The translations under genes and the position numbers were made by a program. The notes below the pieces were generated by a model, which worked only from the letters and a program-made list of their open reading frames with translations, did no database searches and was not told where the DNA came from. From Cylindrotheca closterium (taxonomy: Eukaryota; Bacillariophyta; Bacillariophyceae; Bacillariales; Bacillariaceae): a stretch of 64,000 nt of DNA. Each line of letters opens with the position of its first letter. The first letter of the stretch is position 1. This document shows positions 1 to 64,000 of the stretch, in pieces. The stretch is from positions 107,857-171,856 of the forward strand of contig CAKOGP040002269.1 in NCBI GenBank assembly GCA_933822405.4. The letters are read 5' to 3'.

Positions 1-644
1 ACTATAGAGCTGTTCCCGATCCCATTCAACGACCGCCCGAGGCTGTGGACGCAAATCTCCTTGAACCACTGCCACTCCGCATTGGTCCCCATCAGCTCGA
101 CAGAGGCGGTGCTTGGGGTATTGGTCGTCTCCGCGAAGACCACCAGGACCAGCAGCCAGGGTTGCCTGTTGCAAACCATGGGGCTGAGCCCAACGTTCAA
201 GGCCCCGATCCCAATCAAGCCAATATCGCTGGTGTGGACAATAATGGGCACCCACGGCCTCCGGTAGATAACGAACCGATCTCTGAAGGCGAAGCTGAAG
301 AGGAAGACGAAGATAACCAAGTGTCCCGCCCCGATGCCCTACCATCAGTGAGTAACACCCTGACACCTCACGATATTGTTCTTGGTCGAGGTTACTGGAC
401 TCACGCCAACGTGAGTGAAGGAAACCGAGTCTTTCGAGAAGAGATTGTTCCTGCCTGGAGAGATCATTACAATCCACTACCAAGGGCAGAGAAGCGAAGT
501 TTCGCCCAAGCCATGTTGCGATGGATGCGGTCAGAGGGTTACAGATTTGTGATCCGGAGACCGGAGGGTGGATTTATCGAAGCCGGCAACGACGACGATG
601 ATCAGATTCTAGACTCGATCATGCACGCACTCAGAGCAAACTAA
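1..644 (+). CDS. DUF6824-like protein, 5' truncated by the window edge
   Basis: The frame is already open at base 3 and contains no ATG before the conserved part, so the start lies outside the window; the first possible non-ATG codon at 45 is not taken as the start. The C-terminal ~95 residues carry a TPHDIVLGRGYWTHANVSEG stretch followed by an NRVFREEI segment, a basic K-R-S-F block and a closing YRFVIRRPEGGF, which is the layout of the DUF6824 domain that is very abundant in diatoms (opening D-V-L-x-G-R-G, then N-x-x-F-R). The upstream part is acidic and low in complexity (EGEAEEEDEDN). Function is unknown; a regulatory role is often assumed for the family but nothing here shows it. It ends at a TAA at 642-644. 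Family assignment is from motif recognition only. Confidence 0.75.
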   Translation, partial: YRAVPDPIQRPPEAVDANLLEPLPLRIGPHQLDRGGAWGIGRLREDHQDQQPGLPVANHGAEPNVQGPDPNQANIAGVDNNGHPRPPVDNEPISEGEAEEEDEDNQVSRPDALPSVSNTLTPHDIVLGRGYWTHANVSEGNRVFREEIVPAWRDHYNPLPRAEKRSFAQAMLRWMRSEGYRFVIRRPEGGFIEAGNDDDDQILDSIMHALRAN

Positions 645-1398
645 CAGGTTTGCGATAATGGATCGATGAGTGCGTCATCATGCGGTGACAACAAAAACAA
701 CAAAAATCAATATTAGTCTCTTCTCGAACCTACGACGAGCGCACTACGAGCGCACGAAATGATGGAGAATAGAGAATCGGAGAATACGATTTACATGCGG
801 AACCAATATGCATATATAAAAATACAATTATTGGTGTTATCGTGAACACCAGAATAAGCTTTCGGGATGGGTTATTTGCAAATAGTAATCCCAGCACCCT
901 AAAAAACATACATGAATAAGCGATGAAATTGAATAAAACATTTTTCGTCTGCACTATTACTAGGACTACTGGTGTAAAAGTCTGCCTATGAAAAAATGCG
1001 AATTGGATGTTTCAGTCCTTCAAGGACATTATATCAGCGTTCTCCAGCATAAGGTCATTGGCAAAGCAAGAGTACACGTCCAAAACGAAAGGCTGTGGTG
1101 CGGTATCGGTGCGACCTTGCTTTGGCCCATGCTTCATGATAGATACTCGTTCTTTCTGATAAAGCTGAGGAGAACATGGGAAGCCATTGGTCATTTCGTG
1201 GTATCCTTCTTGTACAATCAGTACCGGTAGCACAGCGCGGCAAACACGCTCCATCTTATTGGTATTTAATAGATCATAAGATTATACTGATGTTATTTCT
1301 CTGTAGACAGCCTACCCACAATCCTCGCCCAAAAACAAGAATGGGATTAACACATAGCCTAACTGAATTATATGGGAGAGGATGCAAGTCGCCAAGAT
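645..1398. other. Intergenic spacer with one copy of a dispersed repeat
   Basis: No convincing gene. The short open frames here lack homology-like sequence and overlap each other on both strands. The part from 830 to about 1012 resembles 3499-3658 on the other side of the lipase gene. A TACCGGTA palindrome sits at 1222-1229. Confidence 0.6.
830..1012 (+). repeat. Dispersed direct repeat, copy 1 (copy 2 at 3499-3658)
   Basis: Shared blocks in the same order and orientation: ATTGGTGTTATCxTGAACACC (830 and 3499), AAGCGATGAAATTGAAT (918 and 3577), TAAAAGTCTxCCTxTGAAA, and AATTGGATxTT at the end. The stretch between the first two blocks differs by about 10 bases, so the copies have diverged by substitutions and indels. 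The two copies bracket the lipase gene. Confidence 0.6.
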
Positions 1399-3004
1399 TT
1401 AGAGACTATCGATTATAATTCGGTGCGAACCGCACAGATGATCTCCGACCATCTCATTGCTGATTTCAATCATGCTTAGAGGTTCTGCGAAACCATCAGT
1501 AAGGACACAATAACCTGGCAGCTTTGGCTCAGGCACGATTTCATCTGCAGCCTTTTCCTCTGACTCCGCTTCTTTCCCCTTTGACATTTTCCTCCTATCT
1601 TGCCATTTCTGATAAAGCAGCATTACCTCCCCAGCTATGTACAGATGGTCAGGATCGTCATGCGATACCATAGTTTGCGCTTTCTTGAGTAACTTGAGTC
1701 CTTCTTCGGACGACATAATCATTTCTCCTGCGGCTCCTTCTCTTAGTTTCGCGAAAAACGCTGAAGTCGACTTCATATCAACGGGGTCGAATCCTGCCTC
1801 AACAAGCTTTTCCTGAATACCAGAAAGCAGCTCAAGCAAGATTTGCACGTTATTGAGACTTGTCCGGGGGATGCAGTCCGAGTTATTGACGATCGTAGTA
1901 ATGAACGATGAACATGCCTTGGCGGCTTTGTGATCCAATACAGGAGGACTAGCGAAGGCCACCACTTTGATGTTGCCTTTTTTCATCAAAGGTGGATGTT
2001 GGGAACGAAGTAAGACGGATGTCAAGCTAGCAGCCCCTGCTCCCAACGAATGGCCACAGAGTAGAAGCGTGTACCCAAGCGGAAGAAAAAATTCTTTGAT
2101 GAAAGGTTTCAAGTCCTCTGCCAAGGCGAGAGATGAGTAGAGAATGCCTTCGTGAGCCCGGATCTCCTTCAATGACTCATCTTGGGGATCAAAACTTTGG
2201 TCCAACTTTCGAACAACTGCAGCCGAGCAACAATCTGTTAGCACGTCAATCATAGAGGAGGTACCCTTAACACCAATTAGAGCAGTCTTCGTATCGGCAT
2301 TGGTGGCAATGAAATAGCCAACCTACAACGGATATAGGAATTTAAAAAATCAATTGTTAGGATTGTCTTGTGGACTGAATGATAATTGAAGCCGGCTTTG
2401 TTATCAAACCCACCTGTCCTGATTCTCTGGCTTCCTGGTGCTTGAGCAGTGAGTATCCACGTCCTGCAAGCTTTTTCTTTATTTCATCCCTTGAGGCTAG
2501 GTATGCCCAATCTGCAAAGTCTAAATAGCCACCCAGCCCATCAAGCTCTAATGTTCAAAAGAAAATAAGCGAGTTGTGAGCTGGAGTAGTGCAAGAAATA
2601 AGGAACCACAAGAGAAACACAACATTCAACAAGGGTTGAACATGCCCAGACTCGAACGATATGGTAGGATATCCAAAATAAGGCTCACCTTTGGCAGTCG
2701 CGGTTTTTCCAGCCTTACTGTATATTTCATCTCTTGGAGATTTTGTGTCAGAAGATCGGCTAGCTTCTGCTTGGTTAATCAATTGCAGCAAAGCCGGAAG
2801 GGTAACCGCCAGTTTTACATGAAAGTACTTGTCTCCAAACTTCTTCTTTGTAGTGTCCAAGAGAGTCATAATCTTGCGAGAGACGTCCCCCAAGCTGTCT
2901 TCTGGTGGATCCTCTTCCATTTCTTCTCCTTCCTTCTTGTTGAAATGCCATGCCGTCAAGGCTATGGCAACAATAGGTATGATGTAAAACAAACTGTTGG
3001 GCAT
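1399..3004 (-). CDS. Class 3 (alpha/beta hydrolase) lipase with N-terminal membrane anchor, three exons
   Basis: Spliced model complement(1399-2322, 2414-2547, 2689-3004), 457 residues; both introns are GT-AG (141 and 91 bases) and splicing keeps the frame. ATG at 3004 is chosen because the longer open frame starts at a TTG. Residues 4-18 form a hydrophobic anchor. After splicing the lipase core reads VGYFIATNADTKTALIGVKG (beta strand and oxyanion turn), then the nucleophile elbow C-G-H-S-L-G-A-G with the catalytic Ser near residue 242, then a V-V-A-F-A-S-P-P strand and N-S-D-C-I-P-R, which supplies the Asp of the triad; a His such as that in GDHLCGSH near the C-terminus could complete it. 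This is the lipase_3 pattern of sn-1-specific diacylglycerol lipases. It likely hydrolyses acylglycerols at a membrane. The exact substrate cannot be read from sequence. Confidence 0.88.
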
Positions 3005-3869
3005 ACTTCTATACTCCAAAGGCGGATATGGAAATATCAAAGATTCGAGTTCTCAGTTTGGTTTAGAGATGGCAGAAAAGCTTTCGGGTCACAAACTGAG
3101 CGGAAATGTGAGATATCTGAATCCGGCGAGAATACTCTGAGGCTTGTTTCTGATATTCTTGATAAGAAAGGTTTGCTTGTGTTGTTGATTCTACAGTACG
3201 GACGTGGCCTTGGGAATTTCTAGTGGAGATATGTCTGGCTGCTGTGGCAATTCCTCATCCGCCGTCGTTATGGGCATTGACTATATAATAATGCTTCGTT
3301 GGATCATGATGATCTTGACTTTTTTCATGTTCTACTGTTCGGCATGGCTATCTCCGGGTATTCATTAGAACTGCCGAGCTTCAGATGAGAAATGGAGATT
3401 TGGAGAACACTCAAGAACCATCGCATCATCATAATCACTATCAGCTGATCAATATCCAGTAGTAGCGCCGAAAAGACTCACTCTCCATATTCAATATGAT
3501 TGGTGTTATCATGAACACCAGGGGCGTTAGGCACGTTTGGCGAGTAATTCGAGCAGCCAACCAAGCAACATCAATGAAGCGATGAAATTGAATTGACAAT
3601 TTGATGTCCGCAAAACTATTATAAAAGTCTTCCTGTGAAATACTGTCAATTGGATTTTGGTCGATCGATAATGGATCAACGTTCACCGGTATTGAGGACC
3701 TTCTTCGAGTAAAAATAAGGTTATCATAAGTATCTCAAACGAAAAACTTATTTGGGTCTCGCCCATGCGTTACAGTAGTTGGTGACGAACTCTTGGACTA
3801 AAACAAATTGGAAGATTCAGGTTTTCAGGTGAAACCAACACATCACTACAGATATGACATTCATCTATC
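3005..3869. other. Divergent promoter spacer between lipase and the trefoil-IFI27 gene
   Basis: The two flanking genes point away from each other, so this spacer should hold both promoters. It contains the second copy of the dispersed repeat (3499-3658). A long open frame antisense to lipase exon 1 runs into it from 2576 but is a shadow. No other gene is seen. Confidence 0.5.
3499..3658 (+). repeat. Dispersed direct repeat, copy 2 (copy 1 at 830-1012)
   Basis: See copy 1 for the shared blocks. The ATTGGTGTTATC opening block differs from copy 1 by a single base. Confidence 0.6.
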
Positions 3870-5393
3870 ATGGTGCTTCCTTGCGAGGAAAGATCCAGTG
3901 GTGGGGAGCTGTACTTTCTTTGTTCGACCCACAGTAACCTTCGAATCAGAGCCAATGTGTTTGGCTACGTGAACACAAGTCGAAAGTACAAGGGGTGGGA
4001 GGTTTGGCGGTTCGTCGAATCGAACCGAGGGGATGGAACTTTCTTTATCTCTCCTTGGGAACATTCGCAATTCTATCTCTCCTCCTTTCCAGGGGGAAGG
4101 GTGAATACAACCAGGAATCAGCACAGTTGGGAACTATGGAAGCTGGAGAAGGAGAGCAATGGGACGACTGACAACACAGTTACGATCCGTTCTTTGGCAC
4201 ACAACCGTTTTTTGCAACTTGATGAAGATGGATACTTGTCAACGATCGAGTCATATTGCTTATCGAACAAGTGCTGGTGGAATCTCGAAAGTGCCAATTT
4301 GGGAAAGTATTATCTCCATTGCATGGGTCGAAACAAACAGCTTCGATGCTCCAAGAATACCGATAAACCACCCTACTCGACGGATACTTTTGAGGTTGGA
4401 GCCGTATGGTATATGCAGAAAGCACCTGAAGGCGACTCTTTTACCATTCGTTCGGATGTCAATAAAGGGTACCTTCAGTTAGCTCCTAACTGCACTCAAG
4501 TGACTTTGTCAACGGAATCGTCATTGCCCACACAACAATGGTATTTGAGACATCACCCCAATAATGGATCCGTGGTGATAACCTCTGTTTCTGGAGGAAT
4601 GCTAGCTTGCTCGGTGGAAGGTCTCATTAGCATTTTGCAAGACGACGAGGACGGTTCTGCCAATGCACAAGAATCCAGCGCCACAAACTGGCAACTAGTG
4701 CCAAAAATGCCAGATACGACCAGCGGCAAGCAAGTTGCAGCTTGTGCTGGAATTAGTGTTGGAAGTCTTGTTCTCGGTATAGCAACTCCTTATCTGGTGT
4801 TGGGTCTTGTACATTCTTTGGGATTCACGGCACATGGAATTCCAGCTGGAAGCTTTGCCGCAAAGGAAATGTCACGAGTGGCAAAGTCGTATGGTGGATC
4901 CATACCGCCTGGTTGCTGGTTTGCTACCCTGCAATCCATTGGAGTGCTGGGATTGGGATCGACTCGGTTTACCTTGGCGTTTGTTGTTGGATGTGTTTTT
5001 GGGGCTGTTATCTTTCGACTGATTCTCGTTTTCATTGGCCTGCTGGAGCAGCAGAATAATCCTTGTACATCTGGCATTGTGGCTTCTGAAAGCATGGGTG
5101 GAATCCTCTCCAATTTAGATTCTTCAGTGGGACGGGGGGCACCTAGATCGACATTTGCTAGAAATGAACAAGATTTGAACGATGAGAACCAGCTTTCCTT
5201 CCCCGCGATGAATCAGGATGCAACCGAGGTGCATCCTGCTGTTCCCGAGGTAGAGGTGCATAGAAACAATTCGACCATGGACACATCATCAATGGCCAGT
5301 AGCAGGTTTAACGATTTTTCCAGCATATCCACATCAAGGAGTGTTGCAGACAACCGATCTGCTAGACTTGTGAATGGATATCATCCTCAGTGA
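3870..5393 (+). CDS. Double beta-trefoil (fascin/ricin-like) fused to an IFI6/IFI27 (ISG12)-like membrane domain
   Basis: A single 507-residue exon with ATG at 3870. Residues ~10-285 hold six repeats, each closing on a Trp-centred strand (EVWRF, WELWKL, WWNLE, VWYMQ, QWYLR, NWQLV) and containing F/Y-L-x-L or T-I-R-S strands, which fits two beta-trefoil units of the fascin or ricin-B type, folds that bind sugars or actin. Residues ~290-360 carry AGISVGSLVLG, GFTAHGIPAGSFAAKEMS and ATLQSIG, the Gly/Ala-rich helices of the interferon-inducible IFI6/IFI27 (ISG12) family, which elsewhere sits in mitochondrial or ER membranes. A further hydrophobic segment follows at ~370-395, then a ~110-residue polar, Ser/Asn-rich tail. 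No signal peptide is evident. The trefoil part should be cytosolic or lumenal beside a membrane. Role unknown; the combination is unusual. Confidence 0.8.
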   Translation: MVLPCEERSSGGELYFLCSTHSNLRIRANVFGYVNTSRKYKGWEVWRFVESNRGDGTFFISPWEHSQFYLSSFPGGRVNTTRNQHSWELWKLEKESNGTTDNTVTIRSLAHNRFLQLDEDGYLSTIESYCLSNKCWWNLESANLGKYYLHCMGRNKQLRCSKNTDKPPYSTDTFEVGAVWYMQKAPEGDSFTIRSDVNKGYLQLAPNCTQVTLSTESSLPTQQWYLRHHPNNGSVVITSVSGGMLACSVEGLISILQDDEDGSANAQESSATNWQLVPKMPDTTSGKQVAACAGISVGSLVLGIATPYLVLGLVHSLGFTAHGIPAGSFAAKEMSRVAKSYGGSIPPGCWFATLQSIGVLGLGSTRFTLAFVVGCVFGAVIFRLILVFIGLLEQQNNPCTSGIVASESMGGILSNLDSSVGRGAPRSTFARNEQDLNDENQLSFPAMNQDATEVHPAVPEVEVHRNNSTMDTSSMASSRFNDFSSISTSRSVADNRSARLVNGYHPQ

Positions 5394-5752
5394 CATGGAA
5401 TTCCAGGTATTTACTTTGGTCCCAACCTATACTGATGCCAACAGACTTTATGGTGTTGGGATAGAGCTACTGTACTGCTCCACAGTGTATATATAGGTAA
5501 GCACTGGTCACAAAGTTTGGCATGGTATCAAGAGATATAAAGTGATATAAAAAACGCATGCTAGCCAACACAATGGGTATATGATATATGCGTGTAGAGT
5601 TAAAATGAATTAATCCGGTAGCAGCGTCTTAAAATCGCAAAACTAAGAAGCATGGATGGATGGAAACAATAAAATCCACAGTTGCTTTGTCACTGTGGCA
5701 ATGATGTATCTATGTGCATGGTAAGGCAGTTGGTAGGATGACGCTCAATCGC
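5394..5752. other. Convergent 3' spacer
   Basis: Lies between the 3' ends of two converging genes. It is AT-rich with no open frame of note; it should hold both polyadenylation regions. Confidence 0.5.
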
Positions 5753-6433
5753 TCAATTGCTCGGCACCTTCTTGGGCATTCGGAAGGACTTGAGTAATCG
5801 ATGCCTCAATGCAGGTTTGGTGCCTTTCGATTTGTTTGAGGAGCCTGCCTTTAGTTGTGACATTCGCTGATTCCTCTGTTGTACTTTTTCGAATTCGGTC
5901 ATGGTAGTGGCCATATAATCTTCCACCACTTCCCGATCAATCCAAGCAATGGCACGTGCATCGTCTTGGCTGTCTTGAACCAGATAGCAGTACATTTCTC
6001 GAATACTTTCTGGATTGACTCCTCCTTTATCACTTTGTTTGTCTTGCATACGAATGACGGCATTGACAACCTTGCGGTGCTTGGACCGACTGCGGCAAAT
6101 CGATTCAGGATCAAACAACTCTAGACCTCGAAGATCCGTTCGCATGCAAGGTTTCTGAGAGTTGAAGATTCGCATCATTTCATTGTCGCAATCTTCTTTT
6201 ATGCGCAAGAAATCTTTGCCCATCATCCACCTTGTTTTCCTCTCTTTTTTGGATATTGACTTTGTGCTTTCAATGTGCCGTATGTCAGTTTTATCGCTGA
6301 AGGAGACTCGTCGCTTCATGCCTTGTGAGTTTGCGGAGGTGATGATAATAGGTTTCGCTGTTCTGTTATCATTATTAGTGCTGCATTCTAGTTCAACAGA
6401 AGCCTCGCCATAATCATCTACGCTGGGTGGCAT
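5753..6433 (-). CDS. Diatom-type unknown protein with WMMGKDF and DLRGLE motifs
   Basis: 226 residues, single exon, ATG at 6433. A basic, charged soluble protein with no signal peptide or membrane segment. Residues ~40-105 contain RRVSFSDKTDIRHI, then KKERKTRWMMGKDFLRIKED and DLRGLELFDPE. A VSF-x-D-x-x-x-I-x-x-I lead, an aromatic W-x-x-x-x-D-F block and RGLE recur in many uncharacterised diatom proteins. The next stretch (IREMYCYLVQDSQDDARAIA) looks helical and the C-terminus is Lys/Arg-rich. The RRVSFS sequence resembles a basophilic kinase site or a PP1-docking RVxF motif, which is only a suggestion. No function is assigned. Confidence 0.75.
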   Translation of the reverse strand: MPPSVDDYGEASVELECSTNNDNRTAKPIIITSANSQGMKRRVSFSDKTDIRHIESTKSISKKERKTRWMMGKDFLRIKEDCDNEMMRIFNSQKPCMRTDLRGLELFDPESICRSRSKHRKVVNAVIRMQDKQSDKGGVNPESIREMYCYLVQDSQDDARAIAWIDREVVEDYMATTMTEFEKVQQRNQRMSQLKAGSSNKSKGTKPALRHRLLKSFRMPKKVPSN

Positions 6434-7605
6434 GCTGTCGGTGTTAGATGCTTTTGTTTGTGAGACTGCTGTGGAATCTATGATCTTGCTTGTTAGATAT
6501 AGATACCTATTGAAAGACGATGTTTGTGTTTGTTAAACCGTGTTACGATTGATTTGTGCTCTGTTTGGAGACGACGAAGATGATTTTATTTGATTTACTG
6601 CATACAAAATTACGGGCAATCCAGTGCCTTCAAATTTATGGGGACAATTCTCCGAGACATTGAATCCGAATTGTCATATGTACGAGACTATTGGTACTTG
6701 ATTCCACTTGCCATATCAAAATCCTTTTAAGCCTTAAGAGATTCCAGAACTCCAAGGTTCGGATCAAAACATCTAGGCGAGTTTTGAGCACCTTTGGGGT
6801 TTGGGCTTAAAAGCTGTCATTTTGCCATTTAATCGATCGAATTCTTAAAGGTCATTTGCGTTCCAAAATTGACACAATTACGGCTTTTTTACATTTCTTT
6901 TTTATTATCTGGCGAGGCGCTTCAACAAGTTCTATCAAGAGTTTTAAGGTTCTATTACCGACCGCGCAATTCCGGGAAAATCCTAATAGATCGGCAAGAC
7001 GGGAGACGTATGGGCGTTTCTAGCTCTTCCTTAGTCTCAATTTCCGTCGTGTCGATTACGGCGCGTCGCTTCAGTGGAGTACACGGTTGGCGGACGGAGC
7101 GAAGAGTGTCGACGAAGAGGACGGAAGATTTGGAGAAGACATTGTTCGCAATGGGAGCTTGTGGGATGATGGAGGCGATAGAAGGAGTTTAGCTGCTCGG
7201 TCAAGACCGTCAGCTCTTTTTGCTTTTCCCGCCCTCACCACCCTCTCTCTCATTTGCACCATAGCTCGGTACCCCATTTGGTCCGGGTTTGTCTGTCAAT
7301 CCTATTGATTGTCCTTTTCGAATCCTATGATTCGACCTCGGTGCAAACCAGTCACTAACCTAGTACCTCGCTACTACACTTTTGAAATCTGTTAAGTAAA
7401 TGATTCATGGTTGTGCATAAAAAATGCCCAGAGGAGGTTTGAATGAATGAATCAATCCCATTGATCAGGAGCTCAATTCATTCCATGAAGTCGATTCAAT
7501 TTCAGATTGATTTTCCGATCGATCAAGTCAACACCAGAGTCATCATTGGATTGATTGAAATCCAATAACAAGAAAAAGAGCAACAGCAACAGCAAGGCAA
7601 CGACC
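6434..7605. other. Divergent promoter spacer of 1.2 kb
   Basis: The genes on either side diverge, so both promoters lie here. Several overlapping short open frames (6869-7308) occur on both strands but none looks like protein. The last 170 bases before the downstream ATG are rich in ATTGATT/GATCAA words. Confidence 0.5.
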
Positions 7606-8220
7606 ATGTCTTCCATTCCATTGTTCCTCCTTTTTCTGTCATTGGTATGTGCCGTTCAAGCATTGAGTCCTAGTTCTATGGAAAGCGGCGTCTCCCGACG
7701 AGGAATGCTCCAACAAGGTGCTTCAAGTGCCGCAGCAGTCGTTGCCGCATCAGCAGGATTCCTTCCATCCGTTGCTTCGGCTACTGCCACTGCGGAACAA
7801 AAGCCAAAATTGACCAATTTATCCAACGCCGAACTATCCAAAATCATTACCGAAGACGTCACCACTCGACAATTTCTAGCCTCGGCAGATTTGACCCGTG
7901 AGATTTACGACGAATCGGCAATGTTCACGGATGAAATTGATACCTACACACTCGACAAATGGATCAAGGGAACCAAAAAACTCTTTGTACCATCCAAATC
8001 GGAAGTCACTTTGATTCCGGATACATTGAAAGTGACGGATTCCGAGGCATCCTTTCGATTCTCGGAATATTTGTGCTTCAACATTCCATTCAAGCCCGTC
8101 GTCTACTTGTCGGGAACCTTGATTTTGAAGCGGGACACATCGACTGGATTGATTACTTCCTATCAAGAAAAATGGGATCAAGATGTAAACACGGTGCTGA
8201 AATCGGCCAAGTTTGGATAA
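7606..8220 (+). CDS. Plastid/thylakoid-lumen NTF2-like (DUF2358-like) protein
   Basis: 204 residues from the ATG at 7606; the open frame begins earlier at a TTG that is ignored. Residues 1-19 are a signal peptide ending VQA-LSP, similar to the diatom plastid-import cleavage site. A second targeting element follows, SRRGMLQQ plus an Ala-rich hydrophobic stretch ending SVASA, which resembles a twin-Arg lumen signal. The mature part (TTRQFLASADLTREIYDESA, FTDEIDTYTLDKWIKGTKKL, then alternating strands) matches an NTF2/SnoaL-like cone fold of the DUF2358 type, found in plant and algal plastids. Most likely a lumenal protein of unknown activity. Targeting is inferred from the N-terminus alone. Confidence 0.75.
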   Translation: MSSIPLFLLFLSLVCAVQALSPSSMESGVSRRGMLQQGASSAAAVVAASAGFLPSVASATATAEQKPKLTNLSNAELSKIITEDVTTRQFLASADLTREIYDESAMFTDEIDTYTLDKWIKGTKKLFVPSKSEVTLIPDTLKVTDSEASFRFSEYLCFNIPFKPVVYLSGTLILKRDTSTGLITSYQEKWDQDVNTVLKSAKFG

Positions 8221-8517
8221 AGCAAACTAACGACGGAAGGAGTAAAGCAGTTTGTCGGATCCTACGACAAGCATTGTCTAGTTACTACTCTTCAAAAGGC
8301 GACAATAATTTCTATAAAGCAGACATTGACACTACGCAAAGCGAAGCTTAACAAACGGTCTCCCTTGGTTCTACAAGAACACAATACATATATTACAGGG
8401 AGTACCGTACCACATCACTTTACCACCAAAAAGCAGGAAACATAAATCACATGCATGAACACATACACAATACAATACAACACCACAAACACTCTCAAAC
8501 GCAAGAGCGAACCCTAC
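8221..8517. other. Convergent 3' spacer
   Basis: Short AT-rich stretch between converging 3' ends; no gene seen. Confidence 0.4.
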
Positions 8518-10710
8518 TCAAACCGACCATCCATAATTTTCCAAACTCGATCCCGTCGAAAAGCGGGCGGAATTATCGTGCCGTGGTGGCACCGGTGGGG
8601 GCTCGTAATCAATGGAACCGTTTGATCCATCGTATCCCCAGTATCTCATGCGAGCAAGATGGGAATTGAAACTCGGCATGCTGCTCAACAGACTGGGCGT
8701 CAAGGTCGACACTCCATCATGATTTTCCTCCAAAGGCATCATGATACCATCGCGCTCTTCTGGAGTAGCATTCTCGTCGTTGTTTTCTTCGATGCACATG
8801 AGACGTCGGTAGAGAATCAAAATGTAGATGCCCATCAACAACAATATAGCCAAGACGATTGCGACAATAAAACCGGATTCCATGCTAGAACTGCTAGTCA
8901 TTGGTGGGATCATCGTAGTTGGCATATTTGAAGGAACCATTGATTCAGAAGGAAGGAAGCTTGGTACCGAAGTTGGCATGGAACTGGGAATCAAAGATGG
9001 TATCATTGATGGCAGCAATGATGGCCTGGAACTGGGGACTTGAGATCCTGTCGGATTGTTGCTCGGTGTCAAAGTTGGCACCTTGGATGGTTGGACTGAA
9101 GGAAGTCTGCTCGGTGATGAACTAGGATTGATCGATGGGTCCCAGTTATCAAGCGATTCCAAAAAGGCAGAGCAACAGGCTTGGGCCTCGGAACACGCAC
9201 ACACGTAATTGGATTTGGCGGTGCAATCATCCATACAGTCACAGTAGAAATCGGGATCATTCAAGATAGGCCCATAGCAATTCACTTGTCCGTTTCGCGG
9301 GTTTTGGAAAATGTTGTCCAACAAGAAAGTGGGTGCTAGCGAGGGTGGGTTTGGTGACTCTGCAGATGGCGTTTCGTTCTGGACAAATGGGACCAGGTTG
9401 CTAACACGGAAGCTCCACACCCCAACTTTCGTCTCTTGGAATTGATCGATTTGAAGTCCAGTAACCATGATATTCCCTCCCACATATGAATCAGTGTTTG
9501 GGTACGTTCCTTCTGATGTGGCTTCGGTCTCTCCATTGCCCGGACCAAGGATATCCCCGGCCTTCCAAAAGTCATCCATGTGCCCTTGATTCAATCCTTG
9601 TTCCAACTCGAATTTTCCGTCCGATTGCACTAGGGCCACTTTGTAATGGGCTCCGTTTCCTGGCCAGCCCTCAAGGAATGGACCTCCTCTCTCACGATTT
9701 CCGTTCCCACCAGTGTTTTCGTCAACGTGATAAATTGCAATTCCACCTGGTTGCCAGAGATACAAGTCGGAAAGAACAGGCTGTCTATTTTCAATCAATA
9801 AGTATTCACCAGAAGGATAGGGTGATGAAATCTTGTAGACATCAGGATGCAGAGCAGAAGCCCGAGCAGTGTACACTCCATCGTTTGTGATCTCAATTGG
9901 ATCGAGTGATCCAAGCTCCATCTTCCCATATGGGGAGAGTATTCCAGGAAAATCGGCCCTGCCCTTTTGTCCCCCGGCAAATGACATGATGTCGAAGGCG
10001 CCGAGTCCACCCACAGCGGTACTATTTTCTTCGTATCTTCCACCTAAATCGAATGTGTCCGAGAGACCAAAGTGCGAACGTAACCATTGTTGTAGATGGA
10101 TTCCAATATTTGCTGGACCAAGGTCACAAAGGTTATTGAATGCTGAAACTGTGATGAAGCTACCCAGCTTAAGTCCAGTCGACCCAATCTTGATATCAGC
10201 GTCCCATGTATTGGATATTATTCGATCTGTATGATTCGCCCCTGTAAAGCAATCGGCTCCACCTAATTCTGCAGCAAACCCACTATGGACAAAAACAATA
10301 CTATCCAGCGATCGATCGTCGTCATAGTCATACTTGCTCAGGTCTATTCCAGAATTTGCTGCTGCTTCGAGAACAGGAACGAATGCTTCCCCAATAGTTG
10401 TTGTGCTGTTGGAATGACCCATGTTCCCGTTGGCCCAATAGGCTTCACTTTGATTGAGAGGCAGCCAGTCGACCACGCGAGCTTGAACCGAGAAGTCCCC
10501 ATATGTGTTGGAGTATAGCCATTTAGATATTGATTCCCCTGGATTGGCGACTGTTCCACTCTCACCATTCCACAACTCACGGAAGTGGTTGGGATCTGGA
10601 ATTATTCTTCCTTCGTGATCATCCCAAACTACAAGGCAAACCAGAACATCAATCTCCTTTGTAGGAAATAAGGCTCTTTCGGGATGATTGAACGCTGTTA
10701 CACCGTCCAT
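8518..10710 (-). CDS. M6 (immune inhibitor A)-like membrane protein lacking the HExxH zinc motif
   Basis: 730 residues in one exon. The N-terminal ~440 residues follow M6 metallopeptidases: LVCLVVWDD, SISKWLYSNTYGDFS, SIVFVHSGFAAELGG, GLSDTFDLGG, and GAFDIMSFAGG. The place of HExxH, directly before GLSDTFD, instead reads Q-W-L-R-S (in IHLQQWLRSHFGL), so both His and the Glu are gone and peptidase activity is unlikely. A Cys-rich module follows (CYGPILNDPDFYCDCMDD...ACCSAF), then a stalk of PSxxPS repeats, a transmembrane helix (GFIVAIVLAILLLMGIYI) and an acidic cytosolic tail with PPPVPP. This is a type I surface-protein layout, yet no signal peptide follows the ATG at 10710. A TTTGCAG acceptor sits 4 bases upstream, so a short 5' exon may exist; I could not place it. 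Confidence 0.8.
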   Translation of the reverse strand: MDGVTAFNHPERALFPTKEIDVLVCLVVWDDHEGRIIPDPNHFRELWNGESGTVANPGESISKWLYSNTYGDFSVQARVVDWLPLNQSEAYWANGNMGHSNSTTTIGEAFVPVLEAAANSGIDLSKYDYDDDRSLDSIVFVHSGFAAELGGADCFTGANHTDRIISNTWDADIKIGSTGLKLGSFITVSAFNNLCDLGPANIGIHLQQWLRSHFGLSDTFDLGGRYEENSTAVGGLGAFDIMSFAGGQKGRADFPGILSPYGKMELGSLDPIEITNDGVYTARASALHPDVYKISSPYPSGEYLLIENRQPVLSDLYLWQPGGIAIYHVDENTGGNGNRERGGPFLEGWPGNGAHYKVALVQSDGKFELEQGLNQGHMDDFWKAGDILGPGNGETEATSEGTYPNTDSYVGGNIMVTGLQIDQFQETKVGVWSFRVSNLVPFVQNETPSAESPNPPSLAPTFLLDNIFQNPRNGQVNCYGPILNDPDFYCDCMDDCTAKSNYVCACSEAQACCSAFLESLDNWDPSINPSSSPSRLPSVQPSKVPTLTPSNNPTGSQVPSSRPSLLPSMIPSLIPSSMPTSVPSFLPSESMVPSNMPTTMIPPMTSSSSMESGFIVAIVLAILLLMGIYILILYRRLMCIEENNDENATPEERDGIMMPLEENHDGVSTLTPSLLSSMPSFNSHLARMRYWGYDGSNGSIDYEPPPVPPRHDNSARFSTGSSLENYGWSV

Positions 10711-11104
10711 CCCACTGCAAACATTCAGTTATCGATGTTTGATGATGGAACTTGTGACATCTGTATAGAAATTGTCCTTCCTCAACTAAATTTCGAAACT
10801 GCAAGACGTTTGTTCTGGATCAGTTTCACATGTATTTTGTGTGTGTGTCGATAAATCGGCATTACGGCTTGCGTGTTTCTGTTTCTACATTTATGGCTAG
10901 TCGTAGACTATCAGTCTTGACGTTCATCCTTTACTCGTGGTCTAAAAGTTTCTCATTATTTGCACCATATATCCGACATGTGCAGTATATCGTAGCTCTC
11001 CAGGGTATGTTCGACGTGTCCGTGTGGATCTTCGAACTCAATCGCTTACTTGGCAATAAACTAATAACTGACACTATCAAAGGTACCGGTAGGTATTGAA
11101 ACCG
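10711..11104. other. Divergent promoter spacer
   Basis: Separates the divergent M6-like and lumen-protein genes. It may also hold an unplaced 5' exon of the M6-like gene. A TACCGGTA element lies at 11084-11091. Confidence 0.45.
11084..11091. promoter_or_regulatory. TACCGGTA palindrome close to a start codon
   Basis: Perfect 8-base palindrome ending 13 bases before the ATG at 11105. The same word recurs far above chance in this window, mostly between genes. A regulatory role is inference. Confidence 0.35.
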
Positions 11105-11878
11105 ATGCCGAAGAAAACAATAGGCTTCTTTGTCCTTCTGGCAGCTATAGCGTCAAGCTTGATTGTCAATGCTTTCCAATTTCCACTGGATTCCGCCACC
11201 GGTGCAAAGTTCGATGTTTCCTTGAGATTAGCAAACTCAGAGTCTGCAACACCTGGAGCTCTGAGAAGGCGTGATGCAATTTTTTCTATTGCTTCTTTTC
11301 CTCTCGTCTGGCTACTACCCCAAGTTGCGCTATCAAAGGACGAATCAATGGTTCCTACGGAATATCAAGCGGTTTGGTTTGATCCAAAGCTTCCCAACGG
11401 ATACAGAGTATTGTTCGGAGGCAATCAAAAGGCAACGTTGTTGTTGCGCAATGAACCATCCGATGACGAGATTGAACTTCCAGTGAAAGTCGTAGAAGGA
11501 AAAGAAATGAAACTCATATTTGATTTCAGTCCAATCGGTGGACAGTCGAACCTCGAAGGGACTTTTACAAAGAACAGAGAGGGATCACGAATCATTTCGT
11601 TTCCAGATAAAAACGCTTGGATAAACAAAAAGTTTGAAGGCCCAATTGGAGTTTTCAAAGATAGTACAGATTCAAATCGAGTTATCATCATAAGGCAAGT
11701 CAAGGGACCGGAGTGTGTGGTGCAGCTTCGGGATGAAAATAAGATAACTACTTTTCCCGGAAAGGCAGGGACTTCGTTTACATTCAACTTTCCAGACAAG
11801 GGAAAGGTTTCGGCAGCCTTCGATATGCAACGAAGGTCTATAACATTCGAGGACGGCACTATATGGACAAAGTATTGA
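11105..11878 (+). CDS. Predicted plastid lumen protein, unknown family
   Basis: 257 residues from the ATG at 11105 (the open frame starts at a TTG three codons earlier). The signal peptide ends VNA-FQFP, with the Phe at +1 that diatom plastid import requires. A second signal follows: GALRRRDAIFSIASFPLVWL then LPQVALS, an arginine-led hydrophobic stretch typical of lumen targeting. The mature part is beta-rich with repeated Gly-Phe turns (NGYRVLFGGNQKATLLLRNE, KLIFDFSPIGGQSNLEG, RSITFEDGTIW), suggesting a small beta-barrel or lipocalin-like fold. I do not recognise the family. A plastid role is inferred only from targeting. Confidence 0.7.
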   Translation: MPKKTIGFFVLLAAIASSLIVNAFQFPLDSATGAKFDVSLRLANSESATPGALRRRDAIFSIASFPLVWLLPQVALSKDESMVPTEYQAVWFDPKLPNGYRVLFGGNQKATLLLRNEPSDDEIELPVKVVEGKEMKLIFDFSPIGGQSNLEGTFTKNREGSRIISFPDKNAWINKKFEGPIGVFKDSTDSNRVIIIRQVKGPECVVQLRDENKITTFPGKAGTSFTFNFPDKGKVSAAFDMQRRSITFEDGTIWTKY

Positions 11879-12151
11879 AGATAACGGTTTGATAGTCTAT
11901 CCCATGCTCTGAATGGTCAGGTTTCGTCATGGTAGTCCTTTACCGAGCGGTAGTGAACTGGCTGGATTCGTGATTGATGTCTTGAGCCGGGCACTGGCCA
12001 AAGAGAAGTTAAACTTGTTGTTTTACTTCACTGGCACTATACTTTTTACTTCCCTGGCACTATACGTCTAATGAAGCCAAAATGAGGGTCATCGACAAAA
12101 TGCTATTGTACACTTTAAATCCTACATAAGTCCATTGCTCGCGGGCAATTC

Positions 12152-13237
12152 TCAAAGCCGGTATCGTTTCGATATTGCCTTGGAGTACTGCTCACAATAC
12201 CCCGACAAATCAAATTGAAACGGTTGATGACCATAGTTGATCGAAATCGAGTCTTCCGAATCAATTCCTACAACAGGGTAAAGATCGGTTTTGGCAAGAA
12301 AGTTTGTATCGATCTTCTTCCAGGCAAAACCCAACAGTTTCGAGTTTTTCGTAAAAAAGATACCCCCAGTGTTGTAGTCAACGCCGCATCCAATGGTATC
12401 ACCGGGACCATACTGATGAGTATGTTTCTTTCTGCTACCAGCGTTGTGGTAGAGGCCGCCATTGTCGCTGTGATATCCAAAAGAGAAATCATGTCCTGGT
12501 AGGGCACCATTGCAGTCAAAGTCTTGCGGAGCAAGCCCGATGGCAATACAGTCCTTTTGCTCCTCTGGAGTTGACTCTTGTTCTTCGAGGAGAGATTGGA
12601 AAGAGACTCTTTCCCTCTCTTGCTCCTCGACTTCTTGAGCCTTGATCGAAACTTCAAAGTATGATACAGTTCTTGGAGTAACGTTGATCGAGTCGTCCTT
12701 TTCCTTGAATGGAGCAACAAATGGCTTCCAATTCTGTTTATTTTTGCGCGATGGTAGCCGCAACTTCCTTCTTGGAGACTTTGTGCATAGCTGAGGTCTT
12801 GGAAGTGGTTGGTCAGAGCGAATGGAGTGAACTTGATCTTCTCCAATTGGCCCGGTGTAACGGATGTTGACGGTACCAGATTCTTGATCTTGACTGGTTT
12901 CAATCTTGTCAGTAGTCAATAGGTTGTCCTTGTCGACAACCTTTGACGGCAATGCTTGTGGAGTCATGGAAAGAAGAAGAGGCACATTCATTTCGCCCTT
13001 TGCAAGTGCCTTGGGGACATCAATCTTGTCGATGAAGTAGGAGTCTCTATCGACATGACCCCATCGAGACCGGCACTGATTCAACCAGAGTTCATGTGCA
13101 TCGTTGGAAAAGACGAGATTTCGGAGACAATGGCAGGTTCTTGCGACTTGGCCAATGCTGTCAACGTCGAGGAAGTCAAAGGCGTGGAGCTGAACGTCGA
13201 TTGGAAGCTCTTCTAGTGCTGATGAGGCTTTCGTCAT
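12152..13237 (-). CDS. F-box protein with C-terminal SPRY domain
   Basis: 361 residues, ATG at 13237. Residues ~8-55 form an F-box (ELPIDVQLHAFDFLDVDSIG, then CHCLRNLV and the ELW anchor), the SKP1-binding helix bundle. The middle ~130 residues are charged and disordered with a basic patch (SPRRKLRLPSRKNKQ). Residues ~195-345 form a SPRY domain: YFEVSIKA, CIAIGLAPQDF, LPGHDFSFGYHSDNGGLYHN, GDTIGCGVDYNTGGIFFTKN, and LYPVVGIDSEDSISINYG. This is the domain plan of an SCF substrate receptor in which SPRY picks the target. The partner cannot be predicted. No intron is needed. Confidence 0.88.
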   Translation of the reverse strand: MTKASSALEELPIDVQLHAFDFLDVDSIGQVARTCHCLRNLVFSNDAHELWLNQCRSRWGHVDRDSYFIDKIDVPKALAKGEMNVPLLLSMTPQALPSKVVDKDNLLTTDKIETSQDQESGTVNIRYTGPIGEDQVHSIRSDQPLPRPQLCTKSPRRKLRLPSRKNKQNWKPFVAPFKEKDDSINVTPRTVSYFEVSIKAQEVEEQERERVSFQSLLEEQESTPEEQKDCIAIGLAPQDFDCNGALPGHDFSFGYHSDNGGLYHNAGSRKKHTHQYGPGDTIGCGVDYNTGGIFFTKNSKLLGFAWKKIDTNFLAKTDLYPVVGIDSEDSISINYGHQPFQFDLSGYCEQYSKAISKRYRL

Positions 13238-13564
13238 GGTTTCGCTAAATTTGAATGGGAAAAAGTGAGAAGTTCTGAATCAAATTGACCGTTGATGGCT
13301 AGGTACAAATAGTACGAGTGTAAAATACTGTACACCGATTTTCGCACGACAAGTTTCAAAGTTATTCTCGTGCTTCTCATTTTTTGCATTAAATGTTTGA
13401 CACGATGTTTCGTCCCGTTATTCTTCAAAGCAGACGCCGCCATAAGTAACGTTTTGATGCTGAATTTGAGATTTCAAAGAATTCTCACTCCCATGAAGCA
13501 TGGATGATTCATAGAATTCTCATTGACGAAGGCGTATCGAAAAGGTCGGTTACATTGAGAAAAA

Positions 13565-13899
13565 CAGATGCCCAGGTCAATTGCATCAAACGCCTGGTAA
13601 TAGAACTGGTTTGATGCTTAATGGTGGACTGGTGACTCATTATCGGCGAAGCTCTGCAGTGCAACAACAGATGCCAGCATATCGTGTGCATAAAACGCAC
13701 GGTATTTGAAAAATAAGAAGCAAGAACATGATGGACTGATGACTCATGCCAAGCAAGCTTTGTTACGGTGCAGCAGCAGATGCCTAGATCATGTGCATCA
13801 AACACACGGCAATAGAACAGTTTAGAAGCAGACTGGTGGACTGATGACTCACTCACTCACCACAGCACATAAATCGCGCAGTTGCGTTTCAACCAAGAT
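13565..13899 (+). repeat. Degenerate tandem repeat with ~103-109-bp period
   Basis: Units begin with CAGATGCC at 13565, 13668 and 13777. Each unit contains a GTGCATxAAACxC block, a GGTAATAGAAC or GCAATAGAAC block in some units, and ends near GGTGGACTGxTGACTCAT. Units differ by substitutions and small indels. Confidence 0.7.
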
Positions 13900-13909
13900 N
13901 NNNNNNNNN
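13900..13909. other. Assembly gap (10 N) between identical 127-bp ends
   Basis: Ten N bases. The 127 bases before the gap (13773-13899) and the 127 bases after it (13910-14036) are identical, base for base. This is what results when two contigs that overlap are scaffolded without being merged. A real extra tandem unit is the alternative. Confidence 0.85.
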
Positions 13910-14036
13910 GCAGCAGATGCCTAGATCATGTGCATCAAACACACGGCAATAGAACAGTTTAGAAGCAGACTGGTGGACTGATGACTCACTCACTCACCAC
14001 AGCACATAAATCGCGCAGTTGCGTTTCAACCAAGAT
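13910..14036 (+). repeat. Exact 127-bp duplicate of 13773-13899 across the gap
   Basis: Starts GCAGCAGATGCC and ends TTTCAACCAAGAT, the same as the block before the gap, with no mismatch found. Confidence 0.85.
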
Positions 14037-14395
14037 TTGCTGTACCGGTAGAGCATAGTCGAATAATAAATCGAAAACAGTCATCAGTCGTTGAGTGCCA
14101 TCGTTCTGTCCGGTACTCGCAGGAAGTGTTGCAGAATGGTGTTTACTATCTACATGCCTACGTGAACATCTCCGTCCACTATTCTATGATTCTATTTCAC
14201 GACATGCTGCGATGCAGTTTTCGGATTCTGGGGGGAAGTTCTTCTGTTCCCCCAAATACTGGCTTCAACACAATATTCATTCGTAACGCAACAACGAAAC
14301 TGAAATACTGTAGGACCTATAATAGCCAGTATCGTAATAATAATATTACGATACTATATTCATGACATTATATTGCAACAAAGCTACCTATTAAG

Positions 14396-15622
14396 ATGAT
14401 GAAAGCTTGGACGGCACCGCTTCAAAAGATATGGCCTGTATTGATTTTTCTGAGTAGACGAAACATATCTGTTGCATTTTGTCACATGGAATCCAGCCGA
14501 GGTGCCGAGGGTCCTAGTAGTAGACATCCCAACAAATTGTTTGGCACCAGCGCAACCTCGGAAGAATTTACTCAAACGCTGCCATTTTCCAACGTTCCGG
14601 AAGTTATCATTGCTGTTGAAGCAGTCCGTAAAGCGGCAAAGATTACAGAAAAATTGCAAAAGACCATTGATGCAAAAGGGACACTGACCAAGGATGATGA
14701 ATCACCAGTAACTGTTGGAGACTTTGCATGTCAAGCGATAGTTTTGCAACATCTTCGAGAGAACCTCCCAAATGGAGTCACCCAGACCTTTTTGGCAGAA
14801 GAAAAGAGTTCCAATTTGACCCCCGCACTGACGGAGCAAATCCTGAAGGCCTTATCAGACACCACTTCGATCAATGACGAAGACACTCTTCGGAGCTGCA
14901 TCGACTTGGGACAAAATTTCTTTGATTCGCATGAGATTCCATCACATTTCTTCTGTCTGGATCCAATTGACGGGACCAAAGGCTTTTTCAGAAAGGAGCA
15001 ATATTGCATAGCGCTTGGATTGCTGGAGAATGGAATGCCAACAATTGCAGTATTGGCTTGTCCAAATCTACCCTTTGTAGACGAGGAAGACGGTCCAGAT
15101 GCAAAAATTGGTTGTATTTTTGTTGCATGCAAGGGTCAGGGATGTTATCAGCTTGACATGGAGGGAAAGGTAGAGCCGAAAAGAATTGGGGAAGGCTACA
15201 ACGCAGAGCCTCCGCTGTCACACAAAGCAAGATTCTGTGTGGGTGTTGAACAAGGATTTGGCGATCCCACCGGGAAGGCAAAAGTCATGGCACAAGAGCT
15301 GCATGGATCGCTGGATGAAACTACGGATGATATCAAATACGCTACGCGGATAGACAGCCAAGCCAAATATGGTCTAGTCGCGAGGGGAGGAGGCGAGTTA
15401 TATGTTCGCTTGCCAAGATTAGACTATGAAGAATGGATGTGGGATGTCGCTCCAGGAGTCCTGGTATTAGAAGAGAGTGGAGGCATAATCACAGATGCCA
15501 ATGGGAACGATCTGGACTTTACAAGCGGCAGCAAACTTTCAAACAACTACGGAGTCTTGGGCGCAAGAAGCAAGCCGCTGTATGACGACTTGCTTGCATC
15601 CTGCAGAAGCGCTAGCCAGTAG
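14396..15622 (+). CDS. HAL2: 3'(2'),5'-bisphosphate nucleotidase (HAL2/SAL1 type)
   Basis: 408 residues, ATG at 14396. A lithium-sensitive phosphatase of the inositol monophosphatase superfamily that converts 3'-phosphoadenosine 5'-phosphate to AMP and so clears a by-product of sulfate assimilation. Motifs in order: SPVTVGDFACQA (metal-binding lead), FLAEEKSS (Glu ligand), LDPIDGTKGFFRKEQYCIAL (DPIDGT metal site plus the GF-x-R-x-EQY signature that marks HAL2 against other IMPases), PNLPF, then the C-terminal WMWDVAPGVLVLEESGG and a NNYGVLGA end. The N-terminal ~50 residues before the conserved region look like an organelle presequence (hydrophobic, then basic), so plastid or mitochondrial location is possible. 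Length fits the family with such an extension. Confidence 0.92.
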   Translation: MMKAWTAPLQKIWPVLIFLSRRNISVAFCHMESSRGAEGPSSRHPNKLFGTSATSEEFTQTLPFSNVPEVIIAVEAVRKAAKITEKLQKTIDAKGTLTKDDESPVTVGDFACQAIVLQHLRENLPNGVTQTFLAEEKSSNLTPALTEQILKALSDTTSINDEDTLRSCIDLGQNFFDSHEIPSHFFCLDPIDGTKGFFRKEQYCIALGLLENGMPTIAVLACPNLPFVDEEDGPDAKIGCIFVACKGQGCYQLDMEGKVEPKRIGEGYNAEPPLSHKARFCVGVEQGFGDPTGKAKVMAQELHGSLDETTDDIKYATRIDSQAKYGLVARGGGELYVRLPRLDYEEWMWDVAPGVLVLEESGGIITDANGNDLDFTSGSKLSNNYGVLGARSKPLYDDLLASCRSASQ

Positions 15623-16492
15623 CTACTGTCGAAACTGGAAGGTCTACCGCTAGTAAAGGTAACACAATAACGTTTGAAGCGTCTGCTGTGAAATTTGCAA
15701 TTGCTTGTTGTGAGATTATTCTCCTCTAGAGTCGCCACCACAAAAATCGAGGGAGTCGACCTTCTATGACACTGAAAGACGTGTTCAAAGGAACCTATCT
15801 TCCGTACACGTCTTTACTTGCCTTTGGTCTCCACAGTTCCGATAATTCATCATAATATTTGCTTTACATCATTTACATCAAAATAATCACACTTGTTCGT
15901 CTCCGTCCAAGCACCATCAGTGACACTTGAAAATAGAGGTGCAGTAAGTTCACCATGAACGGAGCTGTCCCATGCTAAGTTCCTGGTACGTACCACGGAA
16001 CCTCTCAGGAACGGGGAGTGAAAACATTTATCCTCTCGTTATGAAAACGAGGTACTGCAGAATTCCAGAGATCTGAGGTGTCAGGTCAAGTTTCTTCGCA
16101 TCGATCGAAATTTAGCTGGCAGTTCTAGTAGAACTGCCAGCTAAGGTTCATACCTTCGTATTGGCCATCTGGAAAGTTACCAGAGCTCCAAAGAAACAGA
16201 GGATGCTTCTGCAGAACAGAACAGACGGATCAGCTGGACCAACGAGAAGGCAGTCTACACTGTAGTTCCAAAGAATGGAGGTGAACGTGACATCAGCACC
16301 TGCTGACGCAACGTCATTGACAAAAGAAGCCACGTAGCACAATTGTATTATATATGAATGCTACCAAAAACAGAAAGTGAAAGAGTTTGCGATGTCGATC
16401 TTTTTCTAAACATAATCGTAGCTTTGCGAAAGACGTGTGGTTTATCATCTCTTAATTGAAACAGACAAAGCCGTCCCTTTCATTCGACCGAT
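15623..16492. other. Spacer with a perfect 33-base palindrome
   Basis: No gene seen. The only notable structure is the inverted repeat at 16112-16144. Short minus-strand open frames (15547-15741, 16148-16342) have no protein-like character. Confidence 0.5.
16112..16144. repeat. Perfect inverted repeat, 16-base arms with one-base centre
   Basis: The left arm TTAGCTGGCAGTTCTA is followed by G and then its exact reverse complement. It could extrude a cruciform or form a hairpin in RNA. No U-run follows, so it is not a classical terminator. Confidence 0.85.
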
Positions 16493-16993
16493 ATGCGCAA
16501 AAAACGAGGCTCTTCATTAACAAGTTTGGATTTTTCTGCCAAACCACCTCAGCCGCGACCAGCAGGTGTAGAAACAAACAAAGTTGTGCTGTTCACACAA
16601 ATTCCAAACAATTTTCAAGGAATTCCAGATCACACCATGATGAAATCGAGGACCCCAGCCACACAAGCATTGAACAAGCTTACCAAGTCCCAAGATTCGC
16701 AATCTTCACTTGGTACCGAGAGCCAACGAGCCATGAAAAGAATGAGTATGAAACGATCGATGTCCTCAATGATGGATATGACCTCACTTTTAGAGGCGTC
16801 TGAGGAGATTGAAGGCTTCCATTCCTTCCCAATCATCGAGTGGCCTACCTTGGACAACAATCAGGATGCTAGTGATCTTTGCGCTCCACAGATCAAGAGA
16901 CGCTGTAGCGGATTACCTCGTTGCATGAAGGCTTCCCTAAAACTGTCGTCTTTCACATCGACTCGCGGTGGATCGTGTGGGTCGATGTACTAA
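16493..16993 (+). CDS. Small FPxIEW-motif protein, copy 1
   Basis: 166 residues, ATG at 16493; a later in-frame Met could be the real start because the first ~45 residues do not match the paralogue. The C-terminal ~65 residues match the protein encoded on the opposite strand at 18059-18439: a Ser-Leu-x-x-x-x-x-E lead, FPIIEW followed by LDNNQ, then R-C-S-G-L-P-R-C and a Leu/Ser end. The middle is Met/Ser/Lys-rich (KRMSMKRSMSSMMDM). No signal peptide, membrane segment or known domain. Being conserved in a second copy supports it as real. Function unknown. Confidence 0.6.
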   Translation: MRKKRGSSLTSLDFSAKPPQPRPAGVETNKVVLFTQIPNNFQGIPDHTMMKSRTPATQALNKLTKSQDSQSSLGTESQRAMKRMSMKRSMSSMMDMTSLLEASEEIEGFHSFPIIEWPTLDNNQDASDLCAPQIKRRCSGLPRCMKASLKLSSFTSTRGGSCGSMY

Positions 16994-18058
16994 AGGAAAG
17001 ACTATAATGGTCTTGAGCCACCCAGATTTTATGCCATGCCTTGAGTAAAAGTACTCAAACAAGCGGTGTCACTGTATGAACATTTATATTATGATGTACA
17101 ATAGAGTAAAATAATACAGCGAAGAAAAACATGCCTAAACCAAAAAACATAGTAACCAGAAGGATTTGATATAACACCTGTTCCGTGGACCTTGAATGCA
17201 GCCACCACTACTACCTTCCACCAAGGCCGCTATTATACATATCGGCCTGCTGCTGGCTGCATCGTCACGCAGTGGGATGAGGTTATGACCATCATGCAAA
17301 CACGGAAGCCTGCAACCATCAAACTATCGGTATGACAACCTTCAATATTTCTTCTGTTCAGGGTGCTGGAAAATGTAGTGGTGTAACCGGTACAGTGGTA
17401 CTGTACCATGTAGCGGCACGTATAGTAGGCCAGACGAGAAGAACATTTCGTTCGTGAATAACATTAGTCGTGAAAAAGTTTCTCGCAAGATCGATACTGT
17501 AGCTTGTTTCATTGACTTCGAAGAAGGTATCAACAAGAAGCGCAAGGTAGTGAATGGTACGAAACTCAATGGATGCTTGAGCTCTTCCATCGCAAGCGAC
17601 TTTCCTGAGCAGAGAATCAGATGTCAACTTTGACGACTTCTTTGAGTCAGTCCGAAGAAGGTATCAACAACGAGTAGGAGCGTAAGGTACTAGTGTACCT
17701 AGTGGCACTGATGAATGGTAACAGTAAGCTAGCCACTGGTGCCACCAGCGAGGAGCAAACAAGTCACGTGCCAAAAGCAACTGCTGTTGCAACTGATATT
17801 ACAAGCACCACAGTCTATTGGCTACCGTGATTGACTAATATGTTTTGGAGGCCAAAATGTATCTATAGTATGTACAAGTTTCGTGTAGTTTTGGTCTCGG
17901 TTCGCAAAAGAAGAGCTCCTGTGTGCAAAATTGGATATCTTCTGCTGCTGGGTAGTATGTACATGGTCGACTCTTTGCGCAAGAGTCACTGTTTGTGCCT
18001 TTGCGGCATGCAAAATGAATTTGTAAAGAGAATGACCTTCGTGGTCAGCACTTTATGT
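16994..18058. other. Spacer between converging paralogues, with a short duplicated block
   Basis: No gene seen. CGAAGAAGGTATCAACAA occurs at 17519-17536 and again at 17653-17670, with partly similar sequence after each, a diverged local duplication. Confidence 0.5.
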
Positions 18059-18439
18059 CTAAGAGACACAACATGTGAATAGATTCTCGTAGCTCTTGCA
18101 GCGGGGGATCATTCCACTGCTTCTTCCTTGCAGTGTTGATGCGTTTGGTACTTGGTTGTTGACGTTCTGGTTGTCATCAAAGGACCATTCAATCGATGGA
18201 AAGTCCATTGCTCCCGTTGACTCTTGGAGAGCAACCTGGAGCGAGGACAATCCCATGGTACTGCTTGGCCATGAAGCTGTTTCTGTAGTATTCATGCATT
18301 GGTTTTCTCTGATCGAACTTCTTCGTTGCATTTGCTCGATTCGGTATTCGAGTGCGGCTGTGGCAGACATGTTCATTGAGTTGTTGTTTGAAATTTTTTC
18401 TTTCTTGTTTTGTGAGGATGATGTCCCATCACAAATCAT
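18059..18439 (-). CDS. Small FPxIEW-motif protein, copy 2
   Basis: 126 residues, ATG at 18439, stop at 18061-18059. Shares with copy 1 an SSLQ-x-x-x-x-E lead, FPSIEW then FDDNQN, and R-S-S-G-M-I-P-R-C-K-S before a short hydrophobic end (NLFTCCVS). The N-terminus is Ser/Asn/Gln-rich and disordered. The two genes face each other about 1.1 kb apart. The conserved block (W, acidic pair, then R-x-x-G and PRC) suggests a short peptide that docks on a partner, but this is inference. No known domain. Confidence 0.6.
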   Translation of the reverse strand: MICDGTSSSQNKKEKISNNNSMNMSATAALEYRIEQMQRRSSIRENQCMNTTETASWPSSTMGLSSLQVALQESTGAMDFPSIEWSFDDNQNVNNQVPNASTLQGRSSGMIPRCKSYENLFTCCVS

Positions 18440-20753
18440 GATTCAATTCGAAGGCTCTTCGAAGGCTATCCCATATGTGGTATCGAAGCTTCTCATTAAA
18501 ATCTAGCAAAATGCTTGCCACCTCAGTGATTGATTCGCTTCTGGTACATTCTTTGGTTGCGTAAAAGGTTGTAAGAATGTCAATTGAAAGAAAACTTCTA
18601 TCATTCTCTTCTTTTTCTGTTCTTGGCGATAAATTTAGCGTCAGCTGGGGGGTTGGTAGACCATATGTTTGTTCTCTGTATTTATCATTTAAGGCCACAT
18701 CTGCCATATTCATGTTCCTCGCCTTCAAGTTCTTAGCGCAATTTTCTTGTACCGCAATCACACAAAATCATGATGCTTCGGATCCGAAGTTCCGATCCTC
18801 TTTATTCCCGCATGTTAGACATCACGAACAATTTTGGTATTGAAACAGCTATGGTTGCAGAATCCCAGTCGAGTCCAAGGTGGAGAACATCGACGCGACA
18901 ACCGTTCGGTTAAGATGGAAGACTTGTGCGTAATTTGTCGTCAGTATCATCCCATCATAGAGAACCGAAAGTCATGCCACGTAACCGGGTCTAGTACAGA
19001 TTTGTCGCCTTGCAACCAGTCGTATCAAGGGAGAAGCGAACATTTTCACTTTGGACTGCTCGTATCTAGCTAGGCAGTTGTACCTACCTGTACGGCAACT
19101 ATATAAAGTCAGAACGTTACGGCATCTATAAAGTCAGAATTGTCTTCCAAGATAAAGAATAGTGATGCGAAACCGCCGCTGGGGTACCAGTACCATGAAG
19201 CGCATTGCAAGAGCTCATGAAACGGGTTCTATATTGTCCTCATTATTCTGTCAAATGACGCATAATGACGCATTAGAACATCATCATCGACTAGATGGCA
19301 CTCGTCTGCGAACTTTCTTCTTCGGCATCAAAACAGCCAACCCGAACTTTTTCTTTCCATGCCGGTAGATGAATGGGAGAACAAGAGGCAGCGAGACTAC
19401 ATGATAGACTGTTCTCGTCAAAGGAGACGCAACAGGAAAATGCAGGGTGCTGTCACGTCGCCAAGTAACTCTTGCAATGGGTTATTGGTACCAAAAAAAT
19501 GCCCAAGCTTGCCTGGTTGCTTTGGTGCAATTGCCCTCCAGACGACTTTTGGCAGAAATCCACCATTCATTATAGCAACAAGCAGACAAAACAAGCAGAT
19601 ACTATTACTATTTCGTCTTCAGAAGTGGGAATACAGTATTTATGTGAGAGTATATAAATGTTCGCGATGTATGATACCATCGTTGGACTAGCAATCATAA
19701 GGTTCCAAGTAGGCTTGAAGTGCATCGTATGCGGCTGTAACCTGTGCATTTTCCTACAATCCCGTCCATCATGTCAAGTTTTGTTCTTACATCTTGATTA
19801 ATCTTGATGTAACCTGGATCCGTCCATTGCAGTACATGGCGAATGCCGCACAACTGAGGTTATTTCATGTCACTAGCAGTCCGCTCTGGTTGTACTAGTG
19901 AGGAGTGCAGCACGACTCTGCGACAAGGGTTGTTCTTCATAGTTCGCTCCACTCTTTCATTCGTCTTGCAGAAAATGTTGTTTCATTCGATGCCATGCAG
20001 CGTAGACGACTCTCATTGATCGCCTTCTTTGGATAACGACATTTCTTCGGTACTAGCGGGTGACGTTGTGGCAAAGAAGATGGCAGCATATGTCACTCGA
20101 TAGATTCTGGAAATACCCAAAGATACCGTCACTTCGGGAGCTGAGGAGGTACCAAAGTTGCTTCTATAGAAGCCTCTGGCGGGCAGTTTCCGAGCGAGAG
20201 ACCAAGTGCGCATTTCAAACAAATTTTCTGATGACAATCAATTGTAGTTTAGAACGACAACGGTTTCAATTGAAACGGATGTGGCGAAACGAGAGGACGG
20301 TTGAGAACAAGGCCTTGTCGATAGTGTTTTTGGTATCTTTCTCCAAAATCTGTATCGTGCACGCACGCCCAGCAAACTAGCCGTTGAGAAAACAGACAAA
20401 CTGTGGGACAAAGTTAATTATGGCGAATACCTGGCCTTCGTCCACGCTTAAGGGATATTAGCGACGCACACGCCGGCGTCGGCATTCTAAATTGGATGGG
20501 CACTCAACTCGCTTCTTTTCAAGACAACACGTGCCTACCTAAGACTACCCTATCAGCTTTGCTGTTGAAAGAGAAGAACCTTCTTGCACCTTTTCATCAT
20601 CAACGTATCAAAGAGGTGTATACTACAAATCTATCTGTATATCAATCAGAAGCAGCAACGAGTGCTTAAGGAAATATTCTCAATTGTAACGGGTTTCATT
20701 TACTTTGATTGCAACAACGACTGTTGCTTCAGAAATACTAGAAAAGCATCACC
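18440..20753. other. Gene-poor spacer of 2.3 kb
   Basis: Many short open frames on both strands but none with recognisable protein features. A minus-strand frame at 18429-18761 overlaps the start of the small FPxIEW gene and reads somewhat protein-like, but nothing supports it. ATAAAGTCAGAA is repeated near 19095 and 19129. Confidence 0.45.
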
Positions 20754-22710
20754 ATGGCTACCAATAGCAGCGCTCCAATGCAGGACACAACAGCGCTCAC
20801 GGCGCCAATCGATTTTGGAAGACAACGAACAGATTGTACCATCGAGAACATGGATGCGCTGAAGGAAGATTTGGCCAAGAACGATGATAACTATGCCAAC
20901 CTGTCCAAAGAGGAACGCCTGATGAAACAAGAAGAATTGTCATTTTACTCCAGTTCCACAAATGACCAAGGGGATGACAATATATGGGGTTTGCTGAGTG
21001 GTGTTGGTGGTAATATCTATGAATGGTACGTCTTGTCTGGTGTGTGTATCTAGCTATGATGGCGGCGGCCGCGGGATTGAAAAAGGATGAAGATTTCAAT
21101 TTAGATAGTAGATTCTGAAGGGAGACGATGATTTTCTCTTTCTCTTGAACGAAAACTTGGAACAAAACAACGGACTTTTTTGCCTTGCGCCATACCTTGC
21201 TTTGCTTGAATCTTGCAGCTTCAAAGCATTTTATTTGACTCACACATTCATCTCCTGTCATCTGTCATTTCACAGGTATGATTTTGCCGTCTACGGACTC
21301 TTGTCGGTGGAAATCGGAGCGGCATTCTTTCCACAAAGTTCTGAAAAACTGCAACTGATAAATTCATTCGGTGTCTACCTGGCGGCCTTTCTTATGAGAC
21401 CAATCGGCGCCGTTCTATTTGGGGAAATTGGTGATCGATTGGTAGGACGGAAGAATGCCCTCATCTTTTCCATCCTATTAATCACAATACCCTCGGTTCT
21501 GATGGGAATGTTGCCTGGTTATGCATCATGGGGTGTGTTCTCGCCAATAATACTGGTTGTGCTACGAATGTTCCAGGGTCTATCGGTTGGTGGCCAACTA
21601 GCTGGAAGCTATGTCATCAGTATTGAGCAAAGTTCTGCGAGATCCCGAGGATTCCGTGGAAGCATTTGTGATGCAAGTTCCGTCGGTGGGTTTCTTCTGG
21701 CATCTGCTGTTACCTCGTTGGTCCGACGTTTTCTTACCAAAGAGGAGGTTGATGATTGGGGATGGAGACTGCCGTTTTTGTTCTCGCTACTTCTGGCACC
21801 AATCTTATACAACATTGTCAGTAACGCCGAAGAATCTAAAAACTGGCAAGAAGAACAAGAGGACCAGCAGATTCAGGATTTTGTGGATGACGAGCAAGGG
21901 AAGAGCCCAGCAGTCGTCGATCTCCTGTCATCACCATTCCGCCGTCGTCAGCTAGCAGGCATGATTGGCACATTGTCGACATGCACAGGCGCTTTCTACG
22001 TTCTATTCCTGTGGACACCAGTTTACCTATCCGAATTGAGAGGGATCATGTCACAGGCTGACGCAGATGCCATGAATTTCATTGCAGTTGCATTCTACAT
22101 TGTCTGTTTGGTTTACATGGGCCGTCAATCCGATGGCTTTACACACCGAAAGGACTTGATCCGAATTGGATTACCCGGTTTGATTGTCGCTGCTCCAACC
22201 ATGTTTGGGATGTTTGAAAGTGACACATGGATCGGAGCCCTTGTTGCGCAACTCCAGCTTGCAGCATGTTTGGCAATCGTTCAAGGAGGTATGGCCGCTT
22301 GGGAAGTCGAACTCTGGATGAATGACCCCACACTTTCCTTTACTGGAGTTGCGGTTGGGCACAACCTTTCGTCCACCATCTTTGGTGGTACCATGCCTCT
22401 GATGGCCACATATCTCTATTACGAATCAGAAGCGATGCTGAAAGATGTTGATGTCAATGACATTTTCTACAAATCACTCTTTCCACGCTTGCTCCCTGGA
22501 CTTTACATTTCCATTTTGGCATCCATGTCCTTATTTTGTGTCAGCTTTGTGGTCAAGCATCCGCACGACCTGCGGATTTCAAGTCCCCAACTGCGGGCTG
22601 CTGTGGAGAAGGAAAATCGCAAGAATATTGCCGCCAAGAAACGAAGACGAAAAGAAATGGAGCGAAGGTTAAAGCAAGAAGAACCGTATGCCCCACCAAC
22701 AATCGTCTAA
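20754..22710 (+). CDS. MFS metabolite:proton symporter (MHS/ProP-like), two exons
   Basis: Spliced model join(20754-21025, 21276-22710), 568 residues; the 250-base intron is GT-AG and splicing rebuilds GGNIYEWYDFAVYG, the signature at the start of helix 1 in metabolite:H+ symporters. ATG at 20754 lies in ACCATGG. After a ~80-residue hydrophilic N-terminus come ~12 predicted membrane helices. The loop between helices 2 and 3 reads GEIGDRLVGRKNAL, the GD-x-x-G-R-K/R MFS signature. MFQGLSVGGQLAGS marks helix 4. The tail is Lys/Arg-rich (AAKKRRRKEMERRLK), cytosolic. Relatives carry dicarboxylates, proline/betaine or other small metabolites with protons; the substrate cannot be assigned. Confidence 0.9.
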
Positions 22711-22981
22711 AACAAAAAGCAGACTCATCCATTCGAGAATCTAGATTCTTTCTTGTCACATTAGGAACACTACATAATCAATCTCATTTTCAATGCTACT
22801 GCTTGCTATGACAACTGTGGCGACCACTCGATCATACTGTAGACTATTGTTGAATTGGATTAGACATTGCGATAGCAACACTTTTGTGTTTTGAATCATG
22901 ATCGTCTGAGCAATATTTTGAAAACTATGGAGATTAAAATGGATGGATAGTTGCCAACTATGATTATTTGTATTGTTAGTT

Positions 22982-24469
22982 CTAGTTTAATGCATTCCCC
23001 GACCATATAGATCCCGCCCCTGCTGCTGCTGCTGCTGCTGCTTGTGTTGGTTCGACCATTTCCGTCGTAGCCGCCGTCGGCGTGGCCAAATCTTCCGCAA
23101 TGGACGACAAGCCAGTCCCAGCCGGTGGTTGGGATACCGAAATCTTGTGCAAATAATCTTCCAACTCGGAAGTTTCTTCCTTTTTCAAACAGTCCAGCTT
23201 GTGTCCCTTCTTCCAATGTTCTGTGCTGCAGGTCTTACTACAATAGTGAACTCCACGACATTGTCGGCATTGAGAGAGTGGTACATTTTGTGCATTGCAA
23301 TTGGCACACTTGACCGATATTTGCCCTTCCATATTCCTCAAAGTCTTGAGCGCATTTTCCTTGTTGGTTTCCGTTTGGATGCTACTACTTTCGTCGTCAT
23401 TGGCAGCAGCGGTTTTGCGCAACAAAAACAACACCCTTGGTATCGGATTGTACCCAACCTGATTGTAACTACCATCAAAGGTTTGACTTGCCAATATCAT
23501 CAAGACTTGGGCCAATACTAGCTGACAGGACCCATCTCCTTTGGTAGCACCCTGTTGGGCCCAATACTTGGCCAGAAACATGTTTTTTTTTACGGGAGCC
23601 TCTTGCCCCAGGGAATTGCAATACATAGTGGCCAACATGCCTTGGGCTGTCACACTCCCTCCAACTGCCGCTAATGAGATCCATCTCAAACCCTCTTGCT
23701 GTATTTGTATTTTGCGGCGTTGCTTCTGAGCTTGCATCGCTCGGGACTCTTGCGTGCTGGGCGCCACATCGTTAATGTCTTCTTCCAAACAAAACAACCC
23801 CAAATTGTATTGGGCTTCCGGATACCCCTGTTTGGCACTTTTGAGGAACAAGGCTCGGGCATTTTCATTCGATTGCGGAATATTAGGATTGCTTCCCGTG
23901 TAATGCGCTTGGCCCAAATGACAAATGGCGACTGGGTGACTTGCGTCAACCGCCTTCCACAAATACTCGGCCGCCTTGTCGTGTCGTCCATTTTCTTCTA
24001 GCAACAAAGCCATGCGCAAATGGGCCCAGGGTTCTTCAATATCTTGAATCTTGTAGACTTCGTCCAATTTATTCAGGGGAAAGTATTCTTTTGATTGGCA
24101 GGAGGGACATTTCTTGTGTTCGGATGGTTTGCCGTCACGACAACCTTTGCAAATTCGTCGTTGGCAACAGGGCAACCAGGAACTTGGATCATCCAGATAC
24201 TCGTGAAAACCCTCTTTGCAAATGGGACATTGCCAATCTTTTTTTCTAACAGCAGTATCAGGATAGGCCTTTTCAAAACTCGCCTTGAGGGAGTAGACCC
24301 GCACTTGCTCGGCCGTGATTTCGCCTTCTTCCGTGATTTGTTGGAGTTGTTTTCGTGTCAAATACCAGTCGTCCGAATACGGCGTCAACAATTTGCAACG
24401 GGCAATCAGCAAATCCCGGGCCGACTTTAACTTTTGGACCTTTTCCGAAGGATTCAGTGGAGCATTCAT
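22982..24469 (-). CDS. RING-like / Sel1-repeat / MYND zinc-finger protein
   Basis: 495 residues, ATG at 24469. Residues 81-124 hold a RING-like Cys cluster (CPIC at 81, C101-C102, C107 and C110, then CPSC at 121). Residues ~145-330 hold Sel1-type TPR repeats (HDKAAEYLWKAVDASHPVAI, ALFLKSAKQGYPEAQYNLGL, GLRWISLAAVGGSVTAQ). Residues ~388-427 are a complete MYND finger (CANC...CRQC...YCSKTC...HWKKGHKLDC). The C-terminus has a poly-Ala run encoded by a (GCA)n microsatellite near 23021-23041. This plan (zinc finger, Sel1 and MYND) is common in diatom proteins and suggests a protein-interaction scaffold, perhaps a ubiquitin ligase. Targets unknown. Confidence 0.85.
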   Translation of the reverse strand: MNAPLNPSEKVQKLKSARDLLIARCKLLTPYSDDWYLTRKQLQQITEEGEITAEQVRVYSLKASFEKAYPDTAVRKKDWQCPICKEGFHEYLDDPSSWLPCCQRRICKGCRDGKPSEHKKCPSCQSKEYFPLNKLDEVYKIQDIEEPWAHLRMALLLEENGRHDKAAEYLWKAVDASHPVAICHLGQAHYTGSNPNIPQSNENARALFLKSAKQGYPEAQYNLGLFCLEEDINDVAPSTQESRAMQAQKQRRKIQIQQEGLRWISLAAVGGSVTAQGMLATMYCNSLGQEAPVKKNMFLAKYWAQQGATKGDGSCQLVLAQVLMILASQTFDGSYNQVGYNPIPRVLFLLRKTAAANDDESSSIQTETNKENALKTLRNMEGQISVKCANCNAQNVPLSQCRQCRGVHYCSKTCSTEHWKKGHKLDCLKKEETSELEDYLHKISVSQPPAGTGLSSIAEDLATPTAATTEMVEPTQAAAAAAAGAGSIWSGNALN

Positions 24470-24683
24470 GGTTTTGGAGGAGTTGCCTTTTGAGTGGGAG
24501 CATTCACAATATATACAAGGAAGGAGGTTTGCGGTGGGAGAAAACCACGACCATCATCAGTCAGTCATTTTCAATTTGATGAATGTGTCCGTTTTTAATG
24601 TCCGTTTAGAGTAGAACATTTTTTACATGTGTTCGCCAAATTGACCGACTGACTGACTCAAGATTCAAGATCATCATCAACAG

Positions 24684-24691
24684 TACCGGTA
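24684..24691. promoter_or_regulatory. TACCGGTA palindrome upstream of the F-box-like gene
   Basis: Perfect palindrome ending 76 bases before the ATG at 24768, in the spacer between divergent genes. Confidence 0.3.
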
Positions 24692-24767
24692 TCCAACATC
24701 TTGTATCCAACGTGTCTTGCCCTAGATTATCAACGCACTGTGAAAGATCAGCCAATGCAGTGAAAGG

Positions 24768-26207
24768 ATGGACCAGTCCAATGATTTATGCTATATAGAC
24801 GAACTGCTTCCAGAATGCAAGAATCACATCTTTCAGTTCCTCTCACTTCAGGATTGCCTCCGCTTCACATCGACTTCGAAAAGAAGTCTCATTTCTGCCT
24901 TGCCGCAACTCTGGCAACGGAGACAAGAACAATTCTATCAACGCTATTGTTATCAAATTGAATCCCCAAACTTACTACAGAGGTGGTCCAAGAAATGGGA
25001 TCCAGCATCCGCTGCTGATACAACCACAAAAAGTGCCGAAGATGATACCATATTCTGTTCACCATTGGTCGACCAGAATCATTGGCATGTCATTCCTGCT
25101 GTCGGCGAGCGGATTACTCAATTGTATCAATGCGTTCCAGCGACTCATCCTTCCAATAATGAGTTGCGGGCCCTCAAAACGGATCTGGAACAAGATGGGA
25201 ACAGCAGTAAAAAATCACAACGAACAACTATGAATAGTGCCGACGACCATGATCATTTCCAGGCAACAACAAGTCCCCTCCAAGAGCTTCGAAACTGCAC
25301 TCGAGCGCACCAACTTCATGCATCCATATTGTCCATGTCGACCGTAAAATGCAACCCAAGACGTTGCGATCGTTATTCTACAACTGCCAGGACCAGGATT
25401 GGCAGCAAGAATGTCGCCAACAACAACAGTCTGAGTGCCACCTTGGAAACCTACATGGGCGACGTCTTGGTGTCGTGTTACCTCATGGGGCACAAAATAT
25501 CCGGCATTCTAGAAGGAGGGCCATCACTTGACGATTGGAATCAGCATGTCCTCTCCCTGCTGCGACCTGTGGAAGCTCAAAAAGCACTATCGTGGTATCA
25601 ATATTGGGTGTATTTGCACAGCACCTTATTGAGAACCTTTCCCTTTTCAGTGGAGCATGCTGCCATCTTATTGGGAAGTAGTAAGAGTGGAATATTGGGC
25701 CGAAGCATTCCACAAGGTTTGTCATATATCCATCCCCATTACTGCTACATGGGACAGGAACCAAAGCAAGTCGAAATGACGACCAAAATAGTGCGAACCT
25801 TGTTGCTGCGACTGGCCAACCACGAGGCGGATGCCGAACCACCTTCTACTCTTCTCCGAATGGCACACCAAACAACCATGAATCAATTTGGGCCATTGGG
25901 ACCAGCCTTTCGAGGTCGTGATGAAATTCGGACCCGCATCATGAATCCTTTTTCCTTGTTGCATCGACTCCACCATCCATCCTATGCCCTGGCGTCTACC
26001 TGGTTCTTGGTGGAACAAAAGGAGCACATCGTACTGGACTCGAGAACCTTTCATGCATGGTTCCGTGGGACGGATACAGTGGTAGGCTGGATGTTGGAAC
26101 TCAAGCAAGAGTGTTCCAAGAGTCGGCCAATGACAGTCATGCCACCAGTGGTCACAGTGGAACCGATTGCCGTCAGTGCATTCCTGACGGATAACGCTAT
26201 ACAATAA
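24768..26207 (+). CDS. F-box-like protein with a long unrecognised C-terminal region
   Basis: 479 residues, ATG at 24768. Residues ~10-50 (DELLPECKNHIFQFLSLQDC, then FTSTSKRSL and LWQRR) fit an F-box or F-box-like helix bundle: a Leu-Pro-x-E lead, a hydrophobic helix, and a final Trp. The rest is not recognised. It holds alternating helical stretches with many Trp and His (WYQYWVYLHSTLLR, FSLLHRLHHPSYAL, WFRGTDTVVGWMLELKQE). No membrane segments. It may be a SCF-type receptor with a diatom-specific target domain. The stop codon lies at the start of a short (AATAAC)n run (26201-26224). Confidence 0.7.
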   Translation: MDQSNDLCYIDELLPECKNHIFQFLSLQDCLRFTSTSKRSLISALPQLWQRRQEQFYQRYCYQIESPNLLQRWSKKWDPASAADTTTKSAEDDTIFCSPLVDQNHWHVIPAVGERITQLYQCVPATHPSNNELRALKTDLEQDGNSSKKSQRTTMNSADDHDHFQATTSPLQELRNCTRAHQLHASILSMSTVKCNPRRCDRYSTTARTRIGSKNVANNNSLSATLETYMGDVLVSCYLMGHKISGILEGGPSLDDWNQHVLSLLRPVEAQKALSWYQYWVYLHSTLLRTFPFSVEHAAILLGSSKSGILGRSIPQGLSYIHPHYCYMGQEPKQVEMTTKIVRTLLLRLANHEADAEPPSTLLRMAHQTTMNQFGPLGPAFRGRDEIRTRIMNPFSLLHRLHHPSYALASTWFLVEQKEHIVLDSRTFHAWFRGTDTVVGWMLELKQECSKSRPMTVMPPVVTVEPIAVSAFLTDNAIQ

Positions 26208-26416
26208 CAATAACAATAACAATATTAATACCACTAGTAGTCTTGGAGGAGCGAGTAAAGTCCACTACAGAGCGCTATAGATGTATTGTACAACATGTTT
26301 TTACTACTTTTACTTTGAAAAACATGATTGAAAGACAGCAGTACAGTACACGTGCGTCACAACTGTTGACATCCCCAATGATGTCCAACCCACTTTTTTC
26401 GTAGAAATGGCGACTA

Positions 26417-27136
26417 CTATACCCGCAATACTGTCGGTGCTCCTTTACTGCTACCATTGGTGGATACTTCCGCCGTCGCCGTCCTATTACCGCTGGCAGT
26501 ACCAATATGATTATCAGAGACATCCCATTTGATCACTTGATCGTTAATGTTGCAAATCCTTGCCGACTTGACATCAATGCACAAAATGGCAATGTGTTCT
26601 CCCACAATGAATTGCGGATATTCCGGATTGTGTTTTAAATGTGCTTGCCGATATTCTTCTGCCTTTTGAGGCGCGTCCACGATCCGACACTCCCCATTCA
26701 GGGTAATGGAATACGCCCCACATTCATAATTCCCACCCGATCCAAAATCATGTATCAATAATGCCACTCCTTTCTGTTTTTGCAACATTCCAAACTTTTT
26801 GGTTTGTGTGTTGGTACTCATGATGACAACTTCCCCATCGTCAGGGTCATTCAAATAGGTAAATCGCATGAGACTCAAATGCGAGCTCGAGAGGTCTTGA
26901 TCAATGGTGGAAAGGTAGGCCAGATTGCATTTGGACAATAAATCTCGGACTGTTTGAGGAAAGGGTGGCTTGATTTGATTGCCCTGTGCCTTGAGAATCG
27001 TGGCCAGTGGATGCGGTTTGTTGTGTCTGTTCCAGAAATAATTGGTGATTCGGTAATAGAGGAGAGGTGCCGCCACGAAAGCGACCGAGGTTGCCACTGT
27101 GATGATTTGATCCGTGTCGTCCAACAAATTGTTCAT
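26417..27136 (-). CDS. Membrane-anchored FMN-binding split-barrel (PNPOx-like) protein
   Basis: 239 residues from the ATG at 27136; the longer frame begins at a TTG. Residues ~9-27 are hydrophobic (IITVATSVAFVAAPLLYY), a likely N-terminal anchor. The rest follows the pyridoxamine 5'-phosphate oxidase-like fold: AYLSTIDQDLSSSHLSLMRF, then VVIMSTNTQTKKFGMLQKQK, VALLIHDFG, YSITLNGECRIV and the C-terminal strands. The T-x-x-T-K-K and V-A-L-L-I-x-D parts are where the flavin phosphate is usually held. Members are flavin or F420 reductases or oxidases, so it may act in redox or vitamin B6 chemistry, but the substrate is not predictable. The tail is low in complexity. Confidence 0.8.
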   Translation of the reverse strand: MNNLLDDTDQIITVATSVAFVAAPLLYYRITNYFWNRHNKPHPLATILKAQGNQIKPPFPQTVRDLLSKCNLAYLSTIDQDLSSSHLSLMRFTYLNDPDDGEVVIMSTNTQTKKFGMLQKQKGVALLIHDFGSGGNYECGAYSITLNGECRIVDAPQKAEEYRQAHLKHNPEYPQFIVGEHIAILCIDVKSARICNINDQVIKWDVSDNHIGTASGNRTATAEVSTNGSSKGAPTVLRV

Positions 27137-28113
27137 GTTTGCTTGCAATATTTTATGATTGTTCTCAAGAGGTATTGATTGTCACTGTCACACTATAAAA
27201 GGTTCAGTTTTAGAAGAGTGGTGGTGGGTGCGTGGGTGCGTGGGTCCGGTATTCAGTATGGGATCTGTTATTCCTCTGTTGTTTTAGTTTTGCTTGAGCA
27301 ATTTCCATTCTTTTTTTGGGTGTCAGATTTGGGTTGATGACGTCAGAATGATGTAGGACGGAAGGACAGCATGTCGAACAGCATTGGATCTTTTGCATGA
27401 TGGTATGGTAGGGAGGTATTCTGCGCTGCGTGGGATTGTAGAATATGCTAATATGATCCACTTTTAAAAAGTTGCAAATGATACCTGACTCAATCTGCCT
27501 TTTGCAGTACGGTACCGGTATGTATCATCTTGGTCTTCCATCAACCTAAATCCATTTCAATATGGTAGTCTATTCTCTCTCCCGCCGAGGAATTACTGCT
27601 GCCGTTACTTAGACGTTGTTACAGATGTAGCTTTGTACAGCGTGGTGGGTAAGGTAGGCTTGCCACGTCGTCTCGTAAGCGCATGTCGCAAGGGCGATGA
27701 GAGTTGGCGTACCGGTACACGTACTGTGACTCGTAGTGCGAGATGAATGAAAAAAAAAAGAGTCACCCATCAACCAAGCGGACCTTCACCGTTGTCGTAA
27801 CTACGGTACCTCTTCCCCATTCATTGTTAGTGAAAGAACTCCCAAAAGGCAATCAACAGTAGGCTCTACAAGTGGAGAATCCAAGTTTCAGTCCTAAGAA
27901 GCAAGAATAGACTTTGTTTGATTGATTTCAAAGACTTTTACGATTGCATTGCACTCTGGATTGAAATCGGGCTACTTTTCTGGCCTTTTCAGTGGTCATT
28001 TGTCATTTTCCTCGTCAAGGCATTGGGCTGACTTTGGATACTGCACCAGCTTCTTATTCATTTGTTGAGCGAACGATCCCTTATCGAACCCCCACTACCG
28101 ATTCCAAAAAGAC
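27137..28113. other. Divergent promoter spacer of about 1 kb
   Basis: Lies between the divergent split-barrel and HSF genes. It contains two TACCGGTA palindromes (27513-27520, 27710-27717) and an A-run at 27749-27760. No gene is seen. Confidence 0.5.
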
Positions 28114-30139
28114 ATGGCTTCCAACCCAAACAATCCAATCATGAAAAAGCCCAACGGGTCGGAAACAGCGGGCGCATTGCCACCACCATTGGCCATTGCT
28201 CCAGCTCCTTCTGCGACAGCACCAGCACCAATTGCAGTTTCGTCCACAGCAAGCTTCGCGCCAAACGCTGTAGGATCCTTGCATGCTAGCATTGCTTCTG
28301 CAAACGAACCAGGTTCCGGTGGCGGCATGATTCACTCACAGCAACAACTTCCAGCCGATACTCTAGACATGTCCGCATTGAAGGATTCCATGGACGCAGC
28401 TGTTCAGTCCATTCTTCTAGCAGATGACGGAAAGGGCTCTAACGCGAATGGAAATGATGCAGATACTGCCAAGCATGATCAATTGCGGGCCATGTACTTG
28501 GCTGGATTCAAGGCTGCTCAAGCGCGCCAGGTGGGAATACAAGATCAACACCAACAAGCAACGCATCATCAAATAAACGCAGCTCAACATCATCAAAACA
28601 TATTGCGAGATAACTTTGAACAATCTAGAGCTCAAGCAGAACCATTGCCTCCACCACAAGCCTTGTTATTGCCGGTCTCGGGTGGAATGGCTGCGGGTGT
28701 CATTAAAGTACAGCCTGGAACTGCCATGAGTCCAGCTGGAAGTGCTCTTGGTACTTCTCCTGCTACTACCAATTCCAATTCTTCGTCTCGATCATCCCAA
28801 CGAATGACGGGTCGAACTGCTGCTGCCGCCGCTGCTGCTGCTGCTAGCACTCAGGCAGTGAGTCCAGCCCTGTCGGCCGTTTCGACTCCAGGATCTCCTT
28901 CTGCCACTGGTCATTCCAATCCATTTCCACGCAAACTCATGGAAATGCTCAAAAAGGAAGATCAAAATATTGTTGCCTTTTTGCCAAAGGGTGATGCCTT
29001 CATGGTCCGAGATCCCGATGCCTTTGTCGGGAGCGTCCTGCCGCGATATTTTCGTCACACTAAATTGACCTCCTTTCAACGTCAATTGAATTTGTATGGC
29101 TTTCGACGAGTCACCAAGGGACCAGATGCCGGTGCCTATAGACATGACAATTTCCATCGGGACTTTCCCGATCGGTGTTTGCAAATGAAGCGGACCAAGC
29201 AAAAGGGAACGGGCAGCAGTCCCCGACTTGGGCCATCTCCACGCATGAATGGACGAGCCTCGGGGGCATCCTCTCCGTCGTCTCCACTGGTCAGTCCCGG
29301 TGATAGCCCTGCGAGTGCCTATGGTCTGGACTCCCCCATGAGTCAAGGTGGTCCCATGTTGTTGTCCTCTTCCATCATGTCTAGGTGAGTCTTGCCGTCA
29401 TGATTGATGTGTTACATCATTGTTGGGTGCTCATCATTATGACTCTTTTCGTTTCTTTCACAGTTCCTCTGCAGTTCAACTTCCAGGAGCAGCAATGGGA
29501 GAACAGCGACAAGCTCACTTTCGATCCATTTCTCCTTCTCATCCACAAAGTCAATCGACGGCCCCCCAAACTGGGCTGGGAATTCTCATGGGAGGAGGCA
29601 GCAGTGGTGGCGGTGGTGGAGGCCCTGCTCCACTGTTGGCACCCCAAAAGTTTGGTGGACCATCCACCTCCTCTGGTCATTTGACCCCCGATCAGCAAAA
29701 TAGAATTCAAGAGGATCTTGCCGAACGAGAACGACAGGCAGCCGCACTCGGAGCTGCCATGGCACCTTCCGGGGTGGGCCAAGTCTTGCAAGCTCCACCT
29801 CCACTAGTGTCCATGGTGCCACCGTCTGGACATCATCATTCGGCCAAGGCTACCTCTACCGGTAGTAACAATGACATTGCCATGGAAAATATCAATTGGA
29901 ATACCATTCCCGAATTGGGCAACCCTGATGATATGGATATGGATTTTGCCGCCATGTTTGATGCCGAACAAGAACAATCCTTTTTGCATCATAGTCAGCA
30001 GCAGCATCATCAGCATCATCAGCATCAGCACCATCAGCACCATCATCATCAGCCAAATATGGCGCATCCAGGAGAAGCTAAACCTTCCTCTTCCAAGAGT
30101 AGTAGTGGGATACCCAATCCATTGAATTCTACTGGTTAA
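28114..30139 (+). CDS. Heat-shock-factor-type transcription factor, two exons
   Basis: Spliced model join(28114-29384, 29464-30139), 648 residues; a 79-base GT-AG intron. ATG at 28114. The N-terminal ~265 residues are Ala/Pro/Gln-rich and disordered. Residues ~268-368 are an HSF DNA-binding domain: [20 protein letters not shown], then [20 protein letters not shown], and the recognition helix [15 protein letters not shown]. The usual C-terminal DBD Lys/Arg run follows. No clear heptad oligomerisation zone is next, so it may act differently from yeast HSF. The C-terminal half is disordered with a poly-Gly run and a Gln/His tract at about 29995-30057. HSFs are the largest transcription factor family in diatoms. 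Nuclear, binding inverted nGAAn repeats by family knowledge. Confidence 0.92.
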
Positions 30140-30601
30140 AACTATCATGTGTGTGGTTGGGTGGGTGGTTCTGGTTGGTTGGTGACGAATGAATGAACCA
30201 ATCTCAAATCGAGGAATCAACCATTCGTGTTTTTCATGTAATTTGGTGGAAGTGTCAGTAAGTCAGTCTGGGAAAATATGGGATTAGATGTAGTACACAA
30301 TGTCGATAATGAAGTTTTGATTACACAATTTACTGTAATGATCCAACGTTACTATACGGTACCGGTAGTATGCGTAGGAGTACGATCTTACAGAAGTAAT
30401 GTCGAATCTTTTCGGGGAACGGATCAAATGAACATTGGAGAAATGGAGATTCGGGAATACCAAAACCAGTTACTTGACTCATAACCTATCAAAATAAGAC
30501 TGGTGCAGATGAAGGCTTCATTCGAAGAACCTGCTGTTGTAGTGTGAGAGTCAGTCAATAGACCAATACAAAAAACAAACAAAAAAGAAAACTAAATCAA
30601 G
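30140..30601. other. Spacer upstream of RPS12
   Basis: Holds the HSF 3' region and the RPS12 promoter. TACCGGTA lies at 30360-30367. An open frame at 30278-30484 is not protein-like. Confidence 0.45.
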
Positions 30602-31135
30602 ATGAGCGAAGAAGAAGTACCTGCCGAAGCCCCCGCTGTTGTCGAGGAAGTCGAGATGAGTGTCTTGGACGCTCTCAAGGAGGTATGTACTTTTTTCGCT
30701 CGGAACAAGAACGGAATGAAACCTTGCGTTTTATATGAATTGTTCTGACTTGTTTGCTTTGTTTCCAACTTGATTATTCAGGTCCTTGAAAAGGCCATGA
30801 TCCACGGAGGACTCAAGAAGGGACTTCACGAATGCGCCAAGGCTTTGGATCGCCGTACCGCCCGTTTGTGCTGTCTTGCCAAGGACTGCGAGAACGCCGA
30901 ATACAAGAAGCTCATCAAGGGACTTTGCGCCGAAGGTGAGGTTCACGTCGTCATGGTTGAGGCCGGAAAGGACCTTGGTGCCTGGTGCGGACTTGCCAAG
31001 CTTGATGATGATGGTTCTGTGAAGAAGGCCGTCCGAACTTCTTGCGCTGTCATTACCGACTTTGGGGAAGAAACTCGTGCTCTAAGCATCCTTTTGGATT
31101 ACCTCCAAAAGCAAGCAGACGCCGCTGAGATTTAA
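30602..31135 (+). CDS. RPS12: 40S ribosomal protein S12 (eS12), two exons
   Basis: Spliced model join(30602-30682, 30782-31135), 144 residues; a 99-base GT-AG intron falls after codon 27 in phase 0, early in the gene as is usual for ribosomal protein genes. The acidic N-terminus leads into SVLDALKEVLEKAMIHGGLK, then HECAKALDRRTARLCCLAKD, YKKLIKGLCAE, GAWCGLAKLDDDG and SCAVITDFGEE, the eS12 (L7Ae/L30e-like) core. Length fits the family. Codon use is strongly biased (AAG, GAC, CTT, GGA), as expected of a highly expressed gene. Structural protein of the cytosolic small ribosomal subunit. Confidence 0.96.
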
Positions 31136-32080
31136 ATATAGAAAATATTGAATCGAGGAAGCCCCGTCTGTGCTGTCGAAAATTGTATGTGTGATCAAGT
31201 GTGGTCGTTGGAGAGATGATGGAACAAGGTTTCGGAGATGAACTTTCTGAATGACCTTGTTGTCGCGTCGGTTCCACACTCCAGTCGTCGCGTGTTGTTA
31301 TTACGTTGGCATCTTCACCTGTTGTTTACATGTTTATGGCCAAATGTTAGCATCTTCAACTTTAGACCAACTCCAACTCCTTCACCTCCATCTCATTGTT
31401 TATATATGCGCAAAATAGACCATTGATTGCATCCTTGTCGGAAAGTTGCTCGTAAGGCAACACAAAACACGAACACTACAATCATCCTGGAATATCGAAC
31501 ATTTTTGAGGTAAAGTTACAGGTCTGCTTGTCGCTTTTTTGGACCAAAACCTACACTGGTATCTATGCATTCACTCCGCCTGTAGCGGTTCTATAGCCAT
31601 CACGTCATGTAGAAATTAGGGGTTAACTCAAAACGAAGGAATATTGCTTTCAATGGACCTGCCATTTCTCAACGTATCGTCATGTGCTTGAACTATTTTA
31701 ATACATGTACGATTAGCACTCGATGTGTAGACCAGTTGCATATTTCCTCTTCTCTGAATCTCCGTTGGTCCTAAACTGGTCTCTCTCACTCACTCACTGA
31801 CACGATTCAGATTGGGTTCATTCCCACAAAAAACGTACTTGCCTAGTCTCACGCGAAGAGAACCAATCAACGGGCATAAAAAAAATCGCCGTTCTGGTTG
31901 AACGGGTATCTTGCGTATCTTGAACAGCTACCGTATTCTACTGCAGGTTGAGCTTGGATCCCTTTCTTGAAGAATCGACCAACTGCTTTTGGGGTGACGC
32001 ATGTACCTGTACCGGTATCGTACAAGATCCAACAAGATCTTCAGAACTGTCGCACAATTTCTTTTAGGAACAAGTCAAAC
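31136..32080. other. Spacer upstream of the light-harvesting gene
   Basis: No gene. It should contain the promoter of the light-harvesting gene. An A-run lies at 31880-31886 and TACCGGTA at 32010-32017. Confidence 0.45.
32010..32017. promoter_or_regulatory. TACCGGTA palindrome upstream of the light-harvesting gene
   Basis: Perfect palindrome ending 63 bases before the ATG at 32081. Confidence 0.3.
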
Positions 32081-32350
32081 ATGAAGACCGCCATCCTTGC
32101 CTCCCTTATCGCCGCCGCCAGTGCCTTCGCACCTGCTCAACAAGCAGCCAAGACCAGCTCTTTGAATGCTTTCGAGAGCGAGCTCGGTGTTCAGCCACCA
32201 CTTGGATTCTTCGATCCTTTCGGTATGCTCTCCGGAGATGCCACCGAAGAGCGATTCGAACGTCTTCGTTACGTCGAATTGAAGCACGGACGCATCTGTA
32301 TGTTGGCCTTCTTGGGTCAAATCACCACCCGTGCCGGAATCCACCTTCCA

Positions 32351-32382
<32 letters not shown>

Positions 32383-32710
32383 TTCTTTCCCCAACGGAGT
32401 TGCCGCCATCTTTGGCCCCAACCACATTCCTACCGCAGGAATCGTGCAGATGATCGCCACTGTCGGTATCTTGGAGTGCGCCTTCATGCGTGAGGTCCCA
32501 GGATATGCTGAATTCCCAGGTGACTTCCGTAACGGATACATTGACTTTGGATGGGATGACTTTGATGAAGAGACCAAGCTTCAAAAGCGTGCCATTGAAT
32601 TGAACAACGGCCGTGCCGCTCAATTCGGAATCCTTGGACTTATGGTTCACGAACTCATCATCCCATTGGGATATGATGCCGACCTTCCAATCATCGGACA
32701 CCTCAAGTAA
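32081..32710 (+). CDS. Fucoxanthin-chlorophyll a/c light-harvesting protein (Lhcf type)
   Basis: 209 residues from the ATG at 32081; the frame is open 38 codons further upstream but that part is leader. A signal peptide ends ASAFAP, the diatom bipartite plastid-targeting motif, with the transit region following. Helix A carries RYVELKHGRICMLAFLG, with the E and H-G-R that bind chlorophyll and pair with helix C. A middle helix is AGIVQMIATVGILECAF. Helix C carries RAIELNNGRAAQFGILGLMV. Length is typical of FCPs (about 200). It binds chlorophyll a, chlorophyll c and fucoxanthin in thylakoids and passes energy to the photosystems. Codon use is strongly biased toward a few codons (GGA, AAG, ATC, CTT), a sign of high expression. 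Confidence 0.96.
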
Positions 32711-33163
32711 GCACCATACTTGAGTTCTGAAGAGAATTCATTACCTCAGTCTCTAGATTAACTATTCTATATAGATTACTATTGAGATTGTACAACAGAC
32801 ACTTCTTGTCTATTCTTTTATGATTGCCCGTTAGTTCGTTTTGCTTGGACTTGTCTCTGCAGAGTGCACGCATTGAAGTTGAAGTTTAGGTGCAACAACG
32901 CACGGTGGATGTACTGTTGCTCCACGTGTAGATTGGTTTGAATCAATCTGCAATGTAAGCGCAAGTCAGTCATCAAGCATCCATCGAAAATGCCATTGCT
33001 TTTGAAAGAATGTGCTGTCGTGGTGGACAAGCAAAACCAAGAGCTTTCATATGCAGAACAATGGATTCGTGCTGTTTTGACCCCCATGCATCACGCATGG
33101 CATAGCAAGTATCTACTAGCTTTCTCGATTGGCAAGCGTTTCCATATTTCCCCCCAGAAGTAG
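32711..33163. other. Convergent 3' spacer
   Basis: Between converging 3' ends; no gene or repeat seen. Confidence 0.4.
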
Positions 33164-34750
33164 CTATTTGAAATGCTGAAGTACTTCGGGCGCGGACCGC
33201 AAGAGATTGTAGGATAGTTGCAACTCGAAAAACGAAACATCTTCTGGTTCGTTATTCATGGACGCACCATCGTTGATACATGCCAATTGCTGAACGATTG
33301 GTTGCCTTCTGGATCCACCACCAAACTTTGCCGTTCCGTTATTAGAACCAAATGCAGCAATAAGCTGAAACGGAAATAGGTGATGCTTTCCGTCCATTAT
33401 GGTGGCCGCCTCGGGAAATAATCTCCATAAGCCATCTATGCAAAGTTTGCTTAGAGGGTATTCAATGGCAAGGTGCAGCGGTAGTTGGTTTTGTTTGGTT
33501 GGAGTACCCAATATAGTTGCCGCATAGTAGGTTGGAGGGCACAAATGACACAAGAGTTCCCACGGTTTGCCGAACCGAATGGCAACGTGCAGCGGAATGT
33601 CGCCGTTATCGTTCCTTTGGACGAGAATATTCGGACATTCTGCAATCAAATGTTGCACCAGATCTCGCTTTGATGGCCGTTCATCATCGGCAAGGCACTG
33701 GTTCAAGAATGCCAGCGTTTCCGTGGCACGGCAGATGTAATGGAGTAAGGAATCACCTTGATCATCAACTCTGGTCAAATCATGTGTTCGGTATACCAAG
33801 TGCTGCATGAGATCAATTGTCTTTCGTGATCCCAACAAGTGGGCGCATGTCACCATAGCCCGCAAGAGTTCCATTGCTCGGATATTGCTTGATTGGTCAT
33901 GTGTGCTTTCGTCATCATCCGTCTCTTGTGTTGACTTATTTGACGAACCGGACGATAATAAATTCACCGAATTAGAAAAGAATCCCACATTGTTGTCGTC
34001 ATTATTACGATCTACACTCCCTATTGGCTGGTCCGCCACTGGTTTTCGTCTTCCCTGCTGAATATCTACCGCTTGCTGCGTTTCCAATAACATAAACCCC
34101 ACAATCTCTTCCACACGAATGTCCCGATTATTCCCATCGCTTGATACCCGGAGTGGAAGAGAGGATATGCAATCGCTTGATGCATAGTACAGAGCCACTT
34201 TTTTCTTGCTGGCGCTAGGTATCAACAATGATTGTTTGGTAACATCATTTGCAACCAAGAGCCGCAAGAGCTCTTCCCTGTTGGAAGCTTGACTGTCTTG
34301 AGACTGACAACGAGCCAGCTTGAGAATCGGCGGTTCTCGCGCCTGTTTTTTCGTTGGATACAATAATTCATTCCTTTCGTCATGCTTCAGAATAAGTTCA
34401 ACGATGCCAATCGGCGCATGCCGATCGATTGCAATGGAAAGAGGATTGGTATTTCCATAGAACTGAAGTGTGCGGTTCTTCGAAGAAATTGGACATGCCT
34501 TTAGAATGACCTCAAACAAATCAATTTGCGGCACCGATGATGATCTTTTGATGCCTTCTAGTAGAACGCAGAGCAAAGGAGGTGAAGAAGACTGACGGTT
34601 CTTTCCAGTCTGTTCCTTAGCCACGGCAGTTTGAAGGTCCAACTCGAGGGGTTCGAAAACAGTTCGAAATTTATTCCATGACTTGTAACGGATGCAATTC
34701 ACAAGCTCGTTGCGGATTGCTTTGATGTTGTACTTATTTGGTTTGGGCAT
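33164..34750 (-). CDS. Ankyrin-repeat protein
   Basis: 528 residues, ATG at 34750, no intron needed. Ankyrin-type units are clearest in the C-terminal half: DDQGDSLLHYICRA, RNDNGDIPLHVAIRFGKPWE and QNQLPLHLAIEYPLSKLC, each with the x-G/N-x-x-P-L-H-x-A-I/x core. The N-terminal part has more degenerate units (LFEVILKACPIS, NTNPLSIAIDRHAPIGIVEL). The middle is a Ser/Asp/Asn-rich linker. No membrane segment or enzymatic domain. Diatoms have many such single-exon ankyrin proteins; the role is probably protein binding. Confidence 0.85.
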   Translation of the reverse strand: MPKPNKYNIKAIRNELVNCIRYKSWNKFRTVFEPLELDLQTAVAKEQTGKNRQSSSPPLLCVLLEGIKRSSSVPQIDLFEVILKACPISSKNRTLQFYGNTNPLSIAIDRHAPIGIVELILKHDERNELLYPTKKQAREPPILKLARCQSQDSQASNREELLRLLVANDVTKQSLLIPSASKKKVALYYASSDCISSLPLRVSSDGNNRDIRVEEIVGFMLLETQQAVDIQQGRRKPVADQPIGSVDRNNDDNNVGFFSNSVNLLSSGSSNKSTQETDDDESTHDQSSNIRAMELLRAMVTCAHLLGSRKTIDLMQHLVYRTHDLTRVDDQGDSLLHYICRATETLAFLNQCLADDERPSKRDLVQHLIAECPNILVQRNDNGDIPLHVAIRFGKPWELLCHLCPPTYYAATILGTPTKQNQLPLHLAIEYPLSKLCIDGLWRLFPEAATIMDGKHHLFPFQLIAAFGSNNGTAKFGGGSRRQPIVQQLACINDGASMNNEPEDVSFFELQLSYNLLRSAPEVLQHFK

Positions 34751-35037
34751 GCAATAATTCGTTGGTTGGTTGGTGGAGATTGGTTTGATTCCAAACTTAC
34801 TTGTTCACTTCAAGTTGGAAGTGCCATGTGCCATGCATCGCAGTGAAGTTTATTATCTTCATTATACTCATGAATGAATTCAGCTGATTGAAGAATCGAC
34901 TGAGTCGACTACACGTTTACTCCTTTATCCAAAATTCTACTGTACAATCCAGATTGAATGCGAGAAGATCCTGTACACTGTATTCTATTTGTATTAGTGG
35001 GAAATTTATGGTTAGAAGGAGTCTTGGTATCACGAAA
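34751..35037. other. Spacer between ankyrin gene and the YWxW array
   Basis: Holds the ankyrin promoter and the 3' end of the first array gene; nothing else seen. Confidence 0.4.
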
Positions 35038-35481
35038 TTACCAGGCCCAGTAGGAGTCAGTCTCTTGAACCGAAGCTGGTCGTACTTGGACAACTCTGCT
35101 TCTCCTTCTTTGTTCGTCACTGGTGGAATTCCAGTTCCAGTAGTCAACACTGTCTGTTCGAGCGTGAGACCAGCCCCAGTATTGATCATTAGCAGCCGAA
35201 AGGGACGACGCTTTGACAGCTGGTTGGCTTAGGAGGATGTTGGAAACAATATGATCAGCCGAGAGGTACTCTTCGTCAACAAGCTTGTTGATTTCAGCGT
35301 CGTTCTCAGACGACCATTCCCAGTAGCTGCTGCTGTCTTGTTGAGATGACTCGATCGTCATTGGCGTTTGTTGGGCAACCTCCAATGTAAGTGGTGGGAA
35401 TGTTGCCTTGATTGGTTGGACAAGAAGATCCAAGTCCAAAGTGTGGAGGGAAGAAGTGCGGTGATTAAGGTTGGGTGCCAT
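35038..35481 (-). CDS. YWxW-repeat small protein, array member A
   Basis: 147 residues from the ATG at 35481, chosen because MAPNL opens all five array proteins and the frame upstream is not conserved. Four aromatic motifs occur: YWEW (in SSSYWEWSSENDAEINKLVD), YWGW, YWNW and a terminal YWAW that are the last residues of the protein. Between the first and second lies a conserved SADHIVSNIL helix. The N-terminus is hydrophobic-acidic (LDLDLLVQPIKATFPPLT). This is the most divergent of members A-D, with an Arg-rich insert (RRRSRVVQVRP). No signal peptide or membrane span. I do not recognise the family. Confidence 0.75.
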   Translation of the reverse strand: MAPNLNHRTSSLHTLDLDLLVQPIKATFPPLTLEVAQQTPMTIESSQQDSSSYWEWSSENDAEINKLVDEEYLSADHIVSNILLSQPAVKASSLSAANDQYWGWSHARTDSVDYWNWNSTSDEQRRRSRVVQVRPASVQETDSYWAW

Positions 35482-36029
35482 GGTGCCGTTTGTGGTTTTG
35501 AGAGCTTTTTGGTTTTGGAGTTCTGCTTTTACTTTTGTGTGTTTGTGAGTTGTGAGGTTGTTGGCTTGGAATAGTCTTGGGGACTTTTTCCACGTCGTCC
35601 TTTTAGATTTTTCGAAATCCCCAATGGAACCGTTCCGTACAATCAACGTCGACTGCACCGACCAATGGAATCTTACATACCAAAATACTTGGCTCACACT
35701 TTCTCCACAATCCCCACAGAACTGACACACACTTGACACTTCATGTCACGGATGAAAATGCCCCGCTGAATCAATGCATTGCACAGAGTGATTCGCAACT
35801 GCTTGGCTGGCTTCTTGTCATAAACTACAATACAATTCATCCGCTGGCGTGCTAATGACTGCGCTACCAGCTCGTAATCATCAAAATAAAAACATCTTGA
35901 TGAGCTAAGTGTAACGCTGAATCAAATATAATGCAAAGTATATATAACTAGTGTATCCAGCGTTTTTGAAAATATTGTACAGCAGTTTATTAGCATTATA
36001 AGTTGAGATAGACTCGGAATCCAGCCAGA
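35482..36029. other. Intergenic in the YWxW array
   Basis: Promoter of member A and 3' region of member B. The end from 35971 onward is nearly identical to the 3' flank of member D (from about 38036). Confidence 0.5.
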
Positions 36030-36443
36030 TTACCAAGCCCAGTATGAGTCGCTTTCTATTGACTTTTGATTTTGTTCGTCATTGTTGGCTGGCCAGTTCC
36101 AGTAGTCAACGCTTTCCGTTTTGGCATGAGACCAGTCCCAGTATTGATCATTTGCAGCCAAAGTGGAAGACGCAGGAGCTGCTGGTTGTCTTAGAGTGTT
36201 GGCAACGATGTTATCAGCCGAGAGGCTTTCTTCCTCAACAAGCTTGCTGATTTCAGCGTCGTTCTCAGCGGACCATTCCCAGTAGCTGCTGCTGCTGTCT
36301 TGTTGCGATGCCTGGACAATGACCTTATGTGATTGTTCTGCGACCTCCGATGTGAGTGTAGGGAATCCTGCCTTGACTGGTTGGATAAGATCCAAGTCAA
36401 CAGTTTGGAGAAGAAGTTGGGTGCGTTTGAGGTTGGGAGCCAT
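36030..36443 (-). CDS. YWxW-repeat small protein, array member B
   Basis: 137 residues, ATG at 36443. Motif positions: YWEW 54-57, YWDW 101-104, YWNW 114-117 and YWAW 134-137, the last four residues. The conserved frame around them is QQDSSS before the first, SAENDAEI and SADNIVAN after it, AANDQ before the second, SHAKTESVD between second and third, and SDS before the last. The N-terminus MAPNLKRTQ then VDLDLIQPVKAGFPTLTSEV is shared with C and D. Overall acidic. No targeting signal seen. The 3' flank matches member D while the 5' flank matches member C. Confidence 0.78.
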   Translation of the reverse strand: MAPNLKRTQLLLQTVDLDLIQPVKAGFPTLTSEVAEQSHKVIVQASQQDSSSSYWEWSAENDAEISKLVEEESLSADNIVANTLRQPAAPASSTLAANDQYWDWSHAKTESVDYWNWPANNDEQNQKSIESDSYWAW

Positions 36444-37073
36444 GTTTAATAGTTGGTGCTGTAAAGTTTGGGTTTGATTTGATTTGAACCGAGTTAAAAT
36501 TGTGAGACTTTTGATGTGAAAAACACAACGTGGTTTCAAAACTCCCAAGGAACAAAGGAACATTGCATTGCATTTGCAGGTGTGCAAATGCAGATTTTCT
36601 AGAGAGGCATTCGGTGTTCTGCAGATGATGACGATTTGTTATGTGGTTGTGATGGATTTAGTCTTTGTTTCTGACGTTTTGGTGGCAGAGTCAGTCATCT
36701 ATTGTACGCGGAATGTTTCTCGCGTGTGTTGGCAAGCAAGTTTTGTGGCACGAAAGATTGACCAATAAAATCCTTCGAAAAAAATGACGCAGTGACAGAC
36801 CGCGAGTGCCACAGATTGATTACTCTGCACCTTCGTTGGCTTTTCACCAAATTCAACAAGTCGTTCGTTCCTCTTCCTTCAGTGACTCCGCATACTGCCA
36901 AATTAACACACAGCTAGAGCCAAGTCTAACAATAGGGATGAAAGTACCGCCCGTATCTAACATGTATTTACAGTAGGTCGAAATAATATGGTATTCAATG
37001 CCTGAAATATTTTCCAGTCTAATGATACACAGTGCTACATTAAATTGAGAGCTGCGGTTGCATTGGCAGATGA
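36444..37073. other. Intergenic in the YWxW array, with shared promoter block
   Basis: 36516-36565 differs from 37566-37615 by one base in 50. Both blocks sit 73-122 bases upstream of the ATG of their genes (B and C), so this is a duplicated promoter or 5' leader element. Confidence 0.6.
36516..36565 (-). promoter_or_regulatory. Duplicated 50-bp upstream block of member B (also at 37566-37615)
   Basis: Contains GTGAAAAACACAACGTGG and continues to ACAAAGGAACATTG; 49 of 50 bases match the block upstream of member C at the same distance from the start codon. It may be promoter or 5' untranslated sequence; transcript data are needed to tell. Confidence 0.5.
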
Positions 37074-37493
37074 TCACCATGCCCAGTAGGAGTCGCTGTC
37101 TATAGCCGCTCCTATTGAGCCTTGTTGTTCGTCATCGTTGGATGGCCAGTTCCAGTAGTCAACGCTTTCCGTTTTGGCGTGAGACCAGTCCCAGTATTGA
37201 TCATTTGCAGCCAAAGTGGAAGACGCAGGAGCTGCTGCTTGCCTTAGAATGTTGGCAACGATGTGATCAGCCGAGAGGCTTTGCTCATCAATAAGCTTGT
37301 TGATTTCAGCGTCGTTCTCTGCGGACCATTCCCAGTAGCTGCTGCTGTCTTGTTGCGGTGTCTGGACAGTGACATTTTCAGATTGGTGTGCAACTTCCGA
37401 TGTGAGTGTAGGGAATCCTGCCTTGACTGGTTGGATAAGATCCAAGTCAACAGTTTGGAGAACATTTTGAGTGCGCTTGAGGTTGGGGGCCAT
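37074..37493 (-). CDS. YWxW-repeat small protein, array member C
   Basis: 139 residues, ATG at 37493. Same layout as B: YWEW, YWDW, YWNW and a C-terminal YWAW. Differences from B are concentrated in the N-terminal third (VAHQSENVTVQTPQQ) and before the last motif (EQQGSIGAAIDSD). The helix reads SADHIVANILRQ. The strong conservation of the Trp motifs against drift elsewhere suggests that they are what selection keeps. Confidence 0.78.
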   Translation of the reverse strand: MAPNLKRTQNVLQTVDLDLIQPVKAGFPTLTSEVAHQSENVTVQTPQQDSSSYWEWSAENDAEINKLIDEQSLSADHIVANILRQAAAPASSTLAANDQYWDWSHAKTESVDYWNWPSNDDEQQGSIGAAIDSDSYWAW

Positions 37494-38095
37494 GTTTGTA
37501 CGTGCGTGTTGTAAGTTTTTGAGCTTTGAAGTTGAGTCTAAAATTGTGAGACCATTACTGTGGTTGTGAAAAACACAACGTGGTTTCAAAACTCCCAAGC
37601 AACAAAGGAACATTGTGATCGCGTTTGCATTTGCATTTGCATCGCATATATGTGCAACTGCAGATTGACTAGCTGGACTTAATTAAAAAGCGCACTTTTG
37701 AATGTCGTGAGATGTGAGAGCTATTCTAGATTCATTCTTCCTCCGTTGCAATATGACTTCGTTGTGACAGCACACCAGCTGTCTTTGCAATTGCAGACCA
37801 TGACAAAGCGACTACATACTCGCACATCGACTTGATTTAGGACTAAGAAGCATCAGACAAGCACACCTGAAAATAAAAGTCCGAGTAGGATGTCGTGTAG
37901 GTTAGCTTTGCCATGATAAGACAGTTCCATGTCTTGTCCTAGAAAACAGCATGTATCAGCAAGTATCAGTTCAGCCAGAGGTCAATTTTATCCCATTCAT
38001 TACGCTCCTAAAATCATGTGTAACCAAGTGTTTGGAAATATTGTACAGCAGTTTATTAGCATTATAAGTTGAGGTAGCATTGGAATCCAGCCAGA
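37494..38095. other. Intergenic in the YWxW array
   Basis: Holds the upstream block of member C (37566-37615) and, at its end, the 3' flank of member D that matches the 3' flank of member B. Confidence 0.5.
37566..37615 (-). promoter_or_regulatory. Duplicated 50-bp upstream block of member C (also at 36516-36565)
   Basis: One base differs from the block upstream of member B; it lies at the same distance from the ATG. Confidence 0.5.
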
Positions 38096-38506
38096 TTACC
38101 AAGCCCAGTATGAGTCGCTTTCTATTGACTCTTGACTTTGTTCAACATTGTCGGCTGGCCAGTTCCAGTAGTCAACGCTTTCCGTTTTGGCATGAGACCA
38201 GTCCCAGTATTGATCATTAGCAGCCAAAGTGGAAGACGCAGGAGCTGCTGCTTGCCTTAGAATGTTGGCAACGATGTTATCAGCCGAGAGGCTTTCTTCC
38301 TCAACAAGCTTGTTGATTTCAGCGTCGTTCTCAGCCGACCATTCCCAGTAGCTGCTGCTGTCTTGTTGCGGTGTCTGGACAGTGACCTTTTGAGATTGGT
38401 GCGCAACCTCCGATGTGAGTGTAGGGAATCCTGCCTTGACTGGTTGGATAAGATCCAAGTCAACAGTTTGGAGAAGAAGTTGGGTGCGCTTGAGGTTGGG
38501 TGCCAT
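38096..38506 (-). CDS. YWxW-repeat small protein, array member D
   Basis: 136 residues, ATG at 38506. Shares MAPNLKRTQLLLQTVDLDLI with B, and the four motifs YWEW, YWDW, YWNW and terminal YWAW. The last third (SHAKTESVDYWNWPADN, then SIESDSYWAW) and the 3' flank are closest to B, whereas TVQTPQQDSSSYWEW is closest to C, so the gene looks mosaic. No signal peptide or known domain. Confidence 0.78.
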   Translation of the reverse strand: MAPNLKRTQLLLQTVDLDLIQPVKAGFPTLTSEVAHQSQKVTVQTPQQDSSSYWEWSAENDAEINKLVEEESLSADNIVANILRQAAAPASSTLAANDQYWDWSHAKTESVDYWNWPADNVEQSQESIESDSYWAW

Positions 38507-39254
38507 GTTTGCAAGTTGGTGTTGTAACGAGTGACTTTGATTTGAGTTCAATCTAAAATTGTGAGAGTTACATTCGGATGACGTGAATGTGCATTTTGAT
38601 GTCTTGAAGTCAATTTCTCCGAAAGGAAGAGTGATGTCAAAGTGCGTAAATTTCATTTGCAATTGCAAAACGAAATTTGACTTCATCGACTATGATACAT
38701 GTCGGCACGAAAAACGAAAGAAATCTTCATCGAAAAGAAAGGATCATGTGCTAGTAATGATGACTCATTGGTGACAGCACAAAAGACTACTCAGCAATCA
38801 TGATTCAGCATAATTGTCTATAAAAAACGAGTGAATCAGAATGATGACAGCTCGTCTCGGGTACTGACGATGCGATACTCAAGAAGAATCACGATTTTGG
38901 TGGAATTGAATTGCTACTCGCTCGCATGCTTGCGAAGTCGTCCGACTCCGTGTTCCGTCGTCCCGAATCCTAAGGAATTCCAAGTCTCATCACAGATGAA
39001 TCTACCTACAGTGGTACTGTGGCGTGCTCCACAGAAGAACCGGGCAATTGCTATCTATTCGAATTGTAGGGAATTAGATCACATCATCCATCATCGAGAC
39101 CAAGAATGCGAATCATCAATCTCCGTCAGGGGGAGAATCGAGATACTTGATGATACAATTGTAACTTGTTGCTCAAACATTGAGAGTAAATATTTATTCT
39201 AGCAGTAGTATTAAAAGTGTGCAGAGAGTGGCTGCCTATAGTCAAATTTCACAA
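38507..39254. other. Intergenic in the YWxW array
   Basis: The upstream region of member D does not carry the 50-bp block of B and C. A plus-strand open frame (38831-39202) is not conserved and is taken as chance. Confidence 0.45.
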
Positions 39255-39743
39255 TTACCAGTCCCAGTAGGAGTCACTGGCTCCTGCAGCTGCAACAGTT
39301 GTTGTTTGCGTTGCATCAAATTGACGAACTAGCTCTCGTTGTTCGTTCTTGGTAGAGGGCCAGTCCCAGTAGCTAGCAGCTGGTTGTGCCGGAGACCAGT
39401 CCCAGTATTGATCGTTGTCGGCAGAAGTCGTGTTTACGACTCCTGCTGAAGGGGCTTCGCGAATAATGTTTTCAATAATGTGATCGGCACAGACAAGCTC
39501 TGCGGCTTGTTCCTCAGCCATAGCTTGTTGGACCTTCACATCATTGTCGCCATTCCATTCCCAGTAGTCGCTGCTATCTTGCTTTGGAGACGTTTGGATG
39601 GTTGTGTCACCACAACCAGCCTTCCCTTGTGATTGGGGTACTTGGGCTTCCGATGTTAGTGGGGGGAATGTTTTCAAGTCTTGAAGATCCAAGCCAGCGG
39701 CAGTTTGAAGGACAAGGGGGCGGTGCTTTAGGTTAGGTGCCAT
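39255..39743 (-). CDS. YWxW-repeat small protein, array member E
   Basis: 162 residues, ATG at 39743. The most diverged and longest member: MAPNLKHRP start, then SSDYWEWNGDNDVKVQQAMA, ADHIIENIIREAPS, DQYWDWSPAQPAASYWDWPS, and a C-terminal YWDW. It keeps all four aromatic motifs, the SxDHI helix and the FPPLTSE segment, which helps define the family core. An extra Gly/Cys segment (GKAGCGDTT) lies before the first motif. Probably the oldest split within the array. Confidence 0.78.
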   Translation of the reverse strand: MAPNLKHRPLVLQTAAGLDLQDLKTFPPLTSEAQVPQSQGKAGCGDTTIQTSPKQDSSDYWEWNGDNDVKVQQAMAEEQAAELVCADHIIENIIREAPSAGVVNTTSADNDQYWDWSPAQPAASYWDWPSTKNEQRELVRQFDATQTTTVAAAGASDSYWDW

Positions 39744-40851
39744 TTCGAAGTCTTGGTATGCTTTAGCAAATGAGTTGAAAAAGTGCTTGTTCAATGTATA
39801 TTATGATCTTTTCACTGAAGGAATACCTACAGTATCTACACATGCGAAGTCTACATTTTTCGATAGGATGTCATGATTTTGTAGTTGCAGTTCAGCTCGT
39901 GCGCAAATGCAAACCCGGCCTGCGCGCCATGGCTGTCAACTATGACACAGTCTTTCGGCGAATCTTTTCCGTTGACGAACGAATCTTGACATCTGGGGTC
40001 GCAACCAGTTCTTATTGGTGAGTTGGGCCACGTATTCTTCAGTTGACATCAGGGTGTCACGTGAACTCCCAAGGAAATCGAGGAGTTTTTGCTTCTTTGC
40101 AGCGCGAGCGAATTTTAGTGATGCTTCCTTCAAATCCCCGTTCTTTTACACTCCCCTTGTTGGTTCTGCGCTTATTCCAACACTGCTGGGGGATTTTGTG
40201 AAGGATCATCTAAATGATCACGACCGTTTATACTACTGGTGAAGTATCTCACAGAAGATGCGTAATAAAAGGATTGTTACCACGACTTTAACGCGGTATT
40301 TAATGTTGTATTGTTAGTCGTGTGTGCTGTTACACGGCAACTGGCCCCATGTGCCGCCATTTCAAATTATCCCCTTGGAGCATGCCACTGTTTCATGCTA
40401 GAAACTAATTGGGAAGGCTCTCGCATTTTATACATATATTTTCACTTCACAATTCGATTCTCTTTTCTTAACCAGCAGTAAACAAAACCACGAAGGAACG
40501 GCGGGGCAAAAACTTACTCCTGAGAATTTTAAGGAAAGGCAAACAAAATGAAGGTGAGAGACAGTCAATCTCCCATGCCCGTAGCTAGTGTAGGTCTAAG
40601 TTGAAAGTACAGTACCAGGTACTTTATCTGGTAACGCTCCTCGAGGAAGGGTGGTACCGGTACCATGGTACCAGTAATAACTGGTATCCCTCAGCAGGCG
40701 TTACACACGATTGATTACCTGGGGATGTTCCTCATCTACTTTGGGGAATATATTAGAGGAGAGGCAAAATTAGGGGGCTGGAACGATTTCAGGTTCAACC
40801 TTCAACCATGATACGTTGCATGTAATGACACCTTGTTAGCCACATTCAACC
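39744..40851. other. Spacer between divergent genes, with a possible coding remnant and a mini-exon candidate
   Basis: Minus-strand frame 39936-40133 contains KEASLKFARAAKKQKLLDFL, which looks like protein, but an in-frame stop lies shortly upstream and no gene can be built; it may be debris. TACCGGTA lies at 40655-40662. At 40548-40553 an ATGAAG is followed by a GTGAGA donor, a candidate 6-base first exon of the next gene. Confidence 0.4.
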
Positions 40852-41560
40852 ATGACAACTACACGTCTACTTATTGCGCTAGTGGCAATACAGCTACTCG
40901 TAGTATCCTTCTCACATGCCTTGAGTCCAAATGCAGCTGGACAGGCGTCGCGAAGGGCCTTTGTCGAAAACAGTATGGCCTCGGCGGCTCTTGGTTTCGT
41001 TGCTTGGCAAGGCTTACCTGCCAACGCAGCAGCAGCCGACAAGGCAGCGTTTGAAGGATTTCTGTCTCAAATTCAACGAGCCCGTCAGCAAATGGATAGT
41101 GTTCCGGCTTTGATTGATGCAGAAAAGTGGGACTCTGTGAGAGCGGTATGTTGAAATGTTGATGTGAAAGGTATCCTTCAACCAGCTTGCTAATTGCTTG
41201 GAATTCCTGCTGACCATTATGCCCTTTGCATTTTTGAACTAGGTTCTCGTTGAGCCTCCGCTAGCAGATTGCTGGGCCAAGACTAGTCGACCCTTGCTAT
41301 CCAAGTATGCGGAAAGTTTGGGTGACAGCGGTGGGGATGAATTAGCAGCCTTGGAGGCCAAAGAAGAGCTGGTCAGTCACCTTCGGTACCTAGATATGGC
41401 GGTGTACAACAACAACTTCAACCCGATCACTGTAGAGGGAAAGAATGGAGCCACAAAAGAACTGATCCGAAGTTACTACGAAGACCCTATGAACGAATAT
41501 AAGGCTTCAATTGCAGCATTGAATGATTTGATAAAACTAGCTTCCGAGACGGGATCATAA
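40852..41560 (+). CDS. Thylakoid-lumen PsbQ/Psb31-like candidate, two exons
   Basis: Spliced model join(40852-41145, 41243-41560), 203 residues; a 97-base GT-AG intron in phase 0. A signal peptide ends SHA-LSP, followed by RRAFVENSMASAALGFVAWQ ending in Ala-rich ANAAAA, a lumen-targeting signal. The mature part is all-helical: FLSQIQRARQQMDSVPALID, then KWDSVRAVLVEPPLADCWAK, ELVSHLRYLDMAVYNNNF and ASIAALNDLIKLA. This spacing of four helices with a short WDxVR turn resembles the extrinsic photosystem II proteins PsbQ, PsbQ' and the diatom Psb31. I cannot decide among these by eye. The start could instead be a mini-exon at 40548-40553 spliced to 40840, which would add MKPHST in frame. Confidence 0.65.
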
Positions 41561-41797
41561 TAATAATGCTATCTATCCCACCACTCTTCACAAAGAAAAG
41601 ATCATTCTCATTCCATACATACTACTGTAACGGACAGGTACTTAGACAGGTAGATTGATATAAGTAGTATTGTATTATTTTATTCTTCGTCCCTTTCATA
41701 TATAGACTTTCATGTTTCAAAATTGGCAAAATTGTCCTGTCACCATTCATGTACTGGCAACGCACGTGCATCAAGTTCATGCCTCCCCGGATAAATA

Positions 41798-42785
41798 TCA
41801 TAGGTTGAAGCTGCTCTCGACTGCTAAGCCACCATGACTAAAGAGAATCTCATTTTGATGTTCCAAGTAGTGAATGTCAGCCTTGCTGAGAGAGACGGGT
41901 TCAGATGATGATGAGTCCTTGTCCTTGTTGGGCATGGAATTCTCCGCCAATTGAAACACATAGTCATCATCGTCTTCATCCTCAATAATCTCGAGCCCGT
42001 ACTTATCACTGTTGTTACCCTTGGCATCCTTCAAGACGGGCTTGAACTGGACGGATTTAGGAAGAGGAGCAACTTTATTGATACGATCAAAGTCTGGAGC
42101 ACCAAAGCCAGCACCAGAAGCTAGACGGGCGGCGGCAGCAGCGTGTTTGACCTTGGGTGGACGGCGCATATCAAAGCATAGGTTTGGAATACCACGGAGA
42201 AACATCTGAAGTTATGAAAAAAAGGCAAAAGTCAGAACACTGATCTTGATCACTCGTAATGAAGCGGAGTGGTTCCATAGAATTCTTTGAACTTACATCG
42301 TGGTAGTAGGCATTCATGTCAGGGCCTTCCGTGATTCTGTTAAAAGCCCATCCGTTGACTTGTCTCATGAAAGATGCCATTCGGTCACTGCGGAAGAACT
42401 TGGGAATCACCTTCGATTCGAAGCCTTTTTGGTCCGTAACCTTCCAGGCTCTGCCATGTGGCAGCCAAGCGATGCAGTCTTGAAAGGCAGGGTTGGAAAG
42501 GATGTAGTGAAGCTTGATCGGGAAGGGCAGGTTCATGTCAACTTCGTAGGAGCTGTTTTGCTTTCTTGGCTTCTCAACAGATTGTCCGAACTCGAACAAT
42601 GACGAGTCCAGCATGTTCATGGATCCGGAGACCTGTTTCATGTTGTTGGAGAGATTCTTCATGTTGAGCTGCGGGACCCCTGGGAGATCCTCCGGTAGAT
42701 CATCAAAGTCTAGCTTTAAAAGTCCATCGTCTGGTGCTGGCACAATATTGCGTTGTTGAGCGGCGGTTGGGTTCATCATCGACAT
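41798..42785 (-). CDS. Second HSF-type DNA-binding protein, two exons
   Basis: Spliced model complement(41798-42205, 42297-42785), 298 residues; a 91-base GT-AG intron interrupts the end of the DNA-binding domain in phase 0, joining AYYHD to MFLRG. ATG at 42785. Residues ~86-185 match the diatom HSF fold: PFPIKLHYILSNPAFQDCIA, WLPHGRAWKVTD, KVIPKFFRSDRMASFMRQVN and GWAFNRITEGPD. The recognition helix has RQVNGWAF where canonical HSFs have RQLNxYGF. The C-terminal part is acidic and Ser-rich (EIIEDEDDDDYVFQ), with LSKADIHYLEHQN. Probably a nuclear regulator. No coiled coil seen, so oligomerisation is uncertain. Confidence 0.88.
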
Positions 42786-43130
42786 TTGAAATTTTATGAT
42801 GAAGGTTATTGCAGCTTTTATTTTGTGTGCGTCGTGTGTCTTTGTTTTGTGCTCACTTCTTGTCTTGATTCAAGTACCCTCCCGAATTTTCATCGGACGC
42901 TCTTACTTAGGACAACGCACACTCAAAGAACATTTATTGATTTGAGGCAAGACTGCCTAATCATAGAAAAACAGTGCATGGTATCTATTTGTTAACGCTG
43001 CGCATCATACTATTAAGCCCTGAATCAGACATTTATTCAATTTCCTATTCCTTTTTCGCATTTTGTATGGACCGCCCAAAAAATAAAGGGTTCGCGCTTA
43101 TATACCAGATGCGCTGTTCGACCTGCCAAA

Positions 43131-43225
43131 GGAATGATTTACTTTTTACGAAAAAAATTGGATTCCATTAAATAGACGCGTCAGGAATGAATCACTTCTT
43201 ACGAAAAATCTGAAGTCCATTAAAT
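43131..43225 (+). repeat. Local tandem duplication, ~53-bp period
   Basis: 43131-43173 and 43184-43225 share GGAATGA, TTACGAAAAA and GTCCATTAAAT-type blocks in the same order. Confidence 0.65.
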
Positions 43226-43274
43226 GTGAGCACTATAAATCCCCAAAGTTGTGGTACAATCCTATTAACTGAAA

Positions 43275-43415
43275 TAATCGTTGGTCGTATTGGCCATGTG
43301 ATCAGAGGCTCATAGCGATGATTGGAACGATGTCGAAGCGTGGCTCTTGCTTAAACGGAATAAACATTGGTCGTATTCACAGGCTCAAAGCGATGAGCGG
43401 AACGATGTGGAAGCA
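43275..43415 (+). repeat. Local tandem duplication, ~75-87-bp spacing
   Basis: TTGGTCGTATT at 43281 and 43368, then AGGCTCATAGCGATG at 43306 and AGGCTCAAAGCGATG at 43381, each followed by a GGAACGATGTxGAAGC block. Confidence 0.65.
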
Positions 43416-44061
43416 AACGCTGATGGTAGTGATCACATCAAAGAATGAGGGTTGTTGTTTCGCCTTTTATTTGATAAGCCCTTTGAGGGTTGGCGCAAAG
43501 GTCGGACAAACAAAACAGGCCAAGGCGTCACTTTTGATCACTTTGGGCCAAAATTAAAACTACGAAAGCAGGATTCAAATTCAGTACCGTATTCAAGTTG
43601 GTCTTGTATCGCAACCTAGAAGAGAAAAGAACAACGAAATGGAGCCCCGACAACAAAGGCATTAAGCTCCCGCTTCCTCCTTGTGCGACCTTTTCACTTA
43701 CTGGAGGACAAGTAATACCGTCTATTGTTAAAGAAGTTGTATTTTTAGACCTCCCTCCTGACTGAATGAGCCGCCGTGCAATGCACGTTTGGCACCTAGC
43801 ACTGGCTCTTCGAGAAGCATACTGTACCGTCTTTTAAAAGCGTGGTCTGCCTTACCGTACAGTTAGTACCACACACCGCACCCAATAGCGGTAGTAGTGA
43901 AAGCTCAAAGTGATCAAATGTGATGTCTTGGGGGGGGTTGGCCTGGATACTTCTTGGGCAGTTTTATTCTGGCCGCACCACAACACCTACACAGTATCGT
44001 ACAGACTTACTGAAGGATATATCATTACCGCGCATTTCCGCACGAAACGTATATCAAAATC

Positions 44062-44149
44062 ATATACTTTTCCGCAATACCTGGAAATCATCTACCATAC
44101 GATTACTAGTGAAATTTTAGTTCCCGCATGGTATTGCGGAAAAGTATAT
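44062..44149. repeat. Inverted repeat, 20-bp perfect arms and 48-base loop
   Basis: ATATACTTTTCCGCAATACC at 44062-44081 is the exact reverse complement of 44130-44149. Could be a foldback or MITE-like element, or an RNA hairpin. No target-site duplication is evident at its borders. Confidence 0.8.
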
Positions 44150-44462
44150 CGGCACTCCGGGTTACGAATACACGATGCGAATTCAAGTTGGGACTCATTT
44201 TGTTACGTAGAAATCGTACTAATTTGAACGTAGACCAGAATACTGGTCTGGTTTCAGATACCGCACGGTATATATTCAAATATGTACGAAAACATCAAAC
44301 ATCAATATCGATGGAACGAACAAATGAAACGAAACGAGACACGAGAAACCAAGATATTTATGTAAATGTAATACCTCTGGCCTCGCTGTGGATTTTCTCA
44401 ATAATGGCTCACTGCAAAACCTGTACCAGGCAAGGGTTGGTGGCATCGCTTTTGTCAACCCA

Positions 44463-44687
44463 TCATCTATCAACGGAACACGCTGCATGGACGGGGATAC
44501 CACAAAACTTGCAACAAAACTTGCAACGGTGCGCTCCAGGTCCTTCTTTTGCACAAGACTCGGCTTCGCATCCAGCACATGCACATTTGCCCACTTTTGC
44601 TGGCGTTGTGCAAGGTTGAAATCCTCTTGTTTTGTTGCCAAACATATCAATCAGCCGTGGACGGAAATGGGCTTTGATTTCCACCAC
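44463..44687 (-). pseudogene. Possible remnant of a Cys/His-rich zinc-finger ORF
   Basis: The frame ends in KCACAGCEAESC, HRCKFCCKFCGIPVHAACS, a dense C-x2-C ... H-x2-C arrangement like the C-terminal fingers of some transposases. Upstream pieces (44711-44896, 44883-45128) are in other frames and not recognised. There is no intact gene, and chance cannot be excluded. Confidence 0.3.
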
Positions 44688-46778
44688 ATTATTGGGGACA
44701 CGATAACTTGCTACTTGATCCTCTTTGTGTTGGCGTCTGTTGAGTTCTTGTTGATATTATCATGGCCATGATGAAGACAAAGGACCGTCAGGAGCATTAT
44801 TTTGGCTCTCTTTTGTGAAGAACATGCTGTATGGCATTCCTTCTTCATCTCCAGTTTCGACAACACTTCTTCATCCCGTGACTCAACAATCAACACTGTT
44901 CTGTGATGGCTGGTCCATGAGGCTATCGATGCTTTGATTTGATACCGGTCGTTGTTTTGCTTGGATGTCTGTGTTCTCTGCTGAGAAGATCACTGCCAGA
45001 TGGCCGATATCGTTGTCAAACCGATGACAGTCTGTTTGCAACCTTGCCTTTTGCAGCGAACCATTGGGTCCAGCAGAGATACAAAAAACTTCTGGTTTAA
45101 ATCCAAAATTGGATTGAGCCCAGAACACTAGTGGCGGCTTCTGTCACGACGAAAAGCAGGGATGTGGTGGAGTGGCGATACCGTTGTTCAAGTTTCGCTC
45201 CTAGAACGCATGACTTCATAGCCGAAGGTCTCCATAGTATAATATAACACCCCAGTATAATATAAGATATTAGTTGACTGTGAATCGTTTATTTGTATGT
45301 TTTTTTTCTTGGCACTTCTTCCCCTAGAATCAACCAGACATATTCTCTCCTAAGTATCGGGTCGGCGGCCATTTTGGTATCTATTGGAATACTACGTGTC
45401 AATTAATTGAGAAGGGCACATGCACTAGTACCTCACATCCAAACAACGAAGTATAGAAAAATATAACAATCATTTCTACTAAACTTTTTAAGGTCTTCCC
45501 CCCAAGATATGACAGGGAATTGTTACTTCATCTCCTCCTTGACCAAAATGGTTGGAGTATTTTCAATTTCGTCTCATTGTCGGGGCAAGAGTTAGAGGAT
45601 GCACGATGTAGACCCCCTTGCAAGACTGATCACCTCTTTTGGGAAGGTAACACTTCTTCTTGAAGTACTACTACTATAGAGTAGTACTAGCTACTAGCCT
45701 AGTACTAGGCAGTGCTGGGCGTCGAAGATATGCCCCATGGTCCAATCACCACGATTCACAGTAGCTGACACATCGTGTTTCCTCCAGAGAATGCATGCCC
45801 CCCAGCTGGCTGGGGCGTTCCCTCTTTTCTCTCTTTGCGTGTCCTTGATGTGTTCTTGGAGTGAAATATGCCATGATATTTAAAAAATTGTGCCATGAAG
45901 CATCAAACGATATCCTGTGCTTCTATCCACGATAAGCTATGTTTATATGGTGATGGGACGTACAGACGTTACCGTATATCAGACGATATACGTTTCAGCT
46001 GGTCACTACAGTACGATCTTACAACACAACTATGAGGGTTCGCATTTTGCCACCGTATGACTGGCATTGGCTGAACACAGGCTATCTTATTTTCTTGCCT
46101 CGAAAGAACCTTGTAGACTACCAATACTACCCAATACCACACCTCACAACTGAGGGTGGCTGTGCCTTTGAGCTTCCTCCTGTATCACGAATAGCTTTCT
46201 TCGTAAGTAGCACCAGGCAGCATTATTACTAGTATCCTCCGATTCGGATCCTTTGCAGACTTCCTCGATGATTGATTCAATTATACAAAACCACGATAGA
46301 TGAACCATAAGATGTCTTCATGACACTACCGGTACAACATCTCAATCTTCTCTTGTCGTAATCAAAAGTAGGTACTAGCTTAGTCGTAATTGGAGCTCAC
46401 ATCGCACGTCGCGCTTCAGACATACCATGTTTTGGCGGGATTGATTTCATTCTGCCACCATTCCGAAATCCAACTCCGACAGTGTCTTTTGCGACTTTTT
46501 TGCCGCATGTGCAATTCAAACATTTAGTGGCTCGCTATTGAGCCACATGTTTTGTGGCCTTATATATCTATCTTCGCGTAGGATCGAGCGATAATTTGCT
46601 TTCCTCCTGAATCACGAGTGCAAACTGTCACACACAAAACAGTTATACGGTACGAATTCACAAAGATGGATTTCAATTTGAAAATAACGAGAAAACACGT
46701 CGCAAGAAAAGACGTCGTTTGCCAATAAACCAATAAGATCCATCCACCCGCATTGGTTTGGGATTTTATAAAAACAGC

Positions 46779-49700
46779 ATGAAGACTTATCGACATTGCC
46801 TCTTGCCAATGATGCTGTTCGGATTCGCTCTGTTGGGAGCCTTCGTTGATGGAGGACGACCACCACGACCATCAAGAAGAGGTGCCGATAGCAATGATGA
46901 TTTTCTGACCGGCACGAAAGAAAGCAGTCGAGCATTGGAAAATGTTCAAGACCCAGGACCTTTTCGGATTGGAGATGAGATAGCCATTACAATATCCACA
47001 GATCCTGAAATCAGTCAAATTCAACCAGAAACATCAACAACAATTCTGAAGAACAAGAAGAGACAACAAGTTGAGCATACCTACACTCTGCACCACACAG
47101 GAGCGACGTACATTGCTCTCCACTTCGCGTCCATGGACATGGAAGGTGAATGCCAATTACGGGTGACGGATGGAAGTGGAAGACAAGCGTACACTATGCA
47201 TGGAAATGACAAGCATGGATTAACTTCCTTCTGGGCTCGGCACGTCGCTGGTGATACGGCAGCCATGTCTGTTATTTGCAACCAAGATAAAGAGGATACT
47301 GGCAATTTTCTCATTGACAAATACGCAGCTGGATTCCGATCGTTGGCTGCTGCTGCCATTCCAGGAGGTGCTGGTGCCAGAAACCTTCGTGGGCTGGACG
47401 GGAGCGACCAGTTTACCGTTTGTGGCATTGATGATCTCCGCAATTCACAATGCTATTTGAATTCTCATCCTACGGAATACAAATCGTCGCGGGCAGTTGC
47501 CAAAATTATTACTCAGGGTACCGGCGCTTGCACTGGATGGCTATTGGGAAACGACAACGTAATTGTCACAAATGCTCATTGCATCAGGGCGAATGAGACT
47601 GCAGTCAATGCAGATTATGTGTTCAATTTTGAAGTGCAGAATGGAGGTGGGGATTGCTCGCAAAACACACCAGGAACAGAGTCTGTCCCGCTTACCTATC
47701 AGGATGTCTATGATGCAGAATCGATGATTACGTTCAGCCGACTCCACGACTACGTTTTGATCAAGCTCATAGATAAACCAAGTGCCCCATTGAAAAGATA
47801 CGGGTAAGTTCTGTGGCTTCCGTTGGACTTGCAGTATTCATCTGTTTCATACTCTCTGACCAAATCTTTCATTCGTGACTTGCTCAGCTTTCTGGAAACC
47901 GAGTCACGGACAATTACTGCGGGGGAAGAGATTTATGTGCCGCAGCATCCTTTTGGAAATGACAAGGCTCTTGCCGTCTTTGATTCCGAATACGGGGTTG
48001 GACAACGATGTCGGACGGAGGAATCTCAAGTTGCTTGCTATGGTTACAGGGGCGACGTGCCCTATCGAGACCTACGATACACTTGTGACACGGAATCAGG
48101 ATCCTCCGGTGCGCCGGTTATTTCGGTCGAAACCAACAAGGTTGTCGCCCTTCATCACTGTGGTGAACTCTTCAAGTGTAACGGGAACGAAGGGGTTCCA
48201 TCGACCTTTCTTCATCAAGTATTTCAGGATGAGCTCGGTGACGGTTCGTTGCCACCCGCGCCTCTCACGTCAATGCAATGTGCTCCAGGCCAACTTTTGA
48301 TGCTGTTGGAACTACAAACCGACTTTTTTGGATACGAGACAACCTGGGAGTTGCGAGACAGTGCCAACACTCTGTTGGCAGAGGGAGGGAAGAATCAGTA
48401 TTACCGATCCAATGAATTATATTCCTTCCAGATTTGCCTTTCATCATCCGATGTGTACACTTTGACTATTGAAGATTCGTACCAAGATGGAATGTGTTGT
48501 CAACACAAGATTGGATTCTACAATGTGTTTTTCGGTGATCAATTGGTGGCCACGGGAGGAGATTTTGGTTCCAGCGTCACTATTGAAGTGGACAATTCTT
48601 CCCAATCGAGTCAGACTTCTGGACCGACGAGTGGACCAACTAGCGGACCAACATCGGCTCCCACGTCTGGCCCAACATCTGGCCCTACGAGTGGACCAAC
48701 ATTTGGTCCAACCTCTGTTCCAACATTTGGTCCTACTTCTGATCCCACGGCCTCGCCTACCTCCGGGCCTTCTTCGTCGTCTCCCACACCTGGTCCTACC
48801 TTTGGCCCAACATCTGGTCCAACTTCCCCACCTACTCGTGTGATAACATCGGGTCCTACGAGTGGTCCGACATTAGTCCCCACCTCATTCCCAACATCTG
48901 GCCCGACCAATTTGCCAACTACTGCTCCTACAAGTGGGCCAACATCTGGTCCTACTTTTGAACCAACATCTGGACCAACATCTGGACCAACGACTGGACC
49001 TACCAGTGGCCCTTCCCATAGACCAACAAACAGTCCAAGCTCTAGACCAACTTCTGGCCCAACAAGTGCGCCAACCCAGTCACAGACGTCTGTTTCCACA
49101 AAGCAAACGGAAGGAAACGGTGATCCACATTGTAAGCTCATTTTGTGCTTGTTCCGAACATGAGTTTTCCCTAATCGCTTGATAATATCACTAACGCTTT
49201 CCCTTCCTTGCTCTCTCTCTCTCTCTCTCTCTCTCGCCACAGTCAAGACATGGAAGAACGAACACTTTGAATTCCATGGACAGTGTGACATTGTCATGGT
49301 TTCCAACAAGGACTTTTGCGATGGTCGTGGTATTGATATTCACATCCGTACCAAGATTGTTCGATTTTGGAGTTACATTGAGAATGTTGTGATCCGAATC
49401 GGAAATGACATTCTGGAGGTAACGGGATCTTCTTCTCAGAAGGAAGACGGCAAGAGTAACTATTGGATCAACTACGAAGGCATGGGCGACTTGGAGGATC
49501 TATCTGGTTTCCCCGTATCGATCAGCGCCAGCACTGACAAGTACACGATTGATCTTGGCAGTCATTATCCTGGGGAAAAGATCGAGATCAGGACATTCAA
49601 AGAGTTTGTCGGAGTGAAGATCATTGGAGCAACCGAGTCATCCTTTGGTACTTCTGTTGGTATCACTGGTGACTTTATCACGGGCAACACCTATGCTCGT

Positions 49701-49994
49701 GATGGAAAGACTGTATTGAACGACTTTACCGAACTAGGAAACGAATGGCAAGTTTCGCCATCGGATGGTAGATTCTTCCACGAGGTAGCCCGAAGACCCC
49801 AGTTCCCGGAGAAGTGTTGGCTCCCAGAAGATCCTCGTGGTGATCGCAGACGTCGTTTGGAAGAGTCCAACATTACAGAAGATCAAGCGGAAGCCGCTTG
49901 CGCTGGACTCGATGACGAATTCAGCCGCAAGGGCTGTGTGTACGATGTTCTAGCCACTCAAGACTTGGATATGGTTGGCGCATACCAATCATAG
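46779..49994 (+). CDS. Secreted trypsin-like serine protease with PTSG-repeat linker and GDPH/VWD domain, three exons
   Basis: Spliced model join(46779-47803, 47888-49131, 49243-49994), 1006 residues; both introns GT-AG. ATG at 46779, then a signal peptide (CLLPMMLFGFALLGAFVDGG). The protease domain spans ~220-460: GACTGWLLGNDNVIVTNAHC (His near 267), DYVLIKL (Asp near 324) and ESGSSGAPV (Ser near 415), so the triad is intact. A beta-sandwich module with DGMCCQ follows, found in other secreted algal proteins. About 160 residues of Pro-Thr-Ser-Gly repeats (585-745) form an extended, probably glycosylated stalk. The C-terminal part begins with GDPHFKTW and FHGQCDIVM, a VWD-like domain; GDPH is the autocleavage site of VWD proteins and names a domain of diatom adhesive-trail proteins. 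Likely extracellular, perhaps in mucilage or adhesion. A DVLATQDLDM end matches the domain. Confidence 0.88.
48610..49095 (+). repeat. PTSG-coding minisatellite inside the protease gene
   Basis: Irregular 12-base units coding Gly-Pro-Thr-Ser with synonymous variation; about 38 Pro-Thr/Ser steps. An antisense open frame (48611-49309) is a shadow of it. Confidence 0.8.
49211..49235 (+). repeat. (CT)n microsatellite serving as polypyrimidine tract
   Basis: About 12 CT units end 7 bases before the AG acceptor of the last intron of the protease gene. Length change here could affect splicing. Confidence 0.8.
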
Positions 49995-50163
49995 ACTCTT
50001 AGAGAATAGTAATAATCATGCTAAGAATAGACATATTTTAGAAAAACGAAAGAGGAACATCTGTCGAGTAGACGATTCATTCGAATTTGTGGCTAGATAT
50101 GAACAGAGATTACAATCGACCTTGTTGTGTGACAATCGACCTTGGACGCTGCAAGAAGACATT

Positions 50164-51093
50164 TTAATCATCCAACAAGCTTCCCAATTGTGGAACAATA
50201 GCCACCTTGTATCCAAATCGCCCCAACTCCGCTTGAACTTCTGGCTGGTAATCCACCATTAGTTCCACCTTGACGAGTTGCCTCACCAGGGCTATTCTTC
50301 CAACCTTGCTCGAGGCCAAGAGAATTCGATGCGATGGCAATATCGATTCTTTCAAATCGCCAGCATGCAGAATGTTTTGTAATGAATCTTGCTGTTCTTG
50401 TTGCTCCTTCAGAGACGCAGGTGCCGGCTTGGAAGGATCAATGCTTCCAATGACAATGAGATTGTAGTAAGAACCCAATACTTGCAAAATGTGTTGCAAT
50501 TTTGAAATACTACTATCCGCAGGAGTCAAAAAGGGCAAGGAAACCACCATGGTAGAACCCTTGGAAGGAGGTGCCGACAACGTCATTCCTGGAGAGGACC
50601 CCAGTCTCGACAATACCTTGGCTCGTTCTGTGCGACTGGAGGCATCCAGAGTGGTGACAGCTGCCTCGGTATGTCCAAATGCTACTAGACCATCCACTAG
50701 TGCCTTGTGACCACCCAATCCCAACTTGTCTTGAGTCGAAGTGACAAAGGATGGTTTCGATTGACAATCCAACAATACCTCGAGTGCATTGTCGCTCAAA
50801 TTTTGAGGCGTGGGCAATCGACGGTCGGCCATGACTTGAGGAGCCGGAGCTGGCGCGGCAGGTCTTCGCTGTTGTTGGGGGGCCGAACGGACCCGCCGTG
50901 AATTGTTCTCTGCCACAGTAGGAGGAGGTGCTCCAGTGTCTTGGGCTGTGGGTTTAAGAAAGACCCAATAGAAAATGAGCGAGACAATCGCCAAGAGGAC
51001 GGCAGTCCAATTGCTGGTGGGGTCATCATGTGGGATTTCTGAGGCTGTCTCTTCCTCTACAGCAGCTGCTGCAGCAATCAAAAGTGGGATCAT
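50164..51093 (-). CDS. PEX22: PEX22-like peroxisomal membrane protein
   Basis: 309 residues, ATG at 51093. A short N-terminus is followed by a transmembrane helix (WTAVLLAIVSLIFYWVFL, ~30-47), a Pro/Arg-rich linker, then an alpha/beta domain with GSTMVVSLPFLTPADSS, ILQVLGSYYNLIVIGSI and, at the C-terminus, SHRILLASSKVGRIALVRQL followed by VDYQPEVQAELGRF. The last block (L-x-S/C-S-x-x-G-R-x-x-x-V-R-Q-L ... E-x-x-x-x-L-x-R-F) is the best conserved part of plant and fungal PEX22, which anchors the ubiquitin-conjugating enzyme PEX4 to peroxisomes for PEX5 recycling. The family is poorly conserved in sequence, so this call rests on that block plus the single N-terminal membrane span. Confidence 0.62.
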   Translation of the reverse strand: MIPLLIAAAAAVEEETASEIPHDDPTSNWTAVLLAIVSLIFYWVFLKPTAQDTGAPPPTVAENNSRRVRSAPQQQRRPAAPAPAPQVMADRRLPTPQNLSDNALEVLLDCQSKPSFVTSTQDKLGLGGHKALVDGLVAFGHTEAAVTTLDASSRTERAKVLSRLGSSPGMTLSAPPSKGSTMVVSLPFLTPADSSISKLQHILQVLGSYYNLIVIGSIDPSKPAPASLKEQQEQQDSLQNILHAGDLKESILPSHRILLASSKVGRIALVRQLVKVELMVDYQPEVQAELGRFGYKVAIVPQLGSLLDD

Positions 51094-51418
51094 GGTCTTG
51101 CAGAATGTCTCACGGGGTGTTTCCAGTTCTAGTTAGCTGCAATAGTCCAAAAGAGGGTTGTTGAGAACAGTGTCGTCACTCTTGGTTTCATTATTGTCGT
51201 GATGATGATTCTCTCGAGTGGCCGGGCAAGACTCGAAGGAGTCAATTTCACCTGCAGCACTACATCAGTACCACACAAGTTCCGATCCGCACACAATCGT
51301 CACTCGCCATCACTTCTGATTTTATAAAACTCATCTGGCATCTGGCAACTACCGGTATACCGTTAGCTCTGCTACGCATTGTTGCACCTTCTACAACCAA
51401 TCCAAGACGGATTTTCCA
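51094..51418. other. Divergent promoter spacer
   Basis: Between the PEX22-like and acyltransferase genes. TACCGGTA lies at 51350-51357. No gene. Confidence 0.4.
51350..51357. promoter_or_regulatory. TACCGGTA palindrome upstream of the acyltransferase gene
   Basis: Perfect palindrome ending 61 bases before the ATG at 51419. Confidence 0.3.
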
Positions 51419-52876
51419 ATGCCTTTATCAAACCCCAAGAATAACCAATCTCTGCTCATAGCAGCTGGAGCTGTTGCCTTTACGTCGGCTCTTTGGCTGG
51501 TGGAATCCTACCTTCAAAATAGAAGAGATAAACAAGAGAGACAAAAGCGATACGAAACCTGCGAGAAAATACAATTGTCGTCCGTAGAAACTTCCTATGC
51601 CATGTTTCAGAGTATCCAAGGGATTTCCACTCTCACCTGGTACGATGGGAATATTGACCAGGTGCGACATGCCATGTTGGACAAAGTGATGGATATCTGT
51701 CTGGCCAATCCATGGTTGACTGGCCGCTTGGTTCAAACTGGTAATTCATCCAGTGATGTTTCCTTGGTATATTCCAACGCAACATCTGAAAGGATCAGTA
51801 TTGTTAGCACTAGGTCATTTAAAGTCTTGTCGACTTCGGCTGGGATCTCTCGCGACACTCCTTTTCCAGAACTGCCCAAACGGTTGAATCAACTAGAATG
51901 CCTGGTCGGGCCAGGAATTGATCTTGTCGACAACGACGAATACTTTTTCAAGGTTCGATTGATCCCCGATTGCACCCATCCCACTAAAAAGTTTGCACTG
52001 GTAGTGTCCTTGGCCCATTGTGTCGGAGACGGACACACCTTTTACCAATTGCATAATATGCTGAGCATGAAGGATGCCAAAGTGCAAGTATTGGACCCTA
52101 CTCGCAAGCCAAGTCTTACCGATGACATTGCTACTGCTTTGGGTGGAAAAGACCAAGCGGCGTCTCTGGCGGATCCGCCTCCAGGATTTATCGTCAGATT
52201 CCTAAAGGGCGTCATCCTTTCCACCCTGTTTGGTCCACGAACCAAGGTGGAACTCTTTTGGATCAATCAAGATTGGATTCAAAACGAAAAAGACCAAGTT
52301 GCCACGGATCAAACGAAAAAAGAAGGAAACGATACTAATGGGATCAGCTACGTGTCGACCAACGACATTCTGACTGCTCGATTCTTTCAGCTATGTGAAA
52401 CAGACCAGGGAATCATGTCCATCAACTTTCGTGGCAAACTACCAGGTTGCGAACCAAACATGGCCGGTAATTATTTCAACTACTTGGTCTGCCGACCGGG
52501 AGATTGCGACTCTCCGGCACAGATTCGTTCGGCGGTCCAAGAGATTTGCAGTGGCACCCCACGGAAACCCACATCGTCACCCATGAGTTCATGGCAGCAC
52601 ATGGCTTCCAGTCGGCTCTTTGCGGCCACTTCCAACTGGACTACCTTTTGCAAACCAGTGTATCTTGACAATTGTCAACAAGATGTTCACATTCCCGTCA
52701 TTCCCTGCGATTCCCAGTCGGCTCCAGCTCGGTTTGTGACGGGACTCTTTTTGTTTCGGCCGACCCATGATGATGCCGCAGGAGGCAAACACAAGATTGC
52801 GGCAATGTTTGCCGGACCACCCAAGGTACTGGAGACTTTGAAGCAGTCAGGAATGGTCGGCCCAAGTGTCCATTAG
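51419..52876 (+). CDS. CoA-dependent acyltransferase of the HXXXD superfamily, membrane-anchored
   Basis: 485 residues, ATG at 51419. Residues ~11-30 are a hydrophobic anchor (LLIAAGAVAFTSALWLVESY) followed by a Lys/Arg-rich stretch, which places the enzyme on the cytosolic face. The catalytic motif H-C-V-G-D-G lies at 200-205 (in SLAHCVGDGHTFYQLH), as in BAHD, condensation-domain and chloramphenicol-acetyltransferase-like enzymes. NPWLTGRLV in the N-terminal half and VSTNDILTARFFQLC plus MAGNYFNYL in the second half fit the two-lobe fold; the DFGWG motif of plant BAHD enzymes is not seen. It probably moves an acyl group from CoA to an alcohol or amine; the acceptor is unknown. Confidence 0.78.
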   Translation: MPLSNPKNNQSLLIAAGAVAFTSALWLVESYLQNRRDKQERQKRYETCEKIQLSSVETSYAMFQSIQGISTLTWYDGNIDQVRHAMLDKVMDICLANPWLTGRLVQTGNSSSDVSLVYSNATSERISIVSTRSFKVLSTSAGISRDTPFPELPKRLNQLECLVGPGIDLVDNDEYFFKVRLIPDCTHPTKKFALVVSLAHCVGDGHTFYQLHNMLSMKDAKVQVLDPTRKPSLTDDIATALGGKDQAASLADPPPGFIVRFLKGVILSTLFGPRTKVELFWINQDWIQNEKDQVATDQTKKEGNDTNGISYVSTNDILTARFFQLCETDQGIMSINFRGKLPGCEPNMAGNYFNYLVCRPGDCDSPAQIRSAVQEICSGTPRKPTSSPMSSWQHMASSRLFAATSNWTTFCKPVYLDNCQQDVHIPVIPCDSQSAPARFVTGLFLFRPTHDDAAGGKHKIAAMFAGPPKVLETLKQSGMVGPSVH

Positions 52877-53620
52877 AAAAGGAGAAGGACTATCATTGTT
52901 TCACTTGAACGGATTACCGTGATGCCATCGCACCTGGTATGCCCAACCTCGCTCTTATCGTGGGACACTGTCTTGAGATGGGAAAAGAGTTATCAGCAGC
53001 AGCATGGGGGCAACATTTTCTCTCAATAAACTACTCTTGGCCATGGAAACGGGAATGGGTTTCTCACCTCGCCAGTCGTCCATTTCGAATGTCCAAATCA
53101 GTGATAGAGAAAATCCCCACGTCTTCTGGGAATGCGAGGGAAACAATCGGCCCAGCATGATACTGTATGGTTGCAAGCTCGAGTCTGGATTGGTTCCAAC
53201 ATCGATTTGTCTTTCGGTGTGCACAGAGGCAGAATTATGAGATCGCTTGAGGAAACAATCGGCCCAGCATGATACTGTATTTGCATGCTCGAGTCTGTCT
53301 GGATTGGTTCCAACATCGATTTGCCCTTTGATGTGTACCGTATATTAGCAGATTTGTTCGCCGTAACCCATGGATTCTCGTCGCTATGGAGTTACTAAAA
53401 TCGTTGGTTCAAGATATAAAGCTCTAAGACTCGATCGTTAGTTCATTTTGTTGCCTGAACTTGCTTTAGGATCGGATGAAAGAATATTGGGCCTGAATCA
53501 GTACATCTGATCGGTAAAATCAATCGAGCACCAATATTTTACTTCCCTGATTCATACAATACACTCCATCGTGGTTCATTGATATCGATTTCGGCATAGC
53601 ATCGAAAGCAAAGGACAGCA
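52877..53620. other. Spacer with a 112-bp tandem duplication
   Basis: No gene that I can support; open frames at 52939-53240 are not conserved. The repeat is annotated separately. Confidence 0.5.
53139..53340 (+). repeat. Tandem duplication with 112-bp period
   Basis: GGAAACAATCGGCCCAGCAT starts at 53139 and again at 53251; each is followed by GATACTGTAT, GCTCGAGTCTG, GGATTGGTTCCAACATCGAT and TTTG. A few indels separate the copies. Confidence 0.8.
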
Positions 53621-54786
53621 ATGAAGTCGTGGGAAGAGCTGCGTCTTCGGGAAGAAGCGCTGGGTACGTCATAGTTATGCCTCGAACAAATATTATGGCT
53701 GGCGCACCCGCATGTCCTCATTTTTGTAATCATTCTGTTGCTGTTGCTTTAAAATTTCCTTTTGCTCTAATCAAAGGTGGGCTATGTGCAGGTGTGGTCG
53801 GGACGATAATAGGGTTTCCTCTGGATCTGGTAAAGACTAGAATGCAGACTGGAACCACAAAGCAAACCACGATTTTTTCAGTTGGTCAATCCATTGTGAA
53901 GGAAGAGGGAATACGCGCCTTGTACAAAGGACTGTGGCCACCGCTCATATCACTTTCCATTTTGAATACCGTTACCTTTGCGCAATACTCAATGTGGAGG
54001 GAGTTTTACAATGCCAACCCTGGATGGGATCAACGAAATTTCTTTGCTGGTATTTCTTGCGCCCCCGTGTCGGGAGTAGTGTCGACGGTCGAAAATCTTG
54101 TCAAGGTGAGTGCAGAAGCAGAACAAGGAAGGAATGAATCAATGGATAGATCATCACGTTGGTTCCAAGAAATGCCATCATCAATTATATGATTCATTTG
54201 CACCCGTCGCTTGGTAGCATACTGGGTATGAATATGCCACGGATTACTCATCATACTGCCCCTTTCGTAATATAATGTACAGACACAAATGCAGTTGGAC
54301 AACATTACCACAAAGCAATATCGATCATCCTTTTCGTGTGTCAAGACACTGATTCAATCTCATGGAGTTGGGATAATCTACACGGGACACATGATCAATA
54401 CAGTTCGAGAGGCGACCTTTTTGGGGAGTTACTTTTTTGTTTACGAAGGATTGCGAGAGGGACTTGTCCGTTCATCAGCCTTTGCCAATCATGTCCAAGT
54501 CGCGATTCCAATTGCTGGAGGGCTTTCTGGGGCCTTTTCTTGGTTCCTAAGCTTTCCCCTGGACTGTGTTCGAGCAGGAGTACAAGGCCAAAGGCTTCCA
54601 CCGCAACTTGGTGCCAGACAAGTTTTGGTCTCTCTTTTGCGTGAGCGTGGAGTTTGGTCCCTATATTCAGGGGCCAGTGCATCGATAGCTCGAGCATTTT
54701 TGGTCAGTGGCAGCCGTTTCAGTGCCTACGAGGGAGCATTGTGGATGTTGAGGGGAGGGCGAAACTACGAACGTCACCATGACTAA
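53621..54786 (+). CDS. Mitochondrial carrier (SLC25) family protein, three exons
   Basis: Spliced model join(53621-53663, 53777-54105, 54283-54786), 291 residues; both introns GT-AG (113 and 177 bases). ATG at 53621. Three carrier repeats: the first has GFPLDLVKTRMQ, the canonical P-x-D/E-x-x-K-x-R-x-Q; the second has STVENLVKTQMQ, rebuilt across the second intron (K|T), lacking the usual Pro and Asp; the third has SFPLDCVRAGVQ. Six membrane helices are expected, and the length (~290) is typical. The layout is closest to acylcarnitine/amino-acid carriers, but the contact residues are not clear enough to name a substrate. Inner mitochondrial membrane by family knowledge. Confidence 0.9.
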
Positions 54787-55461
54787 CAACAAGCAAAGGA
54801 GGAACCTATCATTGGAATGCATTTGCACACGGCGTCGCAACGTACAGCATCACCAAATAATAGAAATGCACCAATGCCAATGGACTTGCAAACGATTATA
54901 AGGAAGCTCAGCAGCAGCGGCGGCAGCAGCAAAAACAGCGGCAGGAGCAGCAGCAGCAAAAGAAGCAGCAACAGAAGCAGCAGCAACAGAAGCAGCAGCA
55001 ACAGAAGCAACTACAGCAGCATACCACTGAGAAAAGCAGCAACAAGGCCAAGCAGCATCCTCCCATTAGAAAGTGTGGCGCTCCAAACAAAAGACCGGAG
55101 AAAGCAACCAGGAGAAACGAGAACGATATTTGAAACTCTTTCCGTAACAGTACTGTAGGTATTGATACTAGTTATACTGTACATATCGCAGATTGATTGA
55201 TTGGATAATTCTAGTTCTTGTTTAGTATTCTAGTAAAGCAGTGCTGTGCTTGCGTTTGTGTGCGTATTCAGCAGCGCGCAATCAGGAAGCGAGGAGGAGT
55301 TGGATAGTATACGTCAAGAGATAATATCCATCTTCCTCGTCACTTTTTTAGTCATTGTTTGTGATTGTAGGAGTAGTAGTGGTAGTTGTAGTAGTTATAG
55401 TCAGTCAAGGGCAAGTAGTAGTAATGTCACCATTATCATCAAAAGCTTGATAATATTGTGT
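54787..55461. other. Convergent 3' spacer with CAG-type low complexity
   Basis: Between the carrier and RanBP1 3' ends. The poly-Ser and poly-Leu frames through it are products of the microsatellite and not genes. Confidence 0.55.
54908..55015 (+). repeat. Imperfect (GCA/CAG)n microsatellite
   Basis: Runs of GCAGCAGC interrupted by AAAA, GGC and AAC; the last part repeats an AGCAACAGAAGCAGC unit about three times. Confidence 0.8.
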
Positions 55462-56455
55462 TTACTCTTCCTTGGTGGAAAGTTCCTTGAGGGCTTCTGC
55501 TGCTTCATCCGCACCAGCGCCACCGTCGGCACCTGGCTTGTCTTCACCAGCCAGTAGCTTTTCCATCTCTGCTTGACATTCTTCAAAATTCTTTTTGAAT
55601 TCTTGAGCAATATCAGAGTCGGCAAATCTCAAAGCAAAGACAGTTTCTTTCAACTCTCCTTCGGCAAAATCAAAGGCCGACCAGACCCACGATCGGTCCG
55701 ATCCAACATTGGGTTCCAATTTGATGCGTGGATCCAATGCGTGGTTGGCAATGACCTTCATGGTCTTTTCTTGACGCATTAGCAATCGGAGGCGTTGGTG
55801 TTCTTTGTGTCTCAGAATACGGGCTTCACCAATTCCACGTTCCTTCCATGTCTTGTTGCCAGACCCAACGTCCAACAAGGTTTCACCAAACAAAAACAGC
55901 TTGGATCGGACTCCGTAGACGGTTTCTTCGTCTTCTTCTCCGGATTTTACCTCTACTTCTTCCAATTTGACCTATTATAATATAATATAATATGTAATAT
56001 AGTACGGAGAACCATTGGCGTTGGTGTGGAACGTTTGGAGTTGGGACGTATAGAGATGAAAAGTGAAACGGAAGCAGGAAAAAGCCAACACACACGTTTC
56101 AGTATCCAGAATTGGATTGTCCAAGGAAAAGGCAAGAGAAAAAGAGAGAGACAAACAGTGTTGGTGAGATGATTGCAACAATATAGAAAGATGGACAAAA
56201 GTAGGAACGGGATGCGGAAGCAAGGAAGCAAGCAACCAAGGCAAGACGAGAAGTTGAAAATAGCATTGGCTTTTTTCAATCTCTTTTCTTATCACAATGA
56301 TGCTCCTTTGACTACATTCAAAAATGACTCACCACAGGTTCAAATTGGGCAGTAGATTCTTCCTCCTTGGGTTCTTCCTTCTTGGGTTCTTCCTTGGCAG
56401 GTGCCTCTTCAGCATCGGCAGGAGCAGGAGTTGCGGTCTTTTCTTCTTCACTCAT
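55462..56455 (-). CDS. RANBP1: Ran-binding protein 1 (RanBD1 domain), two exons
   Basis: Spliced model complement(55462-55971, 56333-56455), 210 residues; the 361-base intron is GT-AG and falls in FEPV|VKLEEVEV, at the start of the domain. ATG at 56455. An acidic Glu/Ala/Pro-rich N-terminus (EEAPAKEEPKKEEPKEEES) is followed by the Ran-binding PH-like domain: GVRSKLFLFGETLLDVGSGN, then WKERGIGEARILRH, RLLMRQEKTMKVIANH, WVWSAFDFAEGELKETVFAL and FKKNFEECQAEM. It binds Ran-GTP and aids GTP hydrolysis in nuclear transport, in the cytosol. The C-terminus is Gly/Asp-rich. The acceptor of the intron is preceded by an AT-rich TATAATATAATATAAT run. Confidence 0.95.
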
Positions 56456-57053
56456 TTTGAATATTAATTGGGGATGGGAACTAAATAAAAAGGTTGGCTG
56501 TTGGAATTGGCGCTTGTGTTGGTTGAATAGTCGATTGAATGGAATAGAGATAGAGATGGAAAGTCTATCAAACAAGTCAATCGATGGAAGGATCTAAGAA
56601 TAGAGGATGGCTTGGTAGTGACCGTTGAAGGTAGCGTTGTACTGCAGTAGATGGGGATGATGGGCAGCTTTCCAGTGAAGTGTTGGACAGACGCAGGTTT
56701 TTGCTTTTGAATGGCGTGGTTGTCATTGCACGAGCAATGGCCGTAGACTTTGGTACAAAAAGTCACAAGGAATTTGAATGATTCCGTACTATGGCCAGAC
56801 CAGGGAAGCAAATCGAAACTTCTTGGTGTACAACAAAACGGAAGACAAAAAAGTACTGTACTAGGTTTCTTGGTCTGTCCAAAGAGAAGTATTTTATGGA
56901 TGTTTCTCTCTTCACGCTTTATGATTGGTGATGCTACACCGGTACACTCGCGCATATCATGGTTCACTATTTTCAATCCTCATTGAGGATCGGTGCTTCG
57001 AATTTCTGCCATATGCAAAAGTAACAGGATACAGTAGGTCTCTTTCAGGCAAA
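56456..57053. other. RanBP1 promoter region and spacer
   Basis: No gene that I can support; overlapping open frames on both strands look like chance. It contains the RanBP1 5' region. Confidence 0.4.
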
Positions 57054-57127
57054 AGCTTGATCGCGGATTCGAACCACGGACCTCCTCATTACTAATGAGG
57101 TGCTCTAACCAACTGAGCTAAACAAGC
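57054..57127 (-). tRNA. tRNA-Thr (anticodon AGT)
   Basis: Read on the minus strand: acceptor 5' GCTTGTT, D arm GCTC-AGTTGGTTA-GAGC, anticodon arm CCTCA-TTAGTAA-TGAGG with anticodon AGT, variable AGGTC, T arm CGTGG-TTCGAAT-CCGCG, acceptor 3' ATCAAGC and discriminator T. The A box (TAGCTCAGTTGG) and B box (GGTTCGAATCC) are intact and there is no intron. The acceptor stem has one U-U mismatch at 6-67. AGT is modified to inosine and reads ACU/ACC threonine codons. Confidence 0.93.
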
Positions 57128-57219
57128 TTGCCGCCTTATGCAGTTTTGACAGGATACAATCTTTGTTCAGAGCCAAGAAACACCTGCCGCTGCGGTACGC
57201 AGACTTCTGAAACATTCAG

Positions 57220-57265
57220 TGTACGTAGGTACTGTTTTCGGTAATTCAAGTGTCATTTGGAGGCA
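57220..57265 (+). repeat. 46-bp direct repeat, copy 1 (copy 2 at 57393-57438)
   Basis: Identical 46-base blocks starting TGTACGTAGGTACTGTTTTC and ending CATTTGGAGGCA, separated by 127 bases. Confidence 0.9.
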
Positions 57266-57392
57266 ATGAGATTAGAGTATCGGACCGGTCATGTTGACCC
57301 ATGGTTCATCCTTTAAGAACAAAGACATTGCTTTCGGGGGCCGCTGTTGGTCATCTTTTTTTATTTTAACAAGATATAAATTAGTCTTTTAA

Positions 57393-57438
57393 TGTACGTA
57401 GGTACTGTTTTCGGTAATTCAAGTGTCATTTGGAGGCA
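57393..57438 (+). repeat. 46-bp direct repeat, copy 2
   Basis: Exact copy of 57220-57265. Confidence 0.9.
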
Positions 57439-58043
57439 GGTAGTAGTACTGTATCTTTTGACTGGTATACTTCTTGGCTTTCCAGAACGAACGCCATTTT
57501 CTACTGTCAATTCTGCTCACACAGTAGTAGCGTTGTAAATAGTGTAGTAGGTAGCAGGATGCCAGGTAATACGAGTCATTGTTCCACTCTTAAAAAAGCA
57601 GAAGAAGTGCTTTTGCGTTTGTAAAATGAGGGGCGTAACTGGCAGGGTTTTCAATTATGTCTTTTATCAAGACGCAGGCGATATGTGTACGGGTAATTGT
57701 TCTGCTACTGTAGCTAGTAGAAAAATGGGTGGTAGAAAAATTGGTACCGGTACCGGTAGCTTCCTAGAAGCCACATCAAAAAAAAGAACAATTACTCCGA
57801 CGCTAACTACAAACGTGAAAAAAGTGCCTATCCGCACTGTACCAGGACCATACCTACTGGTATGGTTCGCCAAAGACTGAAATACTTAAAAAAGATATCG
57901 CGTAGTCCCAACTTCAGGGCGGATTTTCCGTCGAAGTGGAAAAGTCCGTTCTGCCCACAAGTGAAAAGAATTTTTTTTTAAAAAGGCTTGACGGTCGCAT
58001 CACACCTCCCACAATCCCACAAAAGGCATCCCAGCAACACACC

Positions 58044-58707
58044 ATGCAGTCAGCAATCTATCTCAACAACAGAGCCTCCTCTCTACTCGAAAAGGACTGC
58101 TTCGAAAAAGCCATTGAAACATTGAACCAAGCTCTGAATGCCGTTCAAAAGGTGCCAAAAGACGAATCGTCGTCGTCGTCATCATCATCATTATCATCCT
58201 TTAAGAATTCACCAAAGTTCTCTAGACCACCAAACGGAAAGTATCTGTCAACATAACAAGAGACGCAAAGAACTGGATAATCAAGAGGTGTTTATGTACT
58301 CTCGACCAGTATACGTGTCGCATCTTCCGCAGACAGAAGGAAAAAGATTCTTATCCTGGGTCATCATTTTCAACTTTGCCTTGTGCCATCACCTCATGGC
58401 ACTCCGAGCAGCGGACTACAAGGACAAACACGAAAACCTGCTTCAAGCTCTGAAACTGTACGAAGCATTAGTTGCCTTGCCAATGGAAGGCACTTTTCAA
58501 ATCGAGACCACCTATTTCATGGCCATGATCAACAATTCGGCACAGATTTACCAAATGTTGCATCGACCAAGACAAGCCAAGCAACACTCGGATCAAATGC
58601 TTTCCTTACTCATGGTCACGATTCAAGAAGGGGAAGCTGACACAGTGGACGGGTTTGACGGCTTTTTGCTGAATGCCACGCGAAGATCTCTTGCGGTCGC
58701 TGCATGA
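58044..58707 (+). pseudogene. TPR-like small protein gene, copy 1, frameshifted
   Basis: Starts at the ATG at 58044 (MQSAIYLNNRASSLLEKDCF) and follows the intact copy at 61072-61725 through GKYLST, where a TAA ends the frame at 58254-58256 after 70 residues. Relative to the intact copy, two bases are missing in ACATAACAAGAG (ACATCAAACAAGAG in the other). The rest of the protein continues in another frame to the stop at 58707 with high identity (RRKELDNQEVFMYSR, ALRAADYKDKHENLL, INNSAQIYQMLHRPRQAKQH). Coding for a 70-residue stub or loss of function is expected, unless the assembly is wrong. The Ser run coded at 58167-58200 is longer than in the other copy. Confidence 0.8.
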
Positions 58708-61071
58708 GCGATTTTGTCCAGAAATCCTCGCGCCTCCAACGACCATCACATGACATTATGTGTAGTATGTAACCCAATATGTTTGCTTATCATGCAAAAT
58801 AGAGTAAATTTATCCAAATAAAAATTTTAGAACTCAATATTCTCTCATGATTTTCACGTATCATATGATCCGTCATTTGTGCAGAGCATCATTTCATAAA
58901 AGGGTTGTCGCAATCATGAACAATGAATCTAACATGGCCTACTTTTGACCACATCAACAATTGAGCAAGTCAACGAAAGGTTCCATTGAACTTGACAAGC
59001 AAGCTTGCGGCTGATGGTCTGAGTACGCTACGTGTTGACAAAGGGTCTGGTTCGTGGATGGTGAGCTTGAAGCCGGAGCTGTAGGTGATACAGTTGGCGA
59101 CGGCAATGACCCGACAGAAGTTGGAGAGACTTTGTCCGACTGTTGCTTGGCGGTCTAGATGAAACATCAGTTCGTCGGGCAGATGGAGCTTCGGAAGGTT
59201 TCACGTTGATGATATTTCTTGCATTCACAACAAACCATCAATCTCCAACTTTGATACCATGTTGTAGCCGTTTGTCCATTCCTCTACCGGTAGTATAACG
59301 GCCTCAACATCGGCAGAAGTAATATCAGCGCACCCAACAGTAAAGAAAACTCCACAAGGACAACATAGCTTAGCTCGGGAGTTGTTGCATCCGCACATGC
59401 TGTACCTTTCAGCAATTCGCCTTCTTTGACACTGGCGAACAGAATCACATATCGAGACTCATCAAGGACTTCGTCTATTTCTTTCGAGGTTCTGGTTGTG
59501 CCAATACGATGAGCTTTCGCTGATCGCCATTAGTGCAACCAGCCAAGGCCGGAAGCAAGAGCTCTTGAATTGAATCCAACAAGGGAGTCAGTCCAGAATC
59601 ACCCTTGACATTGATCAAAATGTTGGCATTCCAGTTGCCCTTAGATAATGTGTTGTCTCCCGGAATGGTCTGGTTGTTCCTAATGGCAGCAAGGTCTTTC
59701 GGGCTTGGTGGATCCAGAACCTGCTTTTTGGATGGTGCCGCTGTTGGTGTGCAATTTGGGGAAGCGGCTGGAGCCTCAGGTACAAGTTCAAGCGATTCAG
59801 TGGTAGGATTATGGGAAGGGCCTGTCCACCTCAATCATCGTCACACTGTCTGAGAACAGCAAAGGCTGTCACTCCACCGCCAGTGACAAGAATTACCAAT
59901 CATCAACAATTGGGTCCGCCTTTGACGAATGGGGTCCATCGTGAATCATCCTACATGGAACCACATGACCATCCACTGGCGGATTTAAATGCTTATTGTT
60001 TGGAGGCAGCGTTACACGTTATTCCTCCCTCTGTCTTGCGATTTTTGGCTTCTGATATACAATCTATAAGTACACTTCTTCTTCAGCAACTGCTGTGAGA
60101 TTAATTGGAGGGTCTCTTGTAGCATTGTACAGCTGAGAGCTGGTCTTCCGGAGGATGCTCCTGAGTTAGTCGAGATGTAGGTGGCAAGTTCATATGTCGA
60201 CCCACTACGAACCGAAGCTGCAGTAACAGCTGCTGCAGGAAAGCGCTTGTCCTGCTTTTTCACCGTTTTGGAATAAAACAGTTTGGGCTGGATATTCAGT
60301 TCTTGAATCCACGCTTGCGGCGTTTCGATTTGGCTGCTGTCCAAAAACTCCTGCGTGCGGGGACTTCAAGGACGGCAACCTCGAAGGTTTCTTCGCCAAC
60401 AGCGATGCAAGCTCCAAGACGGCATGGTGCCATGACAATTCCACAAGGAACTGAGCAGAGCAAATCTCAAGCACGAAAATAGGAATACATAGCGCTGAAT
60501 GAGGCAATATAACGATTTAGTAGTGCAGAAATCTGGCTTCTCGCTCGACCAAAGGAGGTATGGTACTGCCAGAAGACTTTCCTTCTTGGCTTTGGACACT
60601 TTAGAATTCCTCACCAAGAACGAAAGCAGTCAATTCAATTCTGCTCAGAGGTGGGACTAACAGGTAATATGTAGACTTTCATATCACGACCCACTGTACA
60701 CGTACGTACGCGTACGTGTACAGGACGTGCACTGTACTGGGTGCGTCTGCAGGTCATTGTTCCACTCGAGAAAAAGCAGAGCTGCTGGGGCGTTTTTTTT
60801 CGGATGTATCGAACTTTGCCCGGATTTAGGAACAATTGCTCCGATGCTAAGTATGAACGTTAACAAAGTGCTCTATCCAAACAGATCGCCCCGGATTCGC
60901 CGAGCAAAATGTTTTTGGTTTGGTTCCTGTTCCATAACCAATCCCAACTTCAGAGCGGATTTTCAATCCAAGTGTAAAAGTCCGTTCTGCTCAAGTGAGA
61001 AAGAAATTTCGATGCTTGACGATCACATCACACCTCTCACAATCCCACAAAAGGCATCCCAACAACACACC
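58708..61071. other. Spacer between the two TPR-like copies with minus-strand coding debris
   Basis: The end from 60755 is the duplicated 5' flank of the second copy. The middle holds protein-like minus-strand fragments annotated separately. TACCGGTA lies at 59285-59292. The run ACGTACGTACGCGTACGT lies at 60700-60717. Confidence 0.5.
58970..60344 (-). pseudogene. Degraded or unresolved gene in several frames
   Basis: Protein-like pieces follow one another on the minus strand but in different frames: 60344-60012 (KLFYSKTVKKQDKRFPAAAV, YELATYISTN), 59834-59475 (NANILINVKGDSGLTPLLDS, LLLPALAGCTNGDQRKLIVL), then a frame with IGTTRTSKEIDEVLDESRYV, then VGCADITSADVEAVILPVEE, and last PKLHLPDELMFHLDRQATVG to NFCRVIAVANCITYSSGFKL. 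At least two stops and several frame changes separate them. I cannot build a spliced gene and do not recognise the family; it is probably a decayed gene, but introns may explain part of it. Confidence 0.4.
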
Positions 61072-61725
61072 ATGCAGTCAGCAATCTATCTCAACAACAG
61101 AGCCTCCTCTCTAATCGAAAAGAATTGCTTCGAAAAAGCCATTGAAACGTTGAATCAAGCCCGGCATGCAGTTCAAAAGATTCAGACAAAGGACGAATCA
61201 TCATCATCATCAACCTTTGAGAATTTACCCAAGTTCTCAAGAAGACCAAGCGGAAAGTATCTGTCAACATCAAACAAGAGACGCAAAGAACTGGATAATC
61301 AAGAGGTGTTTATGTACTCCCGACCATTGTACGTTTCGCATCTCCCGCAGACAGAAGGGAACCGATTTTTATCCTGGGTCATCATTTTCAACTTTGCCTT
61401 GTGCCATCACCTCATGGCACTCCGAGCAGCGGACTACAAGGACAAACACGAAAACCTGCTTGAAGCTCTGAAACTGTACGAAGCACTAGTTGCCTTGCCA
61501 ATGGAAGATACGTTTCAAATCGAGACCACCTATTTCATGGCCATGATCAACAATTCGGCACAAATTTACCAAATGTTGCATCGGCCAAGACAAGCTAAAC
61601 AACACGCGGATCAAATGCTTTCCTTACTCATGGCCACGATTCAAGAAGGGGAAGCTGACACAGTGGACGGGTTTGACGGCTTTTTGCTGAATGCCACTCA
61701 AAGATCTCTTGCCTTTGCCGCTTAA
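61072..61725 (+). CDS. TPR-like small helical protein, copy 2, intact
   Basis: 217 residues, ATG at 61072; the open frame upstream of it is 5' leader that also exists, with no conservation, before copy 1. The N-terminus MQSAIYLNNRASSLIEKNCF then EKAIETLNQARHAVQ is a TPR-like helix pair. A Ser-rich loop follows, then VFMYSRPLYVSHLP, LSWVIIFNFALCHHLMALRA, LLEALKLYEALVALPMED and TYFMAMINNSAQIYQMLHRP, which read as further TPR-like helices. This form, an N-terminal AIxxNN...A...ΦE...AI start with a late second helix array, recurs among uncharacterised diatom proteins. Likely a soluble protein-binding protein. Function unknown. Confidence 0.75.
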   Translation: MQSAIYLNNRASSLIEKNCFEKAIETLNQARHAVQKIQTKDESSSSSTFENLPKFSRRPSGKYLSTSNKRRKELDNQEVFMYSRPLYVSHLPQTEGNRFLSWVIIFNFALCHHLMALRAADYKDKHENLLEALKLYEALVALPMEDTFQIETTYFMAMINNSAQIYQMLHRPRQAKQHADQMLSLLMATIQEGEADTVDGFDGFLLNATQRSLAFAA

Positions 61726-62142
61726 GTGATTTTGTCAAGAGTTCGCGCCTCCACAAACCATCATATGATGTTCATGCAACCCAATATATTTGCTGTTAAT
61801 GCAAAGTAGAGTAGAAGTCAAATAAAAATATAGAATACAAAAATGATTGAAATTGAAGAGCTTATGAAACTGTTAGATATTATATGCGGTATTAGGTGTC
61901 ATTCCGACTTAGCTGCACGCTGTACAGGTTTTAACGTGTATGCTCACGATGGTTTTAACGTCTAGCGACGACCAAGTTATTAGTTGCTATTTCGGTTTTG
62001 TATAGTGGTTGTCATGATATACAGTGTTACTTTGTCAGCGACGTACATTCCTATACTCATAGAGGAAGTTTTGCCTGCGTTCGTTCGCTGCTGTCCCATC
62101 ATCATTTCCGGCTATGCTCAATAGTTGGTCAAACGGTTCATG
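61726..62142. other. Convergent 3' spacer
   Basis: Contains AATAAA-type signals after the TPR-like gene (near 61820) that match the flank of copy 1. Nothing else seen. Confidence 0.4.
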
Positions 62143-63555
62143 CTAGCAAGGGTCATTAGCGGTCCATGTCTGATTTGTTTTCTTGAAACCTCTCAGACAC
62201 AAGTACACGTTGTCACAATTGTCCGCACTGCCGCAAGCAGGGTGTTGTTGTTGGTATGTAGGATCACCACACTGGTTTACTAACACACTCTCGCACAAGC
62301 TCTTATCGTATATATCCTTTGATAGTTTCGTGTGCAATCCTACAGATGACTTCTCTATACAATGGCCATAGCAAGAGTCAGGCCAGGAGCTCATGTCTCT
62401 ATCGAAACACTCAACAATAGGCGGTGTTATACCATCACAACATATCCCGTCTCCTCCTAGTGGCTTGTCATACGTACCACCTGGTGTTATCTTTACCGAG
62501 CATGGTGCTTTCCTGTGCCCTGTGACGGTATATTCCTGTACCACACCGTTTGTGATACTGGGAGTTACGTCACAATTGATTTCTGCGTCGTAATTTGCCA
62601 ACATTGCCGTAACCGTGAAACTCCCACTTATATCGCGAGCATGTATATATACTTCTGCTCCTTGTGTTCCGGAGTGAGACACATCAAACAACCACGTTCC
62701 TGTTGATGTCCTATCGACTACTACGCGGTCTTTCCAACTCCTTGACCCCTTACCGTCCTGTGTGTGACATGCGAGGTGTTGTGGTGGCACATTCCCACCT
62801 TGACCATGGTATGTGACCACTGCTCTTTCCCCTGGGTTGCCGTTCTGGACGTGAAAATGGAGTACCGCCCTGTCGACACTCCATGAGTGCATGTCAATAT
62901 ATATCCCAGTGTTAACGTGGTAGGCGTCGACTGCATGTATATCAACTAGTTCACGTCTTACTCTACCACCCCCGTGACAAGCCTTGAATGATCCTTCTAC
63001 CGAGTACTCATAGTTATCTATTATCCCGCAGGCTAGATCGAGCATCTCGTCATTAATTGTTTCATTGTTAGACACAGCCTCGTTAACTTGTACACATAGC
63101 TCAGGATCCATCATTACAGTACTCGGCGTATACCCGAACCACGTAATTGTACATTGTTCCTCTTTTCCAGTATAACCAGGCGGATCGGCGTACACGGTTC
63201 CGCCTCCGACTGTATTATGATTGGCTCCTGTGTTACTCGAACCACGTCCACCTACGCTGATTACATACCCCACCGTCAATGCTGTGACTACCGTGATTGT
63301 GATTGCCAATATACAGTAAAGACACCGTTCAGTTACCTTCCCGCTGCTAGTATATCCACTACCCGAACCCTTGGCACTAACATTTTTATGTATGTACTTA
63401 TCACGCATTATTCCGTCGTTTACCACTGTTTCACCAGGTTCACGCTCACTCTCTGTGGTACTTGTTGGTTTATCTTGCATCGCGTCCACCTCTCGCACTA
63501 AATCTGAGCAATTCATAATGCACTCTATGTACGTATAGAATCGTGTCGTATGCAT
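62143..63555 (-). CDS. Unrecognised single-pass Cys-rich membrane protein
   Basis: 470 residues, ATG at 63555 (a second Met at residue 14 or 26 is possible). The N-terminal ~75 residues are hydrophilic and charged; residues ~78-101 are a membrane helix (CLYCILAITITVVTALTVGY). The remaining ~370 residues carry many Cys and N-x-T/S sites (NET, NQT), so a type II layout with an outside domain is likely. Segments include DRAVLHFHVQNGNPGERAVV, KDRVVVDRTSTGTWLFDVSH and VYIHARDISGSFTVTAML, beta-rich and lectin- or adhesin-like in feel, then a CCDG and CYGHC region at the C-terminus. Codon choice (ATA, GTA, AGG, CTC) looks different from neighbouring genes. I do not recognise the family; a gene carried by a mobile element or acquired by transfer is possible. 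Confidence 0.6.
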   Translation of the reverse strand: MHTTRFYTYIECIMNCSDLVREVDAMQDKPTSTTESEREPGETVVNDGIMRDKYIHKNVSAKGSGSGYTSSGKVTERCLYCILAITITVVTALTVGYVISVGGRGSSNTGANHNTVGGGTVYADPPGYTGKEEQCTITWFGYTPSTVMMDPELCVQVNEAVSNNETINDEMLDLACGIIDNYEYSVEGSFKACHGGGRVRRELVDIHAVDAYHVNTGIYIDMHSWSVDRAVLHFHVQNGNPGERAVVTYHGQGGNVPPQHLACHTQDGKGSRSWKDRVVVDRTSTGTWLFDVSHSGTQGAEVYIHARDISGSFTVTAMLANYDAEINCDVTPSITNGVVQEYTVTGHRKAPCSVKITPGGTYDKPLGGDGICCDGITPPIVECFDRDMSSWPDSCYGHCIEKSSVGLHTKLSKDIYDKSLCESVLVNQCGDPTYQQQHPACGSADNCDNVYLCLRGFKKTNQTWTANDPC

Positions 63556-64000
63556 GTATTTCTGTGTGCTATACTCTGTTATGTTTTACTTTGGCAGCAC
63601 CGTCCGACTGATTATACTTCCTGCTCACCTATGTACGTTAACTGACTGAGTACTATGTATGACTAGTTGTGTCTTCGTTGATTTTACTGCGATCCTTCTT
63701 TAAAGATGTGTTTCGTGTTTGTTTTTGTAGGAGCACTGGTTGGCTTATTATACCTCCTACTTACTTGCGCGATTTATATGCGGTATAATATTTGACTGAG
63801 GTTTTTGAGATTCCAGATTCCTTGGTGAAAGTGAATTAACGCGATGACCAACCAATAACGTAGTGAAAAGAATCCAGCAGATAAGACTCTCCCAAATGTT
63901 GCCAGCCGGCCGCACGCCTACCTGTGTCCGCAGAGAGCCCAAACCAGGTGAAATTTCCAACGATTTTTCGAAAACAAATTAAAATTCCTAATTCCTAAAT
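63556..64000. other. Spacer to the window edge
   Basis: TGATTATACTTCCTGCTCACCT near 63610 and TTATTATACCTCCTACTTACT near 63745 are similar, a diverged duplication. The minus-strand frame 63757-63960 has no support. Probably the promoter of the Cys-rich gene. Confidence 0.4.

Follow-up and report, generated by a model that had tools for sequence, protein, structure and literature searches.

A tandem array of five genes in the diatom Cylindrotheca closterium encodes members of a protein family with repeated Tyr-Trp motifs, which has no name in the libraries and literature searched (no account of it was found in titles, abstracts or family libraries) and which is broader than the initial annotation of this DNA had it. 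We see about an even chance that its members are disordered multivalent docking proteins, in which YW serves as the docking peptide. The window referred to throughout is the whole analysed stretch of 64,000 nt (GCA_933822405.4, contig CAKOGP040002269.1, positions 107,857–171,856 of the forward strand).

A tandem array of five genes

The array of five minus-strand genes described in the initial annotation is borne out by five uninterrupted frames within 35038–39743 (Table 1). All five proteins start with MAPNL and contain exactly four YWxW motifs, the fourth being the C-terminal end in 5/5, as had been noted, and in every copy 8/8 Trp residues lie inside YWxW. None of 20,000 composition shuffles per protein contained four YWxW (mean YWxW count 0.009–0.014), which, together with the dN/dS values given below, rules out chance or low complexity as the origin of the motifs. 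Two further features of the annotation hold in part. Although the number of motifs is constant, their spacing is not fixed, since it ranges over 47–53 residues between motifs 1 and 2, 12–13 between motifs 2 and 3 and 20–34 between motifs 3 and 4. Similarly, the S-A-D-x-I helix between motifs 1 and 2 is conserved except in copy A, which has CADHI instead of SADxI. With net charges of −10 to −15, the window proteins are strongly acidic, and they have no long hydrophobic stretch, the highest 19-residue Kyte-Doolittle mean being 0.95; no plastid leader is apparent in them by eye.

Table 1. Members of the array and neighbouring features, in window positions
Feature	Length (aa)	Position	Strand	Remarks
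Copy A	162	39255-39743	-	Uninterrupted frame; YWxW at residues 60, 113, 125, 159; diverged member
Copy B	136	38096-38506	-	Uninterrupted frame; YWxW at residues 53, 100, 113, 133
Copy C	139	37074-37493	-	Uninterrupted frame; YWxW at residues 53, 100, 113, 136
Copy D	137	36030-36443	-	Uninterrupted frame; YWxW at residues 54, 101, 114, 134
Copy E	147	35038-35481	-	Uninterrupted frame; YWxW at residues 53, 101, 114, 144
HSF-type DNA-binding gene		28114-29388	+	Flanks the array
HSF-type DNA-binding gene		42171-42785	-	Flanks the array
Open frame		40852-41154	+	Lumen protein-like; no Pfam match
Open frame		41294-41560	+	Lumen protein-like; no Pfam match
Open frame		48273-49163	+	Long run of GPTSGPTS-type repeats

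Among the neighbours of the array, two adjacent open frames may encode pieces of a lumen protein that is plastid-targeted and perhaps PsbQ-like. The window also holds a chlorophyll-binding light-harvesting gene. This gene, the two HSF-type genes and the origin of the closest named relatives of the five proteins, Cylindrotheca closterium, all fit a diatom nuclear genome.

Upstream of MAPNL the frames stay open for 19–88 codons. A coding 5' extension of the MAPNL frames was considered and rejected, because B, C and D differ there by indels of 2 and 4 bases, which disrupt the frame, and the open stretches are therefore taken as leaders (in C and D, probably). In C and D (upstream of 37493 and 36443, minus strand) an in-frame ATG is located exactly 40 codons before MAPNL; the two frames open alike, with MFLC(C/S)LGVLKPRCVFH, and indels break the frame further on. 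With regard to shared promoter elements, no 7-mer is common to all five upstream 500-base stretches.

Selection and duplication history

B, C and D arose by recent duplication, with dS of 0.12 for B versus D and 0.20 for C versus both B and D, whereas E is older (dN 0.23–0.24 and dS 0.51–0.58 against B–D). The initial annotation had named dN/dS near 1 between the copies, along with an absence of transcripts, as a finding that would refute its proposal; the ratio is 0.36–0.48 among B–E, which are thus under purifying selection. For pairs with A the ratio is 0.17–0.28, but these values are unreliable because dS exceeds 1.5 there and is saturated.

For the phylogenetic tree we used 22 of the 27 four-motif-type proteins, with P0013, P0018, P0020, P0026 and P0027 dropped as partial or fused; 5 of its 19 inner branches are well supported. 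A clusters with P0022–P0025 (support 100/100), B groups with D (96/84), and B, C and D together form a weak group (80/57). E falls, without a settled position, inside a larger group that also holds B–D. Thus, the proposed division of A and E against B–D stands for A, which belongs to a separate clade, but not for E.

Further copies were sought in the 47.6-Mb genome (572 contigs) and none were found; nor did the genome yield fusions or other subfamilies, both empty results being weak evidence with the search used. Queries from other subfamilies match this array or nothing, the one exception being a weak match (E 0.70) on contig 47. The 12-base YW[DENK]W pattern occurs at 223 genome places versus 72 for the reversed control, and among the matches listed, which leave aside the contig of the window, no two are within 1 kb of each other.

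A family beyond the array

A profile search, which the initial annotation had proposed, proved productive: iterated searches recovered a kinase fusion and 90 further proteins, which are 86–359 aa long and carry up to ten YW. The single-sequence search kept 17 proteins out of 53 candidates, and profile A2 gave 35 proteins with E up to 1 among the best 7995 candidates, which were those scored. Profile A3, which was built including four weak A2-stage members used to widen the search (P0033, E 5.6e-3; P0034, 0.067; P0035, 0.19; P0036, 0.33), gave 71 out of 2886, with membership resting partly on our judgement that the head (MAPN), the YW motifs and the helix are shared. In the A3 search E was ≤2.1e-4 for every match but the kinase fusion, P0096 (E 0.96). 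Later profile comparisons support the link of P0033–P0036, and the profile of the four-motif set matches the two other subfamily profiles at 99.5%. The resulting set comprises 96 proteins including the five of the window; P0096 is left out of the counts, which refer to the remaining 95. The array is real, but as a description of the family it is too narrow, since four motifs characterize one branch.

Six records name an organism, and all are diatoms: P0006, P0012 and P0017 (Cylindrotheca), P0076 (Synedropsis), and P0020 and P0025 (Bacillariaceae sp.). These span two diatom classes, Bacillariophyceae and Fragilariophyceae, and the family is likely diatom-specific, the other records being environmental or without an organism name. 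Transcript records of relatives include three Cylindrotheca closterium MMETSP proteins, one Synedropsis MMETSP protein and one more MMETSP relative without a visible organism name; P0006, a Cylindrotheca closterium transcript protein, is 83% identical to copy B. P0020, from a Bacillariaceae MAG, comprises two copies one after the other and has a second MAPNL in its interior, which suggests that copies may be neighbours in that genome as well; the gene model may have joined them. The long members P0044 and P0046 are both on a 9420-base contig, possibly the same one and thus another tandem pair. Of the pattern matches in viral contigs (23 and 16) and in prokaryote genomes (40), none was confirmed as a relative.

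The motif and the repeat unit

The wider family modifies the YWxW form of the motif, which is better written S-D-x-Y-W-x-[W/E/M]. The 95 proteins contain 578 YW pairs, in most of which the residue at +3 is Trp (345 pairs), Glu (124) or Met (35); Asp occupies −2 in 304 pairs, and Ser occupies −3 in 254. Nearly all Trp residues (920 of 962) are inside YW or YWxW, in a set that was gathered by searches favouring the motif. Consistent with the claim that the Trp motifs are more conserved than the remainder, mean conservation in a 26-row alignment is 98% in motif columns versus 68% in other columns. The ends are also kept: MAPN is present in 87/95, and in 69/95 the chain stops right after YWxx (YWxW in 45 of these and YWxM in 21).

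The motifs are arranged in a repeat unit consisting of YWxW, a helix (LSADHIVxNIL), a linker and DxYW, with one unit in the window proteins and three in the long members, so that relatives have up to three units and up to ten YW where the initial annotation saw four motifs. The SADxI helix belongs to this unit; hence, in a window protein a single unit follows the head and is itself followed by a tail that bears the other two YWxW. The two YW of one unit are 41–71 residues apart in 21 of 24 rows of alignment A6. In hhalign, units 1, 2 and 3 of the long members (21 proteins) match one another and the window unit (22 of the 27 four-motif-type proteins) at 97.5–99.5% with the YW ends included. Without the YW ends, the values are 61.1% for units 1 and 2, 92.1% for 1 and 3, and 97.3% for 2 and 3, and those against the window unit are 76.3%, 91.4% and 94.7% for units 1, 2 and 3, respectively. 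These matches indicate homology among the three units and with the unit of the window proteins.

One candidate reader of the motifs is the mu-homology domain of a coatomer subunit such as delta-COP, which would make the family vesicle-coat ligands bound through YWxW. The ELM entry LIG_deltaCOP1_diTrp_1 describes Trp motifs with negative surroundings (PMC7145657), to which the acidic context here is alike, and a WxxF form is reported for Gcs1 (PMC6737914). The pattern W.{1,6}[WF] is indeed found in 95/95 proteins, but shuffles match it in 90.3/95 on average, making it uninformative here. Moreover, the nearly invariant Tyr is foreign to the delta-COP motif so described, Glu (124/578) or Met can stand in for the second Trp, and no trafficking domain is attached, so that we hold this reading to be very improbable.

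Several other Trp-dependent or peptide-docking systems were compared by pattern. Argonaute-hook proteins carry GW/WG repeats of Trp in disordered chains; here GW/WG occurs in 16/95, below the shuffle mean of 27.7, and the comparison was rejected. The same applies to PABP-binding PAM2 peptides (regular expression in 1/95 versus a shuffle mean of 1.16) and to CIA-targeted proteins, whose C-terminal [LIM][DES][WF] is found in 0/95. The kinesin W-acidic pattern matches 81/95 versus a shuffle mean of 44.5, a result which YW[DE] alone largely yields.

Domain and structure predictions

In agreement with the claim of an undescribed family without a named domain, no Pfam-A match with E < 0.001 was found in the five window proteins or in sets of 19, 22, 7 and 24 proteins, except for the kinase part of P0096; the best stray match was RGCC (E 0.0035, in 1/19). 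Sequence and profile searches of PDB chains gave a best E of 0.08 (SH3 domain-binding protein 5). The model of P0002 has a mean pLDDT of 55.1 and pTM of 0.14, with helices at residues 58–69 and 75–84. That of the relative P0085 has a mean pLDDT of 61.5 and pTM of 0.21, with helices at 6–15, 23–28, 52–70, 155–158 and 181–185 and its best block at residues 51–60 (average pLDDT 78). Both models are poor, with helices but neither strands nor a fold, and the motifs do not come together in either. The poor models point to disorder, although they come from shallow alignments of 22 and 26 rows (Neff 2.1 for A4), with which AlphaFold cannot separate disorder from an unseen fold.

Low model confidence does not prove disorder, and the models might fail only for want of sequences if the proteins formed a small folded ligand-binding domain in which, for instance, Trp-paired hairpins surround the helix. 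Two YWxW 12–13 residues apart, mostly joined by a SHAKTES-like linker, would suit such a fold. However, successive YW in the 21 long members are separated by spacers of 9–71 residues and no strand appears in either model, so a folded domain seems improbable. As for the ligands proposed initially, carbohydrate or pigment, nothing was found in the data to support either.

If the chains are disordered, the repeated aromatic motifs may instead bind mainly each other, as phase-separating stickers, another of the initial proposals, that build a liquid- or gel-like body with copy number setting the dose. Tandem copies and disordered-looking models are what such proteins might show, and diatoms offer a precedent in PYCO1, the pyrenoid linker of Phaeodactylum, in which the Trp and Tyr of the repeated short motifs KWSPR and GTGYNP are essential (PMC10288592). 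The present family is alike in being a diatom family with repeated Trp and Tyr motifs, but it is set apart from PYCO1 by motif pattern: KWSP occurs in 0/95, and a PYCO1-type Rubisco linker was accordingly rejected. Furthermore, a motif this exact, flanked by S and D, seems more specific than stickers would need, and the window proteins are strongly acidic. We regard stickers as unlikely, though the least so of these alternatives.

The acidic, Ser-rich chains with short Trp-rich motifs also resemble nuclear activation or coactivator segments, in which YW would contact a general transcription coactivator, and the two HSF-type genes in the window lend this a weak hint. Such segments, however, usually diverge fast, unlike the nearly invariant Y, W and ends of this family, and the Pfam search found no DNA-binding domain in its members. 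An activation function is thus quite unlikely.

A possible docking function

We return to multivalent docking, to which the invariant aromatic motif, free spacers, negative charge, lack of a long hydrophobic stretch and kinase fusion together would point. The five genes would encode small, acidic, largely disordered proteins, probably cytosolic or nuclear given the absence of a long hydrophobic stretch, and these would serve as scaffolds for multivalent docking. Each S-D-x-Y-W-x-[W/E/M] would function as a short linear motif, and a partner shared by all of them would offer a pocket for its Tyr-Trp pair. A second contact could come from the helix that separates motif 1 from motif 2 (DAEINKxVxEExLSADHIVxNIL), and the two conserved ends, MAPN[LR]K... 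at the head and the exact YWxW at the C terminus, may be recognized as well. In P0096, a single environmental record, a MAPNL head and two YW directly precede a CAMK-like kinase domain (Pkinase, E 1.9e-70), and the head matches profile A5 at 95.6%; the YW region would here be placed as a portable module would. Counting against docking are the value of 61% for units 1 and 2 without the YW ends and the fact that the kinase fusion is one environmental protein.

Disordered proteins with repeated motifs are a known kind, and what marks this family is a motif kept more strictly than the remaining protein. More tentatively, and with the odds rather against it, DxYWx[W/E/M] may be a linear docking code of the diatoms' own, read by one or few dedicated receptors and carried in different copy numbers by many disordered adaptors and at least one CAMK-type kinase. 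If so, diatoms would have a scaffold or signalling system specific to them and as yet undescribed. A short YW peptide could serve directly as bait for the receptor of the motif in a laboratory diatom.
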